Part shown: in pieces, positions 1 through 64,000 of the stretch
How positions within the stretch are numbered: position 1 is the first letter of the stretch
Layout of the letters: each line of letters begins with the position of its first letter
Assembly (NCBI RefSeq): GCF_001458775.1
Contig: NZ_CZPZ01000023.1
Coordinates: 186,001-250,000 of the forward strand
Source of the DNA: Candidatus Nitrospira nitrificans
GTDB taxonomy: Bacteria; Nitrospirota; Nitrospiria; Nitrospirales; Nitrospiraceae
Length of the DNA: 64,000 nucleotides
Reading direction: 5' to 3'
Made by a program: the position numbers and the translations under genes
The notes under the pieces: generated by a model
The model's database searches: none
Told to the model about the DNA's origin: nothing
The model's input: only the letters and a program-made list of their open reading frames with translations

Positions 1-408
1 GGCATCCGATCGATCAGCCGGGAAGAGGTCGCTCGTGTCGAGGCCACGGACCGGATCACAACGTTTTATGCGGCAACGATCCTTGATCCATTCGGTCCGT
101 ACCAAGGTCAGGCGTCGAACTGGATACCGGACGTAGTCGCGGCTTGCCGGACGCCCGTGTACCTGACATTCGACTGTGACGGGTTGGATGCCTCCATCGT
201 GCCCGCTTTAGGCACTCCCGAGCCGGGTGGGCTTGGATGGTACGAGACCCTCAATCTCATCACGGCGCTGGCCAACGGGCCAGGCATCGTCGGCATGGAT
301 GTCAGCGAGATCGCCCCCATCGAAGGATTCGTGGCGCCGCAATTTTCCATTGCACGGTTGATCTATCGCATGCTCGGTCGTATCAAGGCCGGCCGTCGTG
401 TGCATTAA
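1..408 (+). CDS. Agmatinase/arginase-family ureohydrolase, C-terminal part (5' end outside window)
   Basis: The reading frame is open from base 1 and ends in TAA at 406-408, giving about 135 residues of a family that is usually near 300. The metal-binding signature is visible at residues 55-60 (FDCDGLDAS), followed by TPEPGG, the usual context of the two aspartates that hold the binuclear manganese centre. A conserved MDVSEIAP segment lies near residue 100. Members hydrolyse agmatine, arginine or related guanidino compounds, releasing urea. The specificity-determining N-terminal half is not in the window, so agmatinase (SpeB) versus arginase or guanidinobutyrase is undecided. The stop codon is followed two bases later by a palindromic repeat. 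Confidence 0.85.
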   Translation, partial: GIRSISREEVARVEATDRITTFYAATILDPFGPYQGQASNWIPDVVAACRTPVYLTFDCDGLDASIVPALGTPEPGGLGWYETLNLITALANGPGIVGMDVSEIAPIEGFVAPQFSIARLIYRMLGRIKAGRRVH

Positions 409-409
409 G

Positions 410-619
410 CCGGATACTGAAACAGGTCGCCCGCATCGTTCTCGTCGCATTCAGAGGCTCAACGTACCACCGGGCAAGAGCTGCCACAGCAGCTCGGGGC
501 GGGTGGGTGAGAAAAATTACGCCTCGCCCTCTTCGCTCGCTGCGGCTGACCCGCGGAAGGGCGCGTCTAGGCGCGCCGGGGTTGGGCGGGTGAGAAGAAA
601 AACCTGTTTGAGTATCCGG
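410..619. repeat. Intergenic palindromic repeat, copy D (MITE-like family)
   Basis: The outer 18 bases at 410-427 are complementary to 602-619 with one mismatch, so the unit has terminal inverted repeats. It starts two bases after the upstream stop codon and ends 17 bases before rluF. The segment at about 456-510 (core caacgtaccac, then gcagctcggggc and gggtgggtga) matches the middle of the repeat at 45866-46014. GGGCGGGTGAG-like blocks occur twice inside. It is the most diverged of the four family members in this window. Confidence 0.6.
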
Positions 620-635
620 TAATAACTCAGTTCCT

Positions 636-1349
636 GTGGCGCAAACAATTCGCATCAATAAGTTCTTCACGGAACATGGAATCTGTTCCCGGCGCGAAGC
701 GGACCGCTTGATCGAGTCCGGTGCCGTCACGATCAATGGCCGGGTGGCTCAACTCGGGGACCAGGTCGAGTCACGCGACGTCATTGCCCGAGAGGGCCGC
801 GTCATTCCGTGGGGGAAGCCGAATCTCTATATCAAATATCATAAGCCGGTCGGCGTGACGACCACGAGCGAATCCCATGTCGTCCGCAACATCATTGCGG
901 AGATCGGGCACCCTGAGCGAATTTTCCCGATCGGACGGCTGGATAAGGATTCGTCCGGCCTCATCTTGCTGACGAACGACGGGAACATCGTGAACGAGAT
1001 TCTCCGTGTCGAATTCGGACATGAACGAGAGTATCTCGTGCAGGTCGATCGTCCGTTCGACCAATCGTTCCTGGACCGCATGGCCGGCGGAGTCGACATT
1101 CTCGGAAGCGCCACGAGGCCCTGTCGGATGGCGCGTGTCGGGCGTGATCGGTTTGGCATCATCCTGACCGAGGGACGGAATCGGCAGATCAGGCGGATGT
1201 GTCACGCGCTTGGCTATCGGGTGATACAACTGCATCGCACGCGGATCATGCACATCACGGTGAAAGGGTTGAGGGCTGGGGAGTGGAAAGAACTCACGCG
1301 TGAAGAGCGAGAGCAGTTGTTCGCGGCAGTGGGGCGGGGTGCCGGCTGA
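636..1349 (+). CDS. rluF: 23S rRNA pseudouridine synthase, RluF-like
   Basis: This cytoplasmic enzyme isomerises a uridine of 23S rRNA to pseudouridine. The 237-residue protein has an N-terminal S4 RNA-binding domain (about residues 5-50, INKFFTEHGICSRREAD) and an RsuA/RluB/RluF-type catalytic domain. The catalytic aspartate is D103 in GRLDKDSSGL, and the late motif GRNRQIRRMC is present. The TRIM/RTRI-type segment before a GEW element (LHRTRIMHITVKGLRAGEW) resembles RluF more than RluB, which is why this subfamily was chosen; target position U2604 is by analogy. The start is a GTG at 636 with no strong Shine-Dalgarno sequence. It is a single gene; the next gene is convergent. Confidence 0.85.
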   Translation: MAQTIRINKFFTEHGICSRREADRLIESGAVTINGRVAQLGDQVESRDVIAREGRVIPWGKPNLYIKYHKPVGVTTTSESHVVRNIIAEIGHPERIFPIGRLDKDSSGLILLTNDGNIVNEILRVEFGHEREYLVQVDRPFDQSFLDRMAGGVDILGSATRPCRMARVGRDRFGIILTEGRNRQIRRMCHALGYRVIQLHRTRIMHITVKGLRAGEWKELTREEREQLFAAVGRGAG

Positions 1350-1443
1350 TGCGGCTCTGGATTGTGGCGCGTGTGCGACCGATGGAGTGATGTCCGCGCA
1401 ACTGTGCCGGGGATGAAGGCCGTTCCGGTCGTGGGAAGAGCCG

Positions 1444-2343
1444 CTAACTCAGCAACTCCTGCCTGGCGCTCCGGACGAGAGCAAGGACGGCCGGGTGCTT
1501 CAGCCGTCGTTCCACCGTGATCGCATAGAAATGTTGCTTGAGGTTATCCAATTGTCCGACCACCTGCACTCGGTATTGGCGGCAGATCTCCTTTTCGATC
1601 ACGGACACCCCGGGGAAGATCCCATAGCCGTCCTGGCCAAAGGCCTTGAGAGTCGCGCTGTCGTCGAACTCGCCCACGATGTTCGGGCGCAGCCCGTGGT
1701 TGACCAGCCATTGGTCGACCAGCCGCCGAAGCACGGCATTGGATGTCGGGAGGAGCAGAGGCGCGCCGGTCAATGATTGCGGAAACCCCCGACGATACTG
1801 CGTGGCCAATTTCGACGTGGCAAACAACGTCACGCCCGATTCGCCCAAGGGATGACTGTAGGTGTGTTCCTTGACGCTCGAGGGGGTTGGTGTGTCGGCG
1901 ATCACCAGATCCGATCGATGGGCCATCAGATCCGTCAAGAGTTGGCGAAATTTGTCTTCTTGGCAGATCAGGCGAGTCGGCCGATACAATTTCAGAGCCG
2001 ACTTGAGGAGTTGGGTGGCCAGCGGTTTCGGGACGGCGTCCGAGATGCCCACGACCAGTCGGGCAGGATGCCCGTTTGCCTGGCCTTTGACCGTGTTCAT
2101 GAGCTCTTGACCGGTCGAAAAGATGTCTTCGGCGTATTTGAACACCAATTGTCCCATCTCCGTCAATGCGAGCCGTCGCCCTGTTCGGATGAACAACTTC
2201 TCGCCCAAGGTATTTTCCAACTGACCGATTTGTCCGCTGATCGTGGGTTGAGCCAAGCGGAGTTCTTCGCACGCTTTCGTCATGGTGCCGTGCTTGGCGA
2301 CGGACCAGAAATACAAGAGATGATGATAGTTCAACCAATCCAT
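1444..2343 (-). CDS. nhaR: LysR-family transcriptional regulator, NhaR-like
   Basis: A 299-residue DNA-binding regulator with the N-terminal winged helix of LysR proteins (residues 1-60, NYHHLLYFWSVAKHGTMTKACEEL and a TISGQIGQLE recognition helix), then a periplasmic-binding-fold effector domain. The first 60 residues match the NhaR subgroup, which in E. coli answers to sodium and activates nhaA and the pga exopolysaccharide operon. It is divergent from the three-TolC export cluster with about 143 bp between start codons, the usual arrangement for a LysR protein and its target, so I infer that it controls that cluster. An NhaD antiporter lies 18 kb away and could be a second target. The inducer cannot be read from sequence. 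Confidence 0.85.
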   Translation of the reverse strand: MDWLNYHHLLYFWSVAKHGTMTKACEELRLAQPTISGQIGQLENTLGEKLFIRTGRRLALTEMGQLVFKYAEDIFSTGQELMNTVKGQANGHPARLVVGISDAVPKPLATQLLKSALKLYRPTRLICQEDKFRQLLTDLMAHRSDLVIADTPTPSSVKEHTYSHPLGESGVTLFATSKLATQYRRGFPQSLTGAPLLLPTSNAVLRRLVDQWLVNHGLRPNIVGEFDDSATLKAFGQDGYGIFPGVSVIEKEICRQYRVQVVGQLDNLKQHFYAITVERRLKHPAVLALVRSARQELLS

Positions 2344-2372
2344 GCGGCCCTCTTCGGTAAGTCGGAGGCGCT

Positions 2373-2401
2373 ACTATACATAGAAATTACCGATATCTCC
2401 A
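2373..2401 (-). promoter_or_regulatory. Candidate promoter of the nhaR-like gene
   Basis: On the minus strand, TATAGT (plus-strand actata, 2373-2378) lies about 30 bp before the regulator start codon. A poor -35 (TGGAGA, 2396-2401) sits 17 bp further up. The region between the divergent genes is AT-rich (2385-2435) and is where LysR boxes would be expected, but I could not assign a clear T-N11-A site. Confidence 0.35.
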
Positions 2402-2486
2402 ATCCGCTTTATCTATTTTTAAAAAAGAAGGGGAGGTTGCTAGTGTTGGCGCCGTCCGCCGAATGTATACGAGAGGAGCATCCTTC

Positions 2487-4103
2487 ATGATCGCTCTGGT
2501 ATTGGCCCTTGTGACTCTCCTGCCAATGACCGCACTGGCGGAACCGATTCAGGATTCCAGTTCATTGAAAGCGCAGTCGACTCGCACCGCTCCACTGACC
2601 ATCGGTGAAGTGCTGGCCAGAATCGAGTTAACCCACCCCCTGCTTCAGGCGACCGGAGCCGAGCGAACCAAGGCTCGGGCGAAAATCCTAAAGGCGCTCG
2701 GGGCCTGGGAACCGCAGTTCAAGAACAATGTGGAGGCCCAGCGGTATGAAACCTGGAATCTCACCACGGCTCCCACCCCCGGCTTGAACTTTTCCCCCTG
2801 TGAATCAGATCGAAGTACAGCGACTCGTCCTTGCAACGGCATACAGCCACAGGTATTGACGGGGGGCTATAACGATACCAAGCTCGATGTCGGGCATCCT
2901 TGGGGCTTCCGGGTCCAAGCCGGGCTCCGTAACGGCTTTGGGGATCGCAGCAACCAAATTATTGCTGTTATCCCGGATATGCAGGCCTTCTATCGGCAGC
3001 AGCAAATCATCCTCAGTGGGTCGTTTCAGTTGCTGCGCGGCCTGATGATCAACGAAGAGTATGCCGCGTATCAACAGGCCGAACTTTCGGGGCCGCAGGC
3101 GGAGATCAAAGTGGCGCAGAAACGGCAGGATCTCTATCTCGCCGGGGCCGTGCAGTACTGGGATTGGCAGATCGCCGTCAAACAGGCCGAGGTGGTGAGG
3201 CGCGCCCTGGCCGTGGCCGAAGACCGCCTGGTCCAGGTCGAAGGGCTCGCCAAGGGTGGAAGAGTCTCGCCGCTCGATGTCGTCGAGGTGAACCAAGAGG
3301 TGCAGAAGCGGCGAGCGGCGGCGATCGCCGCGCAACGGAAGGTGGAGTATGAGCAGTATAAACTGTCCCTCTTTCTCTGGGAGAAGAACGAGCCGGTAAC
3401 CCCGCGACCGGAATGGGCGCCGGAGTTCCAGGGCGAAACGCCGCTCCCGACCGAAGACGAGGTTACGGCTTATAAAGTGGAGGCGAAAGAAGATCGACCG
3501 GAAGTGCGGGACCTCTACATCGAAGCCAAGATGAACAATGTCGATCTCAAGCTCGCCAAGAACAAACTGCTCCCGTCGTTGTCTCTTGAGGGAGGGCCGA
3601 CCCCCGGCGCCGTGGATTGGATTGTGGGAATCGGCTACCGGACCGGAGTGCACTTCGAGATGCCGCTGTTCCAGCGGGAAGGGCGGGGGAAGGTCATGGC
3701 CGCGGAAGTGGTCCAGCAACAATTGGCGTTGAAACAACAATATACCGAGCAGCAAGTCAGCCTCGACGTGGATAACTGGCTCTCGGCGATCGTACGGGCC
3801 CGAGACCGAGTGACGGCGGCGACGGAAGCGCTGCGGCTGGCCAAGACATTGGAAGAAGGCGAGCGGACCCGGTTCAATATGGGGGCGACCACTGTGCTGT
3901 TCGTCAATCTCCGGGAGCGCAACGTGGTGGAATCGGCGTATCAGCTGTATCGGGCCCAGGCCGACTACGCCGTGGCGCGTGGAGGGATGCTGTGGGCCAG
4001 GGGCCTCTTGTCGAAGCCCTGGCCGACTGAATCAGTGACGAAGTATGGAGATCCGCTGACGGCGGCCGGTGCCTATGGGTTTCAAGGACCGGGCCGCGAT
4101 TAA
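2487..4103 (+). CDS. TolC-like outer membrane efflux protein, paralogue 1 of 3
   Basis: Predicted outer-membrane channel of a tripartite exporter. I chose ATG 2487 because GAGAGGAG (2471-2478) lies eight bases before it and the protein then starts with a clean signal peptide (MIALVLALVTLLPMTALA). The mature part has the long alpha-helical, coiled-coil-rich layout of the outer membrane efflux protein family, with repeated segments such as PLTIGEVLARIELTHPLL near the start and RARDRVTAATEALRLAKTLEEGE near residue 440. At 538 residues it is somewhat longer than E. coli TolC. It opens a co-directional run of five genes: three related channels, an ABC protein and an HlyD protein. The next channel gene starts 24 bp after its stop codon. 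Confidence 0.85.
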   Translation: MIALVLALVTLLPMTALAEPIQDSSSLKAQSTRTAPLTIGEVLARIELTHPLLQATGAERTKARAKILKALGAWEPQFKNNVEAQRYETWNLTTAPTPGLNFSPCESDRSTATRPCNGIQPQVLTGGYNDTKLDVGHPWGFRVQAGLRNGFGDRSNQIIAVIPDMQAFYRQQQIILSGSFQLLRGLMINEEYAAYQQAELSGPQAEIKVAQKRQDLYLAGAVQYWDWQIAVKQAEVVRRALAVAEDRLVQVEGLAKGGRVSPLDVVEVNQEVQKRRAAAIAAQRKVEYEQYKLSLFLWEKNEPVTPRPEWAPEFQGETPLPTEDEVTAYKVEAKEDRPEVRDLYIEAKMNNVDLKLAKNKLLPSLSLEGGPTPGAVDWIVGIGYRTGVHFEMPLFQREGRGKVMAAEVVQQQLALKQQYTEQQVSLDVDNWLSAIVRARDRVTAATEALRLAKTLEEGERTRFNMGATTVLFVNLRERNVVESAYQLYRAQADYAVARGGMLWARGLLSKPWPTESVTKYGDPLTAAGAYGFQGPGRD

Positions 4104-4127
4104 TCCGGGCATAAGGAGCATGCTTCG

Positions 4128-5705
4128 ATGGCCTTGTTAGTACTCGCGATTCTGCTCTTACTTCCTGTGACGACCGTGGCTGAACCGGTGCACGATTCCA
4201 GCGCATTGAAGGCGCAGTCTGTCCGCACCGAGCCTCTGTCCATCAGCGAAGTGCTCGCCCGTATTGAGCTGACCCATCCCCTCCTCCGGGCCCAGGGCGT
4301 CGAGCGGATCCAGGCCAGGGCGAAGATTCTGAAGGCGCTCGGGGCCTGGGAACCGACGTTCAAGAATATTACGCAGGTGGCTCGTATTCAAATTTGGAAC
4401 TTCCTGTATAACCCCGATGTGGGGACGGGGGGGTTTAACGACAGCAAGCTCGAGGTCGGGCATCCCTGGGGCTTCCGGGTCCTGGGAGGAATCCGTAACG
4501 GCTTTGGGGATCTCCCCATTACCGGGACGCCTGGCATCAGTGGTTTGGCAGCAGGGACAGTCGCGGTCATCCCCGATGTAAAGCTCTTCTATCCGCAGCA
4601 GCAAATGATCTTCGGCGGGTCGTTTCCTCTGCTGCGCGGCCTCATGGTCAACGATGAGTACGCCGATTTTCAAAAGGCCGAACTCGCGGGGCCGCAAGCG
4701 GAGATCGCGGTGGCGCAGAAACGGCAAGATCTCTATCTCGCCGGGGCCGTCCAATATTGGGATTGGCAGGTGGCTGTGAAGCAGGCAGAAGTGCAAAAAC
4801 GGACATTGGCCGTCGCGGAAGAACGCCTCACTCAGGTGCAAGGACTCGCCAAGGGCGGGAAGGTCGCGCCTCTTGATGTGATCGAGGTGAATCAAGAGGT
4901 TCAGACCAGACGAGAGGCGGCGATCGCTGCGCAACGGCAGGTGGAGTATGAGCAGTATAAGCTGTCCCTCTTTCTTTGGGAGAACGGCGAGCCTGTGACC
5001 CCACGCCCGGAATGGGCGCCGGAGTTCCAGGGTGAGACACCCTTGCCGACTGAACAAGAAATCGCGGCCTATAAAGTGGAGGCGAAAGAGGATCGGCCGG
5101 AAGTACGGGACCTCTATATTGAAGCCAAGATGAACAATATCGACATCAAGCTGGCCAAGAACAAACTGCTCCCGAAGTTGAATTTTGACGGGGGACGAAT
5201 GGATGCTCCCGCGGATTGGATTGTGGGTGTGGGGTATAGATATGGAATGCAGTTTGAGATGTCCTTGTTCCAGCGGGAAGCGCGTGGGAAAGTCCTGTAC
5301 GCGGAGGCGGACCAGCAACAATTGGCCTTCAAGCAGCTGTACACCGAGCAACAAGTCAGCATCGACGTGGATAACTGGCTCTCGGCGATCGTGCGGGCCC
5401 GAGACCGGGTGAAGGCGGCGACGGAAGCGTTGCGGTTGGCCAAGACGTTGGAAGAAGGTGAGCGGACCAGATTCAATATGGGGGCGACCACCGTCCTGTT
5501 CGTCAACATCCGGGAGCGCAACGTGGTGGCGTCAGCGTACGAATTGTATCGGGCCCAAGCCGACTACGCGGTGGCGCGTGGAGGGATGCTGTGGGCTAAG
5601 GGCGCCCTGTCGAAGCCGTGGCCCGAAAGCGAGCTGGCCAAGTACGGGAATCCCCTGAGCGCGGCTGGTGCGTACGGCTCCACTAAGCAACCTGGACGCG
5701 ATTAA
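4128..5705 (+). CDS. TolC-like outer membrane efflux protein, paralogue 2 of 3
   Basis: Second of three tandem channel genes, 525 residues, with signal peptide MALLVLAILLLLPVTTVA. AAGGAG precedes the ATG at good spacing; the same upstream motif (AAGGAGCAT) is repeated before the third copy, showing duplication of whole gene units including the ribosome binding site. Most of the sequence matches its neighbours, for example LSISEVLARIELTHPLL, EFQGETPLPTEQE and ARGGMLWAKGALSKPW. Differences cluster in the N-terminal third (residues 75-150), where the segments between conserved blocks vary in length. That part probably corresponds to the first beta-barrel and extracellular loop region. Exported cargo is unknown. 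Confidence 0.85.
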   Translation: MALLVLAILLLLPVTTVAEPVHDSSALKAQSVRTEPLSISEVLARIELTHPLLRAQGVERIQARAKILKALGAWEPTFKNITQVARIQIWNFLYNPDVGTGGFNDSKLEVGHPWGFRVLGGIRNGFGDLPITGTPGISGLAAGTVAVIPDVKLFYPQQQMIFGGSFPLLRGLMVNDEYADFQKAELAGPQAEIAVAQKRQDLYLAGAVQYWDWQVAVKQAEVQKRTLAVAEERLTQVQGLAKGGKVAPLDVIEVNQEVQTRREAAIAAQRQVEYEQYKLSLFLWENGEPVTPRPEWAPEFQGETPLPTEQEIAAYKVEAKEDRPEVRDLYIEAKMNNIDIKLAKNKLLPKLNFDGGRMDAPADWIVGVGYRYGMQFEMSLFQREARGKVLYAEADQQQLAFKQLYTEQQVSIDVDNWLSAIVRARDRVKAATEALRLAKTLEEGERTRFNMGATTVLFVNIRERNVVASAYELYRAQADYAVARGGMLWAKGALSKPWPESELAKYGNPLSAAGAYGSTKQPGRD

Positions 5706-5730
5706 TTCAGCAACAAAGGAGCATCCTTCC

Positions 5731-7326
5731 TTGATTCTTCTATTGTTGTTCTCGTTGATGATGGTGCCGGCGACCGTAATGGCAGAAACCCAGGCCGCGG
5801 CGAGTTCGTCACGCGCCGAATCGGTGCGCACCGCCCCCTTGACCATTGAAGAAGTGCTCGCCCGGATCGAACTGACCCATCCGCTGCTTCGGGCCACCGG
5901 ATTGGAACGCTCGCAGGCTCGGGCGAAAATTTTAAAAGCGTTGGCAGCGTGGGAGCCGAAGTTTCGGAACGAGGTCGAGGTTGATCGGTTTACAAACTTT
6001 AATCTGACAAACGTCGGCGGCGTGCCGAATACCCTGACTGGTGGCTATAGCGATTCCATGCTCAAGATCGGGCATCCCTGGGGCTTTGAGGTCTTTGGTG
6101 GCATCCGTAACGGCTTTGGCGATCACGCAACGATCGGTATGCAGCGCGGCCTCGGCCACGAAAGTTCCGCGGACTTTGGCCCGGTCGCCTTCCCTACGGA
6201 TATGACACTTTTCTATACGCAACAAATGGCCATCGTCGGCGGTTCGTTTAATCTGCTCCGAGGATTCATGGTCAACGAAGCAAATGCCGAGTTTCAGCAA
6301 GCAGAGCTCGCCGGGCCGCAAGCCGAGGTGAAGGTGGCTCAGAAACGGCAAGACCTTTATCTCGCCGGGGCCGTCCAATACTGGGACTGGCAGGTTGCCG
6401 TCAAGCAAGCCGATGTGGTGAAGCGTACGCTGGCCGTCGCGGAGGAGCGCTATCGCATGGTGGAGGGGAGATCCAAAGCCGGCGCGGTTGCTCCGATCGA
6501 CGTGGTGGAAGCCCGAGAAGAAGTTCAGCGGCGTCGAGAGGCGGCCATTTATGCGCAACGAAAGGTCGAGTATGAGCAATATAAGCTGGCGCTCTTTCTC
6601 TGGGAAAACGGCCAACCTGTAACACCTCGCCCTGAATGGGCCCCGGAATTCCAGGGGGAAACGCCGTTGCCGAGCGAAGAGGATGTGGCGGCCTTTAAGG
6701 TGGAAGCCACTGAGGATCGACCGGAAGTACGCGACCTCTACATTGAAGCCAGATTGAACAATATCGAACTGAAACTTGCGAAGAATAGCCTGCTTCCCAA
6801 GCTACAGGTTGAGGGAGGACCGGCGGTGGGCGGTATCTATTGGATCGGAGGATTCGGCTACCGGGTGGGGACTCTCTTCAGTATGCCGTTGTTCAATCGA
6901 GGCGCACGAGGGAAGGTCCTTCACGCGGAAGCGCAGCAGCAACGATTGGCGTATAAGCAGGCCTATACCGAAAAGCAGGTTGCGGTCGACGTTGATAACT
7001 GGCTCTCGGCCATCGTGCGGGCGCGAGATCGAGTGAAGGCCTCGACAGAGGCTCTGCGCTTGGCCAAGACTTTAGAAGAAGGCGAACGAGCCCGGTTTAA
7101 CATGGGAGCGACGAGTGTGCTCTTTGTCAACCTCCGAGAGCGCGCCGTGGTCGAAGCGGCCTATGAACTCTACCGGGCCCAAGCCGATTATGCGGTCTCT
7201 CGTGGGGGGATGTTATGGGCGAGAGGGGCGCTGTCGAAACCTGTTTCCGAACGTGTCTTAAGCAAGTATGGGGATCCCCTGCAGGCCGCCGGCTCGTCCG
7301 GCCACAAAGCGTCGGGACGTGATTAA
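5731..7326 (+). CDS. TolC-like outer membrane efflux protein, paralogue 3 of 3
   Basis: Third tandem channel gene. The start is best placed at TTG 5731: AAAGGAG (5715-5721) lies nine bases upstream, the spacing to the previous gene matches the other copies, and the protein then begins with a signal peptide (MILLLLFSLMMVPATVMA), giving 531 residues. It is the most diverged copy, with a longer insertion around residues 115-160 (mentioning a GLGHESSADFG stretch), but it keeps the shared blocks PLTIEEVLARIELTHPLL, EDRPEVRDLYIEA and LAKTLEEGERARFNMGAT. Gene order suggests that any of the three channels could pair with the HlyD adaptor downstream, or that they form mixed trimers; neither can be decided here. 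Confidence 0.85.
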   Translation: MILLLLFSLMMVPATVMAETQAAASSSRAESVRTAPLTIEEVLARIELTHPLLRATGLERSQARAKILKALAAWEPKFRNEVEVDRFTNFNLTNVGGVPNTLTGGYSDSMLKIGHPWGFEVFGGIRNGFGDHATIGMQRGLGHESSADFGPVAFPTDMTLFYTQQMAIVGGSFNLLRGFMVNEANAEFQQAELAGPQAEVKVAQKRQDLYLAGAVQYWDWQVAVKQADVVKRTLAVAEERYRMVEGRSKAGAVAPIDVVEAREEVQRRREAAIYAQRKVEYEQYKLALFLWENGQPVTPRPEWAPEFQGETPLPSEEDVAAFKVEATEDRPEVRDLYIEARLNNIELKLAKNSLLPKLQVEGGPAVGGIYWIGGFGYRVGTLFSMPLFNRGARGKVLHAEAQQQRLAYKQAYTEKQVAVDVDNWLSAIVRARDRVKASTEALRLAKTLEEGERARFNMGATSVLFVNLRERAVVEAAYELYRAQADYAVSRGGMLWARGALSKPVSERVLSKYGDPLQAAGSSGHKASGRD

Positions 7327-7454
7327 CGTTGGTGGGGCAGGATAGTTCATTCGGTGGATTGGCTCTCGAAACAGAAACATGGTTATGTAGACCCGTTATT
7401 TGAGTTCAGTAAGGGGCGGATCAATCACATTCTGAATTATTACTGGGGGTGGTC

Positions 7455-9131
7455 ATGAAAGAACCTCAGGGCGAAGGTTCCAAGGGCCTGTTCGAAGCAC
7501 TGATGAAGCAGTTGTCCGTGGCCATGCGGGCTGAGAAAAAAATCATGAGTTTGATTTTTTCTTACGCGCTGGCCGTCGGGTTCTTTTCTCTTATCATCCC
7601 ATTGACCGTACAGGAACTGGTCAGCACCTTTTCCTATGCGGTTCAGCCGGTCATGATCTGGACGTTGACCGGCATTATGCTGCTGGTGCTGTTGTTTGTC
7701 GGCCTCTTCAAGACATTCCATTTCTACGCGGTGGATGTCGTGCAACGCCGGATCTTTGCGCGAGTCACGGTTGCGATGGTTGAACAGCTTCCACGGAATC
7801 GTTTTAAAGGGGCGCGGCCGGAAATTGCGAATTACTTCATTGAAACGGTCTTCATGCAACGTGCCCTGTCCACGCTGCTGATCGATCTTATCAATGTCGT
7901 GGTGGGCGGTACGGTCGGTATGATCATGCTGGTGGTCTACCATCCCTATTTTCTCATGTACAACCTCCTGCTCATGGCGGGATTTGCGATCACGTTTTTC
8001 GTGCTCTCGCGTGGTGCCCTCCGGACGACTCTCGCCATGTCTCACGCGAAGTACGACGTCTTCAATTTCATTCAAGAGGTGTCGAAGAATGCCCTACAGC
8101 TGAAGGCCACTGACAGCCGCCCGTTTCTCATGAACAAAGCGAACGATCTCGTCGGTCGGTATGTGGAAACTCGGAAGGCGCGGTTCGCGGTTCTCGTGCG
8201 GCAATATTTGGGTTCAGTGGGCGGACAAGCTATCGCGCAAGCCGGTGCGCTGGGCATCGCAGCCTCGCTCATGGCGTCCGGGCAATTGACGCTGGGGCAG
8301 TTAGTCGCTGTTCAAGCGGTCGTGAGCGCGCTCGTCATCAATTTCGACTCCCTGATCAAGAACATGGGGGCTGTGTACTATTTCTTCGCGTCACTGACAC
8401 ACCTTGATGAGGTCTTCAGCCAGGAGCAAGATCACATCTCAACTGAATCAGTCGTGGCACTGCCGAAGCACTTGACTCAAGGTGTCCGGGTTACCTGCAA
8501 AGGTGTCAGTTTGGTTCACGGCGGGGTGTCCGTATTCGATGGTTTCAATCTGGATGTCGCGCCGGGCGAGAAGCTCGGCATCTACGCTCGGACAACGGCG
8601 GCCAAGACGGCCTTGGCCAGAGTGTTGGGTGGCCTCGAAGTTCCAACGAACGGCGTCGTTCAGTACAATGGGGTCGACCTCCGCTATATCGAAGGGGGTG
8701 CCATCAACCAGTGCCGCAGTGTCATGATCGACTCTCAGTTATCGTTGGTGAGGGGGACGATCGAAGAAAATATCGTCATGGGACGCTCCTACGTCACGTA
8801 TGACGATCTCAACTGGGCGCTCCGTTTCACTGAACTTGAAGAAGATGTCGAGGGGTTGCCACGCGGGGTCAAGTCCGATGTCTCTGCGCTGGGCGAATCT
8901 CTCTCGCCGACCCACATTGTGCAGATCCTCCTAGCCAGAGCCATCTTAGGACGTCCGCAAGTCCTTATATTTGATGGTCTCATTCACTCGCTCGAGCCGT
9001 CGTTGCGCGAGCGTATTCTGCGGCGGCTGTGCTCGAAGGACGAAGCATGGTCCGTGATTTTCGTCTCGACGGATCCCAATCTTACGGATCATGCGGATCG
9101 TCGTATCATGTTGCATCATGCCCATGCGTAA
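7455..9131 (+). CDS. ABC exporter (membrane plus nucleotide-binding domain) with degenerate ATPase motifs
   Basis: A 558-residue half-transporter in type I secretion layout: an N-terminal exporter membrane domain (about residues 25-310) fused to an ABC domain (about 340-558). There is no C39 peptidase domain. The ATPase motifs are badly altered: Walker A reads ARTTAAKT (lysine kept, both structural glycines replaced, about residue 381); the signature LSGGQ is replaced by SLSPTH before the normal helix ILLARAIL; Walker B is VLIFDG, so the catalytic glutamate is glycine; the H-loop histidine is missing (FVSTDPN); the Q-loop glutamine is not in place. The frame is intact and the protein keeps its fold hallmarks, so it is probably expressed but a poor or dead ATPase. 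A GTG six bases earlier is an alternative start. HlyD follows 45 bp later. Confidence 0.85.
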   Translation: MKEPQGEGSKGLFEALMKQLSVAMRAEKKIMSLIFSYALAVGFFSLIIPLTVQELVSTFSYAVQPVMIWTLTGIMLLVLLFVGLFKTFHFYAVDVVQRRIFARVTVAMVEQLPRNRFKGARPEIANYFIETVFMQRALSTLLIDLINVVVGGTVGMIMLVVYHPYFLMYNLLLMAGFAITFFVLSRGALRTTLAMSHAKYDVFNFIQEVSKNALQLKATDSRPFLMNKANDLVGRYVETRKARFAVLVRQYLGSVGGQAIAQAGALGIAASLMASGQLTLGQLVAVQAVVSALVINFDSLIKNMGAVYYFFASLTHLDEVFSQEQDHISTESVVALPKHLTQGVRVTCKGVSLVHGGVSVFDGFNLDVAPGEKLGIYARTTAAKTALARVLGGLEVPTNGVVQYNGVDLRYIEGGAINQCRSVMIDSQLSLVRGTIEENIVMGRSYVTYDDLNWALRFTELEEDVEGLPRGVKSDVSALGESLSPTHIVQILLARAILGRPQVLIFDGLIHSLEPSLRERILRRLCSKDEAWSVIFVSTDPNLTDHADRRIMLHHAHA

Positions 9132-9176
9132 GCGATTGGAATGGAAAATCAACACCGGTAAATTAATGGAGGCTCC

Positions 9177-10622
9177 ATGGCTAGCCTAGGTCGCGGTCTC
9201 GAAAACAGTGGCGAACGTGCGCTGGTCCGGCGGGGGGTCGGCTTAGAGGCGATCACCATCGAACAGGGACCGGCATTGGGCAAGTTACCATGCTGGGAGG
9301 CGGTACAGATTCCCGGCGGAATGTTTACGGCTTCTCGTGCGATTCTGACGATTCTGTTGCTCTTTCTGATCGTCCTCGAATTCGTGCCCTGGACACAAAC
9401 TATTCAGGCATCCGGGAAAGTGTCGGCGTACACGCCTTATGACCGTCCCCAGCAGATTGAGTCTCGGATTACAGGCCGTGTCAAGGCCTGGCATATTTAC
9501 GAAGGAGTCAAAGTCAAAAAGGGCGAGCTTGTCGGCGAATTAGAAGATTACGATCCGACCTTTATGGCCCCCGAAATTCTCCCCCTCTTCGAACAACGTA
9601 AGGTAGCCTTGGAGCAAACGCGTCAGGCAGCCCTGGCCAGAGCCGACCAGCTGAATAAAAGAATAGGGGAGATGAAAAAATTAGTGCAGGCAGCCGTGCC
9701 CTCGGCGGAGGCTCGTGTGGTGGAGGCAGACAATAAGGTGCGCGAGGCTCAACAGAAGGTTGAGCAGTATAAGATTGACGTGCACACGGCTCAACTCAAT
9801 GTCGACCGTCATCGACAACTTGTCCGGGACGGACTGGTTTCACAGCGGGAACTCGAGCTCACGATCCAGACTGAAATCGGCACCAAGGCCGGTCTGCAGG
9901 CGGCACAGGCCAGTTTGTCGGCTGCCGAGCAGTCTCGGTCAGCCTTGAGCTTCGGTCGTGATCAAATCACTGCGGATGTACAACAACGCCTCATGGATGC
10001 AATCGCCTCTCGGGATTCTGCAGTGGCGGAGGCGGCCAAGGCTACGGAGCAATTAGCGGATATCTCCTACCGACAACAGGGAGTCCAGCAACGTATTGAG
10101 GCTGCAAAGCTGTTTGCACCGATGGACGGCACGGTCGTCAAGATGGCAAAAGTCGGTATCAATGAGACGGTCAAGCAGGGAGAAAACCTGGTCACTATTT
10201 CTCCATTAGCATCTGATCCGGCCATCGAAATGACGGCGGAAGGATTGGATTCTCCGCTTTTGAAGCCTGGGCGAAAGGTTCGAATCCTCTTTTTCGGAGT
10301 CCCGGCCATCCCATTGCCGGCTTGGCCTGGGTTGATGGCAGGCACACGTGGGGGCGTGATCAAGGTCGTTGACCAGATTGACGATGGAAAAGGCAACTAC
10401 CGGTTCTGGGTCGTTCCTGATCCAGAAGACCCTCAGCCATGGCCTGAACAGACACAGGTGCGGCAGGGTACAAAAGTGTTGGGCTGGGTGATCATGAATC
10501 GTGTTCCTCTGTGGTATGAATTGTGGCGGCGCTTTAACTTCTTCCCGCCGGACTATTTGGAGCGCGAGCCCAGTGTGTTTGAAATGTTCGCACCCAAAGT
10601 AGCAGCACCGGGCGGTAAGTAG
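9177..10622 (+). CDS. HlyD/MFP-family periplasmic adaptor
   Basis: A membrane-fusion protein that would link the inner-membrane ABC subunit to a TolC-type channel. The 481 residues show one N-terminal membrane segment (about 52-72, RAILTILLLFLIVLEFV), a lipoyl/barrel-sandwich half (QIESRITGRVKAWHIYEGVKVKKGELVGELED), a long coiled-coil hairpin (about 140-305), the second sandwich half (LFAPMDGTVVKMAKVGINETVKQGENLVTI) and a beta-barrel C-terminal part. GGAGG lies five bases before the ATG. The C-terminal tail (ELWRRFNFFPPDYLE) is longer than in simple RND adaptors and resembles NHLM- or HlyD-type exporters. It closes the export cluster, with two hairpins just downstream. Confidence 0.9.
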   Translation: MASLGRGLENSGERALVRRGVGLEAITIEQGPALGKLPCWEAVQIPGGMFTASRAILTILLLFLIVLEFVPWTQTIQASGKVSAYTPYDRPQQIESRITGRVKAWHIYEGVKVKKGELVGELEDYDPTFMAPEILPLFEQRKVALEQTRQAALARADQLNKRIGEMKKLVQAAVPSAEARVVEADNKVREAQQKVEQYKIDVHTAQLNVDRHRQLVRDGLVSQRELELTIQTEIGTKAGLQAAQASLSAAEQSRSALSFGRDQITADVQQRLMDAIASRDSAVAEAAKATEQLADISYRQQGVQQRIEAAKLFAPMDGTVVKMAKVGINETVKQGENLVTISPLASDPAIEMTAEGLDSPLLKPGRKVRILFFGVPAIPLPAWPGLMAGTRGGVIKVVDQIDDGKGNYRFWVVPDPEDPQPWPEQTQVRQGTKVLGWVIMNRVPLWYELWRRFNFFPPDYLEREPSVFEMFAPKVAAPGGK

Positions 10623-10632
10623 TCGATCGTAT

Positions 10633-10651
10633 GCCGCACCATCGGTGCGGC
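10633..10651. terminator. Hairpin after the export cluster
   Basis: GCCGCACC (10633-10640), a three-base loop and GGTGCGGC (10644-10651) form a perfect 8-bp GC-rich stem 10 bp after the HlyD stop codon. No T-run follows, so it may be an mRNA 3-prime protecting stem rather than the terminator itself, which lies 20 bp further on. Confidence 0.5.
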
Positions 10652-10669
10652 ACACGAGTTCTCCTCCTT

Positions 10670-10706
10670 AAAGATGGCGCAGGGGGATCCCCCTGCGCCA
10701 TCTTTT
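10670..10706. terminator. Strong bidirectional rho-independent terminator
   Basis: A 36-base perfect palindrome (10670-10705) centred on GGGGATCCCC, followed by TTTT on the plus strand and preceded by AAA, so it can act in both directions. It isolates the export cluster from purEK. A perfect palindrome this long is unusually strong for a terminator. Confidence 0.8.
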
Positions 10707-11001
10707 CGATCAGCGATCGCGACAGACTTCCTCCCTGTCAATTCTCCAATGGCATTTCAGTTTTTCAACAAGCCACTATCGTACCTCTATGCCGTGCGTC
10801 AGTCTTGTTGTGGAAGTCAGCGCACACTGTTGTGGCGTTATCCCGCTCAGCCGTCCAAAGCGAGAGCCAGAGAGCGAGGGATTCCATCAGGGTACTTGGT
10901 ACGACTCCAATCTCCTTGACCCAATCAGATGGAGTCGCTAAGGTGCCATTAATTTTCTCTGGAGAGAAAAGGCCTGATGGAACATAACGGAGAGGTAGAC
11001 G
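10707..11001 (+). promoter_or_regulatory. purE upstream region with candidate promoter at 10916-10944
   Basis: No convincing gene was seen in this 295-bp stretch. TTGACC (10916-10921), a 17-bp spacer and TAAGGT (10939-10944) make a moderate sigma-70-type promoter 57 bp before the purE ATG. A GGAGAGG sequence at about 10990 is the ribosome binding site. No PurR-type operator or purine riboswitch was recognised. Confidence 0.4.
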
Positions 11002-11592
11002 ATGGCCAGAAAACAGCGGGCAGCAAGCCGGTCTCGGCAGCAGGCAAGCCGTGAGATCACGAGCCGCAAGCCGCTTGTCGGGATCTTGGGCGGAAGCAAA
11101 TCGGATTTTCCCGTTTTACAAAAATCCAAGGCGATATTAGACGAGCTCAATATTCCCAATGAACTTCTCGTTGTTTCTGCGCATCGAACGCCGGACCGTC
11201 TCTTCGAGTACGCTACAAGCGCTCCTGGCCGCGGGATCAAAGTGATCATTGCGGGGGCCGGAGGAGCGGCTCACCTTCCTGGTATGTTGGCAGCCAAGAC
11301 GCACCTTCCGGTGATTGGAGTGCCGATTCCCACGGAACACCTGCGCGGCCTCGATTCCTTGTTGTCAATCGTCCAGATGCCCAAAGGCATTCCCGTAGCC
11401 ACCGTGGCGATCGGAGGTGCCGAGAATGCAGGGCTCCTTGCTGGACAGATTTTGGCAGGAAGCCATCCTGAAATTGCACAAACCATTAAGCGCTATCGGA
11501 CCGCTCAAACGAAGAGCGTTCTCGATTCTCCTGAGGCCGGAGGCACAAGTCTCGGCCACCTCAGAGCGAGCGGACTAAGCCGACGGCCGTGA
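11002..11592 (+). CDS. purE: 5-(carboxyamino)imidazole ribonucleotide mutase
   Basis: Cytoplasmic purine biosynthesis enzyme that converts N5-carboxyaminoimidazole ribonucleotide to 4-carboxyaminoimidazole ribonucleotide. Class I PurE motifs are plain: [12 protein letters not shown] (about residue 31), SAHRTPDR (about 60) carrying the catalytic histidine, and [15 protein letters not shown]. The protein is 196 residues, longer than the usual 160-170 because of a basic N-terminal extension (about 25 residues) and a tail. It overlaps purK by four bases (GTGA), so the two are translationally coupled, as expected for enzymes of consecutive steps. Confidence 0.95.
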
Positions 11593-12752
11593 TAGAGCGA
11601 GTTCTTAAGCCTGGCTCGACGCTGGGAGTACTGGGTGGAGGACAGTTGGGGGCGATGTTCGTCACCGCTGCCCACCGCATGGGCTATCAGGTGGCGGTCT
11701 GGGATCCGGATATCGACGCGCCCGCCCATCGGCTTGCCACCCACTCATTTGCAACGTCTTTTTCCGATCTTGGCACCCGCGACCAATTTTCCAGTATCGT
11801 CGATGCCGTTACTCTGGAATGGGAAAATGTCCCGGCGGGGCTCTGTGAATGGCTGGAAACGCGCTGCCCGATGCGACCTTCCGGAGCTGTGCTCAAGATC
11901 CTCCAAGACCGGATTGAACAGAAGCAATACTTGTCGTCACGGCAGCTCGCTGTTCCCGCGTTTGCCATCGTTGAATCGGCCTCTCAACTGCTCTCAGCAG
12001 TCGACCGTCTCGGCCTCCCTGCCGTCTGCAAGACCGCCACGAGTGGGTACGACGGGAAAGGTCAGTGGCTCCTCCGAGAGTCCTCGGATGTTCAGGAGAT
12101 CGAACATATCTTGGGAACAGTCAAGTCTGGTCGGCGATGGATTCTCGAACAGTTCATTGACTATGTCCGAGAGCTCTCGGTGCTCGTCGTGCGAAGCGAA
12201 TGCGGGGCGTCCTGTGTGTACCCGGTGGTGGAGAATCGGCATGAGCTGGGCATCTTGCGAGAGACCCGTGTACCCGCAGCTATTCCCCTTGAGGTTGCCG
12301 AGCGGGCAACAGAACTCTCGAGGCAAGCCGTCACGGCGTTACAGGGTGTAGGAGTCTTCTGTGTGGAACTCTTTCAAGCCCATGATGGTTCGCTCCTCAT
12401 TAATGAGATCGCGCCTCGCCCTCACAACTCGGGCCACTATACGTTGGACGTCTGTACGGTATCTCAATTCGAACAACAGGTACGCGTGACCAGTGGGCTT
12501 CCATTGGGAGAAACAAGATTGTTGAGCCCCGCGGTTATGATCAACCTCATTGGCGAGGAAGTGACCGCTGTAACATCCAGCGAAGGATCTTACGCACTCT
12601 GTTCAACCGCAGGGGCTGTGCTTCATCTGTACGGTAAGCGGATGATTCGTCCTGGTAGAAAGATGGGGCATGTGACCGTTACCGCGCCTCAAGCTGCCAC
12701 AGCCGCAGAAGCGGCTCGTCAGTTCATTGCACGCGTCCGACGACCTGCCTAA
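11589..12752 (+). CDS. purK: 5-(carboxyamino)imidazole ribonucleotide synthase
   Basis: ATP-grasp enzyme that carboxylates aminoimidazole ribonucleotide using bicarbonate and ATP, supplying the PurE substrate. The 387-residue protein has the pre-ATP-grasp fold ([13 protein letters not shown], residues 12-24), the biotin-carboxylase-like ATP-binding region with the glycine loop ([12 protein letters not shown]) and the metal-binding segment ([16 protein letters not shown]). The start is GTG overlapping the purE stop codon. It is convergent with the rhomboid gene, and the 66-bp gap between them holds no obvious terminator. Confidence 0.95.
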
Positions 12753-12818
12753 GCTCGTTCCGATCCTTTACGCCTATATTGGTCAAAAAGGCTTCTGCCG
12801 ATTCTCGCAGGTACGTTT

Positions 12819-13520
12819 TCATGAAGGCCACGTCGACCGGCCAGGTGAAAAAAACCGCACATCTTTCCGTTTGAAGAAGCCGATGAGCGTCATCCCCGCG
12901 ATGAATCCACCGATATGAGCAAAAAAAGCGACACCACCTCCAGCAGCTCCCACGCTCATGCCCCCGCTGATCAGCTGCGTGACAAACCACATGCCGAGAA
13001 CGATGCCCGCTGCTACTCTGGTCATTCCGATCGCCGGCAGCAAAACCAGCACATGAGCGCGTGGAAATAACAGCAGATAGGCGCCGAGTACAGCCGAAAT
13101 GGCCCCGCTAGCCCCCACCATCGGGATTTGGGAGGAGGGGTCGGTTAAGGCATGGCTCAGCGCAGCCAGGATACCGCAGAGGAGATAGAAGACGGTGAAT
13201 TTCACGTGGCCCATCACATCTTCGATGTTATTGCCGAAAATCCAGAGGTAGAGCATGTTCCCGAGTAGATGCATCCAGCCTCCGTGAAGAAACATGCTGC
13301 TTACCAGCGTCAGGGATGCCGGCAAGGCAACGGCTTCGTCGGGAAGCGAAGCCTGGCCAAAGACAATGGCAGGGATGGCGCCGTATTGAAACGCAAAGAG
13401 CTCGGCGGCCTCCTGAGGAAGATTCGTTTGATAGAGAAACACAGTGACACAGATGCCGATAAAGATCATCGTGACGATGGGAATCCGTTGGGTGGGATTA
13501 TCGTCGTGGAGAGGAATCAT
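12819..13520 (-). CDS. Rhomboid-family intramembrane serine protease
   Basis: Polytopic inner-membrane protease. The catalytic dyad is visible: serine 138 in GASGA and histidine 202 in AHIGGFIAG. The conserved loop-1 region HGGWMHLLGNMLYLWIFG (residues 79-96) is also present. At 233 residues with six or more hydrophobic segments it has the basic bacterial rhomboid size with a short cytoplasmic tail. It starts 12 bp after the DHH phosphoesterase stop codon, so the two probably share a transcript. The substrate is unknown. Confidence 0.9.
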   Translation of the reverse strand: MIPLHDDNPTQRIPIVTMIFIGICVTVFLYQTNLPQEAAELFAFQYGAIPAIVFGQASLPDEAVALPASLTLVSSMFLHGGWMHLLGNMLYLWIFGNNIEDVMGHVKFTVFYLLCGILAALSHALTDPSSQIPMVGASGAISAVLGAYLLLFPRAHVLVLLPAIGMTRVAAGIVLGMWFVTQLISGGMSVGAAGGGVAFFAHIGGFIAGMTLIGFFKRKDVRFFSPGRSTWPS

Positions 13521-13532
13521 GAGGGTCCACAG

Positions 13533-14405
13533 CTATGGCGTTTGGCGATGACCGTGAATCATACGAGGCAATCTAGGATCATTCGGAGGAGTCCCATCCC
13601 TCTCCAGCAGAACGGAAAAGCCGGCTGCATGGGTATGGCCCCCGCCGCCAAACGAGGCGGCAATGGTTCCAACATCCGTCCCGTCGGCTCGAGAGCGCAT
13701 GCTGAAATAGCGACGACCATCGCGGTCATGCCAGATCAGGCAAAAGGGATGATGCGGCGAGAGCCGCTCGCCGATTTGACTCGTCAGAATGGCGCTTTGC
13801 ACGGAGGGAACGACCGCTCCCTGAAATTCAACGAGAGCGGCTTGTGCCGCGAGTTTACCGACCAGTTCCTGTTCATACCGTAAAATGGCTCGGCCTTCCT
13901 GTTGGAGCGTCGACTGAGTAAAGCGTTCCCATACGTTGAAATCAAATGGGTAGGAGGCCAATGCCGCGTTGATTTCGCGACTGTCCGGCAAAGCCCAGGT
14001 CCATAAATCCTTGTCCTGAATATATTGCAGCAACCATGGAGCCGGCGTCCCGTGGGCCCATTCCCAGCTCAGAACGGCACCGGACTTTGTTTGATCGAAG
14101 TATGCGTTTGAAAAGCCGTCCAAGGTCCGCTCGGCGGTGATATGGTGATCGAGAACCAGAAGTTCTTTGGTCTCGGAAGCCATGGCTTCCAGGATCGGAC
14201 GGGCGTAACTGAAATCGACAATCACGACACGGCGATCCTGGAGATCGGGAGGGGGCGGGTGGCCATGTTTGACCGGTAAAAAACTCGCGCCCGGAAACTT
14301 TTTCCACAGGGCCCAAGCCGCTCCGAACCCATCGGAACACTCGGCATGATACAAGACAATGTCCGGAGAGCCATGGAATGGGGGGGCGGAAGATACGGTA
14401 CCCAT
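13533..14405 (-). CDS. DHH/DHHA1-family phosphoesterase
   Basis: Predicted metal-dependent phosphohydrolase of the DHH superfamily, 290 residues. An N-terminal ECSDGFGAAWA segment (residues 22-32), the LVLDHH signature (about residue 85) and a C-terminal DHHA1 motif GGGGHTHAAGF (about 255) are all present. Family members include nano-RNases, cyclic-di-AMP phosphodiesterases and oligonucleotide hydrolases. The short form here, without PAS or GGDEF domains, resembles stand-alone oligoribonuclease-like members, but the substrate cannot be read. It is the upstream gene of a pair with the rhomboid. Confidence 0.85.
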   Translation of the reverse strand: MGTVSSAPPFHGSPDIVLYHAECSDGFGAAWALWKKFPGASFLPVKHGHPPPPDLQDRRVVIVDFSYARPILEAMASETKELLVLDHHITAERTLDGFSNAYFDQTKSGAVLSWEWAHGTPAPWLLQYIQDKDLWTWALPDSREINAALASYPFDFNVWERFTQSTLQQEGRAILRYEQELVGKLAAQAALVEFQGAVVPSVQSAILTSQIGERLSPHHPFCLIWHDRDGRRYFSMRSRADGTDVGTIAASFGGGGHTHAAGFSVLLERDGTPPNDPRLPRMIHGHRQTP

Positions 14406-14483
14406 AAGAGTTGGGAGAGAATAGCATGCCTAGGTCAGGACTAAAAGGCGTCTGTCGCGTTCATGCCGACCGGCAGGCATGAC

Positions 14484-15539
14484 TCACAACTCGTTCAGGT
14501 GACAGATCAATTGGCGAAGTCGACCGGCGCTGCGTCGATTAAAATTGAACACGAGTCGAGGGAGATCGCGCAGGGTCGGCTCATCCAATTCTTCCGCAAG
14601 TGGGCCGCGAAGTTCGAATGTGCCGTCCAAGAGGAGATCGCCGAATCGGTCGCGGATCTGTTCGAGTTGCTCAGCCGTAATGGTCTGCTTGAGCCGCATG
14701 GCGAGCTCTCGCCCTACAAAGCGTATGGAATGGTAGCGCCGGTAGAATCTGAGGATCTGGCTCACGGCTGCGTCTGCGGTATCGACGATTGAGAAGAGAT
14801 TCATATCCTCTTCATTGATGAGTTTGCGCCTCAGCAATTGCCGCGTCACAAAAGCCGACCAATCGTCCCAATAGTCGCAGCCCGGGGCCTGAAGGCAGAT
14901 GATCGGTTGCGGGTCGCTTTTGCCGGTCTGGGCGAGCGTGAGGATTTCAAACCCTTCGTCGTGCGTGCCGAACCCGCCGGGGAAAAGCGCGATGGCATTG
15001 GCTTCCTTTTGAAACATCAACTTGCGGGTGAAAAAGTATTTGAAGGTAATGAGCTTCGGATCATCGGCGATCGTTGAGTTCGGCCCTTGTTCGAACGGCA
15101 GCATAATGTTGACGCCGAAACTGTTCTCGCGTCCGGCCCCTTCTTGGGCCGCACGCATGATTCCATCTGCTCCACCGGTGATGACCATGAACCCTTCCCG
15201 GACGATGCCTTGGGCGAATTGGTGTGCAAGTTGATAGTTCGGATCATCGGAGAGTGTTCGTGCCGAGCCGAAGATGCTGACTTTCTGGCGATGGCGATAC
15301 CCATGGAAAACACTGAATGCATGACGCAGCTCTTTGACGGCACGATTCACGATTTTCACATCCAGAAGATCCAAGTGCGCATCATGGAGTTTCAGCAGCC
15401 CTGTCAGAAGTTCCGTCATGAGGCCGGCATGCAGGTCATCCTCACGGCTGTCGAGAAGGGCGCTGATTTGATGCAAGATCTCGTCTCGTGACAAGGCGGG
15501 ACGAGGTCGAATCTGCGGAGATCTGCCGGTTGTATTCAT
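14484..15539 (-). CDS. LOG-family (Rossmann-fold nucleotide-binding) protein
   Basis: Member of the lysine-decarboxylase-like LOG superfamily: the signature PGGFGTHDEGFE and the nucleotide loop GGADGIM are both present in the central domain (about residues 70-250), flanked by helical N- and C-terminal extensions. I placed the start at ATG 15539 because GAGGA stands six bases before it; an upstream start would add 20 residues. LOG proteins cleave nucleoside monophosphates to the base and ribose 5-phosphate, and some (PpnN) respond to (p)ppGpp. The 351-residue length with flanking domains is closer to PpnN-like forms than to the 180-residue plant-type LOG. Confidence 0.8.
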   Translation of the reverse strand: MNTTGRSPQIRPRPALSRDEILHQISALLDSREDDLHAGLMTELLTGLLKLHDAHLDLLDVKIVNRAVKELRHAFSVFHGYRHRQKVSIFGSARTLSDDPNYQLAHQFAQGIVREGFMVITGGADGIMRAAQEGAGRENSFGVNIMLPFEQGPNSTIADDPKLITFKYFFTRKLMFQKEANAIALFPGGFGTHDEGFEILTLAQTGKSDPQPIICLQAPGCDYWDDWSAFVTRQLLRRKLINEEDMNLFSIVDTADAAVSQILRFYRRYHSIRFVGRELAMRLKQTITAEQLEQIRDRFGDLLLDGTFELRGPLAEELDEPTLRDLPRLVFNFNRRSAGRLRQLICHLNEL

Positions 15540-15621
15540 GGTTGTCCTCATACGGTAAGTGAGAGAAGGAATTGTACCAATGGATCGGAGGTTGGTCAAA
15601 GATTGACGGGATCTGGTGCGG

Positions 15622-16398
15622 CTAGGAGGGGTCGAACGATTTGGGGAGCTTGGCCAGCACCCAGGCTTTGATCCTGGACTGATCCGCGAGGGGAAGGTCG
15701 ATGAATTGTATCTCTACACCCCGAGGTGCGGCGATGAGGGAACTGGTGGGGCCGGCTACCGGCTCAATGCTCGTGTTATTCAAGATGTTCCCTCGGATGG
15801 TCAAGGGACTCATCATCTCAGAGAGACAAAAGCTCAATAGGACTTTAGTCCCCGGCAACAACAGCGCGGGAGACTCCACCGAGGCGCCGGCATGACTGAG
15901 CTGCGAGATGGCGATCTGATATTCCGCTCCCGCACCCTCTCCATCCAAGATACTGATGGTGGCTGAGATGTTTGCCGCGCATCGCTTTGGAGAAAGGACC
16001 AGGTCCCTCGCGGTGAGGACGCCGACCGGTTGATCTTGTTTCGTGACGATGAGGATCGGTGTCCCGGTGGACATCATGAGCGCCGACGCCTCGTCCATTG
16101 CTCGATCGTATTCGATAAACTGGACCGGGCGTGTCATGATGGTTCGAACCTCGATGTCATCCGGTTCGAGACCCTGCGCGACGACCTTCTTGACGATGTC
16201 GGTCGGCGTCATGAGTCCGAAGCGAGACTCGGTATCTTTGACCAGAAGGCAAGGCATGCGTTCGCGTTCCAAGAGCGATGCGGCTTCAGTGACCGAGACG
16301 TCTCCTGGAATCTGGACTACGCCGGGTGTCATCATGTGTGCAACCAGTATGGTCTGGTGATCCGTGGCTTTTGGTTCTTGACCGTCCGTGTCCGCCAT
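15622..16398 (-). CDS. CBS-domain pair fused to a PilZ-like domain
   Basis: A 258-residue cytoplasmic protein with two N-terminal CBS motifs (about residues 19-75, MMTPGVVQIPGDVSVTEAASLL, and 83-135, IMTRPVQFIEYDRAMDEASALM), which usually bind adenine nucleotides. A C-terminal domain from about 140 resembles PilZ: LSHAGASVES corresponds to the [DN]-x-S-x-x-G motif, with glutamine instead of the usual acidic or amide residue, but the RxxxR cyclic-di-GMP arginine pair is not clearly present (KRCAAN). It may therefore have lost cyclic-di-GMP binding. A small open frame with a CxxCH motif ends four bases upstream. Confidence 0.75.
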   Translation of the reverse strand: MADTDGQEPKATDHQTILVAHMMTPGVVQIPGDVSVTEAASLLERERMPCLLVKDTESRFGLMTPTDIVKKVVAQGLEPDDIEVRTIMTRPVQFIEYDRAMDEASALMMSTGTPILIVTKQDQPVGVLTARDLVLSPKRCAANISATISILDGEGAGAEYQIAISQLSHAGASVESPALLLPGTKVLLSFCLSEMMSPLTIRGNILNNTSIEPVAGPTSSLIAAPRGVEIQFIDLPLADQSRIKAWVLAKLPKSFDPS

Positions 16399-16401
16399 TC
16401 C

Positions 16402-16593
16402 TCAGCGAGGTCCTTTTTTCTCACGAATCTGCCCCCCTCCTGGCCGCAACGTATGGCAAGTATAGCAGAAGGTTCCTTGCGGCCAGGAGAGGTTGAAAGC
16501 CTTGTCATTCAATAGTTTGACGGCATACACTAGGAACGAATCTCGGCCATCGACAAGAGAGAAATGATGGTGTTGAGCGGGGCTTACCATAGA
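16402..16593 (-). other. Small open frame with a CxxCH heme motif, possible cytochrome c remnant
   Basis: The minus strand between the CBS-PilZ gene and the divergent DUF692 gene is open for 63 codons and reads SWPQGTFCYTCHTLRPGGG near its end, a CxxCH motif. It ends four bases before the CBS-PilZ start, as a translationally coupled gene would. It has no signal peptide, so as it stands it could not be matured as a c-type cytochrome. It may be a remnant or a chance motif. Confidence 0.25.
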
Positions 16594-18051
16594 GAGTTCA
16601 TTCGTCGGCTCGAGAGCATTCCGGTGCATGGGTTGGGACTTTCCGTCGACATTCATGCTCCGGACCTCGCTAGCTTGCGTCGAATTCTACAAGAACGTCA
16701 AGTGTCGCCTGCCTACCTTGAAGTGTTCCGCACGACATCGACGGCCTTGGCATCCACCAGGAAGGAGGCCGAAGACGGGCTTCTGACATATCATGGCGAA
16801 GGGTTGTGGGTCACGCAACCCGAGATGGCCGATTCGGCGGCATTTGAGCACGAAATTTCCGAGACTACAGCGCAACTGATCATCTTGCAAAGTGCTTGGC
16901 TGAATCATGAGTGTGCGACGAAATATCTCGCCGGGTATCACTATGGGACCTACCTCCCTCCGCTCTATACGCCGTCAAGCGCGAACGTGGTGGCTGATAA
17001 TACACGAGTGATCCAACGTCTGCTTAACCAACAGTGTCGTTTGGCCAATGGGAGCACACCGTTGGTGCTCCTTGAAATGCCGCCTCTCACGTACTTTGTC
17101 GCAGGGACAATGTCTATCCCAAGGTTTTTTCAGATGGTCAGCGAACAGGCTTCTTGTGGGCTGGTCTTGGACGTGGGCCATCTCTGGACGGTGTTTCGAT
17201 ATTCCGGCGCGCATCGGACCATGTCGCTGACTCGATTTGTCGAGGCATTTCTCAACGAGTTTCCCTTGGATCGCGTGGTTGAGATTCACGTGGCAGGCTT
17301 GGCTGTTCATGAATCACACCGAGCCCTCACTTCACGGCTGAGCGGTGGTTTGGGCGATGACGAGCTTCCTGCATGGATCGATGCCCACGCCGCCCCCATT
17401 CCGACCGTCTTGTTCGAGATGCTCGATCAGATTCTATGCCATCCACGGCTCACCAGCTTGAAAGGTCTTGCCCTGGAGGTGGATACGAAACCGATCGAAT
17501 TGATCGCGGATGAATTCGCGGAATTCACCCGGCGCTATGGAGCATTATTCCATCGGCTGAGTCACATTGAACAGGGCGTGCCGGACTGCGAGGCGCTCTC
17601 AGTGGCGGAAGGATCGATGTTGACTCCGAGCACACAAACCCTTAACGAGGCCTATGATCGATATGCACGGGTTACGGCGGGAATCATGGAGCCGGCGGGA
17701 TCAGAATGGAACCAAGCCACCGCCAACATCCAGGAGCTGGACCTCTATCGTTTCGTCTATCTCCCGTATGAGATTCTTCACTGGGGAGGGAAAGTGGACG
17801 ACATGTTTGTGGAGTCCTGCCGTCAACTCAGAGAGCGTGATATCTCGCTCGAGGGATTTGTGGCCTTCTGGTTTCGTGAGCCCCGCCCTCTCTCCGGCAC
17901 CTACGATTTCTTCTTGTTGAAGATCGACCGGTTCGTGGAGTTTGTCCATGAGGTGGCGCCTGAGTTGCGAGCCGTGGCCGAAAAAGAGGCCGACGAGCTT
18001 CGGCGCGCCTACCGCTTTGTCAATGAACCAACGTTTCAGTGTAAGAGCTGA
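16564..18051 (+). CDS. DUF692-family (MbnB/TglH-like) TIM-barrel protein with C-terminal extension
   Basis: The first 290 or so residues are a DUF692 domain, a TIM barrel that in characterised relatives (MbnB, TglH, ChrH) holds two or three iron ions and oxidatively modifies cysteine in peptides. Recognisable blocks: GLGLSVDIHAPD (about 23-34), LVLLEMPPLTYF (about 174), LVLDVGHLW (about 207) and EIHVAGLAVHES (about 240), which carry the histidine, glutamate and aspartate ligands of the family. At 495 residues it is much longer than the usual 280; residues 360-495 form an extra, mostly helical domain that I do not recognise. No precursor peptide gene or MbnC-type partner is adjacent. dus starts two bases after its stop codon. 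Confidence 0.7.
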   Translation: MMVLSGAYHREFIRRLESIPVHGLGLSVDIHAPDLASLRRILQERQVSPAYLEVFRTTSTALASTRKEAEDGLLTYHGEGLWVTQPEMADSAAFEHEISETTAQLIILQSAWLNHECATKYLAGYHYGTYLPPLYTPSSANVVADNTRVIQRLLNQQCRLANGSTPLVLLEMPPLTYFVAGTMSIPRFFQMVSEQASCGLVLDVGHLWTVFRYSGAHRTMSLTRFVEAFLNEFPLDRVVEIHVAGLAVHESHRALTSRLSGGLGDDELPAWIDAHAAPIPTVLFEMLDQILCHPRLTSLKGLALEVDTKPIELIADEFAEFTRRYGALFHRLSHIEQGVPDCEALSVAEGSMLTPSTQTLNEAYDRYARVTAGIMEPAGSEWNQATANIQELDLYRFVYLPYEILHWGGKVDDMFVESCRQLRERDISLEGFVAFWFREPRPLSGTYDFFLLKIDRFVEFVHEVAPELRAVAEKEADELRRAYRFVNEPTFQCKS

Positions 18052-18053
18052 GT

Positions 18054-19229
18054 ATGAGCTTTTGGCTGAATCTCCCACGTCCGATCATTGGGTTGTCCCC
18101 TATGGATGGGGTCACCGATGCGTGCTTTCGATCGGTCATCGCCCAGCAGGGGAAGCCGGACGTCAGCTTTACAGAATTTACGCATGTCCATGACGTCTGC
18201 CACGGACCGGAGATTCAATTGGAGACGCTTCTGTACAGCGAGAGGGAACGGCCCATCGTGGCGCAGCTCTATGGGAAAGACCCGCATCTCTTCTATCTGG
18301 CGGCACAGGTGGTGTGCGAGCTGGGCTTCGACGGGCTGGACATCAACATGGGGTGCCCGTCGAAGAGCGTGGCGTCGTCCGGATCAGGCGCCGGGCTGAT
18401 CCGCACTCCAGAGCTGGCTCGCGCGATCATGCAGGCAGCCCAACGTGGAATCGAGGATTGGGCCGGCGGCCAGAGGCTCGAACAAGCGGGTTTGAAGTCG
18501 GCGCGAATTGCCATGTTTGAACGGCTGAATCACCAGCGCGGCCAACCCGGTCCAATCCCGCGCCGCCAACTGCCCCTGTCCGTGAAGACCAGGCTCGGCT
18601 ATGACTCGGTGACGGTTGAGGAATGGGTCGAGGAGCTCTTGAGGGAACAACCGACTGTGATCTCGCTCCATGGGCGAACCCTCCGGCAGATGTATCGAGG
18701 CACGTCGGACTGGTCGGCGATTGGGCGCGCGGTGGCATTGGTGAAGGGGACAGGAACGTTGTTATTGGGGAATGGGGACATTCAGAGCCTTGACGACGTC
18801 GCGGGACGAGTTCGTGAAACCGGGGTCGATGGAGTATTGGTCGGGAGGGGTGTGCTTGGCGCGCCGTGGTTCTTTCGCTCGAAAGAGCAGGCCCGCATGC
18901 GAGCCTGGCATGAGAATGGTGCCAACATCCGACGAGGTCCAGGCGAGGTTTCGTTGAATGAGCGCTTTGCCCTGTTGGTCGACCATGCGCAACAGTTCCA
19001 GGCGCTGGTTGGGGAAAAACAATTCCATCGTATGCGCAAACATCTCGGCTGGTACTGTAAAGGCTTTCCACATGCCGCCTCGCTTCGCGCACGGATGGTG
19101 CGGGTCTCTTCCGTCGAAGAGCTCCGTGCCCTCCTCGCAGAGTTTCACGATCGGCCGGAAACCATGGCAGGCCTTCCCCAGTCCGAATCAGTCGATGAGT
19201 CGAGCGTGTTGGTCTCACGATGCAGCTAG
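18054..19229 (+). CDS. tRNA-dihydrouridine synthase
   Basis: FMN-dependent TIM-barrel enzyme that reduces uridine to dihydrouridine in tRNA. Motifs: LSPMDGVTD near the start, FTEFTHVHD, GLDINMGCPSKSV with the catalytic cysteine, LSVKTRLGYD, VISLHGRT, and GVLVGRGVLGAPW. An insert after GCPSKSV (about residues 120-170) is longer than in DusA/B/C, so I do not assign a subfamily. The gene follows the DUF692 gene with a two-base gap and overlaps maf by ten bases, so the three are likely one transcript. Confidence 0.9.
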   Translation: MSFWLNLPRPIIGLSPMDGVTDACFRSVIAQQGKPDVSFTEFTHVHDVCHGPEIQLETLLYSERERPIVAQLYGKDPHLFYLAAQVVCELGFDGLDINMGCPSKSVASSGSGAGLIRTPELARAIMQAAQRGIEDWAGGQRLEQAGLKSARIAMFERLNHQRGQPGPIPRRQLPLSVKTRLGYDSVTVEEWVEELLREQPTVISLHGRTLRQMYRGTSDWSAIGRAVALVKGTGTLLLGNGDIQSLDDVAGRVRETGVDGVLVGRGVLGAPWFFRSKEQARMRAWHENGANIRRGPGEVSLNERFALLVDHAQQFQALVGEKQFHRMRKHLGWYCKGFPHAASLRARMVRVSSVEELRALLAEFHDRPETMAGLPQSESVDESSVLVSRCS

Positions 19230-19852
19230 TGCTGGCGTCGAGTTCGCCGCGCCGCCGGGAACTCCTGACACTACTGGGTCTTTCCTTCGAGGTGTGCTCG
19301 CCGGAGTTCCACGAACACCCCACGGTTGGATGGCCACCGATCGAGCAGGTCAGGCACTTCGCGCGTGAAAAGGCGAGATCCGTGGCATGCGCGAGGTCAC
19401 GAACCCTCGTGCTCGGCAGCGATACCGTGATCGACCTCGATGGCCGACTGCTCGGGAAACCGGTAGACCTTGCAGAGGCACGTGCCATGTTGGCCGATCT
19501 GGCCGGCCGCTCCCATCAGGTCCATACGGCCGTCGCCTTATGCGATCGAGAACGGCATATTGAATCAGCGGAGGTGGCCACAGCGGAAGTCTGGATGAAA
19601 GCAGACCTCGATCATGCCTATGAACAATATCTTGCATCGGAGGAATCGTTAGGCAAAGCCGGTGCCTATGCGATCCAAGGACTCGGTGGAGAGCTCGTGG
19701 AACGGATCGTCGGTGACTATACGACCGTGGTGGGATTACCGCTGAAACTTGTGGCGCATCTGCTTCAGTCGGCGGGGTATCCGCTTCTCGTGAACGTCGA
19801 GGGCCTGTATCGACGCAAGCCGTACGCGAACTGGAATCGGTTCGCGTCCTAA
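19220..19852 (+). CDS. maf: Maf-family nucleotide pyrophosphatase
   Basis: Housekeeping pyrophosphatase that hydrolyses non-canonical or excess nucleoside triphosphates (dTTP/UTP or m7GTP type) to monophosphates. The family start LVLASSSPRRRELL (residues 3-16), the catalytic-aspartate segment LVLGSDTVIDLDG (about 67) and GKAGAYAIQGLGG (about 150) are present. The last motif is typical of the dTTP/UTP (YhdE) type. The 210-residue length is normal. It overlaps the end of dus by ten bases. Confidence 0.9.
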   Translation: MQLVLASSSPRRRELLTLLGLSFEVCSPEFHEHPTVGWPPIEQVRHFAREKARSVACARSRTLVLGSDTVIDLDGRLLGKPVDLAEARAMLADLAGRSHQVHTAVALCDRERHIESAEVATAEVWMKADLDHAYEQYLASEESLGKAGAYAIQGLGGELVERIVGDYTTVVGLPLKLVAHLLQSAGYPLLVNVEGLYRRKPYANWNRFAS

Positions 19853-19948
19853 TTGCAAAGACTTGATCGTTTCCCTACAATGCACTCTCGCTCAGCCCAT
19901 TGTCTCGGATACGTACCCCTCGTCATGTCAAGGCTATAAGGGCAAGGT

Positions 19949-20596
19949 ATGACAGTTTGCAAACCGCTTGTCTCACTATTGAGCTTGATCGGCATCCTTT
20001 CAGTCGGGAACAGCGGCCTGTGGGCGATTGAGGTGACTTTGTCGTCGGACGAGGCGCACAAAGCGCTGGAGATCGGGCGCATTTCGATGGAAAAGGCCAA
20101 TTCCCCGGATGACGTGAAGAAGGTCCTTCAGCAAGCGTCTTTAGCCACTCGCGTGGGGGCTGACCCGGAGAAAGAGCCCTGCGGCGCCAGCGCGGTTCTT
20201 CGCACCAAACGGTATCGGCTGGAAGCCTTTGGTCGCCAAGAGGCAGCAGAATCGAAGAAGCGGAAAACGGACGTGCGCATGCCCGAAGAGTTTATCCAGA
20301 AAGTGATGGACATGCCCAACATGGAAATGGAAGTGCAGCTGTGCGGCGACGACGAGTATTTTGCCGAAGGCGCATTGATTGAGTTGCAGCAAGGGGCGAA
20401 GCGGATCAAGCCGATCGACATCGGCAAGGCAGAACGAGGACGGAAGAACGAAAGCAATGGCCCAGCCTACCGATCCAGATTTACCGCCCTCTTTGCTTAC
20501 GAACAGTTCGATCCCACTGCATCGTCCGTATTTGTCGTGAACCTACAGGATGGAAAAGAAATCAGAATTTCCGCCGACTTTTCCAAAGTGAAGTGA
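19949..20596 (+). CDS. Secreted protein of unknown function
   Basis: Not recognised. The 215-residue product has a signal peptide (residues 1-26, ending GLWA) and a charged, soluble remainder with two cysteines that could form a disulfide (in EKEPCGAS and VQLCGDDEY), so it probably acts in the periplasm. The C-terminal part (SRFTALFAYEQFDPTASSVFVVNLQDGKEIRIS) looks beta-rich. It lies 97 bp after maf, in the same direction. Confidence 0.6.
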   Translation: MTVCKPLVSLLSLIGILSVGNSGLWAIEVTLSSDEAHKALEIGRISMEKANSPDDVKKVLQQASLATRVGADPEKEPCGASAVLRTKRYRLEAFGRQEAAESKKRKTDVRMPEEFIQKVMDMPNMEMEVQLCGDDEYFAEGALIELQQGAKRIKPIDIGKAERGRKNESNGPAYRSRFTALFAYEQFDPTASSVFVVNLQDGKEIRISADFSKVK

Positions 20597-20819
20597 GTTC
20601 CCTCGTTCTCTGACCTCTGCATCATCGATCCAAACGCTCTTCCCCATCGTTTACACAATAAGGCTTTTATGCATCCAAAATGCCCCTGTGGCATCGAATT
20701 CCATCGAGCGGGTTACTCTATCCGAGTCACATTGAGACTCTACTGAGGAATTATGATAGTTAATCCATAAGAGAGCGGAAAGACCGAAAGCAAGGACTTG
20801 TAGCCGTGAAAAGGATGGG
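20597..20819. other. Intergenic region before nhaD
   Basis: A 223-bp gap with no gene seen. TATGAT near 20753 could be a -10 element, with no convincing -35. No riboswitch fold was recognised. Confidence 0.3.
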
Positions 20820-22175
20820 ATGTTGAACTTTACAGACCATTGGACAGGCTATCTGGCATTAGCGATATTTCTAGCCGCTTATGCGTTGGTGATCGCGGAA
20901 GAACACTTTGATCTGCGGAAGTCAAAGCCCGTCATGGTGGCGGCAGGGGCGATCTGGATACTGACGGCGATCGCCTATGTCTCTCAACAGCAATCCCATC
21001 TCGCCGCGGAGATCCTGCGCCATAATCTGCTGGAGTATGCCGAGCTGATGTTGTTTCTTCTCTCCGCGATGACGTTCATCAACACGATGAGTGAACGCAA
21101 CATCTTCGAAGCATTGCGGACAGGTCTCGTTTCGATCGGGTTGTCCCTGCGTTCGGTGTTCTGGCTGACCGGGCTGCTGGCCTTTTGCATATCGCCTATC
21201 GCGGATAATCTGACCACGGCGCTGGTGATGGGAGCCGTCGTGATGGCCATGGGGGCGGGCAACAGACGATTCATCAGCGGGGCCTGCATCAATGTGGTGG
21301 TTGCGGCCAATGCGGGCGGGGCGTTCAGCCCCTTCGGGGACATTACGACCCTCATGGTCTGGCAGAAAGGGGTGGTGCATTTTGGCGATTTCTTTGCCTT
21401 GCTCATCCCCTCTCTTGTCAACTGGTTTGTTCCGGCGGCCCTGATTTCGATTGCGATTCCACAGGATAAGCCCGTAGCCAGAACAAAATCAGTGCGAGTC
21501 AAGCATGGCGGCTATGTCGTGGTGCTCATATTTTTCATCACCATAGCCACCACGGTGCTCATGCATCATTTCCTTGGGCTGCCTCCCTTTATAGGCATGA
21601 TGACGGGGCTTGGAATTCTTAAGTCCTACGGCTATTTTCTCCGGCGCAGGGAATTGGATCTGTGGAAGGAGAATCCTGCGTTTGATGGCGATGTAAGCCT
21701 CAATGCAGAACTCAAGCCCGCGGTCAAGCCGTTCGATGTGTTCATCAGCATGAAACGTGTGGAATGGGACACGCTGATGTTCTTTTACGGCATCATGCTC
21801 TGTGTCGGCGGGCTCGGCGCATTGGGGTATCTGGCCACACTTTCTGAATTTCTCTATAAGGATTTGGGCGCCACGTCCGCGAATGTCCTGATCGGGGTTC
21901 TTTCAGCGGTGATCGACAACATCCCCGTGATGTTTGCCGTGTTGACCATGAATCCCGAGATGAGCCTCGGCCAATGGTTGTTAGTGACAATGACAGCCGG
22001 TGTCGGCGGATCGCTGTTGTCTATCGGCTCGGCTGCGGGTGTCGCCCTCATGGGGCAGGCACGAGGAATCTACACATTTTCTGCGCATCTGAAATGGACG
22101 TGGGCCATTGCCTTGGGCTATGCGGCAAGTATCGCCGTTCATTTCGCATTGAACGGCGCGCTCTTTCATCCCTAG
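20820..22175 (+). CDS. nhaD: Na+/H+ antiporter, NhaD type
   Basis: Inner-membrane antiporter that exports Na+ (or Li+) for protons. The 451 residues hold about twelve hydrophobic segments. NhaD/ion-transporter family features include SPIADNLTTALVMG (about residue 122), AANAGGAFSPFGDITTLMVW (about 160), and a mirror-related late segment AVIDNIPVMFAVLTMNPEMS with GGSLLSIGSAAGVALMG. The two inverted halves with buried aspartates are as expected for this superfamily. The gene stands alone, convergent with a CBS-protein gene. It may be linked to the NhaR-like regulator in this window, although that gene is 18 kb away. Confidence 0.9.
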   Translation: MLNFTDHWTGYLALAIFLAAYALVIAEEHFDLRKSKPVMVAAGAIWILTAIAYVSQQQSHLAAEILRHNLLEYAELMLFLLSAMTFINTMSERNIFEALRTGLVSIGLSLRSVFWLTGLLAFCISPIADNLTTALVMGAVVMAMGAGNRRFISGACINVVVAANAGGAFSPFGDITTLMVWQKGVVHFGDFFALLIPSLVNWFVPAALISIAIPQDKPVARTKSVRVKHGGYVVVLIFFITIATTVLMHHFLGLPPFIGMMTGLGILKSYGYFLRRRELDLWKENPAFDGDVSLNAELKPAVKPFDVFISMKRVEWDTLMFFYGIMLCVGGLGALGYLATLSEFLYKDLGATSANVLIGVLSAVIDNIPVMFAVLTMNPEMSLGQWLLVTMTAGVGGSLLSIGSAAGVALMGQARGIYTFSAHLKWTWAIALGYAASIAVHFALNGALFHP

Positions 22176-22196
22176 CCCGCATTTTTCGTGGGATCG

Positions 22197-22580
22197 CTAA
22201 AAGTCGTCGATGGAGACGGGTCGGAGAAAGTCCCGAACCGACACCATGCCGATGAGCGCACCCTCTTTGGTGACGCCGAGGTGGAGCGTGCGATGCTTGT
22301 CCATGAGGTCGGCGGCTTCCGTCAACGGTCGCCGCTCTTCGATCCCCGGCACCGGACTGCTCATGATGTCCTCCACCGGCACGAAGTAGGACACGTTCTC
22401 CGCTCCCACGAACTTCTTGACGACATCCGATTCCGTGAGGATGCCGATGATCTGCGTTTGGCGGGCTACCAGCACACCTTCGACGTTGCAGGCTTTCATC
22501 AATTTCGCCGCCTCGACGACCGACGTGCCTGCGTCCACTGTCACCGGTTCTTTCTGCATTAAGTTGCCTACTGTAATCAT
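22197..22580 (-). CDS. Two-CBS-domain protein
   Basis: A 127-residue protein made only of a CBS pair (motifs TVGNLMQKEPVTVDAGTSVVEAAKLM and VEDIMSSPVPGIEERRPLTEAADLM). Such modules bind AMP, ATP or similar ligands and regulate partner proteins. The start is set at ATG 22580 because AAGGAGGAGG stands directly upstream; a longer frame would add 15 residues without a ribosome binding site. A 23-codon frame with an equally strong ribosome binding site lies 63 bp upstream. Confidence 0.85.
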   Translation of the reverse strand: MITVGNLMQKEPVTVDAGTSVVEAAKLMKACNVEGVLVARQTQIIGILTESDVVKKFVGAENVSYFVPVEDIMSSPVPGIEERRPLTEAADLMDKHRTLHLGVTKEGALIGMVSVRDFLRPVSIDDF

Positions 22581-22643
22581 ACTGATCCTCCTCCTTATTA
22601 TTTTTGTTTGGTTACAGGCTACCAATGTGTTGTTGCACAGGTG

Positions 22644-22715
22644 TTAGGTGGATATTACGGACGGGTAAAATGTGGGGGAATGATCAGGGAACGCTTCGAT
22701 AATCCATGCTGTCAT
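22644..22715 (-). CDS. Putative 23-residue peptide upstream of the CBS gene
   Basis: ATG 22715 is preceded at nine bases by AAAGGAGGTGA, an almost perfect anti-16S match, and the frame runs 23 codons (MTAWIIEAFPDHSPTFYPSV...) to a TAA. The strength of the ribosome binding site is the only evidence that it is translated. It could be a leader peptide for the CBS gene or the relic of a lost gene. Confidence 0.35.
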   Translation of the reverse strand: MTAWIIEAFPDHSPTFYPSVIST

Positions 22716-22850
22716 GCTGTGTCACCTCCTTTCGGGTTGTCAGGACTTCAGAAAGGTTTGTCGTCGTTCCATCCCTGATCGACATGATGCAGCCAACTGG
22801 GTCACTTTTTCCCCTTCGTTACGATCCCGCGAATTCTGTGTGAAGAATGA

Positions 22851-23501
22851 TTACTCGAATTCCTCCCAGCCGCTCAAGCGGCTGCCGAAGACCAGCGTGC
22901 GTCTGGTAGTGGAAACGAGGATGAGCCCATTGTCATTCTCCACTTCCACGATTCGCTCGTGCACATCCAGGGCCTTCGACGCGAAGCCCCCAAGCAACGG
23001 CGTGAATCCGATCAATCGCTCATTGGTGATGAAGACCGCTCCATAGTCGTTGCTGTGGAAGCGAGCCACTTTTTCGCGCATCCCTAACGTTTCTTCGAGC
23101 CATAGGCCGTTGACGCCGCGAAATCCGTACAGATGCCGGTCCGTCCTGATGAGGCTGAAGGTCGGAAGGATCTTCCGTTCCAGGACTTTTTCATTCACGT
23201 CCAGTTCTTTCTTGCTCCAGGTCAGGGCACGGCTTGAAAATCCTAAGAGCCGACGAGATGTCACCACGATGCCGTTGATCCCGTTTGCGCCGGAACTGAT
23301 CACGACTTCCTGGGCGCCCAACGGAATGTCCCTCCGCCCGCTCAGTTGACTGGTCGCGACGGCCATGCCGGATTCGAACCATAAAGCGATCTCGGATTGA
23401 GGATCTCCCGTAACGACGGCCGGTGAAATTATCAAAGCCAGACAAAGGTAGGTTGTGCAGAAGAACGGGGTCAAAAGGCCAAGGGAGTCGGTTGCCTTCA
23501 T
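22851..23501 (-). CDS. Secreted protein with three internal repeats, unknown function
   Basis: Not recognised. The 216-residue product has an N-terminal hydrophobic signal (residues 10-32) and then at least three copies of a roughly 45-residue unit: VVTSRRLLGFSSRALTW, LIRTDRHLYGFRGVNGLW and VFITNERLIGFTPLLGGF, with a degenerate fourth (LVSTTRRTLVFGSRLSGW). The pattern (two beta strands, R-x-x-G-F, aromatic end) suggests a repetitive beta fold such as a small propeller or sandwich. It is probably periplasmic. Confidence 0.6.
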   Translation of the reverse strand: MKATDSLGLLTPFFCTTYLCLALIISPAVVTGDPQSEIALWFESGMAVATSQLSGRRDIPLGAQEVVISSGANGINGIVVTSRRLLGFSSRALTWSKKELDVNEKVLERKILPTFSLIRTDRHLYGFRGVNGLWLEETLGMREKVARFHSNDYGAVFITNERLIGFTPLLGGFASKALDVHERIVEVENDNGLILVSTTRRTLVFGSRLSGWEEFE

Positions 23502-23597
23502 GTTTCACGGAGATTGATTTGGTTCCTCGGGCTTCTCCAAGATGCTAAGGCGTGATCGAAACATTGCGCCCCTGCTCAGGTGAGACGACGCGGAGTG

Positions 23598-24707
23598 TTA
23601 GTGCCCCGCCCCCATCGGGAGAAAGGGAAGGGCTATGGAAAGCGTGATCAATATGATGATAATCCACTCAAGCACCTCCATTCGCCTGGTGCCGGCTCGA
23701 TCCGACATCTTGCCGTAGATACTTTCCAGGGTTTGCAGTTTACGAAGAATGCTCGCGTCCCAGGCCTCCAAATGAAAACGTTGCGAGACGAGCCGATAGA
23801 CTCGCGCAAGGTACTGATCGCCCAGCAGTTTCAAGGTATTGGTGACGTGTTCGAAGAGCAGGGCGCTGTCTACCTGAAGCTGCGCGATGTGTGTCAGGTC
23901 TTTTTCGTGTGAGCCGGGCAGCGACAGGAGCCGCGGCTTTCGAGACAGGGCCTCATACCCTTCATCCAGCGCCAGATCCAACTGTTCGTCGAGCATCCGC
24001 ATCTCCAGCAACTCCACGTTGGCGAACTCCAACACCGCGCGGACGTCGTCCATTTCTTTGCCGAACAACACCGCTGAATGCCAGTCGATTAGCGCCATGT
24101 CCTCTTGTCCGAACGAGATGCGGCAGGAGAGCGCATCGGCCACTTCTTGATCGGACAGCGCGGTCCGCTCCGCGCGCAATAGATGAGCCAAGTCGGTTTC
24201 GTGACTTGTCCACATCAGGGGAGGCTCCGGCACGGACGACTCGATCGAAAAAATGATGTAATCCTCCACTTCCTCCGCAATGGCCGGCCGCTCGATGGCC
24301 GCGCCTAGCGCATGGACCAACTGCTCCACGCGTGTGCGCGACTCAGTCAGCAGTCGTTCATTCTCATAGAGCGACTCGCTCAGATCTAACAATCGAGCGA
24401 ATGGTCCTTCGATCGGGAAGCGATAGGTAATGGTGACCGCGCCGAAGTCATAGGCCATGACCTCGATAGTAGAACTCGCCTGATACCGCCCCACGTCGAC
24501 GATGCTTCCTTCCTGAACCAACCGCAGCGGAGCCGGCCGATACTCAAAATACTGAGGCGCTCTGGTCTTATGGCGCAGGCGCCCTCGTTCCGTCCCGGCG
24601 ATGATCCGCCGTTCCGCCTCGGTCAGGTTGATGGAGAGCCCGATATCGTACGCAAAAATGGCGAAGCAGGTTCCTTTGGTGATGGTGACATGCTCCGGCA
24701 TCGTCAT
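23598..24707 (-). CDS. RMD1/DUF155-like protein with C-terminal membrane anchor
   Basis: The 369-residue protein ends in a heptad-rich helical region followed by one membrane segment (RRMEVLEWIIIILITLSIALPFL), the typical end of the RMD1/YagE (DUF155) family. The N-terminal half (KGTCFAIFAYDIGLSINL, then VEVMAYDFGAVTITYRF) also fits that family. Biochemical function is unknown; eukaryotic relatives (RMND1) act in mitochondrial translation. Start at ATG 24707 or ATG 24701; GAGGG lies just upstream of both. It is co-directional with the preceding gene on the minus strand. Confidence 0.65.
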   Translation of the reverse strand: MTMPEHVTITKGTCFAIFAYDIGLSINLTEAERRIIAGTERGRLRHKTRAPQYFEYRPAPLRLVQEGSIVDVGRYQASSTIEVMAYDFGAVTITYRFPIEGPFARLLDLSESLYENERLLTESRTRVEQLVHALGAAIERPAIAEEVEDYIIFSIESSVPEPPLMWTSHETDLAHLLRAERTALSDQEVADALSCRISFGQEDMALIDWHSAVLFGKEMDDVRAVLEFANVELLEMRMLDEQLDLALDEGYEALSRKPRLLSLPGSHEKDLTHIAQLQVDSALLFEHVTNTLKLLGDQYLARVYRLVSQRFHLEAWDASILRKLQTLESIYGKMSDRAGTRRMEVLEWIIIILITLSIALPFLPMGAGH

Positions 24708-24951
24708 CCCTCGCGCTCCAATCATTCTAACAGTTTCACCTCGTGCATTCTGACAAGCATGCCCTGATTGCCCGAGACAGATGCATCGTTCTTGTGCCGA
24801 TTCGGTGACTCGACTGGTTTTGGTTGTGCAATGGGTGCATGCCCTGACCTCTTGCGATCAGTGATACAGCATAAACGGCAACAAATGATTACGGAGAGTG
24901 TGTAAACATCTCGATGTGGTTGCTGTAAATGGACATGGGAAAAAAGTCTTA

Positions 24952-25327
24952 CTACGTCGGACGCTGATCCAATAGTTTGTACCCCGGCGTCTTGACCGAG
25001 ACGATCGAGTCATTGAGAAGCGGCACTTTTACTTTCAGGCGCCGGACATGGACATCGACGGTTCGTGTCGTCCCATAGTAGTCATAACCCCAGACCGCAT
25101 TGAGAAGCACCTCTCGCGTCGGCACTCGCCCGGGGTGACGCAAGATGTTCAAGCAGTCCAAACTCCTTGGCCGTGAGCAGCGCTTCTTTTCCTTGCACCG
25201 TCACTTCATGTCGCGTCAGATCCATCCGTAAATGACCATATGTAAAAGAGGTGGTTTTTCCATCGGTTGTCCGGTCAAAACGAATGTTCTTGTGACGGAG
25301 TGAACTCACGGAATCTCCCCCGATCAT
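24952..25327 (-). pseudogene. OmpR/PhoB-type DNA-binding domain fragment, frameshifted
   Basis: Two frames together encode a winged-helix output domain. The first ends with YGHLRMDLTRHEVTVQGKEALLTAKEFGLLEHL; the second continues RHPGRVPTREVLLNAVWGYDYYGTTRTVDVHVRRLKVKV and ends GYKLLD. The switch lies at about 25145-25150, where one extra base (or two missing) breaks the frame after LLEHL. No receiver domain precedes it, so the gene has also lost its N-terminal half. No histidine kinase is adjacent. I read it as a decayed response regulator. Confidence 0.75.
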
Positions 25328-25431
25328 TCTTCCTTAAGCTTGCGCGAGCAAACATACGCTCTCTACGTTACAGGCTTGTTACGAATGGAAGGATGGAAAG
25401 GCGAAGGTATGAGAGGTGTGAAACGACGATG

Positions 25432-27186
25432 TCAGGCGGTCGGTTCGTTCAAGCGGATGGTATAGAGGTAGTGGTACAGACCCTTACGGGCGAGAAGCTC
25501 TGCGTGCGTGCCTTCCTCGACCAATTTCCCCTTATCCAAGACTAGAATTCGGTCGGCGCGCTGAATGGTCGACAGTCGATGGGCGACGACGAAGGTCGTG
25601 CGACCTTCCATGAGGCGCTGAAGGGCTTCCTGCACCAGCCGCTCCGATTCGGTATCCAGCGCTGAGGTCGCTTCGTCCAGCAATAAAATGCGGGGATTCT
25701 TCAAGATCGCCCGAGCGATCGCAATACGTTGGCGTTGTCCGCCCGAGAGGTTGACTCCTTTCTCGCCGACCAGGGTGTGGTATCTGTCCGGCAAGCTCGT
25801 GATGAAGTCATGAGCATGCGCGGCCTTGCTCGCCTCCAATACCGCGGCTTCGTCCGCTTCCCTCTTTCCGTAGCGAATGTTGTCGAGAATGGTTCCTCCA
25901 AAAAGAATGGTTTCCTGTGGAACCAGCGCAATCTGGCGGTACCAACTTTCAAGGGTCACGTCCCGCAGATCTTTGCCGTCGATAGTGAGGCGCCCTTCTA
26001 TGGGATCGTAGAACCGGTGCAGCAGGTTGATGACCGTGGTTTTCCCGGCGCCGGTTGGGCCGACGAAGGCGACCAATTCTCCCGGCTTGGCTTCGAACGA
26101 CAGATCCAATAACACTGGGTGTTGAAGGTCGTAACCGAAGCTGATCCTCTCGACCAGGACGTGCCCTTGGACTGTGGCGAGACTTTGTGCCTTGGGTGAG
26201 TCTGCAATTTCCGGTTGTGCATCCAGAATTTCAAAGACTCGTTGCAGGGCTCCCTGCGCCTCTTTGAGCTGCGTAAAGATGCGGGCTCCTGAACTGAAGG
26301 GGCCGATGAGAATGCCGGCAAAGAGGACGAAGGCGAACAGCTCCCCTGGCGTGACCGTCCCTTCGATGACCTGTCGACCGCCGTACCAGAGCACCGCCGC
26401 TGCAGAGGAGAACGTGACCAGGCTGATCACGGGAATGAACACGGCCATGATGCCTGCCCGGTGCAGTGTGAGACGAAGCGTCTCGTTCACCTGGGTGGCG
26501 AAGCGAGTTTCTTCCCGCGGTATCTGCACGAAGGATTTGACGATTCGAATGCCGGAAATCACTTCCTCGACGAGAGTGCTGAGCGCAGCTGTGTGGTCTT
26601 GAATCGAGGTCGACAGGGACTTCAGTCTGCGACCGAATACCTTGGCGACCAGGACCAGCAACGGGAGCAGAATCAGGATCAGGAGGCAGAGGCGCCAATT
26701 CATCATCAGGAGAAATGTCATGCCGCCGATGAAGGTCACGAGTTGCTTGACCGTGTCGATCGGGGTTTCCGTGACGATGGATTGAATGACCGCGACGTCG
26801 TTCATCACTCGCGACAGCAACTCCCCGGTGCGACGCCGGGCGAAAAAACTGACTGTCAACGTCTGCAGGTGGCCGAAGAGATGTTTGCGAAAGTCGGCGA
26901 CAATGTGTTGAGAAACCCACGCCGTCAGGTAGCTGTGGCCCATCGAGCAGAGCCCCTGCAGAATCACCAGGCTCAGGAACAGGCCGATCGACCAAGTCAT
27001 TTGGTCGGCATCGTGCTGAACGGTAATGACATCCCAGAGGCTGCCGGCCAACCGAACCAAGGCAAGATTAATGAGCGCAACCCCGCTCACTAAGAGCCCG
27101 GCCAGCATCAGCCGTGTCACATACGGGCGTACGAACGGCAGGAATCGCTTGAAGATCGACATCGTGGTCAGGCGGCGCGTCGGCAC
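25432..27186 (-). CDS. ABC exporter, MsbA-like (lipid A/lipid flippase type)
   Basis: A 584-residue homodimer-type half-transporter with six predicted membrane segments (about residues 20-310) and a fully canonical ATPase: Walker A GPTGAGKTT, signature LSGGQRQRIA, Walker B ILLLDEATSALD and H-loop VAHRLSTI. This is the normal counterpart of the degenerate ABC protein at 7455. The closest familiar family is MsbA/multidrug exporters, so lipid A core flipping is a reasonable guess but not proven; no kdsB or lpxK gene is next to it. Start at GTG 27186 (GAGGG nine bases before); ATG 27162 is an alternative. Confidence 0.85.
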   Translation of the reverse strand: MPTRRLTTMSIFKRFLPFVRPYVTRLMLAGLLVSGVALINLALVRLAGSLWDVITVQHDADQMTWSIGLFLSLVILQGLCSMGHSYLTAWVSQHIVADFRKHLFGHLQTLTVSFFARRRTGELLSRVMNDVAVIQSIVTETPIDTVKQLVTFIGGMTFLLMMNWRLCLLILILLPLLVLVAKVFGRRLKSLSTSIQDHTAALSTLVEEVISGIRIVKSFVQIPREETRFATQVNETLRLTLHRAGIMAVFIPVISLVTFSSAAAVLWYGGRQVIEGTVTPGELFAFVLFAGILIGPFSSGARIFTQLKEAQGALQRVFEILDAQPEIADSPKAQSLATVQGHVLVERISFGYDLQHPVLLDLSFEAKPGELVAFVGPTGAGKTTVINLLHRFYDPIEGRLTIDGKDLRDVTLESWYRQIALVPQETILFGGTILDNIRYGKREADEAAVLEASKAAHAHDFITSLPDRYHTLVGEKGVNLSGGQRQRIAIARAILKNPRILLLDEATSALDTESERLVQEALQRLMEGRTTFVVAHRLSTIQRADRILVLDKGKLVEEGTHAELLARKGLYHYLYTIRLNEPTA

Positions 27187-27249
27187 GAAATCGTGCCCTC
27201 GCTCGGGGCAACGCTGAAAGAGTACGCTGACGAAGGTGAGAGGAAACGA

Positions 27250-27468
27250 CTAGAGTTGAGCGATCGACTCGATCAGGTTTTTATTGATCGCCACGAAATC
27301 CGATCGCTCCGTATCGTCGACAACGACGTCGGTCAGGCTGATAAAGAGACGCGCTTCTTCGTTGATCGCGTCGGAGACACGGTTCCGCATCGGAGGGACC
27401 AGGAAGTCTCCCACGTAGGTACAATTGACCGTTCGTACGCGGATGCGGACTTTCTTCCCCTCGGCCAC
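27250..27468 (-). CDS. Small conserved-type protein, unknown function
   Basis: A 72-residue protein (MAEGKKVRIRVRTVNCTYVGDF, then VPPMRNRVSDAINEEARLFISLTDVVV). The pattern resembles small beta-barrel proteins of the DUF6812 type, but I am not sure of that. It is co-directional with, and between, the COX24-like gene and the ABC exporter gene. No catalytic motif was seen. Confidence 0.6.
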   Translation of the reverse strand: MAEGKKVRIRVRTVNCTYVGDFLVPPMRNRVSDAINEEARLFISLTDVVVDDTERSDFVAINKNLIESIAQL

Positions 27469-27498
27469 GGTTCCCTCCTCCGGCCACGCCGGTAGAAC

Positions 27499-27594
27499 TT
27501 AGCTTTTTCGGCGAAGAAACTTCTGGCGCTGGCGCAGCTTCTTATACTTATGCTTGCGCATCTTCTTCCGCCGTTTCTTCAGGACGCTTGACAT
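27499..27594 (-). CDS. AURKAIP1/COX24-domain small basic ribosome-associated protein
   Basis: A 31-residue, extremely basic protein (MSSVLKKRRKKMRKHKYKKL, then RQRQKFLRRKS). This sequence type is the bacterial AURKAIP1/COX24 domain protein, known as a small ribosomal protein in several phyla. AGGAGA stands eight bases before the ATG. Its shortness means many gene finders miss it. Confidence 0.85.
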   Translation of the reverse strand: MSSVLKKRRKKMRKHKYKKLRQRQKFLRRKS

Positions 27595-27688
27595 GTTCTG
27601 TATCTCCTAAGGAGGGGCGAGTCTAAAAGCTTTCCGCTGAAAATGCAAGGTCACGGCGTCTTTTCCCCTTATGCTATACTGCACCGCC

Positions 27689-28204
27689 ATGGAACTCGGA
27701 AGGATCGGTTTTGCAAGGCCTCCGGCCATCGTGTGGCTGATCGTGCTTGCGGTGGCGGTCGTTGGGTGTCCGTCGAAGACCATCCGATACCCGGCAGAGC
27801 ACGAGCGGCTCCTTCGTATCGATCAGGCGGTGGAATCCTTGCGGAGCGCGTATCAGCGAAAGGATCAGTCCGGGTTCCATGCCCTGCTGTTGCCGGCAGA
27901 TCAGCTGAACGAACTGCGGCAGCAAGCCGAAATGGACTTCGCAGCCTTTTCCACCATCTCTCTTGAATTCAAGATCGAACGGGTCACGATCGAAAAGGAC
28001 GACATCAATGTCCTTATCCATTGGCAAGGGACGTGGAAGCGAGATGCCGCTGATATGGGTGTCAGGCACCGGGGCCTCGCGCGGCTGCAATGGGTTGGGA
28101 CGAACTCGATTCTCTTACGCGGCGCGCAGGGAGATTTGCCGTTTGGAATGAAGACAAAACAGATGTTGTCGGAACCTCTCTCATCGCCGCCCCAACCACG
28201 ATAA
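27689..28204 (+). CDS. Putative lipoprotein of unknown function
   Basis: The 171-residue product has a signal peptide with a lipobox (AVAVVGC), so it is probably lipid-anchored in the periplasm. The mature part (LRIDQAVESLRSAYQRKDQSGFHALLLP) looks like an NTF2/SnoaL-like fold that often carries a small ligand or simply a structural role; this is tentative. TATACT at about 27675 could be its -10 box, but it lies very close to the start, so ATG 27689 is not certain. nadB begins two bases after its stop codon. Confidence 0.65.
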   Translation: MELGRIGFARPPAIVWLIVLAVAVVGCPSKTIRYPAEHERLLRIDQAVESLRSAYQRKDQSGFHALLLPADQLNELRQQAEMDFAAFSTISLEFKIERVTIEKDDINVLIHWQGTWKRDAADMGVRHRGLARLQWVGTNSILLRGAQGDLPFGMKTKQMLSEPLSSPPQPR

Positions 28205-28206
28205 CC

Positions 28207-29841
28207 ATGCCGCGGAGCGCGCTGGAAACAGATTTTCTCGTCATCGGCAGCGGAGTCGCCGGGCTTCGCGCTGCCTTGGATCTCTGTCGAGTCGGGCGGG
28301 TCATCGTTCTCACCAAGGGGCATCCCTTACAAAGCAATTCCATCTTTGCGCAAGGCGGGGTGGCCGTGGCCTTGAGTGAAGAGGATGATGTCGCCATCCA
28401 TTTGACCGATACCGTGAAGGCCGGACACGGCCTGTGTCGCCGCGAGGCGGTGCGGGTGTTGGTCGAGGAAGGGCCGGATCGGATTCAAGAGCTCATCCGC
28501 TGGGGCGCGAAATTCGACAAAGCCGGCGGGAAGTTCGCCTTTGCTCGTGAAGCGGCTCACAGCCGCAGCCGAATTCTCCGCGCGAGAGGCGATGCCACAG
28601 GAAATGAAATGGTGCGGGTGTTGATGACGCAGGTGGCGCGACACAAGCAGATCGTCAGGCTGGATTACCACTTCACCGTCGATCTTGTGGTTGAGGGAGG
28701 CCGATGTTGCGGCGCGGTGGTGCTGAATGAACATTCAGGGGAACAATTCATCATTCCGGCAAAGGCCGTCGTCCTGTCGACAGGGGGAGCCGGGCAGATT
28801 TTTGCTCGCACCACCAATCCGCCCAATGCGACCGGCGACGGCATGGCCATGGCCTTCCGCGCGGGAGCGGAACTTCACGACATGGAATTCGTCCAGTTTC
28901 ATCCAACCTCACTCTATTTGCCGTCAAGCCCGCCTTTTTTGTTGTCGGAAGCCATGCGAGGAGAGGGCGGTCAGTTGCGCAATAATAGGGGAGAGACCTT
29001 CATGTCACGCTATCACCCGCTCGGGGCCTTGGCTCCGCGGGATATAGTGGCGCGGGCGATTTGGGCGGAAATGGCGGCGACGCGCGCGCGGCATGTCTAT
29101 CTTGACGTGACTCACTTGGGGGCAGATTTTGTCAAACGGCGATTTCCGACGATCTATGCGACCTGTCTTCGTCATGATATCGATATCACAGAAGAGTGGA
29201 TCCCGGTCTCTCCGAGCGCTCATTACATGATGGGGGGAGTAGGGACCGACCTCAACGGGGCGACGACCTTGCCGGGTCTTTTTGCGGCGGGCGAGGTGGC
29301 CTGTAGCGGAGTGCATGGCGCCAATAGGCTGGCCAGCAATTCCTTGCTGGAGGGGTTGGTGTTTGGGATGCGGGCCGGCATTGCCGCCGTTGCCTGGGCC
29401 TCACGCCGTTCGATGCCCGATGTGACTCATCACGTGGAGTGCCTGAGGAGCAGTCGGTTGGAACGATTGGAAGATGCCGAAAAAATACGGAGTTCGCTTC
29501 GCCGGACCATGTGGGGACAAGTGGGGCTTATCCGTTCTCGGGAGTCGCTTGTCCGCGCGACGGCCCAGCTTGCGCGGTGGGAACGGATGGTGTCCCGACC
29601 CTTTGCGGGGAGGGCCGATCTGGAGGTCAAGAACATGGTGCAAGTGGCGCATTGCGTGGCAGAGGCTGCGCTCTGGAGAGAAAACAGCGTGGGCGCCCAT
29701 TACCGATCTGATTTTCAGGGCTCCAAACGACCAGGCTGGAAACAGCATAGTCAGTTGTGTTCGGGGGGCCGAACTACTGGCCGGACTGAATCGAAGACAC
29801 AGGAGCGGATCGTGGCATTGCGTACTCCGAAGACGGGATGA
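28207..29841 (+). CDS. nadB: L-aspartate oxidase
   Basis: FAD enzyme that oxidises L-aspartate to iminoaspartate, the first step of de novo NAD synthesis, feeding NadA. The FAD-binding motif is GSGVAGLRAALD (about residue 14), and family blocks include FAQGGVAVAL, HSRSRILRARGDATG, FVQFHPTSLY, SEAMRGEGGQL and APRDIVARAIW. The start ATG 28207 immediately after the lipoprotein stop codon gives 544 residues, the normal size; an upstream in-frame start would overlap the previous gene by over 100 bp. No nadA or nadC is adjacent. Its last 68 bp overlap the convergent lytic transglycosylase gene. Confidence 0.95.
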   Translation: MPRSALETDFLVIGSGVAGLRAALDLCRVGRVIVLTKGHPLQSNSIFAQGGVAVALSEEDDVAIHLTDTVKAGHGLCRREAVRVLVEEGPDRIQELIRWGAKFDKAGGKFAFAREAAHSRSRILRARGDATGNEMVRVLMTQVARHKQIVRLDYHFTVDLVVEGGRCCGAVVLNEHSGEQFIIPAKAVVLSTGGAGQIFARTTNPPNATGDGMAMAFRAGAELHDMEFVQFHPTSLYLPSSPPFLLSEAMRGEGGQLRNNRGETFMSRYHPLGALAPRDIVARAIWAEMAATRARHVYLDVTHLGADFVKRRFPTIYATCLRHDIDITEEWIPVSPSAHYMMGGVGTDLNGATTLPGLFAAGEVACSGVHGANRLASNSLLEGLVFGMRAGIAAVAWASRRSMPDVTHHVECLRSSRLERLEDAEKIRSSLRRTMWGQVGLIRSRESLVRATAQLARWERMVSRPFAGRADLEVKNMVQVAHCVAEAALWRENSVGAHYRSDFQGSKRPGWKQHSQLCSGGRTTGRTESKTQERIVALRTPKTG

Positions 29842-30475
29842 CGTGCCCGGTCACGGCCAGGTCGCGGGCGAGGAAGAGTCGATAATACCGCAAGACCTTG
29901 CGCACGTAGTGGCGGGTTTCGCTGATCGGCGGAAGGGTTCGGTAACGATCGACGACATGCTCCCCGGCGTTATAGGCAGCAAGCGCCAGTGGAAGGTTGC
30001 CACGAAATCGGTCGAGCAACTGGCGTAAGTACTTCGTTCCTCCTCCGATGTTGTCCTCGGGGTCGTAGAGGTCCCGGACCTCCAATCGCACTGCCGTTTG
30101 CGGCATCAATTGCATCAATCCGATGGCGCCGGCTCGTGAGACCGCACGAGGGTCGAAATCCGATTCAGCCTTGATGATGGCGCGGATAAGAGCGGGGTGG
30201 AGTTGATGCTGTTGTGAGAATCGACTGATCACCGGTTCCAACTCCTCCTCCGAGAGAATAGGATGGAGCCGATTCGGGTGGAGGTCGATCCGACGATATC
30301 GAGTGTCGGAGGGGACGTTGGTGAGCGATATCGTCCCCTTGGTATCGACATATTGATAAATCTCTGCGCGACTATCACTTGGAACAGCCAGCAGGATGCT
30401 GCCGCTCAATGCGACGAGGGCGGCCATGACAGGCCGGTACGTGGTGGAGCGATGTCGTGTGTTTGGTTGTGACAT
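29774..30475 (-). CDS. Lytic transglycosylase with DUF4124-like N-terminus
   Basis: Periplasmic peptidoglycan-cleaving enzyme, 233 residues. It has a signal peptide (residues 15-38), a short DUF4124-type beta segment (EIYQYVDTKGTISLTN), then an SLT domain with the catalytic glutamate in IIKAESDFDPRAVS, followed by GAIGLMQLMP and LALAAYNAGE. The ATG at 30475 is preferred to a GTG two codons upstream. Its 3-prime end overlaps the end of nadB by 68 bp, tail to tail, with both C-termini coding. Confidence 0.9.
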   Translation of the reverse strand: MSQPNTRHRSTTYRPVMAALVALSGSILLAVPSDSRAEIYQYVDTKGTISLTNVPSDTRYRRIDLHPNRLHPILSEEELEPVISRFSQQHQLHPALIRAIIKAESDFDPRAVSRAGAIGLMQLMPQTAVRLEVRDLYDPEDNIGGGTKYLRQLLDRFRGNLPLALAAYNAGEHVVDRYRTLPPISETRHYVRKVLRYYRLFLARDLAVTGHVIPSSEYAMPRSAPVSSIQSGQ

Positions 30476-30594
30476 GGTCACACGATAGCAGTCTGGCCCT
30501 GCCTGTCAAGAAAATGCGGGTCTTGCGCCTTGGGGGAGGAAAAATGATCAGGGAAACAGGAAGACGAGGACTATCGAGAATGGAGCGTGTTTCC

Positions 30595-31458
30595 CTATCG
30601 GCCTCGTATCACGAGGAATTGTTCTCTTAGCTTCCGGGTCAGCGGACCAGGTGTTCCGTCGCCGACAGGTCTACGATCGATGGAAGTCACCGGCATGATT
30701 TCCATGGTGGTGTTCGTGAGAAAGCATTCGTCCGCCTGGAACAACTGGTCAACGGTATAGCGACCTTCTTCGACGTGCATGTTGAGTTCTCCGGCCAATC
30801 GAATCACGACCATTCTGGTGATGCCATCGAGTAAGCCGCATTCCAGCGCCGGCGTTCGCAGCGTGCCGTCCAGGGCAAAGAACAGATTGCTGATGGTGCA
30901 TTCGGTCAGATGCTGCTCCCAATTGAGCAGGAGACTGTCGAATGCGCCTGCCGCGATCGCTTCGCGTTTAGCTTGGATGTTGTTCAGGAAGTTTGTGGCC
31001 TTGATCTGCGGCGACAACGCGCTCGGTAAATTCCGTTTCGTGGACGCAATGATCACGTTCACGCCCGTTTCATAGAGATGGGACGCCGGGGGTACGAGAG
31101 GATTAGCCATCACGACAACGGTCGGCGACGGACAGAGTGCCGGGTCCAGTCCGATGTCTCCCGTTCCTCGCGAAACGGTGACTCTAAGATAGGCGTCCCG
31201 CTGTTCGGTTCCAACCTCGTTGCGGATCATCGCTTCATGCAGAATATCCGCCAAGCTCGTCATGGAAATCGGGATCGTCAGCCCGATGGCCTCGGCGGAT
31301 CGGAGCAACCGTGACAAATGCTCGTCCCGCATGAAGATGCGGGGACCATAGGAGCGCAGTGTTTCATACACTCCATCTCCGTAGAGAAACCCATGGTCGA
31401 AGACGGAGATCACGGCGTCTTCGTCTGTCACGAACTTATTATTCAAGTAGATCCACAT
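30595..31458 (-). CDS. pabC: Class IV aminotransferase, probable aminodeoxychorismate lyase
   Basis: Fold-type IV PLP enzyme of 287 residues. The catalytic lysine lies in SPQIKATNFLNNIQAKREA (about residue 157), with FDHGFLYGDGVYETLR at residues 20-35. Sequence alone cannot separate PabC (which cleaves aminodeoxychorismate to p-aminobenzoate and pyruvate) from IlvE or D-amino-acid transaminase. The gene directly follows a pabB-like gene with an eight-base gap, so the PabC role in folate synthesis is the best inference. Confidence 0.75.
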   Translation of the reverse strand: MWIYLNNKFVTDEDAVISVFDHGFLYGDGVYETLRSYGPRIFMRDEHLSRLLRSAEAIGLTIPISMTSLADILHEAMIRNEVGTEQRDAYLRVTVSRGTGDIGLDPALCPSPTVVVMANPLVPPASHLYETGVNVIIASTKRNLPSALSPQIKATNFLNNIQAKREAIAAGAFDSLLLNWEQHLTECTISNLFFALDGTLRTPALECGLLDGITRMVVIRLAGELNMHVEEGRYTVDQLFQADECFLTNTTMEIMPVTSIDRRPVGDGTPGPLTRKLREQFLVIRGR

Positions 31459-31466
31459 GGGCTAGG

Positions 31467-32954
31467 CTAAGAAAAGGCGCTGAAGAAAGCCTGGGCCTTA
31501 TGGATCGTCTCTTCATATTCGCGCGCCGGGTCTGAATCGGCCACAATTCCAGCGCCGACCTGGAGATAGCCCCGGCCGTCCTTCATCACCAACGTGCGTA
31601 TCAGGATATTGAAGTCGAGGTCGCCACTCCAGCTAAGGTACCCCATCGAACCGGTGTAGGGCCCCCGGCGGACCGGCTCCAACTCCTCGATGATCTCCAT
31701 ACAGCGGATCTTGGGTACTCCGGTAATCGTTCCACCCGGAAACATGGCTTTCAGCAGATCGAAGCCGGTCGCGTGATCCTTGAGGGTGCCGGCCACATGC
31801 GAGACGAGGTGCGTGACGTGAGAATATTGCTCCAACGTCATCAATTCATCCACCTGGACACTTCCAAAACGACAGACTCGCCCCAGGTCATTCCGCTCAA
31901 GGTCGACCAACATGACATGTTCCGCACATTCCTTTTCATTGACCCGCAACTCATCGATCAGTCGCTGATCGTCGGCGGCATTCGTCCCGCGAGGCCTCGT
32001 TCCCGCGATCGGTCTCGTATCGGCTCGACGCCCTTCCAGTCGAATGAGCCGTTCGGGTGAGGAGCTGATCAGGCGAATGGTGTCAAACCGGAGTATTCCA
32101 GAGAAGGGTGAAGGGTTCAACGCACGCAAGCGCCGGTAAGCAGACAGATCGGTCTGAAGGTCCCCTAGAGAGGAGAATGCCGAGCCGGTCACGTTGAAGC
32201 GATGGGAGAGGTTGGCTTGATAGATGTCACCGGCTGCGATGTATTCCTGGCAACGGCGCACATTCCGACTATAGATCGCCTGCTCCTGCTCCGGTGTAAA
32301 CGTCAAGCGACCGAGATGACTCCCGTGCGTGTCCACCACCTCGGGCCCGGTCAATCGAGCTTCGAACTCCACCAGTCGATCCCTCCCCTCGCGAAACAGC
32401 TTTTCCCGAGGCTCGCCTAAAAATCGGTCGAGCGGCGGACAGAACATGAGCACTAGCCGGTTCAATTCATGGTCGACTGCTCCGACTAGATCGAAACATG
32501 CAAACTCCAGTTCAGGGCAGGCAAGGTCGTCTAGGGCCAGGGACGGCAACCGCTCGAACCGGCGCGCGAGATCATAACTCAAATAGCCGACCGCGCCGCC
32601 GAAAAATGGCGGAGCACCGGGAGGACGAACGATCCGCTGATGGCCTAGGAGGTGAGTCAAATATTGAAACGAAGATATGCCTGGATCCAGACGGCCTTGA
32701 ATCGATCGGCACACACAGGTCTCTCCCTTCCCATACAGCGTGTGATAGGGATCTACGCCAAAGTATGAATACCGCCCCATGGTGCCGTCACCGTTTCCGC
32801 TCTCAAAGAGAAACGAAGGGCAACGCGCTGAGGCGATCTTCGCGTACAGTTCAAGCGGGCTTGCCGAAGGAGCGGGGCGTGTCAGAATGAGCGGCGTAGG
32901 AGCGCTGTGCAAAAATGGGATCGACGAGGGGAGCGCTCTGAGCATGGTCGGCAT
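31467..32954 (-). CDS. pabB: Aminodeoxychorismate synthase component I / anthranilate synthase-like
   Basis: Chorismate-utilising enzyme. From ATG 32954 it has 495 residues, with the N-terminal Anth_synt_I domain (SFLFESGNGDGTMGRYSYFG) and the C-terminal chorismate-binding domain (GDIYQANLSHRF, RPIAGTRPRGTN, LVDLERNDLGRVC, MFPGGTITGVPK, EYEETIHKAQAFF). The GxPK and ERNDLGR blocks are shared by PabB and TrpE. PabB is preferred because a PabC-like gene follows immediately. An upstream start at 33032 would add 26 residues, but AGGAAC directly precedes ATG 32954. No glutamine amidotransferase subunit is next to it. Confidence 0.8.
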   Translation of the reverse strand: MPTMLRALPSSIPFLHSAPTPLILTRPAPSASPLELYAKIASARCPSFLFESGNGDGTMGRYSYFGVDPYHTLYGKGETCVCRSIQGRLDPGISSFQYLTHLLGHQRIVRPPGAPPFFGGAVGYLSYDLARRFERLPSLALDDLACPELEFACFDLVGAVDHELNRLVLMFCPPLDRFLGEPREKLFREGRDRLVEFEARLTGPEVVDTHGSHLGRLTFTPEQEQAIYSRNVRRCQEYIAAGDIYQANLSHRFNVTGSAFSSLGDLQTDLSAYRRLRALNPSPFSGILRFDTIRLISSSPERLIRLEGRRADTRPIAGTRPRGTNAADDQRLIDELRVNEKECAEHVMLVDLERNDLGRVCRFGSVQVDELMTLEQYSHVTHLVSHVAGTLKDHATGFDLLKAMFPGGTITGVPKIRCMEIIEELEPVRRGPYTGSMGYLSWSGDLDFNILIRTLVMKDGRGYLQVGAGIVADSDPAREYEETIHKAQAFFSAFS

Positions 32955-33020
32955 GTTCCTAGACACAAACGTGGGATCACTATACCGTAGCGATTTCTGC
33001 CCGCATAGACCTCTAACAGC

Positions 33021-33050
33021 TTGACATTGCAAGCAGGGTTTTGCTTAAAT
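33021..33050 (+). promoter_or_regulatory. Probable sigma-70 promoter of the atpI-atpBEF genes
   Basis: TTGACA (33021-33026), an 18-bp spacer and TTAAAT (33045-33050) lie about 60 bp before the atpI ATG. The -35 is a perfect match and the -10 is fair. It sits inside the divergent interval with pabB. Confidence 0.6.
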
Positions 33051-33109
33051 TGCGAACCCCATCACGGGTAGAGTTTTGCTAGTGTGCTCTAGCCTTCCGT
33101 GGGTTTTGG

Positions 33110-33337
33110 ATGCCCCCTCCACAAGATCCGTTATATGCGGGGCTTGGTCAGGCCGTTCGAATGGGAACGGAACTGCTGGCTGCGCTGATCGTCGGTGGTG
33201 GGCTTGGATGGGTGATTGATACCTATCTGTTTCAGACAACGCCGTGGGGACTCGTCATCGGGTTGGTGTTCGGTCTGGCGGCCGGCATGAGGAGCGCCTA
33301 TCGGGCTGCGCAGCGGTGGCAACATCCACCGGAATGA
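33110..33337 (+). CDS. atpI: AtpI/AtpZ-type ATP synthase assembly protein
   Basis: A 75-residue protein with two hydrophobic segments (AALIVGGGLGWVIDTYLF and LVIGLVFGLAAGMRSAYRA), the usual shape of the AtpI/AtpZ accessory proteins encoded first in F-type ATP synthase operons. They help assemble the c-ring or carry Mg2+; it is not a structural subunit. The next gene, atpB, starts 32 bp downstream. Confidence 0.85.
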   Translation: MPPPQDPLYAGLGQAVRMGTELLAALIVGGGLGWVIDTYLFQTTPWGLVIGLVFGLAAGMRSAYRAAQRWQHPPE

Positions 33338-33369
33338 TTCGAACTCAGCAAAGATAGGCAAGGGTAGTT

Positions 33370-34119
33370 ATGGAAGAAAGTCCGCTGCACCAGTTTGAGC
33401 TTCAGAATTGGATTCCCATCTCGATCGGGGGATTCGACATATCCATCAATAAGGCCGTGGTCTTTATGTGGGTTGTTATTGCCGTGGCCGCGGTGCTCAT
33501 GATCATGGCAGGATCGTCGCGCAAGCTCGTGCCAGGCAAACTCCAGAGCTTGGCGGAGATGATGGTGGATTTCATTCGCAACATGATTTTGGATACGATG
33601 GGCAAGGACGGCATGCGATTTTTCCCTCTCGTCGCGACGCTCTTCGTGTTTATTCTGTTTTCCAATTATATCGGGTTGATTCCAGGCACCTACACCGTGA
33701 CGAGTCAGGTTATTGTGACGGCTGTCTTTTCCTTCTTGGTGTATGGGATTAGTTTGGTCATCGGGTTCTGGTTACATGGGGTGAAGTTTTTGAGCATTCT
33801 CATTCCACCGGGTACGCCCGGATGGCTGATCCCTCTCATGATCCCGATCGAGATCATCAGTCAATTGGCGCGGCCCATTTCACTGGCTGTTCGGCTCTTT
33901 GCCAATATGACGGCGGGTCACGTGATGCTTGCGGTGCTATTCGGTCTGACGATCAGCGGTGGATTGTTGATCGGGTGGTTACCGTTCGTATTTACGGTAG
34001 GGATCTATCTGTTGGAATTCGGTATCGCCTTCATTCAAGCCTATATTTTTACCATCTTGACCTGCGTTTATTTGGGAGACGCGTTTCATTTACATGGTCA
34101 TGAAGAGCACGCGCATTAG
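33370..34119 (+). CDS. atpB: ATP synthase FO subunit a
   Basis: Membrane subunit that forms the proton half-channels next to the c-ring. The 249-residue protein has several hydrophobic helices and the conserved block with the essential arginine in ISLAVRLFANMTAGHVML (about residue 173). A histidine-rich tail (FHLHGHEEHAH) ends the protein. It is followed 36 bp later by atpE, and preceded by atpI. Confidence 0.95.
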   Translation: MEESPLHQFELQNWIPISIGGFDISINKAVVFMWVVIAVAAVLMIMAGSSRKLVPGKLQSLAEMMVDFIRNMILDTMGKDGMRFFPLVATLFVFILFSNYIGLIPGTYTVTSQVIVTAVFSFLVYGISLVIGFWLHGVKFLSILIPPGTPGWLIPLMIPIEIISQLARPISLAVRLFANMTAGHVMLAVLFGLTISGGLLIGWLPFVFTVGIYLLEFGIAFIQAYIFTILTCVYLGDAFHLHGHEEHAH

Positions 34120-34155
34120 CGCATGCGAGTTTAGACAAGGGAGGAGTACGTCATA

Positions 34156-34389
34156 ATGGATTCAGCAGCAGCGGGGTTGATCGGTATGGGATGTGCCGCG
34201 GCAGGGTTTGCCGGGGCCGGTGTGGGAATCGGGTACATCTTTGGGAAGATGATTGAAGTGGTGGCGCGTCAGCCTGAGGCAGAAGCTCGCGTCACAAAGT
34301 ACATGTGGATCGGGTTTGCGTTGGTGGAAGCCATTGCGCTGTACGGTTTGGTCATCGCCTTCATCATCATGGGATTTCGCAAGGGCTAA
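34156..34389 (+). CDS. atpE: ATP synthase FO subunit c
   Basis: The 77-residue proteolipid of two membrane helices with a polar loop (ARQPEAEARV). The ion-binding carboxylate is glutamate in FALVEAIALYGLV; helix 1 has the GAGVGIGY glycine motif. The liganding region (no obvious Q/E and S/T pair for sodium) suggests protons rather than sodium, but this is tentative. GGAGGAG precedes the ATG. Confidence 0.95.
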   Translation: MDSAAAGLIGMGCAAAGFAGAGVGIGYIFGKMIEVVARQPEAEARVTKYMWIGFALVEAIALYGLVIAFIIMGFRKG

Positions 34390-34453
34390 AAGGAACGATG
34401 AGGGAGGAACCAGGCTCCCCGCAGATCGTTGTCTCTTTTTCTGAGGAGCTGAT

Positions 34454-34960
34454 ATGCCGCAGTTTGAGTCACATTTTTTTTCGTCTTTGATTTTCTGGGA
34501 AGTCCTATCGTTCGGCATTCTCTTGTTCTTGCTCTACAAGTACGCGTTTCCCGGCATCTTAAGCGCTTTGGAAGAGCGTGAAAAGAAGATTAAAGACAGC
34601 CTTGATCAGGCCGAGCAGCACCGGTCCGAGGCCGAGCGACGACTCAAAGAATATGAAGCCAAGCTTAATGCGGCGGGGAAGGAAGCCGAGGCCATTCTCG
34701 CGGCGGCAAAGGAACGCGCTCAACGGTTGCTTGATGAAAACGAACAGCGATTGACCGCGGAAGCGGAGCGCATCAAGGGCGATACGACGCGCCAGATCGA
34801 ACAAGAGCGTCGCAAAGCCCTCCAAGATATTCGAATCCAGACGACAGAACTCGCTCTGATGGTAGCGGAAAAAGTGGTTCAGCGCAGTTTGACAGAGGCT
34901 GATCAGAAAAAGTTTGCGGACGAGGCGCTCGAGGCTCTTTCGAAGTCACACGCACGCTGA
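34454..34960 (+). CDS. atpF: ATP synthase FO subunit b
   Basis: Peripheral-stalk subunit, 168 residues: one N-terminal membrane helix (SLIFWEVLSFGILLFLLYKYAF) followed by a long charged coiled coil (LEEREKKIKDSLDQAEQ and onward). TGAGGAG stands before the ATG. It is the last atp gene here: no delta, alpha, gamma, beta or epsilon gene follows, since larE is convergent 24 bp downstream. The F1 part must be encoded elsewhere. Confidence 0.9.
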   Translation: MPQFESHFFSSLIFWEVLSFGILLFLLYKYAFPGILSALEEREKKIKDSLDQAEQHRSEAERRLKEYEAKLNAAGKEAEAILAAAKERAQRLLDENEQRLTAEAERIKGDTTRQIEQERRKALQDIRIQTTELALMVAEKVVQRSLTEADQKKFADEALEALSKSHAR

Positions 34961-34983
34961 GATACCGTGATCCGCGGGTGGAG

Positions 34984-35796
34984 TCAGCTCAGGGCGACTC
35001 CACCCGGCCGGTAACCTTCCAGATCAACCGTCACGAATTTGAATCCCAGCGCTTTCAGCCTGGCACTGATTTCCGCACAGCGATCGGATTCCATGAGCCG
35101 AGGGAGTTCGTCCCGCGCCAATTCAATCCGCGCGATCTCACCGTGGCTTCGCACTCGAAAATGACGAAACCCCTCACGATGGAGCACGGCTTCCGCTCCT
35201 TCAACGCGGCTTAATTGTTCGCTGGTAATCACGATCCCACGCGGGATTCTTGACGAAAGACAAGCTGCGGCCGGTTTGTCCCAATTCGACAGTCCCAGCT
35301 CCTTGGCGAGGGCGCGGATGTCGGCTTTCGACAGTTCGGCCTCAACGAGCGGGCTGCGCACGCCCCATTCCCGAGCGGCCTTAATGCCGGGACGGTCATC
35401 ACCCAAATCGTCCAGGTTGGTTCCATCGACGACATATGCGGCAGCCCATGATTGCCGCACATTCCCAAGAAGTTGGTACAGGTCGGTCTTACAGTGAAAA
35501 CAACGATTCGCGTCATTCCTCACGAAGTCATCGATGGCCAACTGATCGGTCTGTACGGTTTCATGGCGGGCGCCGATTTCTTGAGCGACCCGTTCGGCGG
35601 CTTCCAGCTCAACAAATGGAAACGTCGGGGAGATGGCCGTGATGCCGATCGCCTTCTCATGGAGTTGGTCGTGCGCAATCTTGAGAACGAAGGTGCTGTC
35701 GATTCCACCGGAATAGGCCACCACGACCGAACCCATCTCCGTCAGGAGGGTTCGGAGCCGATCGAGTTTCTGTTGAAGAAGAGGCGGTTGCATCAT
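34984..35796 (-). CDS. larE: LarE-family ATP-dependent sacrificial sulfur transferase
   Basis: PP-loop ATPase of 270 residues: VVVAYSGGIDSTFVL (residues 24-38), CFHCKTDLY and the conserved cysteine in ACLSSRIPRG (about residue 175), which donates sulfur in LarE. Characterised LarE makes the nickel-pincer cofactor of lactate racemase together with LarB and LarC. Neither they nor larA are nearby, so the partner genes are elsewhere or this copy has another sulfur-transfer task. The reading frame is complete. Confidence 0.85.
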   Translation of the reverse strand: MMQPPLLQQKLDRLRTLLTEMGSVVVAYSGGIDSTFVLKIAHDQLHEKAIGITAISPTFPFVELEAAERVAQEIGARHETVQTDQLAIDDFVRNDANRCFHCKTDLYQLLGNVRQSWAAAYVVDGTNLDDLGDDRPGIKAAREWGVRSPLVEAELSKADIRALAKELGLSNWDKPAAACLSSRIPRGIVITSEQLSRVEGAEAVLHREGFRHFRVRSHGEIARIELARDELPRLMESDRCAEISARLKALGFKFVTVDLEGYRPGGVALS

Positions 35797-35895
35797 GTGC
35801 TTTCTCTGAGCCTAGGAGACTATTGAAAACCTATTTTAACACTCGCAAACTCTCGGACTCCGGGAAGTCGCGGGTCAACCCAGAATGGCAGCGGG

Positions 35896-36008
35896 ATGTT
35901 CAAAAGGCCGACGTTTTCACCTGTCCACACACTTTCAAGCGATCCGACCTGCCTCGCGAAGCCGCTTCGGCAAGGCGGGGAACGAAGCTTGGAGGACCTT
36001 TTCAACAT
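35896..36008 (-). repeat. Intergenic palindromic repeat, copy B (MITE-like family)
   Basis: Ends atgttcaaaaggcc (35896-35909) and ggaccttttcaacat (35994-36008) are largely complementary. The core on the minus strand (cgttccccgccttgccgaag, then cggcttcgcgaggcaggtcg) is identical to that of the copy at 45866. It starts five bases after the stop codon of the minus-strand peptidase gene ending at 36013. Bases 35797-35895, between larE and this repeat, hold no gene that I can see. Confidence 0.75.
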
Positions 36009-36012
36009 TCTG

Positions 36013-37401
36013 CTAGTGGCGAACTTTCGCCTTCGCAACATTGCCGACCACGACGAGCGCGTAGTGTTGAGGGTCCAGATATTGTTTTGCCACGCGCTGC
36101 ACATCCTCTTTCGTGACTCGTTCGATCCATTTTGGGTACTGGCTGAAGTAGTCGAACCCCAACCCGAAAAACTCCACTTGCGCCAAGACTTGAGCCAGCT
36201 TCGCCGTAGAATCAAGCCGTAGGGGGAAGCTGCCCATCAAAAATGCTTTGGCATCGGCCAATTCCTGATCGCTGACCGGAGCCTCACGAATCGCCTTCAT
36301 TTCCGCCAAGACGCCGTTGATGGCCTGATTGGTGGTTTCGGTGCGAGTCTGGAGGTTGATCCAGAAGGATCCCGGCATCGATCGGGCGTCGTAATGACTG
36401 GTAATGCCATAGGCAAGCCCCTGCTTGTCGCGAATGGAATCCATGAGACGCGACGAAAATCCCCCGGCCCCTAATACATGATTCATGACGGTCACGGCGT
36501 AAAAATCCGGGTTGATCCTACTGATTCCGCCGTGGCCTATCATAATGGTCGATTGTGTAAGATCCTTTTCGATCAGTTGCACGATCTTTTTGTCGATGAC
36601 AGCCGGCTTCTTGACCGTTCTGGGTGGGACCATTCCTTTCTTCCAAGATCCAAAATGTGTCTGGACAAGGGTGGTCGCCTGTTCCACCGTCACATCACCG
36701 ACGATGGTGAGGATGACTTGATTGGGAAGATACTCTTTGGCGTAGAAGGTCTGTACATCCGCCAAGGTGATCTTACCCAACGTGTCCTCAGTCCCGTTCA
36801 CCGGCCAACGATAGGGATGATTTTGAAAGACCAACTGATTGAAGGCCTTCATGGCGACATGACCAGGATCGTCATTGCCGCTGGTAATCTCGCCGAGGAT
36901 CTGCGAACGAACTCGTTCGAACTCTTGTTTGGGAAAAGAAGGGCGCTGAAGAATATCGGCGAGAAGCGTGAATCCGAGGTCGATGTCTTTCTTCAGTATG
37001 CGCGCCGAGGCGGTCGTGAAATCTTCGCCCGCCTGCACTCCCAACGAGCCGCCGACAAAGTCGATCTGTTCGGCCAGCTGTCTGGAGGATCTGGTTGTCG
37101 TGCCTTCATCCAGAAGACCGGCGACTAAATTCGCCAGACCGGCCTTTTCCGGAGGGTCCTGCGCCGAGCCGGCTTTGATGAGGGCATGGATCTCCACGAT
37201 GGGGAGAAAATGTTGTTCCAGCACGAGAACGGTCATCCCGTTCGGGCCGGTGAGTCTCGTGGGTGAAATGTCCGCGGCATGCCCTGGCGTCGCGACGCAC
37301 ACTCCGTACAGCACCAGCGCCGCCATGCCGGTTACCGACCACCAACGAACGGATCGAGGGGCAGGAGAATGGCGCTTCCGGTCTCTCAGCTCGATCACCA
37401 T
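36013..37401 (-). CDS. M16-family peptidase homologue lacking the zinc motif
   Basis: A 462-residue protein with a signal peptide near its N-terminus (about residues 25-42) and the two-domain M16 fold. The position where active members have HxxEH reads GLANLVAGLLDEGT, so the zinc ligands are gone and the protein should be inactive as a protease. C-terminal M16 blocks (HVLGAGGFSSRLMDSIRDKQGLAYGI) are kept. ATG 37401 was chosen because it follows the partner gene by seven bases. M16B proteins often act as an inactive/active heterodimer, and the active partner is the next gene upstream. Confidence 0.85.
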   Translation of the reverse strand: MVIELRDRKRHSPAPRSVRWWSVTGMAALVLYGVCVATPGHAADISPTRLTGPNGMTVLVLEQHFLPIVEIHALIKAGSAQDPPEKAGLANLVAGLLDEGTTTRSSRQLAEQIDFVGGSLGVQAGEDFTTASARILKKDIDLGFTLLADILQRPSFPKQEFERVRSQILGEITSGNDDPGHVAMKAFNQLVFQNHPYRWPVNGTEDTLGKITLADVQTFYAKEYLPNQVILTIVGDVTVEQATTLVQTHFGSWKKGMVPPRTVKKPAVIDKKIVQLIEKDLTQSTIMIGHGGISRINPDFYAVTVMNHVLGAGGFSSRLMDSIRDKQGLAYGITSHYDARSMPGSFWINLQTRTETTNQAINGVLAEMKAIREAPVSDQELADAKAFLMGSFPLRLDSTAKLAQVLAQVEFFGLGFDYFSQYPKWIERVTKEDVQRVAKQYLDPQHYALVVVGNVAKAKVRH

Positions 37402-37408
37402 GGTTCTT

Positions 37409-38782
37409 CTATGACTTCCCCTCATGGACGGCCGTGGGGGACGGGTCTGGAGGGGGAGGAGGCAACGGAATGAGAATGCCGACGGTCCGATTGTCTTGAG
37501 TGAGATATTGTTTGGCAACGCGCTGGACGTCCTTCGCCGTTACCGCGCGGATCCGTTCCACGAATTGATCAATCCGCCGCCAGCCTGCGCCGACGGACTC
37601 CGCCTGCCCCATCAACATGGCATGGCGAAAATTCGAATCTTGCTCGAAGACGCGCGCCGCCTCGACTTGGTTCTTGGCCCGCTGAAGCTCCTGCTCGGAC
37701 GGCAGCTCATTCTGGAGCCGCGCGATCTCGCGCTGGATGGATTCTTCGACCGCTTCGACTTTCGCGCTGGGATTGACCAATGAGTAGAAATAAAACAGGC
37801 CGGGATCCGTCTGCAGCACGCTGTACTCGGCGCCGACGGCCAACGAATTCTTCTGGTCATACACTAAGCTTTGGTAGAGACGGGAGCTCTTCCCCTGAGA
37901 CAGGATCGATTCGAGGATGTCGAGCGCATAGGAGTCCTCGCTTGAATAGTTTGGCACGCGAAACCCCATCATGACAAAGGGCACCTGGGCTTCGCGTTTC
38001 AGGAGAAAGCGGCGCTCGCCTCGCTGGTCCGGTTCCGGTGCCAGGCCCTGCCTGGGTGAGGGACCTCTGGGAATCGGTTCAAACAGACGTTTGATCGTCG
38101 GAAGTAGAGATTCCACTTTGATATCACCCACCACCACGAGGGTTGCATTGTTGGGAGAGTAAAACGTGTCGTAGTGGCGCTGTAAATCTTCGAGAGCCAT
38201 CGCATCGAGATCGGCGAACCATCCGATGACGGGCCAATGGTAGGGATGGCTGAGGAAGGCCTGGGCAAACAGCGCTTCAACCAGCGCACCCTGCGGGTCA
38301 TCCTCGGATCTGAGGCGACGTTCTTCCTTTACGACGTCGCGCTCGGTCTGAAATTCGTTGTGATCGAGAAGGAGGCCCTGCATGCGGTCCGCTTCCAGTT
38401 CAAGAGCCAGTCCGACACGATCGGCCGCCACATTCTCAAAATAGGCGGTAAAGTCCTGCCCGGTAAACGCGTTGTCGATGCCGCCGTTCTTCCTGACGAT
38501 TCTGGAAAATGAGCCTTTCGGATAACGGGCCGTGCCTTTGAACATCATGTGCTCGAGCATGTGCGAGAGTCCGGCCCGTCCCATGACCTCGTTTCGGGAA
38601 CCGACTTTGTACCACACCTGCACCGTGGCCACCGGAGCCTTGGGAACCTCGACCAGCAATACTTTCATCCCGTTCGAGAGAATGTATTCGCTCGGTTCTG
38701 CGCCGAACGAAATCGAGACGGAGCCGAAGGCAAGCAGCGTCGCTAGGAGGTAGATGCGCCAATGATAATGGATAGTTTGCAT
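37409..38782 (-). CDS. M16-family zinc peptidase (active member of a pair)
   Basis: A 457-residue periplasmic or membrane-anchored peptidase. The inverted zinc motif HMLEH lies in GRAGLSHMLEHMMFKGT, with the downstream glutamate in the LELEADRM region. A hydrophobic N-terminus (residues 10-30, ending FGAEPSEY) serves as signal peptide or anchor. Its stop codon is seven bases before the inactive partner gene, so they are co-expressed. Such pairs degrade peptides or process precursors; the substrate is unknown. ATG 38809 and ATG 38827 are possible earlier starts. Confidence 0.85.
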   Translation of the reverse strand: MQTIHYHWRIYLLATLLAFGSVSISFGAEPSEYILSNGMKVLLVEVPKAPVATVQVWYKVGSRNEVMGRAGLSHMLEHMMFKGTARYPKGSFSRIVRKNGGIDNAFTGQDFTAYFENVAADRVGLALELEADRMQGLLLDHNEFQTERDVVKEERRLRSEDDPQGALVEALFAQAFLSHPYHWPVIGWFADLDAMALEDLQRHYDTFYSPNNATLVVVGDIKVESLLPTIKRLFEPIPRGPSPRQGLAPEPDQRGERRFLLKREAQVPFVMMGFRVPNYSSEDSYALDILESILSQGKSSRLYQSLVYDQKNSLAVGAEYSVLQTDPGLFYFYSLVNPSAKVEAVEESIQREIARLQNELPSEQELQRAKNQVEAARVFEQDSNFRHAMLMGQAESVGAGWRRIDQFVERIRAVTAKDVQRVAKQYLTQDNRTVGILIPLPPPPPDPSPTAVHEGKS

Positions 38783-38810
38783 GATCGTGATGAAGATGGA
38801 ACTCGTCATG

Positions 38811-39896
38811 CTAGCAACGAGTTTCAATAGGTGTCAAGGGAAGGGAGGGTCGGCTGTCGGGGAGTTCTCCAAGTTGTCCGCAGGCGCCGAGCACATCTCG
38901 TCCTCGGCTCTTTCGAACAAACGCATCGAGGCCGGCATCGCGGAGAATGGATTGAAAACGAAGAACCGCCTGTTCGGACGGGCGACGAAAAGGGCTGCCG
39001 GGAAATTCATTGAAGGGAATCAAGTTGACCTTGCACCGCATGGATCTCAGCAATTGGACCAGTCGGCGGGCATCAGTCGCATGATCGTTGACGCCGGCGA
39101 GCAGCACATATTCGAACGTCAGCCGTTGGCGAGGGGTGAGCGGATAGCGGCGACAGGCGGCCAGGAGCGACCGAAGCGAAGCGATTTCGCTGGCAGCAGG
39201 CATCAGCTCTCGCCGCTGTTCCTCAGTGGTGGCGTTGAGCGAGACGGCGAGATTCACGCCGAGCGCCGCGACCTCCGGAAGGCGAGATGCCAGCCCCGCC
39301 GTCGAGACCGTCAGGCGTCTAGGCGACCAGCCAAGGCCCCACGGCTTGTTCGTCAACGCCGTCACGGCGGCCTTGAGATTGTCCACATTGGCCAGAGGTT
39401 CTCCCATCCCCATGAACACAAGATTCGTGAGGGACTCATTGGAGCTCAGTAGATCTTGTGCGGTCAAGATTTGATCGATGATTTCGTGCAGCTTGAGGTT
39501 GCGTTTAAGCCCCATTTGTCCGGTCAGGCAAAACCCACAATCCAACATGCACCCGACTTGAGTGGACACGCAGAGCGTCAACCGATCCTCATCCGGGATC
39601 AGGACGGCCTCGATCGTCAAGCCGTCGTCGAGCGTCAAGAGCAGTTTGCGCGTTCCATCCTCGGACGACAACGTCGTGACGGATGTCGAGCGCCCGATCT
39701 TGATGGATTGCGAGAGCGTCATGCGATCATGCATGGGGAGATCCGTCATGTCGGTGAGGGTTCGCGCGCGTCGTTGATAGAGCCATCGCAAGAGTTGCTG
39801 TGCCCGATAGTCGGGCCAGTGCCGCGCGCGGACAAACTTCACCATCTGGGCTTCGGTGAGACCCAAGAGCGTCGTCGCGGTACCGGGAGAGATCAT
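38811..39896 (-). CDS. rlmN: 23S rRNA (adenine-C2)-methyltransferase / tRNA A37 methyltransferase
   Basis: Radical-SAM enzyme that methylates C2 of A2503 in 23S rRNA and A37 in some tRNAs. The 361-residue protein carries the cluster motif CxxxCxxC at C116, C120 and C123 (GCMLDCGFCLTGQ), the FMGMGEPLAN block, and the C-terminal cysteine region (SRGRDVLGACGQL) that forms the methyl-carrying residue. It is followed by the M16 pair in the same direction with a short gap. ATG 39896 is preferred to a TTG two codons upstream. Confidence 0.95.
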   Translation of the reverse strand: MISPGTATTLLGLTEAQMVKFVRARHWPDYRAQQLLRWLYQRRARTLTDMTDLPMHDRMTLSQSIKIGRSTSVTTLSSEDGTRKLLLTLDDGLTIEAVLIPDEDRLTLCVSTQVGCMLDCGFCLTGQMGLKRNLKLHEIIDQILTAQDLLSSNESLTNLVFMGMGEPLANVDNLKAAVTALTNKPWGLGWSPRRLTVSTAGLASRLPEVAALGVNLAVSLNATTEEQRRELMPAASEIASLRSLLAACRRYPLTPRQRLTFEYVLLAGVNDHATDARRLVQLLRSMRCKVNLIPFNEFPGSPFRRPSEQAVLRFQSILRDAGLDAFVRKSRGRDVLGACGQLGELPDSRPSLPLTPIETRC

Positions 39897-39990
39897 AGGC
39901 AAACCAGCAGCATCGTCCTCAACGTTAAGAGCCTATCATAGCGGGAGTCATGCCGCATACGGCCATGCCGATCATCGGGTCCGGAAACTT

Positions 39991-40019
39991 CTTCCATTGC
40001 GGACGGCTCCGTATATAAT
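39991..40019 (+). promoter_or_regulatory. Probable promoter of the slt gene
   Basis: A perfect -10 element TATAAT (40014-40019) lies 29 bp before the ATG at 40048. The -35 region (around 39991-39997, cttccat) is a poor match, so an activator or an extended -10 may help. It sits in the divergent gap between rlmN and the transglycosylase gene. Confidence 0.5.
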
Positions 40020-40047
40020 GAGTGCGGATGCAAGTCGTCAGACCATC

Positions 40048-42348
40048 ATGAAGATTTCCACCAAGTATCATTCTATCCGCGGCTGCGGCCTGGCGGTCGC
40101 GTCAAGCCTGGCCCTTGTGCTCGGAGGCGTTCTCTCATGCGACGGGTATGCGGCACAGGTTGAGACGTTCGAACAACCGGCCGCCACGGGCTGTCCGACA
40201 GCGGAGGAATGCTTTATGGCGGCGGCCTGGCCGAAGGAGCGACTGGGTCAGGCGTTGACGAAGGAACAAGGGTTGGCGCTCAAACTAGAACGTCTCCGAA
40301 AGGTGACTGAGGGATTTCCCGGCACGCAGTGGGCCAAGCGCGCCGGGCTATTGTCCGGGGTGCTATTGATCGATCGAAATCCAGCTGCCGCTCTCCCCTT
40401 CCTTCGGGCAGCCCAGCGTGACTTCGTCGTGCTTGACGATTATATCCGATTCTGGATCGGAGAGGCCCTGCTGCGTCTAGGAGAGGCCAAGGAGGCGGCC
40501 GGCATGTTTGAGGGAGTGCCGCAAGCGGTCCCCGATTCCAATCTGCTCAATCAGGTCGCGCTCCGTGCCGGAGAGGCCTGGTATCAGGCCTCCAGCTGTC
40601 CCGAGGCCCTGTCTTGGTTTACCAAGGTCCTCACCACTAATGATAAGGACCCGCAGATCCCTCAGGCCTGGTTGCGGTCGGCCTTGTGTTCTCTCCGAGA
40701 AAACAAATTGGCGGAAGGACAAGAAATACTGAAGCAGCTGTGGACGAAGTTTCCACAAACTAAAGAGGCCAAGGAAGCCGAAACGCTGCTCGCGAGCAAT
40801 AACGGGGGGGGGTGGACGGCGACGCCGGACACGTATTATGAGCGGGCTCAGGCTTTTCTAGGGCAGTCGCTCCACGCGGAGGCCATAGAGGAGTTGAAAA
40901 AGTTCTTGGCGCGAGATCCCGCCTCCCCGCACCGTGGGGAAGCCAGGCTGAAATTGGGTATCGCACAAGTTCGGTTGAAGCTGTACGACCAGGCACGCGA
41001 CACGTTTCATGCGCTGACGGCTGAGCAAGAGCCTCGCGCGGATGAAGCCACTGTCTGGCTGGCGCGGGTCTATCTCAGGCAGGGGCTTGGGGAGAAGCTC
41101 TTGGATCTTTGCCGGACGCTCTTAAGGCGAACGATGACTCCGGAACAGAAAGGGCAGATCCATCTATTTGCCGGGATCTGGCTGGAAGACGAGGCACGGT
41201 TCGATGAGGCGGTCGCGAGGTATCGGCAGGTGGCGAAGTTGGGAGAACCAGCTTCTCAACGAACGGAAGCACAATGGCGGGAAGGGTGGGTGCTCTACCG
41301 AACGGCTCGTTATCAGGAAGCGATCAGTGTGTGGCAGCAGATCGTCGATCAGAAGGACAGCGATTTAGAGCCACAAGCCCTCTACTGGATTGCCCGCTCC
41401 TACGGTCATGTGGAAAGCGCGAAGTCAAAAGAGGTGTTTGCGTTGCTCTGTCAGCGGTTTCCGTATACCTATTACTGCCAGTTGGCGCGCGAACAAACCG
41501 GCATGTCGGTTTTCACGCAGACGAAACAGGAAAGTTCGGTCGTCGCGATCTCGTCCACTCCGTCTGCTTCGGACGTCACTCAGACGCCGGTCCAGGACCT
41601 TCAGGCAAGCAATCGGATGCAGATTGAGCTTCACCCGTCGTATCGGCGGGCGGTGGAACTCAGAACGCTCGGCCTTGAGCAAGATGCCGCGCGAGAGCTC
41701 GGCGTATTGACGGATCGGTATAGCCGCGACCCCGAGGTGGTGGCGGCATTGTCGATCATGTTGAACGAGGTCGGGGCCTACCATCAGGCCTTGCGTCTGG
41801 TGCGGTCTCGATTTCGTGAAAAGCTGGAGCGAACCGGCGGCATTGTCGCAGAGGGATTGTGGAACGTGGCCTATCCAACCGGATTGATCCCTACGATCAA
41901 ACTGTCGGGCGCCAACGGGGTTGATCCGTTTCTGGTTGCGGCGATCATTCGGGAAGAGAGTCAATATGATCGGAGAGCCGTCTCGCGTGTCGGGGCGATC
42001 GGATTGATGCAAGTCATGCCCGCTACCGCCAATGCCGTGGCTCAACAGCATCGTCTTCCAAGCCTTTCCCGGGAAGATTTGTTCGATCAAGAGACCAACA
42101 TCCGAATCGGGGCTCGGTATGTCGAGCAACTGTTTACACAGTTTTCCGGCAATGTCGTGCAGGTGATCGCTGCCTACAATGCCGGCCCCATCGTCGTAGG
42201 AACGTGGGCGGCGGCCTATCGAGGGCGGAGTGAGGATGAATTTGTCGAGTTGATCCATTATCAAGAAACCAGGCAATACGTCAAACGGGTCTTGCGGAGC
42301 TACAAAGAATATCTGCGTCTGGCTGGACATCAAAAAGTCGTTTCTTGA
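40048..42348 (+). CDS. slt: Soluble lytic murein transglycosylase, Slt70-like
   Basis: Periplasmic peptidoglycan lytic transglycosylase of 766 residues. A signal peptide occupies about the first 35 residues. A long helical superhelix of TPR-like repeats follows (for example GEARLKLGIAQVRLKLYDQARDTF), then the C-terminal SLT domain with the catalytic glutamate in IIREESQYDRRAVS, GAIGLMQVMPATA and VIAAYNAGP. ATG 40048 was chosen because it comes right after a TATAAT promoter and gives a proper signal peptide; the frame stays open further upstream into rlmN. It can release anhydro-muropeptides during growth. Confidence 0.9.
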   Translation: MKISTKYHSIRGCGLAVASSLALVLGGVLSCDGYAAQVETFEQPAATGCPTAEECFMAAAWPKERLGQALTKEQGLALKLERLRKVTEGFPGTQWAKRAGLLSGVLLIDRNPAAALPFLRAAQRDFVVLDDYIRFWIGEALLRLGEAKEAAGMFEGVPQAVPDSNLLNQVALRAGEAWYQASSCPEALSWFTKVLTTNDKDPQIPQAWLRSALCSLRENKLAEGQEILKQLWTKFPQTKEAKEAETLLASNNGGGWTATPDTYYERAQAFLGQSLHAEAIEELKKFLARDPASPHRGEARLKLGIAQVRLKLYDQARDTFHALTAEQEPRADEATVWLARVYLRQGLGEKLLDLCRTLLRRTMTPEQKGQIHLFAGIWLEDEARFDEAVARYRQVAKLGEPASQRTEAQWREGWVLYRTARYQEAISVWQQIVDQKDSDLEPQALYWIARSYGHVESAKSKEVFALLCQRFPYTYYCQLAREQTGMSVFTQTKQESSVVAISSTPSASDVTQTPVQDLQASNRMQIELHPSYRRAVELRTLGLEQDAARELGVLTDRYSRDPEVVAALSIMLNEVGAYHQALRLVRSRFREKLERTGGIVAEGLWNVAYPTGLIPTIKLSGANGVDPFLVAAIIREESQYDRRAVSRVGAIGLMQVMPATANAVAQQHRLPSLSREDLFDQETNIRIGARYVEQLFTQFSGNVVQVIAAYNAGPIVVGTWAAAYRGRSEDEFVELIHYQETRQYVKRVLRSYKEYLRLAGHQKVVS

Positions 42349-42373
42349 CAAGATCTTGTGAAATTTTTATAGT
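42345..42373 (+). promoter_or_regulatory. Strong sigma-70-type promoter of zapB-zapA
   Basis: TTGACA (42345-42350), a 17-bp spacer and TATAGT (42368-42373) form a near-consensus promoter. Its -35 box contains the slt stop codon TGA (42346-42348). Transcription should begin about 35 bp before zapB. Confidence 0.8.
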
Positions 42374-42414
42374 GCGCCACAATCCGTAGGGGCAATAACG
42401 AAGAGGGACTGATT

Positions 42415-42669
42415 ATGTCGTTGGATCGACTTGATGCATTGGAAACTCGAATTCGTGACCTGGTGAAGCTTGTCCAAGAATTTAAACGAAAGAATGCGCT
42501 CTTAGAGGAAGAGCTCAAGACGGCACGCCAGCGGTTGGCTGCGCAGGATGATACGAATCGAAAATGGGAAAAGGAACGGATGGACATCAAGACCAGGATC
42601 GAAAAAGTCATGAATGAGATGGAGTTGCTCGAATGTGTCGAGGATCCTAAGGAGGTGGCCATTGACTAA
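42415..42669 (+). CDS. zapB: ZapB-like coiled-coil cell division protein
   Basis: An 84-residue protein that is almost entirely coiled coil (LDALETRIRDLVKLVQEFKRKNALLEEELK). Such proteins join the division ring through ZapA. The call rests on the coiled-coil shape, the size and the overlapping zapA gene rather than on a diagnostic motif. The frame overlaps zapA by eight bases. Confidence 0.75.
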   Translation: MSLDRLDALETRIRDLVKLVQEFKRKNALLEEELKTARQRLAAQDDTNRKWEKERMDIKTRIEKVMNEMELLECVEDPKEVAID

Positions 42670-42958
42670 GACCATTGATGTGGAAATTTATGGTCAACGG
42701 TACGCGATCACGGGAGACGGCGATGATGCCTATGTCCGGCGGCTGGCCAATTTTGTCGATGATCACATGAAACATCTGGCGGAAGGAATGAAGACCACAA
42801 CCCCGTCGAAGTTGGCGGTGCTGACGGCGATCAACCTTGCGCATCAACTGTTTGAGTCTGAGAAGAAGCGGGTTCAAGGGGAGGCTGATGTCGAGCGGCG
42901 GATGGTGACGTTGATGGAATCGATCGACGAACAGATGCCGACATCGCTCTTTCGGTAG
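42662..42958 (+). CDS. zapA: Cell division protein ZapA
   Basis: A 98-residue FtsZ-ring stabiliser: N-terminal beta part (TKTIDVEIYGQRYAITGD), then DDAYVRRLANFVDDHMKHLAEGM and a C-terminal coiled coil. The start is TTG 42662, six bases after AAGGAGGT, eight bases inside the zapB end; an upstream start would lie deep inside zapB. In many bacteria the 6S RNA gene follows zapA, and the following 545 bp here hold no clear protein gene. Confidence 0.85.
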   Translation: MTKTIDVEIYGQRYAITGDGDDAYVRRLANFVDDHMKHLAEGMKTTTPSKLAVLTAINLAHQLFESEKKRVQGEADVERRMVTLMESIDEQMPTSLFR

Positions 42959-43503
42959 CGGGGATTCACCTTGCTTTCAAAGAGCCCCTTTGTTATCGTG
43001 TAGATAGGTGAGTGTGCGGATGAGTTTAGAGAAGGGTGACATCGTCGATTGTTGATCTCCTGGAAGCGAATGCTGAAAAGACCAGAGAGAACGTGGACTT
43101 GATGGGATACGAAGAGTTGACTCGGTGGATGCTTATGGAATGGGTCCTGCTTAGGCGGTGGCTTCACGCGGCCACGCAACGGCCGGTTTCTACAGTTCAG
43201 TTGATCCGGCAGAAGGCTGTCGGGCGGGGCGGGCATCTACCCTCCATACCTGTTTCGATTGCTGACCCTCTCCAATGTCTGGTATCCGGGAACCGACGAC
43301 TAAGGAAGGGCAGGCAGCGAAGCGTACCGAGCATGGTATCGTATCCTCACGATCTCTTCCGTTTCCAGTCGAGATGACTCGCGGTTCCTAAGACCTTTCC
43401 ACTCTCTTCACCTCACTTCGTAATTCGCGTTTCATTCCGCTCAGTCTGTGGCGGGGCCTCGCCTCAGGTTGAGCCCATCGGATCTGATGTTTTCAAGAAG
43501 GGG
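42959..43503 (+). other. 545-bp gap between zapA and rny; candidate 6S RNA locus
   Basis: No protein gene is convincing here: a 113-codon frame at 43036 starts with a GTG, lacks a ribosome binding site and has no coding-like third-base pattern. In several bacterial groups 6S RNA (ssrS) lies right after zapA, so this gap is the natural place to look. I could not draw the 6S fold (long closing stem, central bubble) with confidence. Confidence 0.25.
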
Positions 43504-45084
43504 GTGACTCCCATTTCTACTGCAACTGTCATGTACATAATCCTTTCGGTGATCTTCGGGGCTGTGGTCGGCGCCGGAGTATTTGATTTCCTGCGACGAC
43601 GGATGACGGGCGCCAAACAGGCCGAGGCGGAAGACTTGGCGAAGCAGGTTGTGCAGAACGCGCAACGAGAGGCGGAGAATATTCTCAAAGAAGCCAGGTT
43701 CGAAGCCAAGGATCTGGTTTTCAAAGCCAAGTCTGAATTCGAGCAAGAGCAGAAAGCCAAACTGGCTGAACTCTCGGCGGTCGAGAAACGTCTGATCCAA
43801 CGAGAAGGAACGCTGGACGGAAAGGTTGCCGTCCTGGAAAAGAGAGAAAATGAGTCGCGCAAGCGCGAGGCGGATTTCGCGAAACGAGAAGAAGGGTTGG
43901 CGGTCAAGGAGTCGGCTTGCGCCAAGGCTGAGCGCGAACATCGAGACGCGCTGGAGCGGGTCGCCGGGATGACGGCCGATGAAGCCAAGAAACAATTGAT
44001 CCTCGAAATGGAGTCGCAAGCGAAGCTCGATGCCGTAGGCCTTGCCAAGCGAACGATCGAAGAGGCTCGCGAGAACGCCGAACGCGAGGCGCGGGAAATC
44101 ATCACCAGCTCGATTCAGCGTGTCGTTCGCGACTATGTCTCGGAATCCACGATCTCGGTGGTTCCCATCGCGAACGATGCCATGAAAGGTCGAATCATCG
44201 GCCGGGAAGGGCGCAATATCCGCGCGCTTGAAGCGGCGACGGGCATTGATCTGATCATCGATGAAACTCCTGAAGCCGTGATTATCTCCGGATTCGATCC
44301 GTTACGGCGCGAGATCGCCAAAGTGTCGCTCGAACGGCTGATGCACGACGGGCGCATCCATCCCACGCGCATCGAAGAGATCGTTGAAAAGGTCAAGGTC
44401 GATATCGACAAGTTGATGTATGAAGAAGCGGAGAAAATTATTTTCGAACTGGGGCTTTCGGATTTTCACCCTGAGTTGATCAAGGTCTTGGGGCGTCTCA
44501 AGTATCGCACGAGCTACGGGCAAAACAATCTCTATCATGCCCGCGAAGCATCGTACATTTGCGGCATCATGGCGTCGGAATTGGGTCTCGATGTCCGACT
44601 GGCTCGCCGCGGAGCCTTGCTTCATGATATCGGCAAAGCGGTGAGCCATGAAGAAGAGGGGCCGCATGCCATGCTGGGCGCCGAGATTGCCAAGAAGTAC
44701 GGCGAATCTCCCAAAATCGTCAACGCGATCGCCGCGCATCATGAGCAGGTAGAGCCGATTTGCCCGGAAAGTGTATTGGTGGCGGCGGCCGAAGCGTTGT
44801 CGGCGGCGCGTCCCGGCGCGAGACGTGAGGCGCTGGAGTCTTATGTGAAGCGGTTGGAAAAGCTGGAATCGCTGGCGACCGGGCATAAGGGCGTGCAGAA
44901 AGCGTACGCGATCCAGGCCGGACGCGAAATTCGCGTCATTGTCAGACAAGAGGACATCACCGACGCCGAGTCGTTTCAACTTTCCCGCGAGCTGGCGAAG
45001 AAGATCGAGCAGGAGTTGACCTATCCGGGACAGATCAAGGTCACCGTCATTCGAGAAAGCCGATACGTGGAATACGCCAAATGA
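43504..45084 (+). CDS. rny: Ribonuclease Y
   Basis: Membrane-anchored endoribonuclease that starts mRNA decay. The 526-residue protein has an N-terminal membrane helix (MYIILSVIFGAVVGAGVFDFL), a long charged coiled coil (residues 35-200), a KH domain (GRIIGREGRNIRALEAATG, about 230) and an HD domain whose metal ligands lie in ALLHDIGKAVSHEEEG (about 375) and AAHHEQVEP. The size is standard. GTG 43504 follows AAGAAGGG closely; ATG 43531 is an alternative start just before the membrane helix. It overlaps ymdB by four bases. Confidence 0.95.
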   Translation: MTPISTATVMYIILSVIFGAVVGAGVFDFLRRRMTGAKQAEAEDLAKQVVQNAQREAENILKEARFEAKDLVFKAKSEFEQEQKAKLAELSAVEKRLIQREGTLDGKVAVLEKRENESRKREADFAKREEGLAVKESACAKAEREHRDALERVAGMTADEAKKQLILEMESQAKLDAVGLAKRTIEEARENAEREAREIITSSIQRVVRDYVSESTISVVPIANDAMKGRIIGREGRNIRALEAATGIDLIIDETPEAVIISGFDPLRREIAKVSLERLMHDGRIHPTRIEEIVEKVKVDIDKLMYEEAEKIIFELGLSDFHPELIKVLGRLKYRTSYGQNNLYHAREASYICGIMASELGLDVRLARRGALLHDIGKAVSHEEEGPHAMLGAEIAKKYGESPKIVNAIAAHHEQVEPICPESVLVAAAEALSAARPGARREALESYVKRLEKLESLATGHKGVQKAYAIQAGREIRVIVRQEDITDAESFQLSRELAKKIEQELTYPGQIKVTVIRESRYVEYAK

Positions 45085-45860
45085 AGGTCCTCTGTCTCGG
45101 GGACATCATGGGAGAGCCGGGTCGCCGGGCTGTCGCGCGTGCGGTGCCTCGGCTGGTCGCACAGCATCGTATCGATGCGGTCATCGCCAATGGTGAAAAT
45201 CTGGCCGGAGGGTTCGGGGTCACGCCCGAGTTGGCCGAGGAACTGTTCGATACCGGCATCTCGGTGATCACCACCGGAAATCATGCGTGGGATAAGAAAG
45301 AGGCGATCGATTATTTTTCTCGCGAGCCTCGTTTGTTGCGGCCGGCGAATTATCCCACGGGCGTTCCTGGAAACGGGAGCGTCGTCATCGAGACCGCGGG
45401 CGGTGAGCGGTTGGCCGTATTACAGCTGATGGGGCGGGTGTATATGCCGACGATCGATTGCCCGTTTCAGACGGCTAAACGCGAGTTGTCACGGTTGAAG
45501 CGGGAGACGTCCGCGATCATCGTCGACATGCATGCGGAGGCGACGTCGGAAAAGATGGCCATGGGGCATTTCCTGGACGGGGAGGTGGTCGCTGTTGTCG
45601 GTACACATACGCACGTACAGACCGCCGATGAACAAATCCTTCCGAAGGGCACTGCGTACATCACGGATATCGGCATGACGGGACCGCTCCATTCGGTGAT
45701 CGGGGTCAAGAAAGAATTGGCGATCGAAAAATTTTTGACCGCGATGCCGCGGCGGTTTGAAGTCGCCTCGGGACCGTCCGTGTTTTGCGCGGTTCTGCTT
45801 GAGCTCCATCCTCGTCTGGGCAAGGTGATCGCGTTTGAACGGATTCGCCTCATCGATTAG
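45081..45860 (+). CDS. ymdB: YmdB-type metallophosphoesterase (TIGR00282)
   Basis: A 259-residue calcineurin-like phosphoesterase. Metal ligands are visible in GDIMGEPGRR (residues 7-16), ANGENLAGG, TTGNHAWDKKE and VGTHTHVQTADE. In Bacillus, YmdB hydrolyses cyclic nucleotides and influences biofilm and motility choices; the rny-ymdB pairing is conserved in many phyla and is seen here with an ATGA overlap. Its stop codon is followed after five bases by a palindromic repeat. Confidence 0.9.
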   Translation: MKVLCLGDIMGEPGRRAVARAVPRLVAQHRIDAVIANGENLAGGFGVTPELAEELFDTGISVITTGNHAWDKKEAIDYFSREPRLLRPANYPTGVPGNGSVVIETAGGERLAVLQLMGRVYMPTIDCPFQTAKRELSRLKRETSAIIVDMHAEATSEKMAMGHFLDGEVVAVVGTHTHVQTADEQILPKGTAYITDIGMTGPLHSVIGVKKELAIEKFLTAMPRRFEVASGPSVFCAVLLELHPRLGKVIAFERIRLID

Positions 45861-45865
45861 CAGGC

Positions 45866-46014
45866 TGTTGAAAAAGTCCGCAGCGGCGTTCCCCGCCTTG
45901 CCGAAGCGGCTTCGCGAGGCAGGTCGCAGCGCTCAAGGCTTCAACGTACCATCAAGCAGGAGTTGCCGGCGCAGCTCGGGGCTGGGCGGGTGAAAACGTT
46001 GGCGTTTTTGAACA
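45866..46014 (+). repeat. Intergenic palindromic repeat, copy A (MITE-like family)
   Basis: The unit runs from tgttgaaaaa (45866-45875) to tttttgaaca (46005-46014), which are inverted copies with one mismatch. It begins five bases after the ymdB stop codon. Its first half shares a 40-base core with copies B and C (cgttccccgccttgccgaag, then cggcttcgcgaggc); its second half matches copy D (tcaacgtacca and gcagctcgggg). It therefore links all four copies into one family. Confidence 0.75.
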
Positions 46015-46084
46015 GTTTGCAGGCTGGCTCAACAGGAGAGGACCCACGACTACGTACTCTCGCCCTCCCCTTTTCCCTTCCGAG

Positions 46085-47428
46085 TTGACCTCGAGACAAG
46101 TTCTCACCGTCTCGGAACTGACCGCCATGGTTCGGGCTTCCCTCGAAACTGATTTTGCCGAGGTGTGGCTGGAAGGGGAAATTTCGAACCTGCGCGCGCC
46201 AGGGTCCGGGCATCTCTACTGTATTCTCAAGGACCAGACGAGTCAGATCCGGGCGGTCATCTTCCGCTCGGCGGCTGCTCGTTTGCGGTTCGGCCTCGAG
46301 GAGGGGCTTCATGTCGTCGCGAAAGGGCGACTTTCCGTCTACGAGCCTCGGGGAGAGTACCAGGTCATCCTCGATCATCTCGAACCCCAGGGGCGAGGCG
46401 CTTTCCAGTTGGCGTTTGAGCAACTCAAGCGCCGCTTGGAGGCCGAAGGACTCTTCGAGATGGAGAGTAAACAATCGCTGCCTGCCTTTCCTCGGACGGT
46501 CGGAATCGTGACCTCGCCGACCGGGGCGGCGGTTCGAGATCTGATTACCGTATTGCAACGTCGCTGCCCTATCTTGAGCATCATCATCGCGCCCGTACAG
46601 GTGCAGGGGGCTGGATCGGCTGAACAGATTACAGCCGCCATTCAGGCATTGAACGGGCTCGGAGTTGTCGACGTCATCATCGTCGGGCGGGGCGGTGGCT
46701 CGTCGGAAGATCTGTGGAGTTTCAACGAAGAAACCGTCGTGCGAGCCATCGCCGCGTCACAGGTCCCCATCGTATCGGCCGTCGGGCATGAGACGGATGT
46801 GACACTGGCCGACTTTGCGGCGGACGTACGGGCCGCAACCCCGTCCGCCGCCGCCGAAATGGTCGTCCCGGTGTTGGCGGAGATCGTCGAGCGGCTGGGC
46901 ATGCTCACTGTCCGCTGTCAGCAAGCCATGAGCGCACGATGCCTGGAACAGCATCAACGACTTGATCTTTTGCTTGCCCATATGGGCGACATCCGATTCA
47001 GGATTCTCAAAGAAGCGCAGCGGGTGGATGGCGCGGTGGCAGGCATGCGAGAAGCGGTCCGCGCCCATCTCAAGCAAGCGATGGCGAATGCGCAAACATG
47101 GACGCAGGCGCTACGATCGAAGAGTCCGGCGCTCCACGTGCGTCGGGATTTGCTGATCGTTCCACAGTTGCGATTGCGTGTGATCGCCGCCATGCACCAT
47201 GGCCTCAAACGGAAGACTCAGCACACCCATGCGTATCTGGGTCGATTGAACGGGCTGAGCCCGCTCGCGATTTTGGATCGAGGATACGGGATCATCCAGA
47301 CGATGCCTGGCGGCGAGATCATTCGCGATGCCGGACAGGTCTCCGTCGGGGAGGAGATTCTAGCACGTCTCTCCAGGGGTCAGATCCGATGTACGGTGGA
47401 AGAAATCAGACTGGATTCCTCAGTATGA
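46085..47428 (+). CDS. xseA: Exodeoxyribonuclease VII large subunit
   Basis: Large subunit of the single-strand-specific exonuclease VII. The 447 residues show the N-terminal OB-fold (EVWLEGEISNLRAPGSGHLYCILKD), EPRGEYQVILDHLEPQGRG, VGIVTSPTGAAVRDL, IIVGRGGGSSEDLWSFNEE, SAVGHETDVTLADF and DRRA-like TPSAAAEM, then a helical C-terminus and LARLSRGQI ending. The TTG at 46085 has no ribosome binding site; AGGAGAGG at 46034-46041 is in place for an upstream start but only an ACG is found there. xseB is separated by a repeat and lies 349 bp downstream. Confidence 0.9.
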   Translation: MTSRQVLTVSELTAMVRASLETDFAEVWLEGEISNLRAPGSGHLYCILKDQTSQIRAVIFRSAAARLRFGLEEGLHVVAKGRLSVYEPRGEYQVILDHLEPQGRGAFQLAFEQLKRRLEAEGLFEMESKQSLPAFPRTVGIVTSPTGAAVRDLITVLQRRCPILSIIIAPVQVQGAGSAEQITAAIQALNGLGVVDVIIVGRGGGSSEDLWSFNEETVVRAIAASQVPIVSAVGHETDVTLADFAADVRAATPSAAAEMVVPVLAEIVERLGMLTVRCQQAMSARCLEQHQRLDLLLAHMGDIRFRILKEAQRVDGAVAGMREAVRAHLKQAMANAQTWTQALRSKSPALHVRRDLLIVPQLRLRVIAAMHHGLKRKTQHTHAYLGRLNGLSPLAILDRGYGIIQTMPGGEIIRDAGQVSVGEEILARLSRGQIRCTVEEIRLDSSV

Positions 47429-47430
47429 GC

Positions 47431-47634
47431 ATGTTGCGAAAGCCCTTCCGTCGTTCCCCGCCTTGCCGAATCGGCTTCGCGAGGCGTGCGAGGGTGAGCG
47501 TATCTGGTGAATGTGAAGCGAACAGATGCGACAGCAGGCACAACCAGCGGGTCGCTGTGGCCTTGCCGCGCGTCGACGCAGGCGCGAGGCGAGCGCGCTG
47601 GGCTGGCTCGGTATGACGGTGAGCTTTCTCAACA
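47431..47634 (+). repeat. Intergenic palindromic repeat, copy C (MITE-like family)
   Basis: atgttgcgaaagc (47431-47443) is complementary to gctttctcaacat (47622-47634) at 12 of 13 positions. The core cgttccccgccttgccgaat, then cggcttcgcgaggc, matches copies A and B with one change. It begins two bases after the xseA stop codon and separates xseA from xseB. It is 204 bp, the second longest of the four. Confidence 0.75.
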
Positions 47635-47776
47635 TCCTCCGAGCTTCTACGGTGCTCGTGAGCCTCTTAAGCGGGCGTGATGCCCTCACATTGAAAGTTT
47701 TTGCGCTGCCTCGGTTTAAAAGCCGGCGAAGACTTGGTTATAATGGGCGGCGGGTTGACGTGAAAGGAGGATGGTT

Positions 47777-48034
47777 GTGGCTGGGGTGAAGTTCGAACAA
47801 GCGATGGCCAGATTGGAAGCCATTGTGGGTGAATTGGAGAACGGAGATCTGCCGCTGGATGAATCATTGAAGATTTTCGAAGAGGGCATTCGGCTGTCCA
47901 AGAATTGTTTAAAAGTATTGGAAGAGGCTGAACGGAAAGTCGAAGTGCTTGTTCAGGATAAGAATGGGAAAAAGCAATTGCGCGCCTTCACCTCCGATGA
48001 CATTGCCGTCCAGGGTTCCGCTGAAGACTTATAA
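47777..48034 (+). CDS. xseB: Exodeoxyribonuclease VII small subunit
   Basis: Small subunit of exonuclease VII: KFEQAMARLEAIVGELENGDLPLDESLKIFEEGI is the family signature, and the 85-residue helical hairpin is of normal size. GTG 47777 is preferred because AAAGGAGG stands six bases before it, whereas the ATG at 47771 directly abuts that site. The product joins XseA, whose gene is upstream beyond the palindromic repeat. Confidence 0.9.
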   Translation: MAGVKFEQAMARLEAIVGELENGDLPLDESLKIFEEGIRLSKNCLKVLEEAERKVEVLVQDKNGKKQLRAFTSDDIAVQGSAEDL

Positions 48035-48090
48035 CAGGTCGCCCTTCTGAAGTATCGTTCCTTTCTCATCTTTCCCCCGTTGCGACTCTC

Positions 48091-48861
48091 ATGGGTATGA
48101 ACAAACGACGCGATAGGGATCGTTGTGACCAGGTGTTGACGGCTCGTGGATTGGTGCCGAGCCGAGACGTCGCGGTCCGGATGATTCTTGCGGGCAAGGT
48201 CAGAAGCAACGGAGCAATCGTCGACAAACCGTCCAGAGTGATTCCCGTCGATGCGGCCATCGAGGTTATCGGAGATGGCCAGCCGTTCGTCAGTCGAGGA
48301 GGTGAAAAACTGGAGGCCGCTCTTGATTCCTATTCAATCGCCCCGCAAGGACTGATTTGTCTCGATGTGGGATGCTCGACCGGAGGGTTCACCGATTGTT
48401 TGCTCAAACGGGGGGCTGTGAAGGTCTATGCGGTTGACGTGGGCTACGGGCAATTCGATTGGCGGCTCCGACAAGATCCGCGCGTCGTGCTGAGTGAGCG
48501 GACCAACATTCGTTATCTATCTCCTTCCGCCGTCCCGGAGCCGGTTGATCTGGTCGTCATCGATGTCTCGTTTATTTCATTGACGAAGGTGCTTCCGCCC
48601 ATCCTGCCGTTTCTCCGCGCTCCGGCCCGCATCATCGCCTTGATCAAACCCCAATTTGAAGTAGGCAAGGGCCGAGTCGGTCGGGGCGGCGTCGTGCGTG
48701 ATGACGCGCAGCGAGCGGAGGTTGTTCAGAGAATCATCCAATTCGCGGCGGACAAGGGGCTGAAGACCATGGGGACCATCGCGTCTCCGATCAAAGGGAA
48801 AAAAGGCAACCAGGAAATATTAGCAATCTTTGAGTACGACGCCCCGTTTCATGGTATGTAA
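48091..48861 (+). CDS. tlyA: TlyA-family rRNA 2'-O-methyltransferase
   Basis: A 256-residue protein with an N-terminal S4 RNA-binding domain (RCDQVLTARGLVPSRDVAVRMILAGKV) and an FtsJ-like Rossmann methyltransferase domain (CLDVGCSTGGFTDCLLKRGA, then VVIDVSFISLTKVLP and IALIKPQFE). TlyA methylates riboses of 16S and/or 23S rRNA and in mycobacteria determines capreomycin sensitivity; some family members act as haemolysins in name only. The xseB-tlyA order is common. ATG 48097 is an alternative start. Confidence 0.9.
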   Translation: MGMNKRRDRDRCDQVLTARGLVPSRDVAVRMILAGKVRSNGAIVDKPSRVIPVDAAIEVIGDGQPFVSRGGEKLEAALDSYSIAPQGLICLDVGCSTGGFTDCLLKRGAVKVYAVDVGYGQFDWRLRQDPRVVLSERTNIRYLSPSAVPEPVDLVVIDVSFISLTKVLPPILPFLRAPARIIALIKPQFEVGKGRVGRGGVVRDDAQRAEVVQRIIQFAADKGLKTMGTIASPIKGKKGNQEILAIFEYDAPFHGM

Positions 48862-48900
48862 GGATCATCGTAACGGCTGAGCGCTCATTCAGGAGGGCCA

Positions 48901-49824
48901 ATGAAAGTACTCGTCACGGGCGGCGCAGGGTTTATCGGGTCCCATGTGGTGGACCGACTCGTTGAAGAGGGGCATCAAGTCGTCATCGTCGACAATCTGG
49001 CCACCGGCAAGCGGAAGAACGTCAATCGCGCGGCGAGTCTCTACAAGACCGACATAACCAGCTGGCGCCTGGAACGGGTGTTTCGCAATGAACGGCCCAA
49101 CATCGTCCTCCACCTTGCGGCTCAGATCAATGTCCCTCGTTCGATAGCCGATCCGGTGTTCGATGCCCAGATCAATATCTTGGGGACCATGAACGTGTTG
49201 CAGCAAGCGGTTCGGTATGGTTGCCGAAAGGTCGTGTTCTCCTCATCCGGTGGAGCGATCTATGGTGAACAGGAGACATTTCCGGCGGCTGAACCTCACG
49301 CCACCAATCCCCTCTCGCCCTATGGCATCAGTAAATTGTGCGGCGAACATTACTTGTCCTATTTCCAACGGGTGAGCGGGATTCCAGTCGTCAGCCTTCG
49401 GTATGCCAATGTCTACGGGCCGAGACAGGACCCCGATGGAGAGGCAGGGGTCATCGCCATCTTCATTCAAAAGATGTTGAACAACGAGCAGCCCATCATT
49501 CATGGAAACGGCCGTCAAACGCGTGATTTCGTCTTCGTTGATGACGTGGCGGAAGCCAACCTGGCCGCCATGGGGCAGGATGCGCACGGAGTCTATAACG
49601 TCGGAACCGGGGTTGAGACATCCGTCAACGAGTTGTTCAGGATGCTGGCCGGGCTGACTGCTTCGAGCGTCAAGGAAGTGCATGGCCCGGCCAAAGCCGG
49701 CGAGCAGATTCGCAGTGTGGTTGATCCGTCACGGATCAAACAAGAACTGGGATGGGAGGTCAAGGTGGACCTCGCCGAAGGGCTGAAGCAGACGGTGGAA
49801 TTTTTCCAAGGGAAGAGCCGCTAG
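48901..49824 (+). CDS. NAD-dependent sugar-nucleotide epimerase (GalE-like)
   Basis: Extended short-chain dehydrogenase of 307 residues: NAD-binding GGAGFIGSHVVD (residues 7-18), SSSGGAIYGE, catalytic YGISK with the tyrosine-lysine pair (about residue 141), and RYANVYGPRQDPDGEAGV. It matches UDP-glucose 4-epimerase and related UDP-sugar epimerases used in surface polysaccharide synthesis. The substrate cannot be read. GGAGG stands before the ATG. No glycosyltransferase is adjacent. Confidence 0.85.
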   Translation: MKVLVTGGAGFIGSHVVDRLVEEGHQVVIVDNLATGKRKNVNRAASLYKTDITSWRLERVFRNERPNIVLHLAAQINVPRSIADPVFDAQINILGTMNVLQQAVRYGCRKVVFSSSGGAIYGEQETFPAAEPHATNPLSPYGISKLCGEHYLSYFQRVSGIPVVSLRYANVYGPRQDPDGEAGVIAIFIQKMLNNEQPIIHGNGRQTRDFVFVDDVAEANLAAMGQDAHGVYNVGTGVETSVNELFRMLAGLTASSVKEVHGPAKAGEQIRSVVDPSRIKQELGWEVKVDLAEGLKQTVEFFQGKSR

Positions 49825-49930
49825 CCGCAGCTCTCCGCGCCGGCTGGCGGGACAAACCAGGCGGCGGCCGTTACGATTCCAGCCGACCCCGCCGACTCGC
49901 GACCGCCGGTGTCTTCAAGAGCTTATCCGG

Positions 49931-50251
49931 TCAGTAGCGGGGGACACTCCCATCAACTTGGGCGGACCACGCATCGATTCCGCCGATTAAATTCTTCACG
50001 TTCGAGAATCCCTGCTGCAACAGGAAACCTGTCGCGTCACCGCTTCTCATCCCATGGTGACAGTACGCGATGATCTCGGCGTTTCTGTCCAACTTGGAAA
50101 GTGAGTTGGGCAGCGTGCCGAGCGGAATGAGGATGGAGTCATCCAGCTTGGCGAGTTGGTTTTCCCAAGGTTCCCGCACATCCAGAAGCACCAATTTGTC
50201 GCCTTTATCGAGCCGGGCCTTCAGTTCTTTGGGTGTAATGACAAAGCTCAT
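49931..50251 (-). CDS. Single-domain rhodanese-like sulfurtransferase
   Basis: A 106-residue rhodanese domain. The active-site cysteine lies in IIAYCHHGMRSGDAT, and the family start LLDVREPWENQLA is present. Such proteins carry persulfide sulfur between donors and acceptors; the partner is unknown. GAGGAGGG precedes the ATG. Confidence 0.9.
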   Translation of the reverse strand: MSFVITPKELKARLDKGDKLVLLDVREPWENQLAKLDDSILIPLGTLPNSLSKLDRNAEIIAYCHHGMRSGDATGFLLQQGFSNVKNLIGGIDAWSAQVDGSVPRY

Positions 50252-50360
50252 GTAATGTCCCTCCTCATGACTAGGACGAAATCATAAGCGACCGAGGAAA
50301 AGGCTGTCAAATGCAGTTCGCTCCGCAAGGATAACGCGCCCTGTTTCTTTCCTCCATGAT

Positions 50361-51053
50361 TCACACTGTTTCGAATGTCCACCGTCCCTGCCGATCGGGA
50401 AGGGTGAGCGCCTGGTTGAGATGTCTCATGAAGACTGATCGTGGAATTTCTTCCGCGCCGAACCGGCTGACATGGGGAGAAAACTGCTGGCAATCGATGA
50501 GGGAAAAGTTCCAGGCCTGAAGCTGCTTGACGAGCTTCACGAGCGCTACTTTGGATGCATCATCGACTCTGGTGAACATTGACTCGGCAAAGAAGGCGCC
50601 TCCGATCGCCACGCCATACAGTCCGCCGACCAGACGACCGTCCTGCCATGTCTCCACGGAATGGGCATAGCCGAGCTCGTGCAAACTGGTATAGGCGTCC
50701 AGCATATCTCCGGTAATCCAAGTGCCTCCCTCTGGATATTGCGGGCGCGGTCCCGCGCACTGTTCCATGACATGCCGAAAGCTGGTATCGAGCGTGACGG
50801 AGAAGAAGCATGAGCGAAGGCTCCGCTTGAGGCTGCGCGAGACATGGAGTTTGTCGGGGATCAGCACGGCGCGAGGGTCAGGCGACCACCAGAGAATGGG
50901 TTGATCGTCGTTGTACCAGGGAAAGATGCCTTGCCGATAGGCCTCGAGTAGCCGCTCTGGTCGGAGATCACCCCCTACCGCGAGGAGACCGTCTGGGGAT
51001 GCCCGATCAACCGGGGGGAAACGAAGATCGTAGCGATTCAAACGAACCATCAC
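50361..51053 (-). CDS. aat: Leucyl/phenylalanyl-tRNA-protein transferase
   Basis: Adds leucine or phenylalanine from aminoacyl-tRNA to the N-terminus of proteins beginning with lysine or arginine, marking them for ClpS-ClpAP. The 230 residues show FPPVDRASPDGLLAVGGDL, YRQGIFPWYNDDQPILWWSPDPRAVL, GTWITGDMLDAYTSLHELGYAHSVE and GGAFFAESMF, all conserved. clpS/clpA are not adjacent. ATG 51050 is an alternative start. Downstream on the plus strand is an IS481 insertion. Confidence 0.9.
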   Translation of the reverse strand: MMVRLNRYDLRFPPVDRASPDGLLAVGGDLRPERLLEAYRQGIFPWYNDDQPILWWSPDPRAVLIPDKLHVSRSLKRSLRSCFFSVTLDTSFRHVMEQCAGPRPQYPEGGTWITGDMLDAYTSLHELGYAHSVETWQDGRLVGGLYGVAIGGAFFAESMFTRVDDASKVALVKLVKQLQAWNFSLIDCQQFSPHVSRFGAEEIPRSVFMRHLNQALTLPDRQGRWTFETV

Positions 51054-51210
51054 CTCGTACGATACGTGAAGCGAAGCGAAAAGACTATGTCGATGGAACA
51101 GATGGGCCTGGACCCGGCAGAACGCAACGGGCTACTCGCGTGAGTCTATTGGAAGTCTTACGATGGGAGCATACGCAAGACGATCACTGTCACTGAACAA
51201 CAGAATCAAT

Positions 51211-51217
51211 GATCAAG
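51211..51217. repeat. Left copy of IS481 target site duplication
   Basis: GATCAAG at 51211-51217 is identical to GATCAAG at 52366-52372, directly flanking the IS element on both sides. The two copies mark the duplication made on insertion. Confidence 0.85.
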
Positions 51218-52365
51218 TGTAAGTGCTAGAACTTAATCTGACAGTCCGGTAGAGTCCTCGCCTTCACGAAAGGAGTGCGGACGATGACCACCGAACAGAA
51301 AATTATCCGGGCGAAGGTTGGCGTGTTGGAATTGGCGAAACAATTGGGCAATGTGTCGAAGGCCTGTCAACTGATGGGGTATAGCCGCGACAGCTTCTAT
51401 CGGTTCAAGGAGCTCTATGAGACCGGCGGTGAGGCGGCGCTGCAGGAGATCTCCCGCCAGAAGCCCCTCCTGAAGAATCGCGTGTCGGCGGAGGTGGAGC
51501 AGGCGGTTGTGCAGAGGGCGATCGAGCAACCCGCCTGGGGGCAACTACGCGTCGCCAATGAACTCCGCAAACAGGCACTCACGATCTCCCCTGCGGGCGT
51601 CCGGTGTATCTGGCTCCGGCATGACCTGGAGACGATGCGGAAACGGTTGAAGGCGCTGGAGGCGAAGGTGGCCCAAGAGGGGCTGGTGCTCACAGAGGCT
51701 CAGGTCGTGGCGCTGGAGAAGGCGAAGGCGGACAAAGAAGCGCATGGCGAATTCGAGAGCGAGTGTCCGGGCTACTGCGGCGCCCAAGACACCTTCTACG
51801 TAGGGACGCTCAAGGGCGTCGGGCGCATCTATCAGCAGACGTTCATTGACACCTACAGCAAGATGGGGTTCGCGAAGCTGTATGACCGGAAAATGCCGGT
51901 CACGGCTGCCGATCTCCTGAATGATCGGGTGCTGCCGTTCTTCGAAGCGCACGAAATCCCGCTGAACCGCGTCCTGACCGACCGCGGGACCGAGTACTGT
52001 GGGGCACCTGAGCGCCATGAGTATGAACTGTACCTGGCCGTGGAGAACATTGATCACACCCGGACCAAGACACGGCATCCCCAAACGAATGGGATCTGCG
52101 AGCGCTTCCACAAGACGATGTTGAACGAGTTCTATCGCGTCGCGTTCCGGAAGAAGATCTATCGGACGCTGGAGGAGTTGCAGGCCGATCTCGATGTCTG
52201 GATGGACGAATACAACCAGCAGCGACCACATCAAGGCCGTTGGTGTTATGGCAAGACCCCGATGCACACGTTCCTGGACAGTGTGCCCTTGGCGAAGGAA
52301 AAAATCCTAGCGGCGTAAACCCGGTGAGGACTCGCTGTCTGTCCGATGAAGTCTTGACTTATACA
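51218..52365 (+). mobile_element. IS481-family insertion sequence with 7-bp target duplication
   Basis: An intact-looking 1148-bp element. The ends TGTAAGT... (51218) and ...ATACA (52365) begin imperfect terminal inverted repeats of about 45 bp, sharing gtcctc and cttaatctgacag/cttcatcggacag. A single transposase fills the interior, and GATCAAG is duplicated on both sides. The uninterrupted ancestral site would have joined 51217 directly to 52373. The insertion lies between aat and a VOC gene and disrupts no gene that I can recognise. Confidence 0.9.
51284..52318 (+). CDS. IS481-family transposase (DDE type)
   Basis: A 344-residue transposase. ATG 51284 was chosen over GTG 51275 because AAAGGAG lies eight bases before it. 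An N-terminal helix-turn-helix region ([22 protein letters not shown]) is followed by an integrase core. Catalytic residues are seen in the pattern [15 protein letters not shown] (first aspartate), [10 protein letters not shown] (second) and [13 protein letters not shown] (glutamate). The complete frame and matching ends suggest it may still be active. Confidence 0.95.
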
Positions 52366-52372
52366 GATCAAG
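52366..52372. repeat. Right copy of IS481 target site duplication
   Basis: GATCAAG directly after the IS right end, identical to 51211-51217. Confidence 0.85.
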
Positions 52373-52473
52373 CCCAGATGGCTTATGCCGATCTGCATAA
52401 AAACCCGTCATACATGGTCGCCCAGCCGCCACTCATTGAAACGGCAGCAGCTAAGGAGTATTGTTCGCGGACA

Positions 52474-52860
52474 ATGCCAGGCCCCGCGCGAACCGGCGTT
52501 CTGATCTACGCGAAGAACCTCCTGGCGGTTTCCGCCTTCTATGAGAAGGTCTTGGGCGCCAAGGTGCTACACGCAGACCACGAACACAGAGTGCTCCAGT
52601 CTCCGGACGTCCAGCTCATCATCCACGCAATCCCCGAGCAGCATAGCAGCTCAATTGCTATTCAAGTACCGCCGGTGGCGCGCGAAGAGCAGGCCATCAA
52701 ACCTTTCTTCACCGTTGAGAGTCTGGCGGCAGCAGAACGAATTGCTGAGCAGTGTGGAGGCAGGGTCTGGGGTCCCGTTTGGCCAGGCCCAGGGATCCAA
52801 GTGCGCAATGTTTGCGACCCGGAAGGCAACATCTTGCATTTGCGCGGAAGTGCAGCCTAA
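52474..52860 (+). CDS. VOC-superfamily (glyoxalase/bleomycin-resistance-like) protein
   Basis: A 128-residue single VOC domain (GVLIYAKNLLAVSAFYEKVLGAKVLHADHEHRVLQS and CDPEGNILHLRG). The typical beta-alpha-beta-beta-beta paired modules make it a metal-dependent lyase, dioxygenase or binding protein; the activity cannot be told. Start at ATG 52474; another ATG at 52378 would add 32 residues. The frame runs upstream into the IS element, but nothing there is related. Confidence 0.8.
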   Translation: MPGPARTGVLIYAKNLLAVSAFYEKVLGAKVLHADHEHRVLQSPDVQLIIHAIPEQHSSSIAIQVPPVAREEQAIKPFFTVESLAAAERIAEQCGGRVWGPVWPGPGIQVRNVCDPEGNILHLRGSAA

Positions 52861-52996
52861 ACCTTCGCCCGAGCCGACTCTCACCGGCGTGACGCTCGCT
52901 GATCAGCTCAAAACTAAGCGTTCGCATATAAGCGATACGCGCAAACCGGCTATCGTGAATAATGCGGAGAGAATGAGTTCGACGACATTACCCGTA

Positions 52997-53022
52997 CCGG
53001 AGCCGTTTGGACACGGCTCCGG
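52997..53022. terminator. Perfect 10-bp hairpin, possible terminator
   Basis: CCGGAGCCGT (52997-53006), a six-base loop and ACGGCTCCGG (53013-53022). No T-run follows on either strand. It lies between the VOC gene and the convergent small membrane protein gene, where a terminator is expected. Confidence 0.45.
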
Positions 53023-53093
53023 CCGGTCCTCCCGTCCTAGCGGCAGGCACTCGCTTCCTCACACTCCACTTGCGACAATTCACTCCTAACTGC

Positions 53094-53222
53094 TCATCCC
53101 ATGAAACCGCCGGACAGGAGCGCAAATGCAATGATACCGATAAAAAGCGCGGCATACAGATACACCCATCCCGGCTCGTGTGTGAGGTCGTCCTTTACGT
53201 CCTTTAAGTGCAAGTCACTCAT
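53094..53222 (-). CDS. Small single-membrane-span protein
   Basis: A 42-residue protein: a charged N-terminus (MSDLHLKDVKDDLTHEPG) and one membrane helix (WVYLYAALFIGIIAFALLSGG). AAGGAGGTG stands seven bases before the ATG, a very strong ribosome binding site, so it is almost surely translated. It is too short for standard ORF filters. Function unknown. Confidence 0.7.
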   Translation of the reverse strand: MSDLHLKDVKDDLTHEPGWVYLYAALFIGIIAFALLSGGFMG

Positions 53223-53368
53223 AAAAGCACCTCCTTGTTGTGAAACCTCCTATTCCGTAAAGAGTGTTTGGACCGTCCTCCATGTTTGTTCCATGCTAAT
53301 AAGCGGAACATTCCTTCGCTATCGCCCGGAAGATTGAATTTGCAGTACACCGAATGGGTGAGGGGACG

Positions 53369-53752
53369 TTAACGCCCTGCCTCGCGGACCACGTCTTGTG
53401 CGTGTTTGGCAAATTCCTTGGCCGCACGTCCGCCGTCCTTCACGGCTTCCTGTCCTTGCTGTGCCCCTTGTTTCGCAAACTCTTTGGCGGCCCGTCCCGC
53501 ACCCTGGACGACCTCTTCCCCTTTGTCATAATATTTCTTCCCTCGTTCCACCACGGTATCCAATGCCTCCTCACCCTTATTCATTACATCCTCCTTCGCG
53601 CGATCGGCATAGTTGCGCAACCTGCCGCGTAGCTCTGAGCCGGATTGCGGAGCAAGCAGCAGAGCCACCCCAGCCCCAATCAACGCGCCCGTCATAAAGG
53701 TGGAGCATCCCGAAGAGTTCCCCCTTTCAGCATCATAATTTTTGCCGCGCAT
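53369..53752 (-). CDS. YtxH-domain stress-type protein
   Basis: A 127-residue protein with one short hydrophobic segment (TFMTGALIGAGVALLLAPQSGSELR), the YtxH signature, followed by a helical, amphipathic, repeat-rich tail in which GRAAKEFAK occurs twice. Related proteins are general-stress or envelope-associated. GAAGGAGG precedes the ATG. Confidence 0.8.
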   Translation of the reverse strand: MRGKNYDAERGNSSGCSTFMTGALIGAGVALLLAPQSGSELRGRLRNYADRAKEDVMNKGEEALDTVVERGKKYYDKGEEVVQGAGRAAKEFAKQGAQQGQEAVKDGGRAAKEFAKHAQDVVREAGR

Positions 53753-53932
53753 GCTATCGTCCTCCTTCAGTGGTCTACAGAATGTTAAATCGTGGGTGCC
53801 TATGATTTTGACGACTGTTCGCCTATGAACGTACTCGGTAAATTCTAGCGAAGCTTAGCGTGCGTAAATACTGGGACAACATATAGGGCAAGAGGCCAAC
53901 GATGCCACGTACCCATCATTGGCGATCGTCGA

Positions 53933-55507
53933 TTACGCGCTCTTCCTGCGTTGCCCTTCCAGCCCTGGCAGCACCGCCTCAAAAAATGCATTTTGAAAGA
54001 GGGTGACGACCAGTTCCCACGTACTCGCCTGCGGGTCCTTGACAGGTCCCGACACGTTGGTTTTCGTGGCTACCTCCTCTCTGGGACTATTTTTGAGGAG
54101 CGCCGCCGCCGCATTCACGGTCTTTTCGAAAATCTTTTGCAGGAGGCCTTTGTCCTGATCCTGAACGGCATCGTAGGCTTTGACATCTTTGAAGAGCGGT
54201 TTGAGATACCCGTTCACCTTGTCGTCTTTGACCCTCATTTCGCTATAGACGGAGAACACGCCTGACGCGACATCGAGACCGCCGTGGGCCCGCAGCAGCT
54301 GATTGAAGGTTTTAACGGGGGTTTTGCGAATTGTCACATTCAGGTCAAAGTCGGGCGATTGCGTCTCCGGTCGAAATGCGCCCGAGATCCGGGTGTCGCC
54401 GGATCCCATCAACAGGCCCGTCAACTTGACTACCGCCGTCCCTTCCGACAGCTGGTTGCTCCAGTTCTCGAGCTCGATAGCCGTATCCGCTATATACACT
54501 CTATAAGAAGGGTTGGTGGCTGCATTGATGAATCCGAACTCGCTCTTTTCAATCGTGCCTCGATCGATATGGATCTGAAGCGTCGGATGATCGGAAGCTT
54601 CCTCCGCAGCCCGGGCCACCTTTTTGCCGGTGTCTTTCTCTTTCTGCTGAGTTTTGGTGGAATGGACAAAATCTGCCTTCAGGTCTTGTAAGGAAAAGGT
54701 GGTTAATCGAACCCGCTGGACCGTGGGAGCGTATTCCACATGTCCTTTTGCGGATAGCATTCCTTCAGCGACATGCACCTGTCGTTGGGCCGTGAGGGGG
54801 GCCAAATCTTCAAGGGGAATATCAGTGAGGGTTACGTCCGCATTCACCGCTGGGACGGGTTCAGCAAAGAAATCGGCCTGGCCGTCGAGGTCGAAGCGCC
54901 CCTTCTCAAACACCACCATGTCGATCTTTATGTGGGAGGGATATTGAAAGGGCGCCGAGCGCACATTGCGGATGTTCTCGGCTTTCACATTCAACTCGGT
55001 AATATGGAGCGGTTTAGTGGTGTCATTCTCACGATAGGTCACTTCGCCGTTTGTAATGCGGACTTCATTAACCTGGACTTCATGCATGGCAAAGAGGGCT
55101 TCCTGCCAACTCTGTTTCTGCTCCGGTGATGCGTCCACTTCCTTCGCGGCCTGCGTCCGAGTGGCGTGAATCACCGGCTTCTCGATCACCTGATCGGTCA
55201 CGACGCGGCCGGAGAGCAAGGCGCTCCACTGGAGACTGCTCTGTATCTTCGCGATCGCGGCCAGCGGCGGCTCGGGATGATCCTTTTGGCTCACCGTAAT
55301 GTCTTTGAGCTCCACGGACAAGCTGTACGGATGCAAGTCGAGAGCCCCAAGATGGACAATATAAGCCGGTAGACGATGATTCATCTCCCGCTCGGCATAG
55401 GCTCGCAGCGGCTCGTCGATAAAGGACAGGGCCACGGTCATCATGATGACAAGAGCCAGCGGCACTGCCACCCACCAGAGCCATTTTGGCATGGACGAGA
55501 TCTTCAT
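53933..55507 (-). CDS. DUF748/AsmA-like membrane-anchored protein
   Basis: A 524-residue protein with an N-terminal membrane helix (WLWWVAVPLALVIMMTVALSF) and a large repetitive beta-rich part typical of the DUF748 branch of AsmA-like lipid-transfer proteins (YIVHLGALDLHPYSLSVELKDITV; DIPLEDLAPLT). Such proteins form grooved bridges between membranes. The size is at the short end of the family. ATG 55507 is preferred to a start 13 codons upstream. Confidence 0.75.
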   Translation of the reverse strand: MKISSMPKWLWWVAVPLALVIMMTVALSFIDEPLRAYAEREMNHRLPAYIVHLGALDLHPYSLSVELKDITVSQKDHPEPPLAAIAKIQSSLQWSALLSGRVVTDQVIEKPVIHATRTQAAKEVDASPEQKQSWQEALFAMHEVQVNEVRITNGEVTYRENDTTKPLHITELNVKAENIRNVRSAPFQYPSHIKIDMVVFEKGRFDLDGQADFFAEPVPAVNADVTLTDIPLEDLAPLTAQRQVHVAEGMLSAKGHVEYAPTVQRVRLTTFSLQDLKADFVHSTKTQQKEKDTGKKVARAAEEASDHPTLQIHIDRGTIEKSEFGFINAATNPSYRVYIADTAIELENWSNQLSEGTAVVKLTGLLMGSGDTRISGAFRPETQSPDFDLNVTIRKTPVKTFNQLLRAHGGLDVASGVFSVYSEMRVKDDKVNGYLKPLFKDVKAYDAVQDQDKGLLQKIFEKTVNAAAALLKNSPREEVATKTNVSGPVKDPQASTWELVVTLFQNAFFEAVLPGLEGQRRKSA

Positions 55508-55909
55508 AGCGGTTGTGTATGAGTCTGCGTGGGGGCGGGGCCGCAATGAACTGGGAAGACCCCTGATATTTAACCGATGAGGTGAGGGGCGTTATTGTGT
55601 GGATTGTTCACCAGAGGACTGACGGACTATACGGACACAAAAATTCTCTTTTGGTTCTCAGTGAACGCCATTACGAAGAAAAACGCTCGCCACGATCGCT
55701 TATGGGCAAGTATCACGGCGCGTTTTGATGGGTCTTGACTTCAAAAAGTTTGACATTATTAAGCGCCATTGACACGCTGGACTGGATGGACATAGCGGAG
55801 GGCTCACTGTCTTGGCCAGCTATTATAGCGGTCTACTCCGGCCCTTCACGCAATCCTTCGTTCCAGCTCATTTCAATAATCATTTTTTACATTCACAGGA
55901 GGTAGGGCT
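55508..55909. promoter_or_regulatory. Intergenic region with candidate promoter near 55735
   Basis: A 402-bp gap with no gene recognised. TTGACT near 55735, a 17-bp spacer and ATTAAG form a weak promoter-like pair pointing to the small gene at 55910. It is somewhat AT-rich compared with its surroundings. Confidence 0.3.
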
Positions 55910-56092
55910 ATGTCTTGGGAAAACCAACTGCCTGTCTTGTTTTCTAACCGATCGGTCGAGTCGCAGATTGATCGTCTGCTGAATGACGCAATCCACTCTG
56001 TCAATGGGTGGTCGCAATCATGGAGCCCAGCCTGCACATTACCACCCTGGCTGATTGTGGCCCCTTTCATGGGGACAGTATTCATACTATGA
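55910..56092 (+). CDS. Short protein, possibly a truncated Hsp20-like N-terminus
   Basis: A 60-residue frame with a strong ribosome binding site (CAGGAGGTAGGG). The first 40 residues (MSWENQLPVLFSNR, SVESQIDRLLNDAIHSV, WSPAC) resemble the N-terminal arm of small heat-shock proteins, which continue into an alpha-crystallin domain. Here the frame ends in a hydrophobic stretch, and none of the three forward frames downstream restores a crystallin domain. It may be a truncated gene or a genuine small membrane peptide. Confidence 0.35.
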   Translation: MSWENQLPVLFSNRSVESQIDRLLNDAIHSVNGWSQSWSPACTLPPWLIVAPFMGTVFIL

Positions 56093-56184
56093 GAGGCTTA
56101 TAGGAATGAAGATCCCACGCTCGCGTTCTCGCTGCCGGAGGCACGGTAGAAGGAGGGCGCGGCAAGCCATTCTGGTGGCGAATC

Positions 56185-56838
56185 ATGATCGCACATGCTG
56201 TTCTGATTGCAGAAAATGGTTATGGCACGATCAACAGTCTCTCTTGTCTGTTGTTCGACCACATTGGCAACATCGCCATCAGCACGTGTGCTTCCGCTGA
56301 GGAGCTCCCTCCTAAGTTCGAGAGTTTGTCTTATGATACCGTTGTACTAAACCCCCTATTTCTTCCCGCCTATCGCTCCATTCAAAAGAAAAAGAATCAG
56401 TTGCTCGCGCCTCTTCTCCTGACCGTCTGTCAAAGGGACCTCTCGGTGGCCCATGCTGCGCTTGAGGGGGACGTGTTTGATCTGATCGCCAAACCTTTCA
56501 TGCCCCACGAAGTCACTCAAACGGTCCGACTGGCGCTCTGGCAAAACCAGTGGCTGAGATTGCTCGCTTCTAAACAGCGGGCGGTCGCCCAGTTCCGGCA
56601 ACATATGGAGGCGTTTCCTCATGGAAAGGCGGAAGGGGAATTTGCACGCGATCTGGATGCATTCGATCGTGCCTTCCAAGCCATGCAGTCTGATATGCGA
56701 TTGCTCGTGAGTAATGAGAATGAACGGGATCTCTTCGATATAGCAGTTTTAGTGGAACAGCGTGCGAGACAACAGGCATTGGACAGACTTCTCAGGCTCA
56801 ATCTGTATAAGGACAGTCTGACACAGGAAGCTTCATAG
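56185..56838 (+). CDS. Pseudo-receiver-domain protein
   Basis: The 217-residue product begins with a receiver-like fold (AVLIAENGYGTINSLSCLLF, then VVLNP, LLLTVCQ and FDLIAKPF). The phosphoacceptor aspartate is replaced by asparagine in VVLNP, while the conserved threonine and lysine remain, so it cannot be phosphorylated in the normal way. The C-terminal part (residues 130-217) is helical and unrecognised. No ribosome binding site is close to ATG 56185. No histidine kinase is nearby. Confidence 0.6.
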   Translation: MIAHAVLIAENGYGTINSLSCLLFDHIGNIAISTCASAEELPPKFESLSYDTVVLNPLFLPAYRSIQKKKNQLLAPLLLTVCQRDLSVAHAALEGDVFDLIAKPFMPHEVTQTVRLALWQNQWLRLLASKQRAVAQFRQHMEAFPHGKAEGEFARDLDAFDRAFQAMQSDMRLLVSNENERDLFDIAVLVEQRARQQALDRLLRLNLYKDSLTQEAS

Positions 56839-56977
56839 TCATTCGCCGCACTGGGATCGATGGAAAAATCGGACAAGGCTCGGTCCTGATGGTTCGCCTA
56901 CTTTTAGGGTTTACTTTTCAAAGACTGAGGAACGTTGCCCCCCGATGCCCGCCGCCGTTCGTGCCGGATGCCATTAT

Positions 56978-57359
56978 TCAGTGCATCCAGCCATATCCGT
57001 CATCATTGGCGATGGACCAGAGTAATCCGCGCAAGGTCTGGGCGTTTCTCGCCGCCTTGCCAGGTAGTGATTGTTGAAATAACCATAGGTGTTCTTCACG
57101 CCTTTTTTAGTAAGGCCTGTGATCACCGGAGCTCATATTTCAGCTCCTCGTCCCTGTATTCATAGTCGTAACGCTGATCCCATGAAGCCTTGCCCTCCCA
57201 TATTACTTTGTTCTGGCCGTTGAAGCGGACATAAGCGATATCGGAAGTCGCCTCAATGCGGCTGGAGGGAAGGTTTTGACCTACAGCATGTCCATGATGC
57301 AGTAGCCGGCGTTCTCTACTGAGAGGTATGCTTGGCCGCTGACAAGGGACCTGACTAGT
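56978..57359 (-). pseudogene. DUF72-family gene remnant
   Basis: The minus strand reads SRIEATSDIAYVRFNGQNKVI and later WDQRYDYEYRDEEL, a typical DUF72 core, then stops. Two other frames continue with KNTYGYFNNHY and GKAARNAQTLRGLL, the DUF72 C-terminal block. At least two frameshifts separate the parts, and the 5-prime half is missing: an IS630 element starts at 57362. The gene is dead. Confidence 0.75.
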
Positions 57360-57361
57360 TA

Positions 57362-58262
57362 TGGCTAAGCCCTCAATTACTGATCGCTATTGACGGTAGA
57401 CATGTGCGATCCTGTGGGATGAGATGCTCAACAGATTTGCGCCAACGGGTTGTGGAGTTTGTTCGCGGTGGAGGCAGCAAGGCCGAAGCGGCTCGGCGGT
57501 TCAAGGTCGGTGAGGCGAGCGTGTACCGCTGGCTCAAGCCTGGCGGCCTGACGTACCAGCGTCCCGGCCCTCGCCGGGCCCGCAAGCTGGATTGGGAGCA
57601 GTTACGTCGGCATGTGGAGGCACAGCCCGATCAGACTCAAGCGGAACGGGCGCGGCAGTTCCAGGTCTCGCGGCACTGTATCTGGAACGCGCTGCGAAAA
57701 TTGGGGGTGACCCGTAAAAAAAAGACTGGGCTATTCCGAACGCGACCCGCTCCGACGAAAACAGTTCCTCCGCCTTCGCGAGCGGTTCGTGCGCCGTGGC
57801 AAACACCCCGTGTACATCGATGAATGCGGGTTTGTGTCTTCGACGGCGCGGCGGCATGGATATGCGCCCAAAGGCCAGCGTGTGGACGGCCTGGTTTCCG
57901 GGCATCGACGGCCCCGCACGTCGCTCATCGCCGCTCGCATGGATGGGCGACTCGCCGAACCCTGTCTATTCGAAGGCACCTGCGATACAACCGTCTTCAA
58001 CGCCTGGCTGAAGACGCGGCTGTGCCCGCGTCTGAACGTCCACCATCTCGTGATCATGGACAACGCCGCATTTCATACCGCACCCGAAACAGCGCAGCTC
58101 ATCGCAGCGACTGGCGCGACCCTGCTGTTTCTCGCGCCCTATTCTCCCGACCTCAATCCCATCGAGCATGACTTCGCCGCTCTCAAGAAGCGCCGCGAGT
58201 ATCAGGACCAGACCACCCTCGACGACATCGTGAGAGGCTATCAATGATTGTGGGCTTAGCTA
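57362..58262 (+). mobile_element. IS630-family insertion sequence
   Basis: A 901-bp element flanked by TA on both sides (57360-57361 and 58263-58264), as IS630 elements insert at TA. The left end reads tggctaagccctcaattact; the right end, on the other strand, begins tagctaagcccacaatcatt. The interior holds one transposase gene split by a frameshift. It has inserted at, or joined, the end of the DUF72 remnant. Confidence 0.85.
57419..58247 (+). pseudogene. IS630 transposase, frameshifted at an A8 run
   Basis: The first frame (57419-57823) encodes the N-terminal helix-turn-helix domains (LRQRVVEFVRGGGSKAEAARRF). The second frame continues from an eight-A run at 57716-57723 with RLGYSERDPLRRKQF and the DDE catalytic core (VYIDECGF; VIMDNAAFH; LAPYSPDLNPIEHDF). 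Seven As would restore one open frame. Slippage on the homopolymer could make the full enzyme, or the copy may simply be mutated. Confidence 0.85.
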
Positions 58263-58412
58263 TAACTTCCCCATTTGTTGCAGAGGATGATGCATAAACG
58301 CGTCGACCGAGACATGCCGATCGATCGTATCGAATATGGCAGGCGTTCAATAACGATCTCTGGTTTGGCGCAAAGATATCGGTCCCACATACTAATCGAC
58401 CGAGGAGGTATT

Positions 58413-58847
58413 ATGAGATGCTCAACATTCCTGACTGTCTTGGTAGGCGGAACGCTCCTGTTCCTATTCCACATGGCACAGGTGGAAAATGTAGCGGCCG
58501 CCGGAGACCCGAATACGAAAGCCCAAAAGAAAGGAGTCGAAGTCCCATGTGAGATTCCCCACGGGCAAACTGCTAAGCGGGCTGAACAAGATGCTACGCG
58601 GGGAAGCCATATAATTTTTGGTGAAGTACTCCGCGTGGATGGTGCGACCTACCTTGTAAAAGAAGAGGGCGGAAAGGAAGTAAGCGTGAAGGCCGACGAG
58701 ACGACGGAGAAACCCCCCATCCAGCAAGGGGATCGTATTTCAGCGAATGTCGACAATCAGAATCATGCTCTGTGGATTCGAGCGAACAGAGGAACCGATC
58801 GCAGAACCGAACATGCCTCGGCTGACTGCAATCCGAAAGAAAACTAG
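58413..58847 (+). CDS. Secreted small beta-type protein, paralogue 1
   Basis: A 144-residue protein starting at ATG 58413 after GAGGAGGT, with a signal peptide (residues 1-29). The mature C-terminal half carries IIFGEVLRVDGATYLVKEEGGKEVSVKADETT and a later QGDRISANV, the same pattern as the protein encoded at 59377-59733. It looks like a small OB- or SH3-like beta fold, probably periplasmic. Function unknown; the pair probably arose by duplication. Confidence 0.65.
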   Translation: MRCSTFLTVLVGGTLLFLFHMAQVENVAAAGDPNTKAQKKGVEVPCEIPHGQTAKRAEQDATRGSHIIFGEVLRVDGATYLVKEEGGKEVSVKADETTEKPPIQQGDRISANVDNQNHALWIRANRGTDRRTEHASADCNPKEN

Positions 58848-59126
58848 CGACCTGCGTCACCGACTCCCTGTCAAGGAGGAGTTCCTGTCTAAATAATCAG
58901 GCGTCGACTACGGAACGTAGAAAATCGCTTTTTAGCGGAGCGAAATCGTATGCTACACGCCATTTGTCCGCATGCGTGAAGTGAAGAACATAGATCGGCC
59001 AGAATGCGGCGCGTTGTTTCAGGAGGACGGCAAAGTCCACATTCTCCGGGAGATCAAAGACACCGCTGAGTCGGCTTCGACGGCGCAAGGCTATGCGCGC
59101 GCATATCGTAGCGGAAAGGGATCTCA
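58848..59126. other. Intergenic DNA without a recognised gene
   Basis: The minus strand carries an open frame (58897-59127) with a protein-like stretch (LPENVDFAVLLKQRAAFWPI). It has no ribosome binding site and no family I recognise; it may be another gene remnant. AAGGAGGAG near 58873 is not followed by a start codon. Confidence 0.3.
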
Positions 59127-59362
59127 ATGATGTACGTGTCCTGTTGCCGCCCCATCGAGGCGGCTATGGATGCGAATGCGGGACTTCCGGGAGACCGCTT
59201 CGTCGTCTGTATTCAGAATCACGATCGGCAATCGCGCCGCAGGCGACCGATTGAGTGCGTTACTTTCCCCTCCCGCGCAGCGGCTTGCGGCGAGCCTGTT
59301 GTTGCTCGCGCCGCATGTGCCGCTGTTGTTCATGGGAGAAGAATACGGGGAGCACTGTTGAC
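59127..59362 (+). pseudogene. treZ remnant (malto-oligosyltrehalose trehalohydrolase fragment)
   Basis: Two frames together read [12 protein letters not shown] and [33 protein letters not shown], a strongly conserved part of TreZ, the enzyme releasing trehalose from malto-oligosyltrehalose. The break lies at 59219-59225, where CACGATCGGC can be explained by loss of five bases from a CACGACCAGATCGGC-like sequence. Less than a fifth of the gene is left. No treY or glgX is nearby. Confidence 0.75.
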
Positions 59363-59376
59363 CTGTATTCTGTGCT

Positions 59377-59733
59377 TCATCGATTCATCGTCTGGTCTGT
59401 CAGAAAGGAAGTGGCATGATTATTCTGCCGGTGGTATTTCGCGATGACGTTATCCCCTAAACTGGGAGGGAGCATGATGTCTTTTCTTGTGGTGGTCTTG
59501 TCGATATGGATAACCACTGTTTCGCCCGTTTCCTGATCTTTTACCGAAACATTCCACGATTGCGCGGACTGCTCATCGATTCTCATCACTTTGCCTTTGA
59601 TGATCTTACCTGGTTGCACGTCAGGTTTGTCATATACAGTTCTATCTGCGGATGAAAAGGCATTGGTAGACAGGCCCAAACTAATCAGAACTGTTAAAAC
59701 AACCCCTCCCAGTGCTTTTGTCTGAAGACTCAT
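59377..59733 (-). CDS. Secreted small beta-type protein, paralogue 2
   Basis: A 118-residue protein; ATG 59733 was chosen because AAGGAGGG is eight bases upstream and a signal peptide follows (MSLQTKALGGVVLTVLISLG). The mature part (GKIIKGKVMRIDEQSA, WNVSVKDQETGETVVIHIDKTT, GDNVIAKY) matches the product of 58413-58847 in strand order and key residues. It is likely periplasmic. Function unknown. Confidence 0.65.
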   Translation of the reverse strand: MSLQTKALGGVVLTVLISLGLSTNAFSSADRTVYDKPDVQPGKIIKGKVMRIDEQSAQSWNVSVKDQETGETVVIHIDKTTTRKDIMLPPSLGDNVIAKYHRQNNHATSFLTDQTMNR

Positions 59734-59859
59734 AATCTTTCCCTCCTTATAGAATAAACCTCTACATGAGAGTGCCTCACGAGACCCGTCCCGCAACCTA
59801 GGTAAATCACTAGGAACCTATCTCAAACGGATTAGGGAAGCTCACCTAGATTTCATGAT

Positions 59860-60764
59860 TGCCTGGTCTGTACATCGAAATTGTAGGTCTCGCCATGCTT
59901 CAGAAGCGAAGGCGATCTTGCAGGCCGGCCGCCTTGGCTTCCTCCTGAAATTCGGACAGCGGCGACTGAAATCGATCATAGTTATAGTGAATGGGAATCG
60001 CCTTGTTTGCCGTCCATGGTCACGAGGAGACCGAGCACACGGGTCCCGCCCAGGTGTAGAAGGCCTACATCGATGTTCGGATAGCGGCGCGGGATCTCCC
60101 TCAACTCATCGATCACGAGTGTATCGCCCGTGATGTACATCCTGAACTGCACGGGTTAGGAAGCGGATTGAAACTCCAACATACCGCCCATGACTTCCGG
60201 CAACGCCAGGTGGATCAGTCGTGGTGCGTGCTGACCAGGCATGGCGGTGATCCGAAGACGGGCCTCGCCTTTTTCGATCGTGATCGGCCCCCTGTTTCGA
60301 GTGGGTGAATATTTGTAAATCCGCGCTCGGCTAATTCCTCTGCTGCAGACTGCGTCGTCACGATCGAGTGGCTTTGTTCAGGTCACGCTCGGCCACTTGG
60401 TCAAAGTGATCGCCATGAAAATTCGAGAGGAGAATAAGGTCCAAGGGGGGCAGCTTGTGAATCTCCGCTGCCGGGTTAGTGAGCCTCGTCGTCTTCAAGC
60501 CATAACCCAGAGGCACTTCGCCATGTTGTGAATGAAGGTCGGATCGGTCAAGAGCGTGAAGCCTGCATGGCGGATGAGCACGGTGGCATTGCCGATGAAG
60601 AAAATTGATCCGGTCGTGAATCGGCGGACTGTTGCGCCGGAGGCAGAACCATCGTGCTCGGCGCTGTCTCCTTTGGCCACCGTCCGAATGGCCGTTCTAT
60701 CAGGTGACTGACAAGACGCGAGGATCAGACTCGGAAACGCCGGTATTGTGCTCAAGTTCTTCAT
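59860..60764 (-). pseudogene. Metallo-beta-lactamase-fold hydrolase remnant (UlaG-like)
   Basis: Minus-strand pieces in several frames show GSIFFIGNATVLIRHAGFTLLTDPTF (about 60540-60620), LSNFHGDHFDQVA with the zinc motif (about 60400-60445), MYITGDTLVIDEL and a late NYDRFQSPLSEFQEEAKAAGL. Each belongs to the UlaG-like MBL-fold hydrolases, but they lie in different frames separated by stops. At least three frameshifts are needed to join them, so the gene is inactive. Confidence 0.75.
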
Positions 60765-60859
60765 ATTCTTTCTCTGTAAACGAGACATGCCGCGGACGAT
60801 TCTGGAGCAGCTCGGTCATCTTGCCATCGACGCGATCTTCCTCGATCTGTTGCAGGCGC

Positions 60860-61306
60860 CTACTTCTCCTTTGGGATGATGGAAATGCCGCCGTGATTTT
60901 CAAGAACGGCATATCGAATTTGCTCCATCCGTTCCAGGCCGTGCTTTTCTCTCGCGGAAGATAAGATATCCTGTTCATCGACCCGGGCGCGTTTCAACAG
61001 CTCGCGTATCGGCTGTCCATCCGCCACAAGCACCAGCGGCAAGCCGTCCAGGTAGCGTTCTATGGTGGGGAAGCGTTGCTTCAATAACGAGAGGCCGATG
61101 TCGATTCCGACAAGCGTGAGAATGACCAGGAAGCCGTTGCTCAACGAATAATCGTTCCCGATCATGGCATTCTGAGTCGCTTCACTGATGATCAGGAGCA
61201 AGACGAAATCAAAACTCGTCATTTGCGAGAGTGTGCGACGGCCGGCGATGCGGAAGAGGATCAGCAGAAATACATACACCAAGCACGCTCTCAGAATCGC
61301 ATCCAT
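60860..61306 (-). CDS. DUF421 (YetF-like) membrane protein, copy 1
   Basis: A 148-residue protein with three N-terminal membrane helices (about residues 4-85) and a cytoplasmic DUF421 domain (LDGLPLVLVADGQPIRELLKRARV). ATG 61306 was chosen because it follows the upstream stop codon and a G-rich site; an in-frame GTG at 61324 would add six residues. The family has no assigned enzymatic role; YetF-like proteins occur in spore and envelope contexts. A second DUF421 gene lies at 63463. Confidence 0.8.
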   Translation of the reverse strand: MDAILRACLVYVFLLILFRIAGRRTLSQMTSFDFVLLLIISEATQNAMIGNDYSLSNGFLVILTLVGIDIGLSLLKQRFPTIERYLDGLPLVLVADGQPIRELLKRARVDEQDILSSAREKHGLERMEQIRYAVLENHGGISIIPKEK

Positions 61307-61314
61307 GGACCCCC

Positions 61315-61815
61315 CTACGGCCACACGAAATGGGTTATTGGCAGGACCTCACCGGTGTCGGTACCGATACTCCCCTGCACGACGCCAAACTTGTGGAGCT
61401 GGACACTAAAAGTGGCCGTGAACGGCCGCCCGTCACTCTGGAACACGAATGCGCGTTGGCCCTTTCGTGACTCCCCTCGGAGAGGAAGGGGCGAGACAGC
61501 GACCACATTCAGCGAATCGAGATACGCTTCGTCAAACCAGAGACGGATGATCTGCGTGAGGTGACTCGGGTCAGAGGTGAACCGCACCCGAAGGTCATCC
61601 TGACTTTCATAGCGAGTATAGGGGGTGTATTCCACGGATAATTCTTTATTAGCCGTTTCTTTAGTTTTCTTGGTAAATGGGTGGTGACCAAACAACCCCG
61701 CAAGCCCCGCGCAAATGATCAATGCCATGACGATCCAGCCGATACGTTGGATACGCCAGGTGCGATATTGGAAATTCAGATCCTTCTCGATCTCTAAGTC
61801 CGAACCATTCGCCAT
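61315..61815 (-). CDS. Single-pass membrane protein of unknown function
   Basis: A 166-residue protein with one membrane helix (residues 27-48, IGWIVMALIICAGLAGLFG) and a soluble C-terminal domain (ELSVEYTPYTRYESQDDLRVRF and FDEAYLDSLNVVAVSP). Similar proteins are often encoded beside DUF421 genes, and here the DUF421 gene starts nine bases downstream, so I infer a two-gene unit. ATG 61815 is preferred to an upstream start. Confidence 0.6.
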   Translation of the reverse strand: MANGSDLEIEKDLNFQYRTWRIQRIGWIVMALIICAGLAGLFGHHPFTKKTKETANKELSVEYTPYTRYESQDDLRVRFTSDPSHLTQIIRLWFDEAYLDSLNVVAVSPLPLRGESRKGQRAFVFQSDGRPFTATFSVQLHKFGVVQGSIGTDTGEVLPITHFVWP

Positions 61816-62170
61816 AGTTCTCAATGCTTCTTTCTGAGAATGGTCGCAACTGGCAATTCCCCTGGAAGGGCTGACCCACATCAAACGAAAAGAGCATAGG
61901 GTACGGAGGCGTCCGGCAGGGTGGCGTGAGACTCTTGCGTCTCATTGCATCACGGATTTCGATGCACGCCACGGGTTAACCATATCGAAGGTCGTGTAGG
62001 ACGTTAAAAAAATCAATGGCGAGAGTAACATTTAAAGAGTCCCTCCTCCTGTCGATATTCCCGCTATGTACTTTCCTAGTAGGAAGGGCTAGATGTGAGC
62101 GAGCAGCAGGCTTGAGGAGGCCGACGGAAGTGGGACAGGCACAGCTATGTGGACTAAGGGCGTCGGTCCA
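61816..62170. other. Intergenic region, possible 29-codon frame
   Basis: A 355-bp gap. On the minus strand a 29-codon frame (61942-62031, MLLSPLIFLTSYTTFD...) has GGAGGAGGG upstream at good spacing. Nothing else supports it. No other gene seen. Confidence 0.25.
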
Positions 62171-62713
62171 TCATTTCCTAAGGGTCGTGCTTTTAGGTTT
62201 TCTTGGCGGCCGGGACATGCTTCCGTTCGTTTCGCGTTTCTCTTCTAGTTTCTCTTCAAGACATTCCATGAGCGCGGCGGCGTGAATGATCGGGGTGCCT
62301 GTCGCGGCCTCACCACGCGCCGCACCTTGCCGGGCCTGGTCGGCCAGCTGCTGATACAACGATTGGATGTTGTCCAAGTCTTGCTGGGAGAGTTTCTCAA
62401 GATCCAACATGGCATTGTGCGCGCCTCGGGTCGAACGGATGACCTCGTCCAGTTTGAGTTGAATCGCCGCGCTGTCACGATTCTGGGTGTTCTGGATCAG
62501 GAAGACCATCAGGAACGTCACAATGGTGGTGCCGGTATTGATGACCAATTGCCAGGTGTCGCTGAAATGGAAAATTGGGCCGGTGATCGCCCAGGCCGCG
62601 ACAATCATCATCGCAATTCCGAATGCTCGGGCGGTCCCGAGCAAACGAGCGCAATGATTTGCCAGCCGGTTAAATACATTGGTGTGTTTGCCAAGGGGCG
62701 GAGAATTTTCCAT
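62171..62713 (-). CDS. Low-affinity iron permease-like membrane protein
   Basis: A 180-residue protein with two membrane segments (residues 29-50 and 61-77) and the stretch INTGTTIVTFLMVFLIQNTQNRDSAAIQLKLDE, the signature of the low-affinity iron permease family (PF04120). The C-terminal third is a helical coiled coil with a basic end. The family name comes from the yeast Fet4-related domain; bacterial function is not established. Confidence 0.8.
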   Translation of the reverse strand: MENSPPLGKHTNVFNRLANHCARLLGTARAFGIAMMIVAAWAITGPIFHFSDTWQLVINTGTTIVTFLMVFLIQNTQNRDSAAIQLKLDEVIRSTRGAHNAMLDLEKLSQQDLDNIQSLYQQLADQARQGAARGEAATGTPIIHAAALMECLEEKLEEKRETNGSMSRPPRKPKSTTLRK

Positions 62714-62745
62714 ATGCTTATCTATGACGGAAGTATGGCCGTGGA

Positions 62746-62830
62746 CTACTAGCTAAAGCCCTTGATAGTGATCGCTAATCGAAATCGTGGGCGAGGCCGC
62801 ACGGCGGGCAAAAATGGAGAAAGAGCGTAA
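62746..62830 (+). mobile_element. Solo IS630 end with transposase N-terminal trace
   Basis: tagctaaagcccttgatagtg and the following gatcgct match the terminal repeat of the IS630 element at 57362 (same 30-bp design). About 15 bp further, GEAARRAKM resembles the SKAEAARRF helix of its transposase. The rest of the element is gone. It is a deletion remnant of a second related IS copy. Confidence 0.6.
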
Positions 62831-62834
62831 CTCT

Positions 62835-63146
62835 CTATTCGAGAATCATTACGTTATGAACCCGTATGATAATTTCATCCTGAGCGAAAGTGTTTTCGAG
62901 CCATTGTTTATATTTTTCCCACCACTGCTTATCCAACTTAGGGGCCATCACTTCAAAAATAACCATCTCATCATGATGAGCGTCATTTTGGTCATCCTTC
63001 CATAAGCCTTCGGCCGGTGCGTGCGTATAAGCCGTCAACCCACCGAACTTTTTGGTGAGCGCCTTGCGCATGCGAATGTATTTAGCTTTTGGAAACGCCT
63101 TCTTGTTGTTATCGCGAACCGGAAGAAAAATTTGTATTAAGTGCAT
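62835..63146 (-). CDS. Conserved small protein, unknown function
   Basis: A 103-residue cytoplasmic protein (MHLIQIFLPVRDNNKKAFPK, later KFGGLTAYTHAPAEGLWKDD and EMVIFEVMAPKLDKQWW). I recall similar conserved hypotheticals in many proteobacteria, with this same APAEGLWKDD segment. A ferredoxin-like fold is likely. GGAGGAAGG stands before the ATG, so translation is well supported. Confidence 0.75.
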   Translation of the reverse strand: MHLIQIFLPVRDNNKKAFPKAKYIRMRKALTKKFGGLTAYTHAPAEGLWKDDQNDAHHDEMVIFEVMAPKLDKQWWEKYKQWLENTFAQDEIIIRVHNVMILE

Positions 63147-63462
63147 GAAGAGTTCCTTCCTCCCACTTTTCTAGGCCGCTCGCTTGATTCGGTGCATTTT
63201 CCAGGACCTGTTCTATCTAATTGCGCAGTCACAGCCCAATGCGGAAACCCCTAGTAGGCTATAAGGCGACTTTACCCTAATCTGAGATGAATTCTGCGGA
63301 GGCGCTCCGGGAGCTGCCCAGGGCGTTTCCACAAGATGCCACACGTCAATGTTCCGAGCCGGCGAGAATGCTCGCTATGACAGCCAAGAGACCAACCTAC
63401 ATGTGTATAGATAGTGCAATGAAGCTAAAGCGAACAGGGTCCGCGGGGATCTTACAACTGTC
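63147..63462. other. Intergenic region, nothing recognised
   Basis: A 316-bp gap with no gene, terminator or repeat that I can support. It separates divergently oriented genes, so promoters for both are expected, but I see no clear -35/-10 pair. Confidence 0.3.
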
Positions 63463-63987
63463 ATGAGTGGAAGTCTGCTCCAGGACATTCTTGTGCAGGT
63501 GGGGCTCGCCTTTGCTTATTATGCGATCCTCGTGCTGATCATGCGGCTCGCTGGAAAACGGCTCGCGGGCCAGACCACCACATTTGATCTCGTGATCCTC
63601 ATTACCATTAGTGTGGTGCTGCAGACGACGGCGCTGCGCGAGGGGGCCCTGAACGCGCTCACTTTCGTCGCCACGGTGTTCGGCGCTCATCAGCTGCTCG
63701 CCCTGGCCTGCGCCCGCTCCACCTTCATTCGTCGAATCGTGCGCAGTCGTCCCCAACCTCTGATCCAGGATGCCTGTGTGGACTACGAGGCACTGAAAAG
63801 CGAAGGGCTCACTTATGAGGAACTCCTCGCCGGGTTGCGCAAGCTGGGCCATTCCTCTCCGGAAGGGATCAGAAGCGCCACGCTGGAAGAGACCGGACAC
63901 ATCAGTGCGATTCCTCTGGAGCGCGAGGATCCGGCTCACCCTCCGAAGGAGGTCCCACCGCCGCTTCCCGCTCAGGGAGAGACCTAG
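63463..63987 (+). CDS. DUF421 (YetF-like) membrane protein, copy 2
   Basis: A 174-residue protein with three N-terminal membrane helices (AYYAILVLIMRLAGKRLAGQ and following) and a cytoplasmic DUF421 domain (RSRPQPLIQDACVDYEALKS; LRKLGHSSPEGIRSATLEETGHISAIPLE). It shares the layout of the gene at 60860-61306 but differs strongly in sequence. A proline-rich tail (EVPPPLPAQ) ends the protein. Confidence 0.8.
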   Translation: MSGSLLQDILVQVGLAFAYYAILVLIMRLAGKRLAGQTTTFDLVILITISVVLQTTALREGALNALTFVATVFGAHQLLALACARSTFIRRIVRSRPQPLIQDACVDYEALKSEGLTYEELLAGLRKLGHSSPEGIRSATLEETGHISAIPLEREDPAHPPKEVPPPLPAQGET

Positions 63988-64000
63988 TGGTGAGTCACGT

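Follow-up and report, generated by a model that had tools for sequence, protein, structure and literature searches.

A degenerate ABC exporter subunit encoded with HlyD and TolC genes in Candidatus Nitrospira nitrificans, candidate core of an ATP-independent exporter

The window analyzed here is a stretch of 64,000 nucleotides of Candidatus Nitrospira nitrificans (contig NZ_CZPZ01000023.1, positions 186,001 to 250,000). It encodes an ABC exporter subunit of 558 amino acids that is almost certainly non-catalytic. This subunit belongs to a widespread family in which the ATPase domain (NBD) has been deleted twice independently. Together with an HlyD adaptor and TolC channels, it may form a tripartite exporter that does not use ATP hydrolysis by its own ABC subunit and is most likely driven by an ion gradient through charges of the membrane domain (TMD). 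Judging from the sequences, we give this reading an even chance of being right.

A conserved pseudo-ATPase in an HlyD-TolC operon

The gene belongs to an operon of the order TolC-TolC-TolC-ABC-HlyD that spans 2463-10622, with a LysR-family gene divergent from it (Table 1). Its reading frame is unbroken from the ATG at 7455 (a GTG lies at 7449) to the stop at 9129-9131, as a first-pass annotation made from the window alone had reported. Orthologues of the ABC gene in other Nitrospira occupy the same site, between rluB-like and purEK genes. The LysR gene adjoins the operon in most of them, as well as in Nitrospirales loci whose exporter has no NBD (L112, 12857-13777; L113, 207-1106), and its product is the probable regulator of the operon. 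This protein may resemble NhaR, which would hint at an ionic or pH signal. In paralogous Nitrospirales clades the dead ABC gene mostly stands with HlyD and TolC genes in a different order, and in Bacteroidota and Novosphingobium the order is ABC-HlyD-TolC. HlyD and TolC genes adjoin the family member in nearly all loci read; at a few clade C loci the neighbors were not recognized as either. The window genome holds no second family member, the next-best matches being ordinary exporters with about 23-24% identity.

The three tandem TolC paralogues (2463-7326) are 68-76% identical, and each has its own orthologues in other Nitrospira species, so that the three have been kept apart for a long time. 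TolC is normally a homotrimer, and a hetero-trimeric channel built from the three paralogues is a candidate arrangement worth testing.

Table 1. Coordinates in the window of the exporter operon and of the features of its ABC subunit.
Feature	Position	Strand	Remarks
LysR-family regulator gene	1444..2343	-	divergent from operon
TolC-family outer-membrane protein, paralogue T1	2463..4103	+	
TolC-family outer-membrane protein, paralogue T2	4128..5705	+	
TolC-family outer-membrane protein, paralogue T3	5668..7326	+	
Pseudo-ATPase ABC exporter subunit, 558 aa	7455..9131	+	TMD residues 1-342, degenerate NBD 343-558
Six-helix type IV exporter membrane domain	7455..8480	+	portion kept by NBD-less relatives
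Presumed coupling helix 2 region, residues 209-224	8079..8126	+	present here; collapsed in both NBD-less lineages
TM6 stretch with family-specific acidic positions 287 and 298	8313..8348	+	287 Gln, 298 Asp here
Degenerate NBD, under purifying selection	8481..9128	+	dN/dS ~0.05
Degenerate Walker A, ARTTAAKT	8586..8609	+	motif comparison
Degenerate signature, LSPTH	8901..8915	+	motif comparison
Walker B Asp then fixed Gly, DG..H motif, residues 507-511	8973..8987	+	invariant in 41/41 Nitrospirales NBDs
H-loop replaced by STDP	9066..9077	+	Asp-Pro fixed, 40/40
HlyD-family periplasmic adaptor	9177..10622	+	profile match, neighborhood

Hardly any element of the ATPase motor is left in the NBD. Lys-Thr is the sole remnant of the Walker A motif, the Gln of the Q-loop region (IDSQLSL) is shifted, the signature is degenerate, and the Walker B (IFDG) retains its Asp (8973-8975) with a Gly in place of the Glu. 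The H-loop has no His, and the A-loop aromatic residue and the D-loop are also altered. The exporter at 25432-27186 of the same window (L006) carries canonical motifs (GPTGAGKT, LSGGQ, LLDEATSALD, AHR). The first-pass annotation had already pointed to the loss of nearly all ATPase motifs and to that exporter as a canonical reference, and both statements held when the Walker A, signature, Walker B Glu, H-loop His and Q-loop were rechecked. The loss is not a matter of chance resemblance, because the Pfam model ABC_tran still matches the NBD (1.3e-8), an AF2 model adopts the ABC-exporter fold, and all Nitrospirales orthologues examined have lost the same motifs. The AF2 model, built with 28 sequences, is of moderate confidence (pLDDT 72, pTM 0.43); among its top PDB matches in Foldseek, at TM-scores of 0.83-0.86, were PCAT1 (8vox), TmrAB (6rai) and the HlyB of an HlyB-HlyD complex (8dck).

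To follow the conservation of these losses, an alignment thinned of near-copies supplied 41 distinct Nitrospirales NBD sequences. The Walker A pattern, the signature, the catalytic Glu and the H-loop His were each found in 0/41, and the Walker A glycines were absent from all. The Walker B Asp is retained in 41/41 and the Walker A Lys in 27/41, the Lys being missing in the 14 others and in all four Sphingomonadales sequences. The replacement residues are themselves fixed: Asp507-Gly508 and His511 in 41/41, Asp540-Pro541 in 40/40. The sequence DG..H (residues 507-511) stands in these NBDs for the catalytic end of Walker B, in a role that may be structural or concern ligand binding. Among Nitrospira orthologues the NBD has a median dN/dS of 0.049 and the TMD one of 0.105 (Nei-Gojobori, some dS values being high). 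The protein is therefore maintained, with its dead domain under selection, and since the NBD is more conserved than the TMD, it must do something. These results support the earlier proposal of a functional, non-hydrolysing subunit as opposed to a pseudogene. An alignment of homologues had been suggested to see whether the loss is conserved, which it is, and two observations named as telling against the proposal, canonical motifs in close relatives and a dN/dS near 1, were not made.

Family distribution and loss of the NBD

A search with the window protein gave matches at E <= 1e-25 in 167 of 236 Nitrospirales genomes. When the query was a Bacteroidota member, about 60 of the 248 Bacteroidota genomes sampled yielded strong matches (better than ~1e-70), and two genomes had strong matches in a 289-genome sample of the class of Ciceribacter. 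Sphingomonadales are also among the hosts, the family being carried on Novosphingobium plasmids. The subunit is thus no oddity of one genome. The family is wide and includes intermediate grades, which a view limited to the window does not reveal.

Four grades can be distinguished. In canonical exporters subjected to the same analysis, the Walker A motif was present in 27/27, the signature in 26/27, the Glu in 25/27 and the His in 26/27. Class I, near-canonical, comprises 14 Bacteroidota proteins, mostly of 700-840 aa, with Walker A in 14/14, Glu in 13/14, His in 11/14 and an eroded signature. Class II covers most of the 50 other Bacteroidota proteins, of which 46 retain Walker A, 5 the Glu and none the His. 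In class III (Nitrospirales and Sphingomonadales, including the window protein) every catalytic motif is lost, and in class IV the NBD is absent altogether. Most class I members (L210-L222) have an N-terminal extension of roughly 180-200 aa before the membrane domain, which had no Pfam match in the one checked (L210); the class II member L079 also has an N-terminal extension. An 832-aa ORF (L241) and a 978-aa frame (L235) were rejected as cases of extra domains, being reading-frame artefacts or upstream read-through.

TMD-only members, of about 333-346 aa, are known from three Nitrospirales species and two Bacteroidota, so that the evidence from NBD-less forms comes from five genomes. In three species of one Nitrospirales genus (L112, L113, L227), HlyD and TolC genes accompany a protein of 337-346 aa that ends after TM6, and an unrelated gene comes next. 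In the two Bacteroidota (L208, L209), a TMD of about 333 aa is directly followed by HlyD and TolC, and its stop lies at most a few tens of bases from the start of the HlyD frame. The DNA downstream of the TMD-only genes showed no NBD remnant, and a lone family-type NBD gene was not found in their genomes, where the best NBD matches lie within full-length exporters. A frameshift or assembly artefact was set aside, as the three Nitrospirales species and the two Bacteroidota agree, with clean stops and no remnant downstream; two TMD-only ORFs of another genome (L238 and L239 in G110) proved to be contig ends and were excluded. In a tree built from TMD columns only, canonical exporters included, the family forms one clade against the canonical exporters and the TMD-only members fall in two separate lineages. 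A single origin of these members was rejected (AU p = 5e-6). The NBD has been lost twice independently within the family. At two of the NBD-less Nitrospirales loci (L112, ~5254-8210; L113, 5504-11731), the exporter genes adjoin genes resembling DabB/DabA of inorganic-carbon uptake, identified by eye, the DabA-like gene being read in L113.

Coupling helix 2, TM6 acids and the source of energy

Coupling helix 2 docks an NBD. We take it to be residues 209-224, from the position of the motif and what is known of type IV exporters. In the five TMD-only sequences, identity to sister proteins over this element is 0.14 in one NBD-less lineage and 0.16 in the other, compared with 0.58 and 0.57 of the sisters to one another. 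The TM core of the same two lineages is better preserved (0.75 compared with 0.74, and 0.46 compared with 0.62), and coupling helix 1 is little changed. Few as the five sequences are, the same element has collapsed in both lineages.

The membrane domain also carries charges of its own. Of 69 family rows, 64 have an acid at TM6 position 287 and 64 at position 298; none of 13 canonical exporters has either, and all five TMD-only members retain both. Position 287 is Glu in most of the family and Gln in the clade of the window protein; position 298, Asp in the window protein, is Ala in Sphingomonadales. Other near-universal charges of the family (an acid at 94, Lys at 199, bases at 240 and 243) are not found in canonical exporters. 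Bilayer depths of the charged positions were taken from helix prediction and are provisional. The TM6 acids occur in the near-canonical class I as well and therefore did not arise with the loss of the NBD. They could be ancestral residues of the cavity, there for ion coupling or to accommodate a cationic substrate, whose presence rendered the NBD dispensable. As a sign of proton coupling, their conservation is suggestive only.

Since the ATP motor is dead here and deleted in some relatives, the system probably runs on something other than ATP. In the mechanism that we propose, the dead ABC subunit would be the inner-membrane transporter of a complex with the HlyD adaptor and TolC channels. Its NBD would have become a conserved pseudo-ATPase that remains attached to the membrane domain, probably as a clamp for dimerization or gating. 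Export would draw on a non-ATP source. The likeliest is an ion gradient, as for SbmA, coupled through the conserved membrane-domain charges, including the acidic positions of TM6. The outward direction would follow from the association with HlyD and TolC, and transport itself is inferred. The chances for and against an ion-gradient drive appear to us balanced. Carrying the TMD-only evidence over to the window protein assumes a shared mechanism.

The first-pass annotation had offered three options for such a subunit: a scaffold, a partner of another ATPase, or a transporter driven by another energy source. The last is the one that we favor, given that two lineages have lost both the NBD and coupling helix 2, and the other two appear less favorable. 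A dead ABC dimer could organize the HlyD ring and TolC, or form a channel, either passive or regulated; the pseudo-NBD would then serve as the platform for dimerization. The HlyB-HlyD assembly of E. coli contains three HlyB dimers and six HlyD (PMC11026475), so that dimers of an ABC protein may serve a structural purpose; HlyB of such a complex is among the top fold matches, and the pseudo-NBD is strongly conserved. However, no second inner-membrane transporter was recognized in the operons read, the membrane core with its buried charges is kept better than a mere anchor needs, and two lineages dispense with the platform. A scaffold or gate is thus rather unlikely.

The subunit could otherwise be one component of a heteromeric exporter that draws its power in trans from an ATPase or ABC exporter whose gene lies at another site in the genome. 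There are well-known heterodimeric exporters in which one site is degenerate (PMC7756269), canonical exporters are present in the host genomes, and the window protein, like other full-length members, retains coupling helix 2. But the search for a second ABC subunit, proposed by the first-pass annotation, was negative at the level of the operon: no second ABC exporter gene, and hence no linked partner with a canonical site, was found in the operons read in Nitrospirales, Bacteroidota and Sphingomonadales. Also, the subunit has lost all of its motifs and not just those of one site. An NBD supplied in trans would be expected to leave the coupling helices in place, and is hard to reconcile with two lineages that lost their NBD together with coupling helix 2, the element that would receive it. 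We consider power in trans unlikely, and for the window exporter itself independence of any ATPase in trans is fairly probable.

Binding of ATP without hydrolysis might gate the full-length forms, which would act as nucleotide-regulated exporters or valves. The invariant Walker B Asp, the Walker A Lys kept in 27/41 Nitrospirales NBDs and the full Walker A of 46/50 Bacteroidota members outside class I would fit such a role, which is nevertheless quite improbable, with the Walker A glycines gone in all Nitrospirales sequences and the Lys missing from 14/41 of them and from each of the four Sphingomonadales. A decaying pseudogene or annotation artefact, for which nothing speaks except the degenerate motifs themselves, can be dismissed in view of a frame intact in dozens of species, the dN/dS of 0.05, the fixed replacement residues and the conserved operon.

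Comparison with known systems

By homology, with a six-TM fold and an ABC domain supported by the ABC_tran and fold matches, the window protein is a type IV ABC exporter, and it has the type I secretion gene neighborhood of an HlyD adaptor and a TolC channel. None of the four motifs expected for ATP hydrolysis is found in the 41 Nitrospirales sequences, and the type I secretion models TIGR03375, TIGR01846 and TIGR01842 gave 101, 84 and 83 bits against cut-offs of 693, 726 and 510. No curated family covers the protein, NCBIfam scores lying far under every cut-off, and the Nitrospirales TMD-only proteins had no Pfam family above cut-off and no NCBIfam match. Some genes of the family are named ABC transporter ATP-binding protein and would be counted as ATP-driven type I secretion despite a dead ATPase, which is a hazard for annotation. 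No description of such a family was found in the open-licence papers searched. A paper on F. johnsoniae efflux concerns another operon (PMC10197871), and the SecA-linked type I secretion module of Nitrospirae is a separate system with no ABC homologue (PMC4452313).

The type I exporters HlyB, LssB and PrtD and the PCAT/NHLM exporters provide the best profile and fold matches and share the ABC-HlyD-TolC gene set. Unlike them, the window protein has no motor motifs and no N-terminal C39 or C39-like domain, and no linked substrate gene was recognized near its operon. TM287/288, TmrAB, TAP and CFTR also have catalytic residues replaced within a retained fold, but they keep one canonical site, whereas here every motif is lost and no canonical partner is linked.

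SbmA is a proton-driven peptide transporter with a ladder of protonatable glutamates, thought to derive from an ABC protein by loss of its NBDs and coupling helices (PMC13316013). Like SbmA/BacA (SLiPT), the TMD-only members are ABC membrane domains that have lost their NBD; the coupling helices are lost in SbmA and helix 2 has collapsed in the TMD-only members, which, in contrast to SbmA, keep coupling helix 1 little changed. Neither these five members nor the window TMD match SbmA_BacA in Pfam at E <= 1, and the SLiPT definition (no NBD, no coupling helices) does not describe the window protein, which retains its NBD and coupling helix 2. The family differs also in its intermediate grades, with an NBD lost twice within it, and in adjoining HlyD-TolC, unlike SbmA/BacA; its members therefore probably export. 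Passage of an ABC membrane domain to secondary transport is known from SbmA; to our knowledge, a tripartite HlyD-TolC version with living intermediates is new.

The debate on an ATP-free function of ABC exporter membrane domains has largely turned on truncated LmrA and MsbA, of which the NBD-less membrane domains show proton-coupled transport (PMC4979069). The family presented here resembles them in consisting, in some members, of a membrane domain alone. However, those proteins are laboratory truncations, whereas truncation in this family is natural and has occurred at least twice with intermediates preserved. Natural homologues that range from near-canonical to NBD-less can thus be used to test how primary transport turns into secondary transport. 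The family may show a pump caught changing its energy source. Tentatively, and with slightly less than even confidence, we suggest that a natural HlyD-TolC tripartite exporter family has moved from ATP to an ion gradient, leaving living intermediates and two independent losses of the ATPase domain. This would add to SbmA another way in which an ABC pump became a secondary transporter, and the first such case in a tripartite machine.
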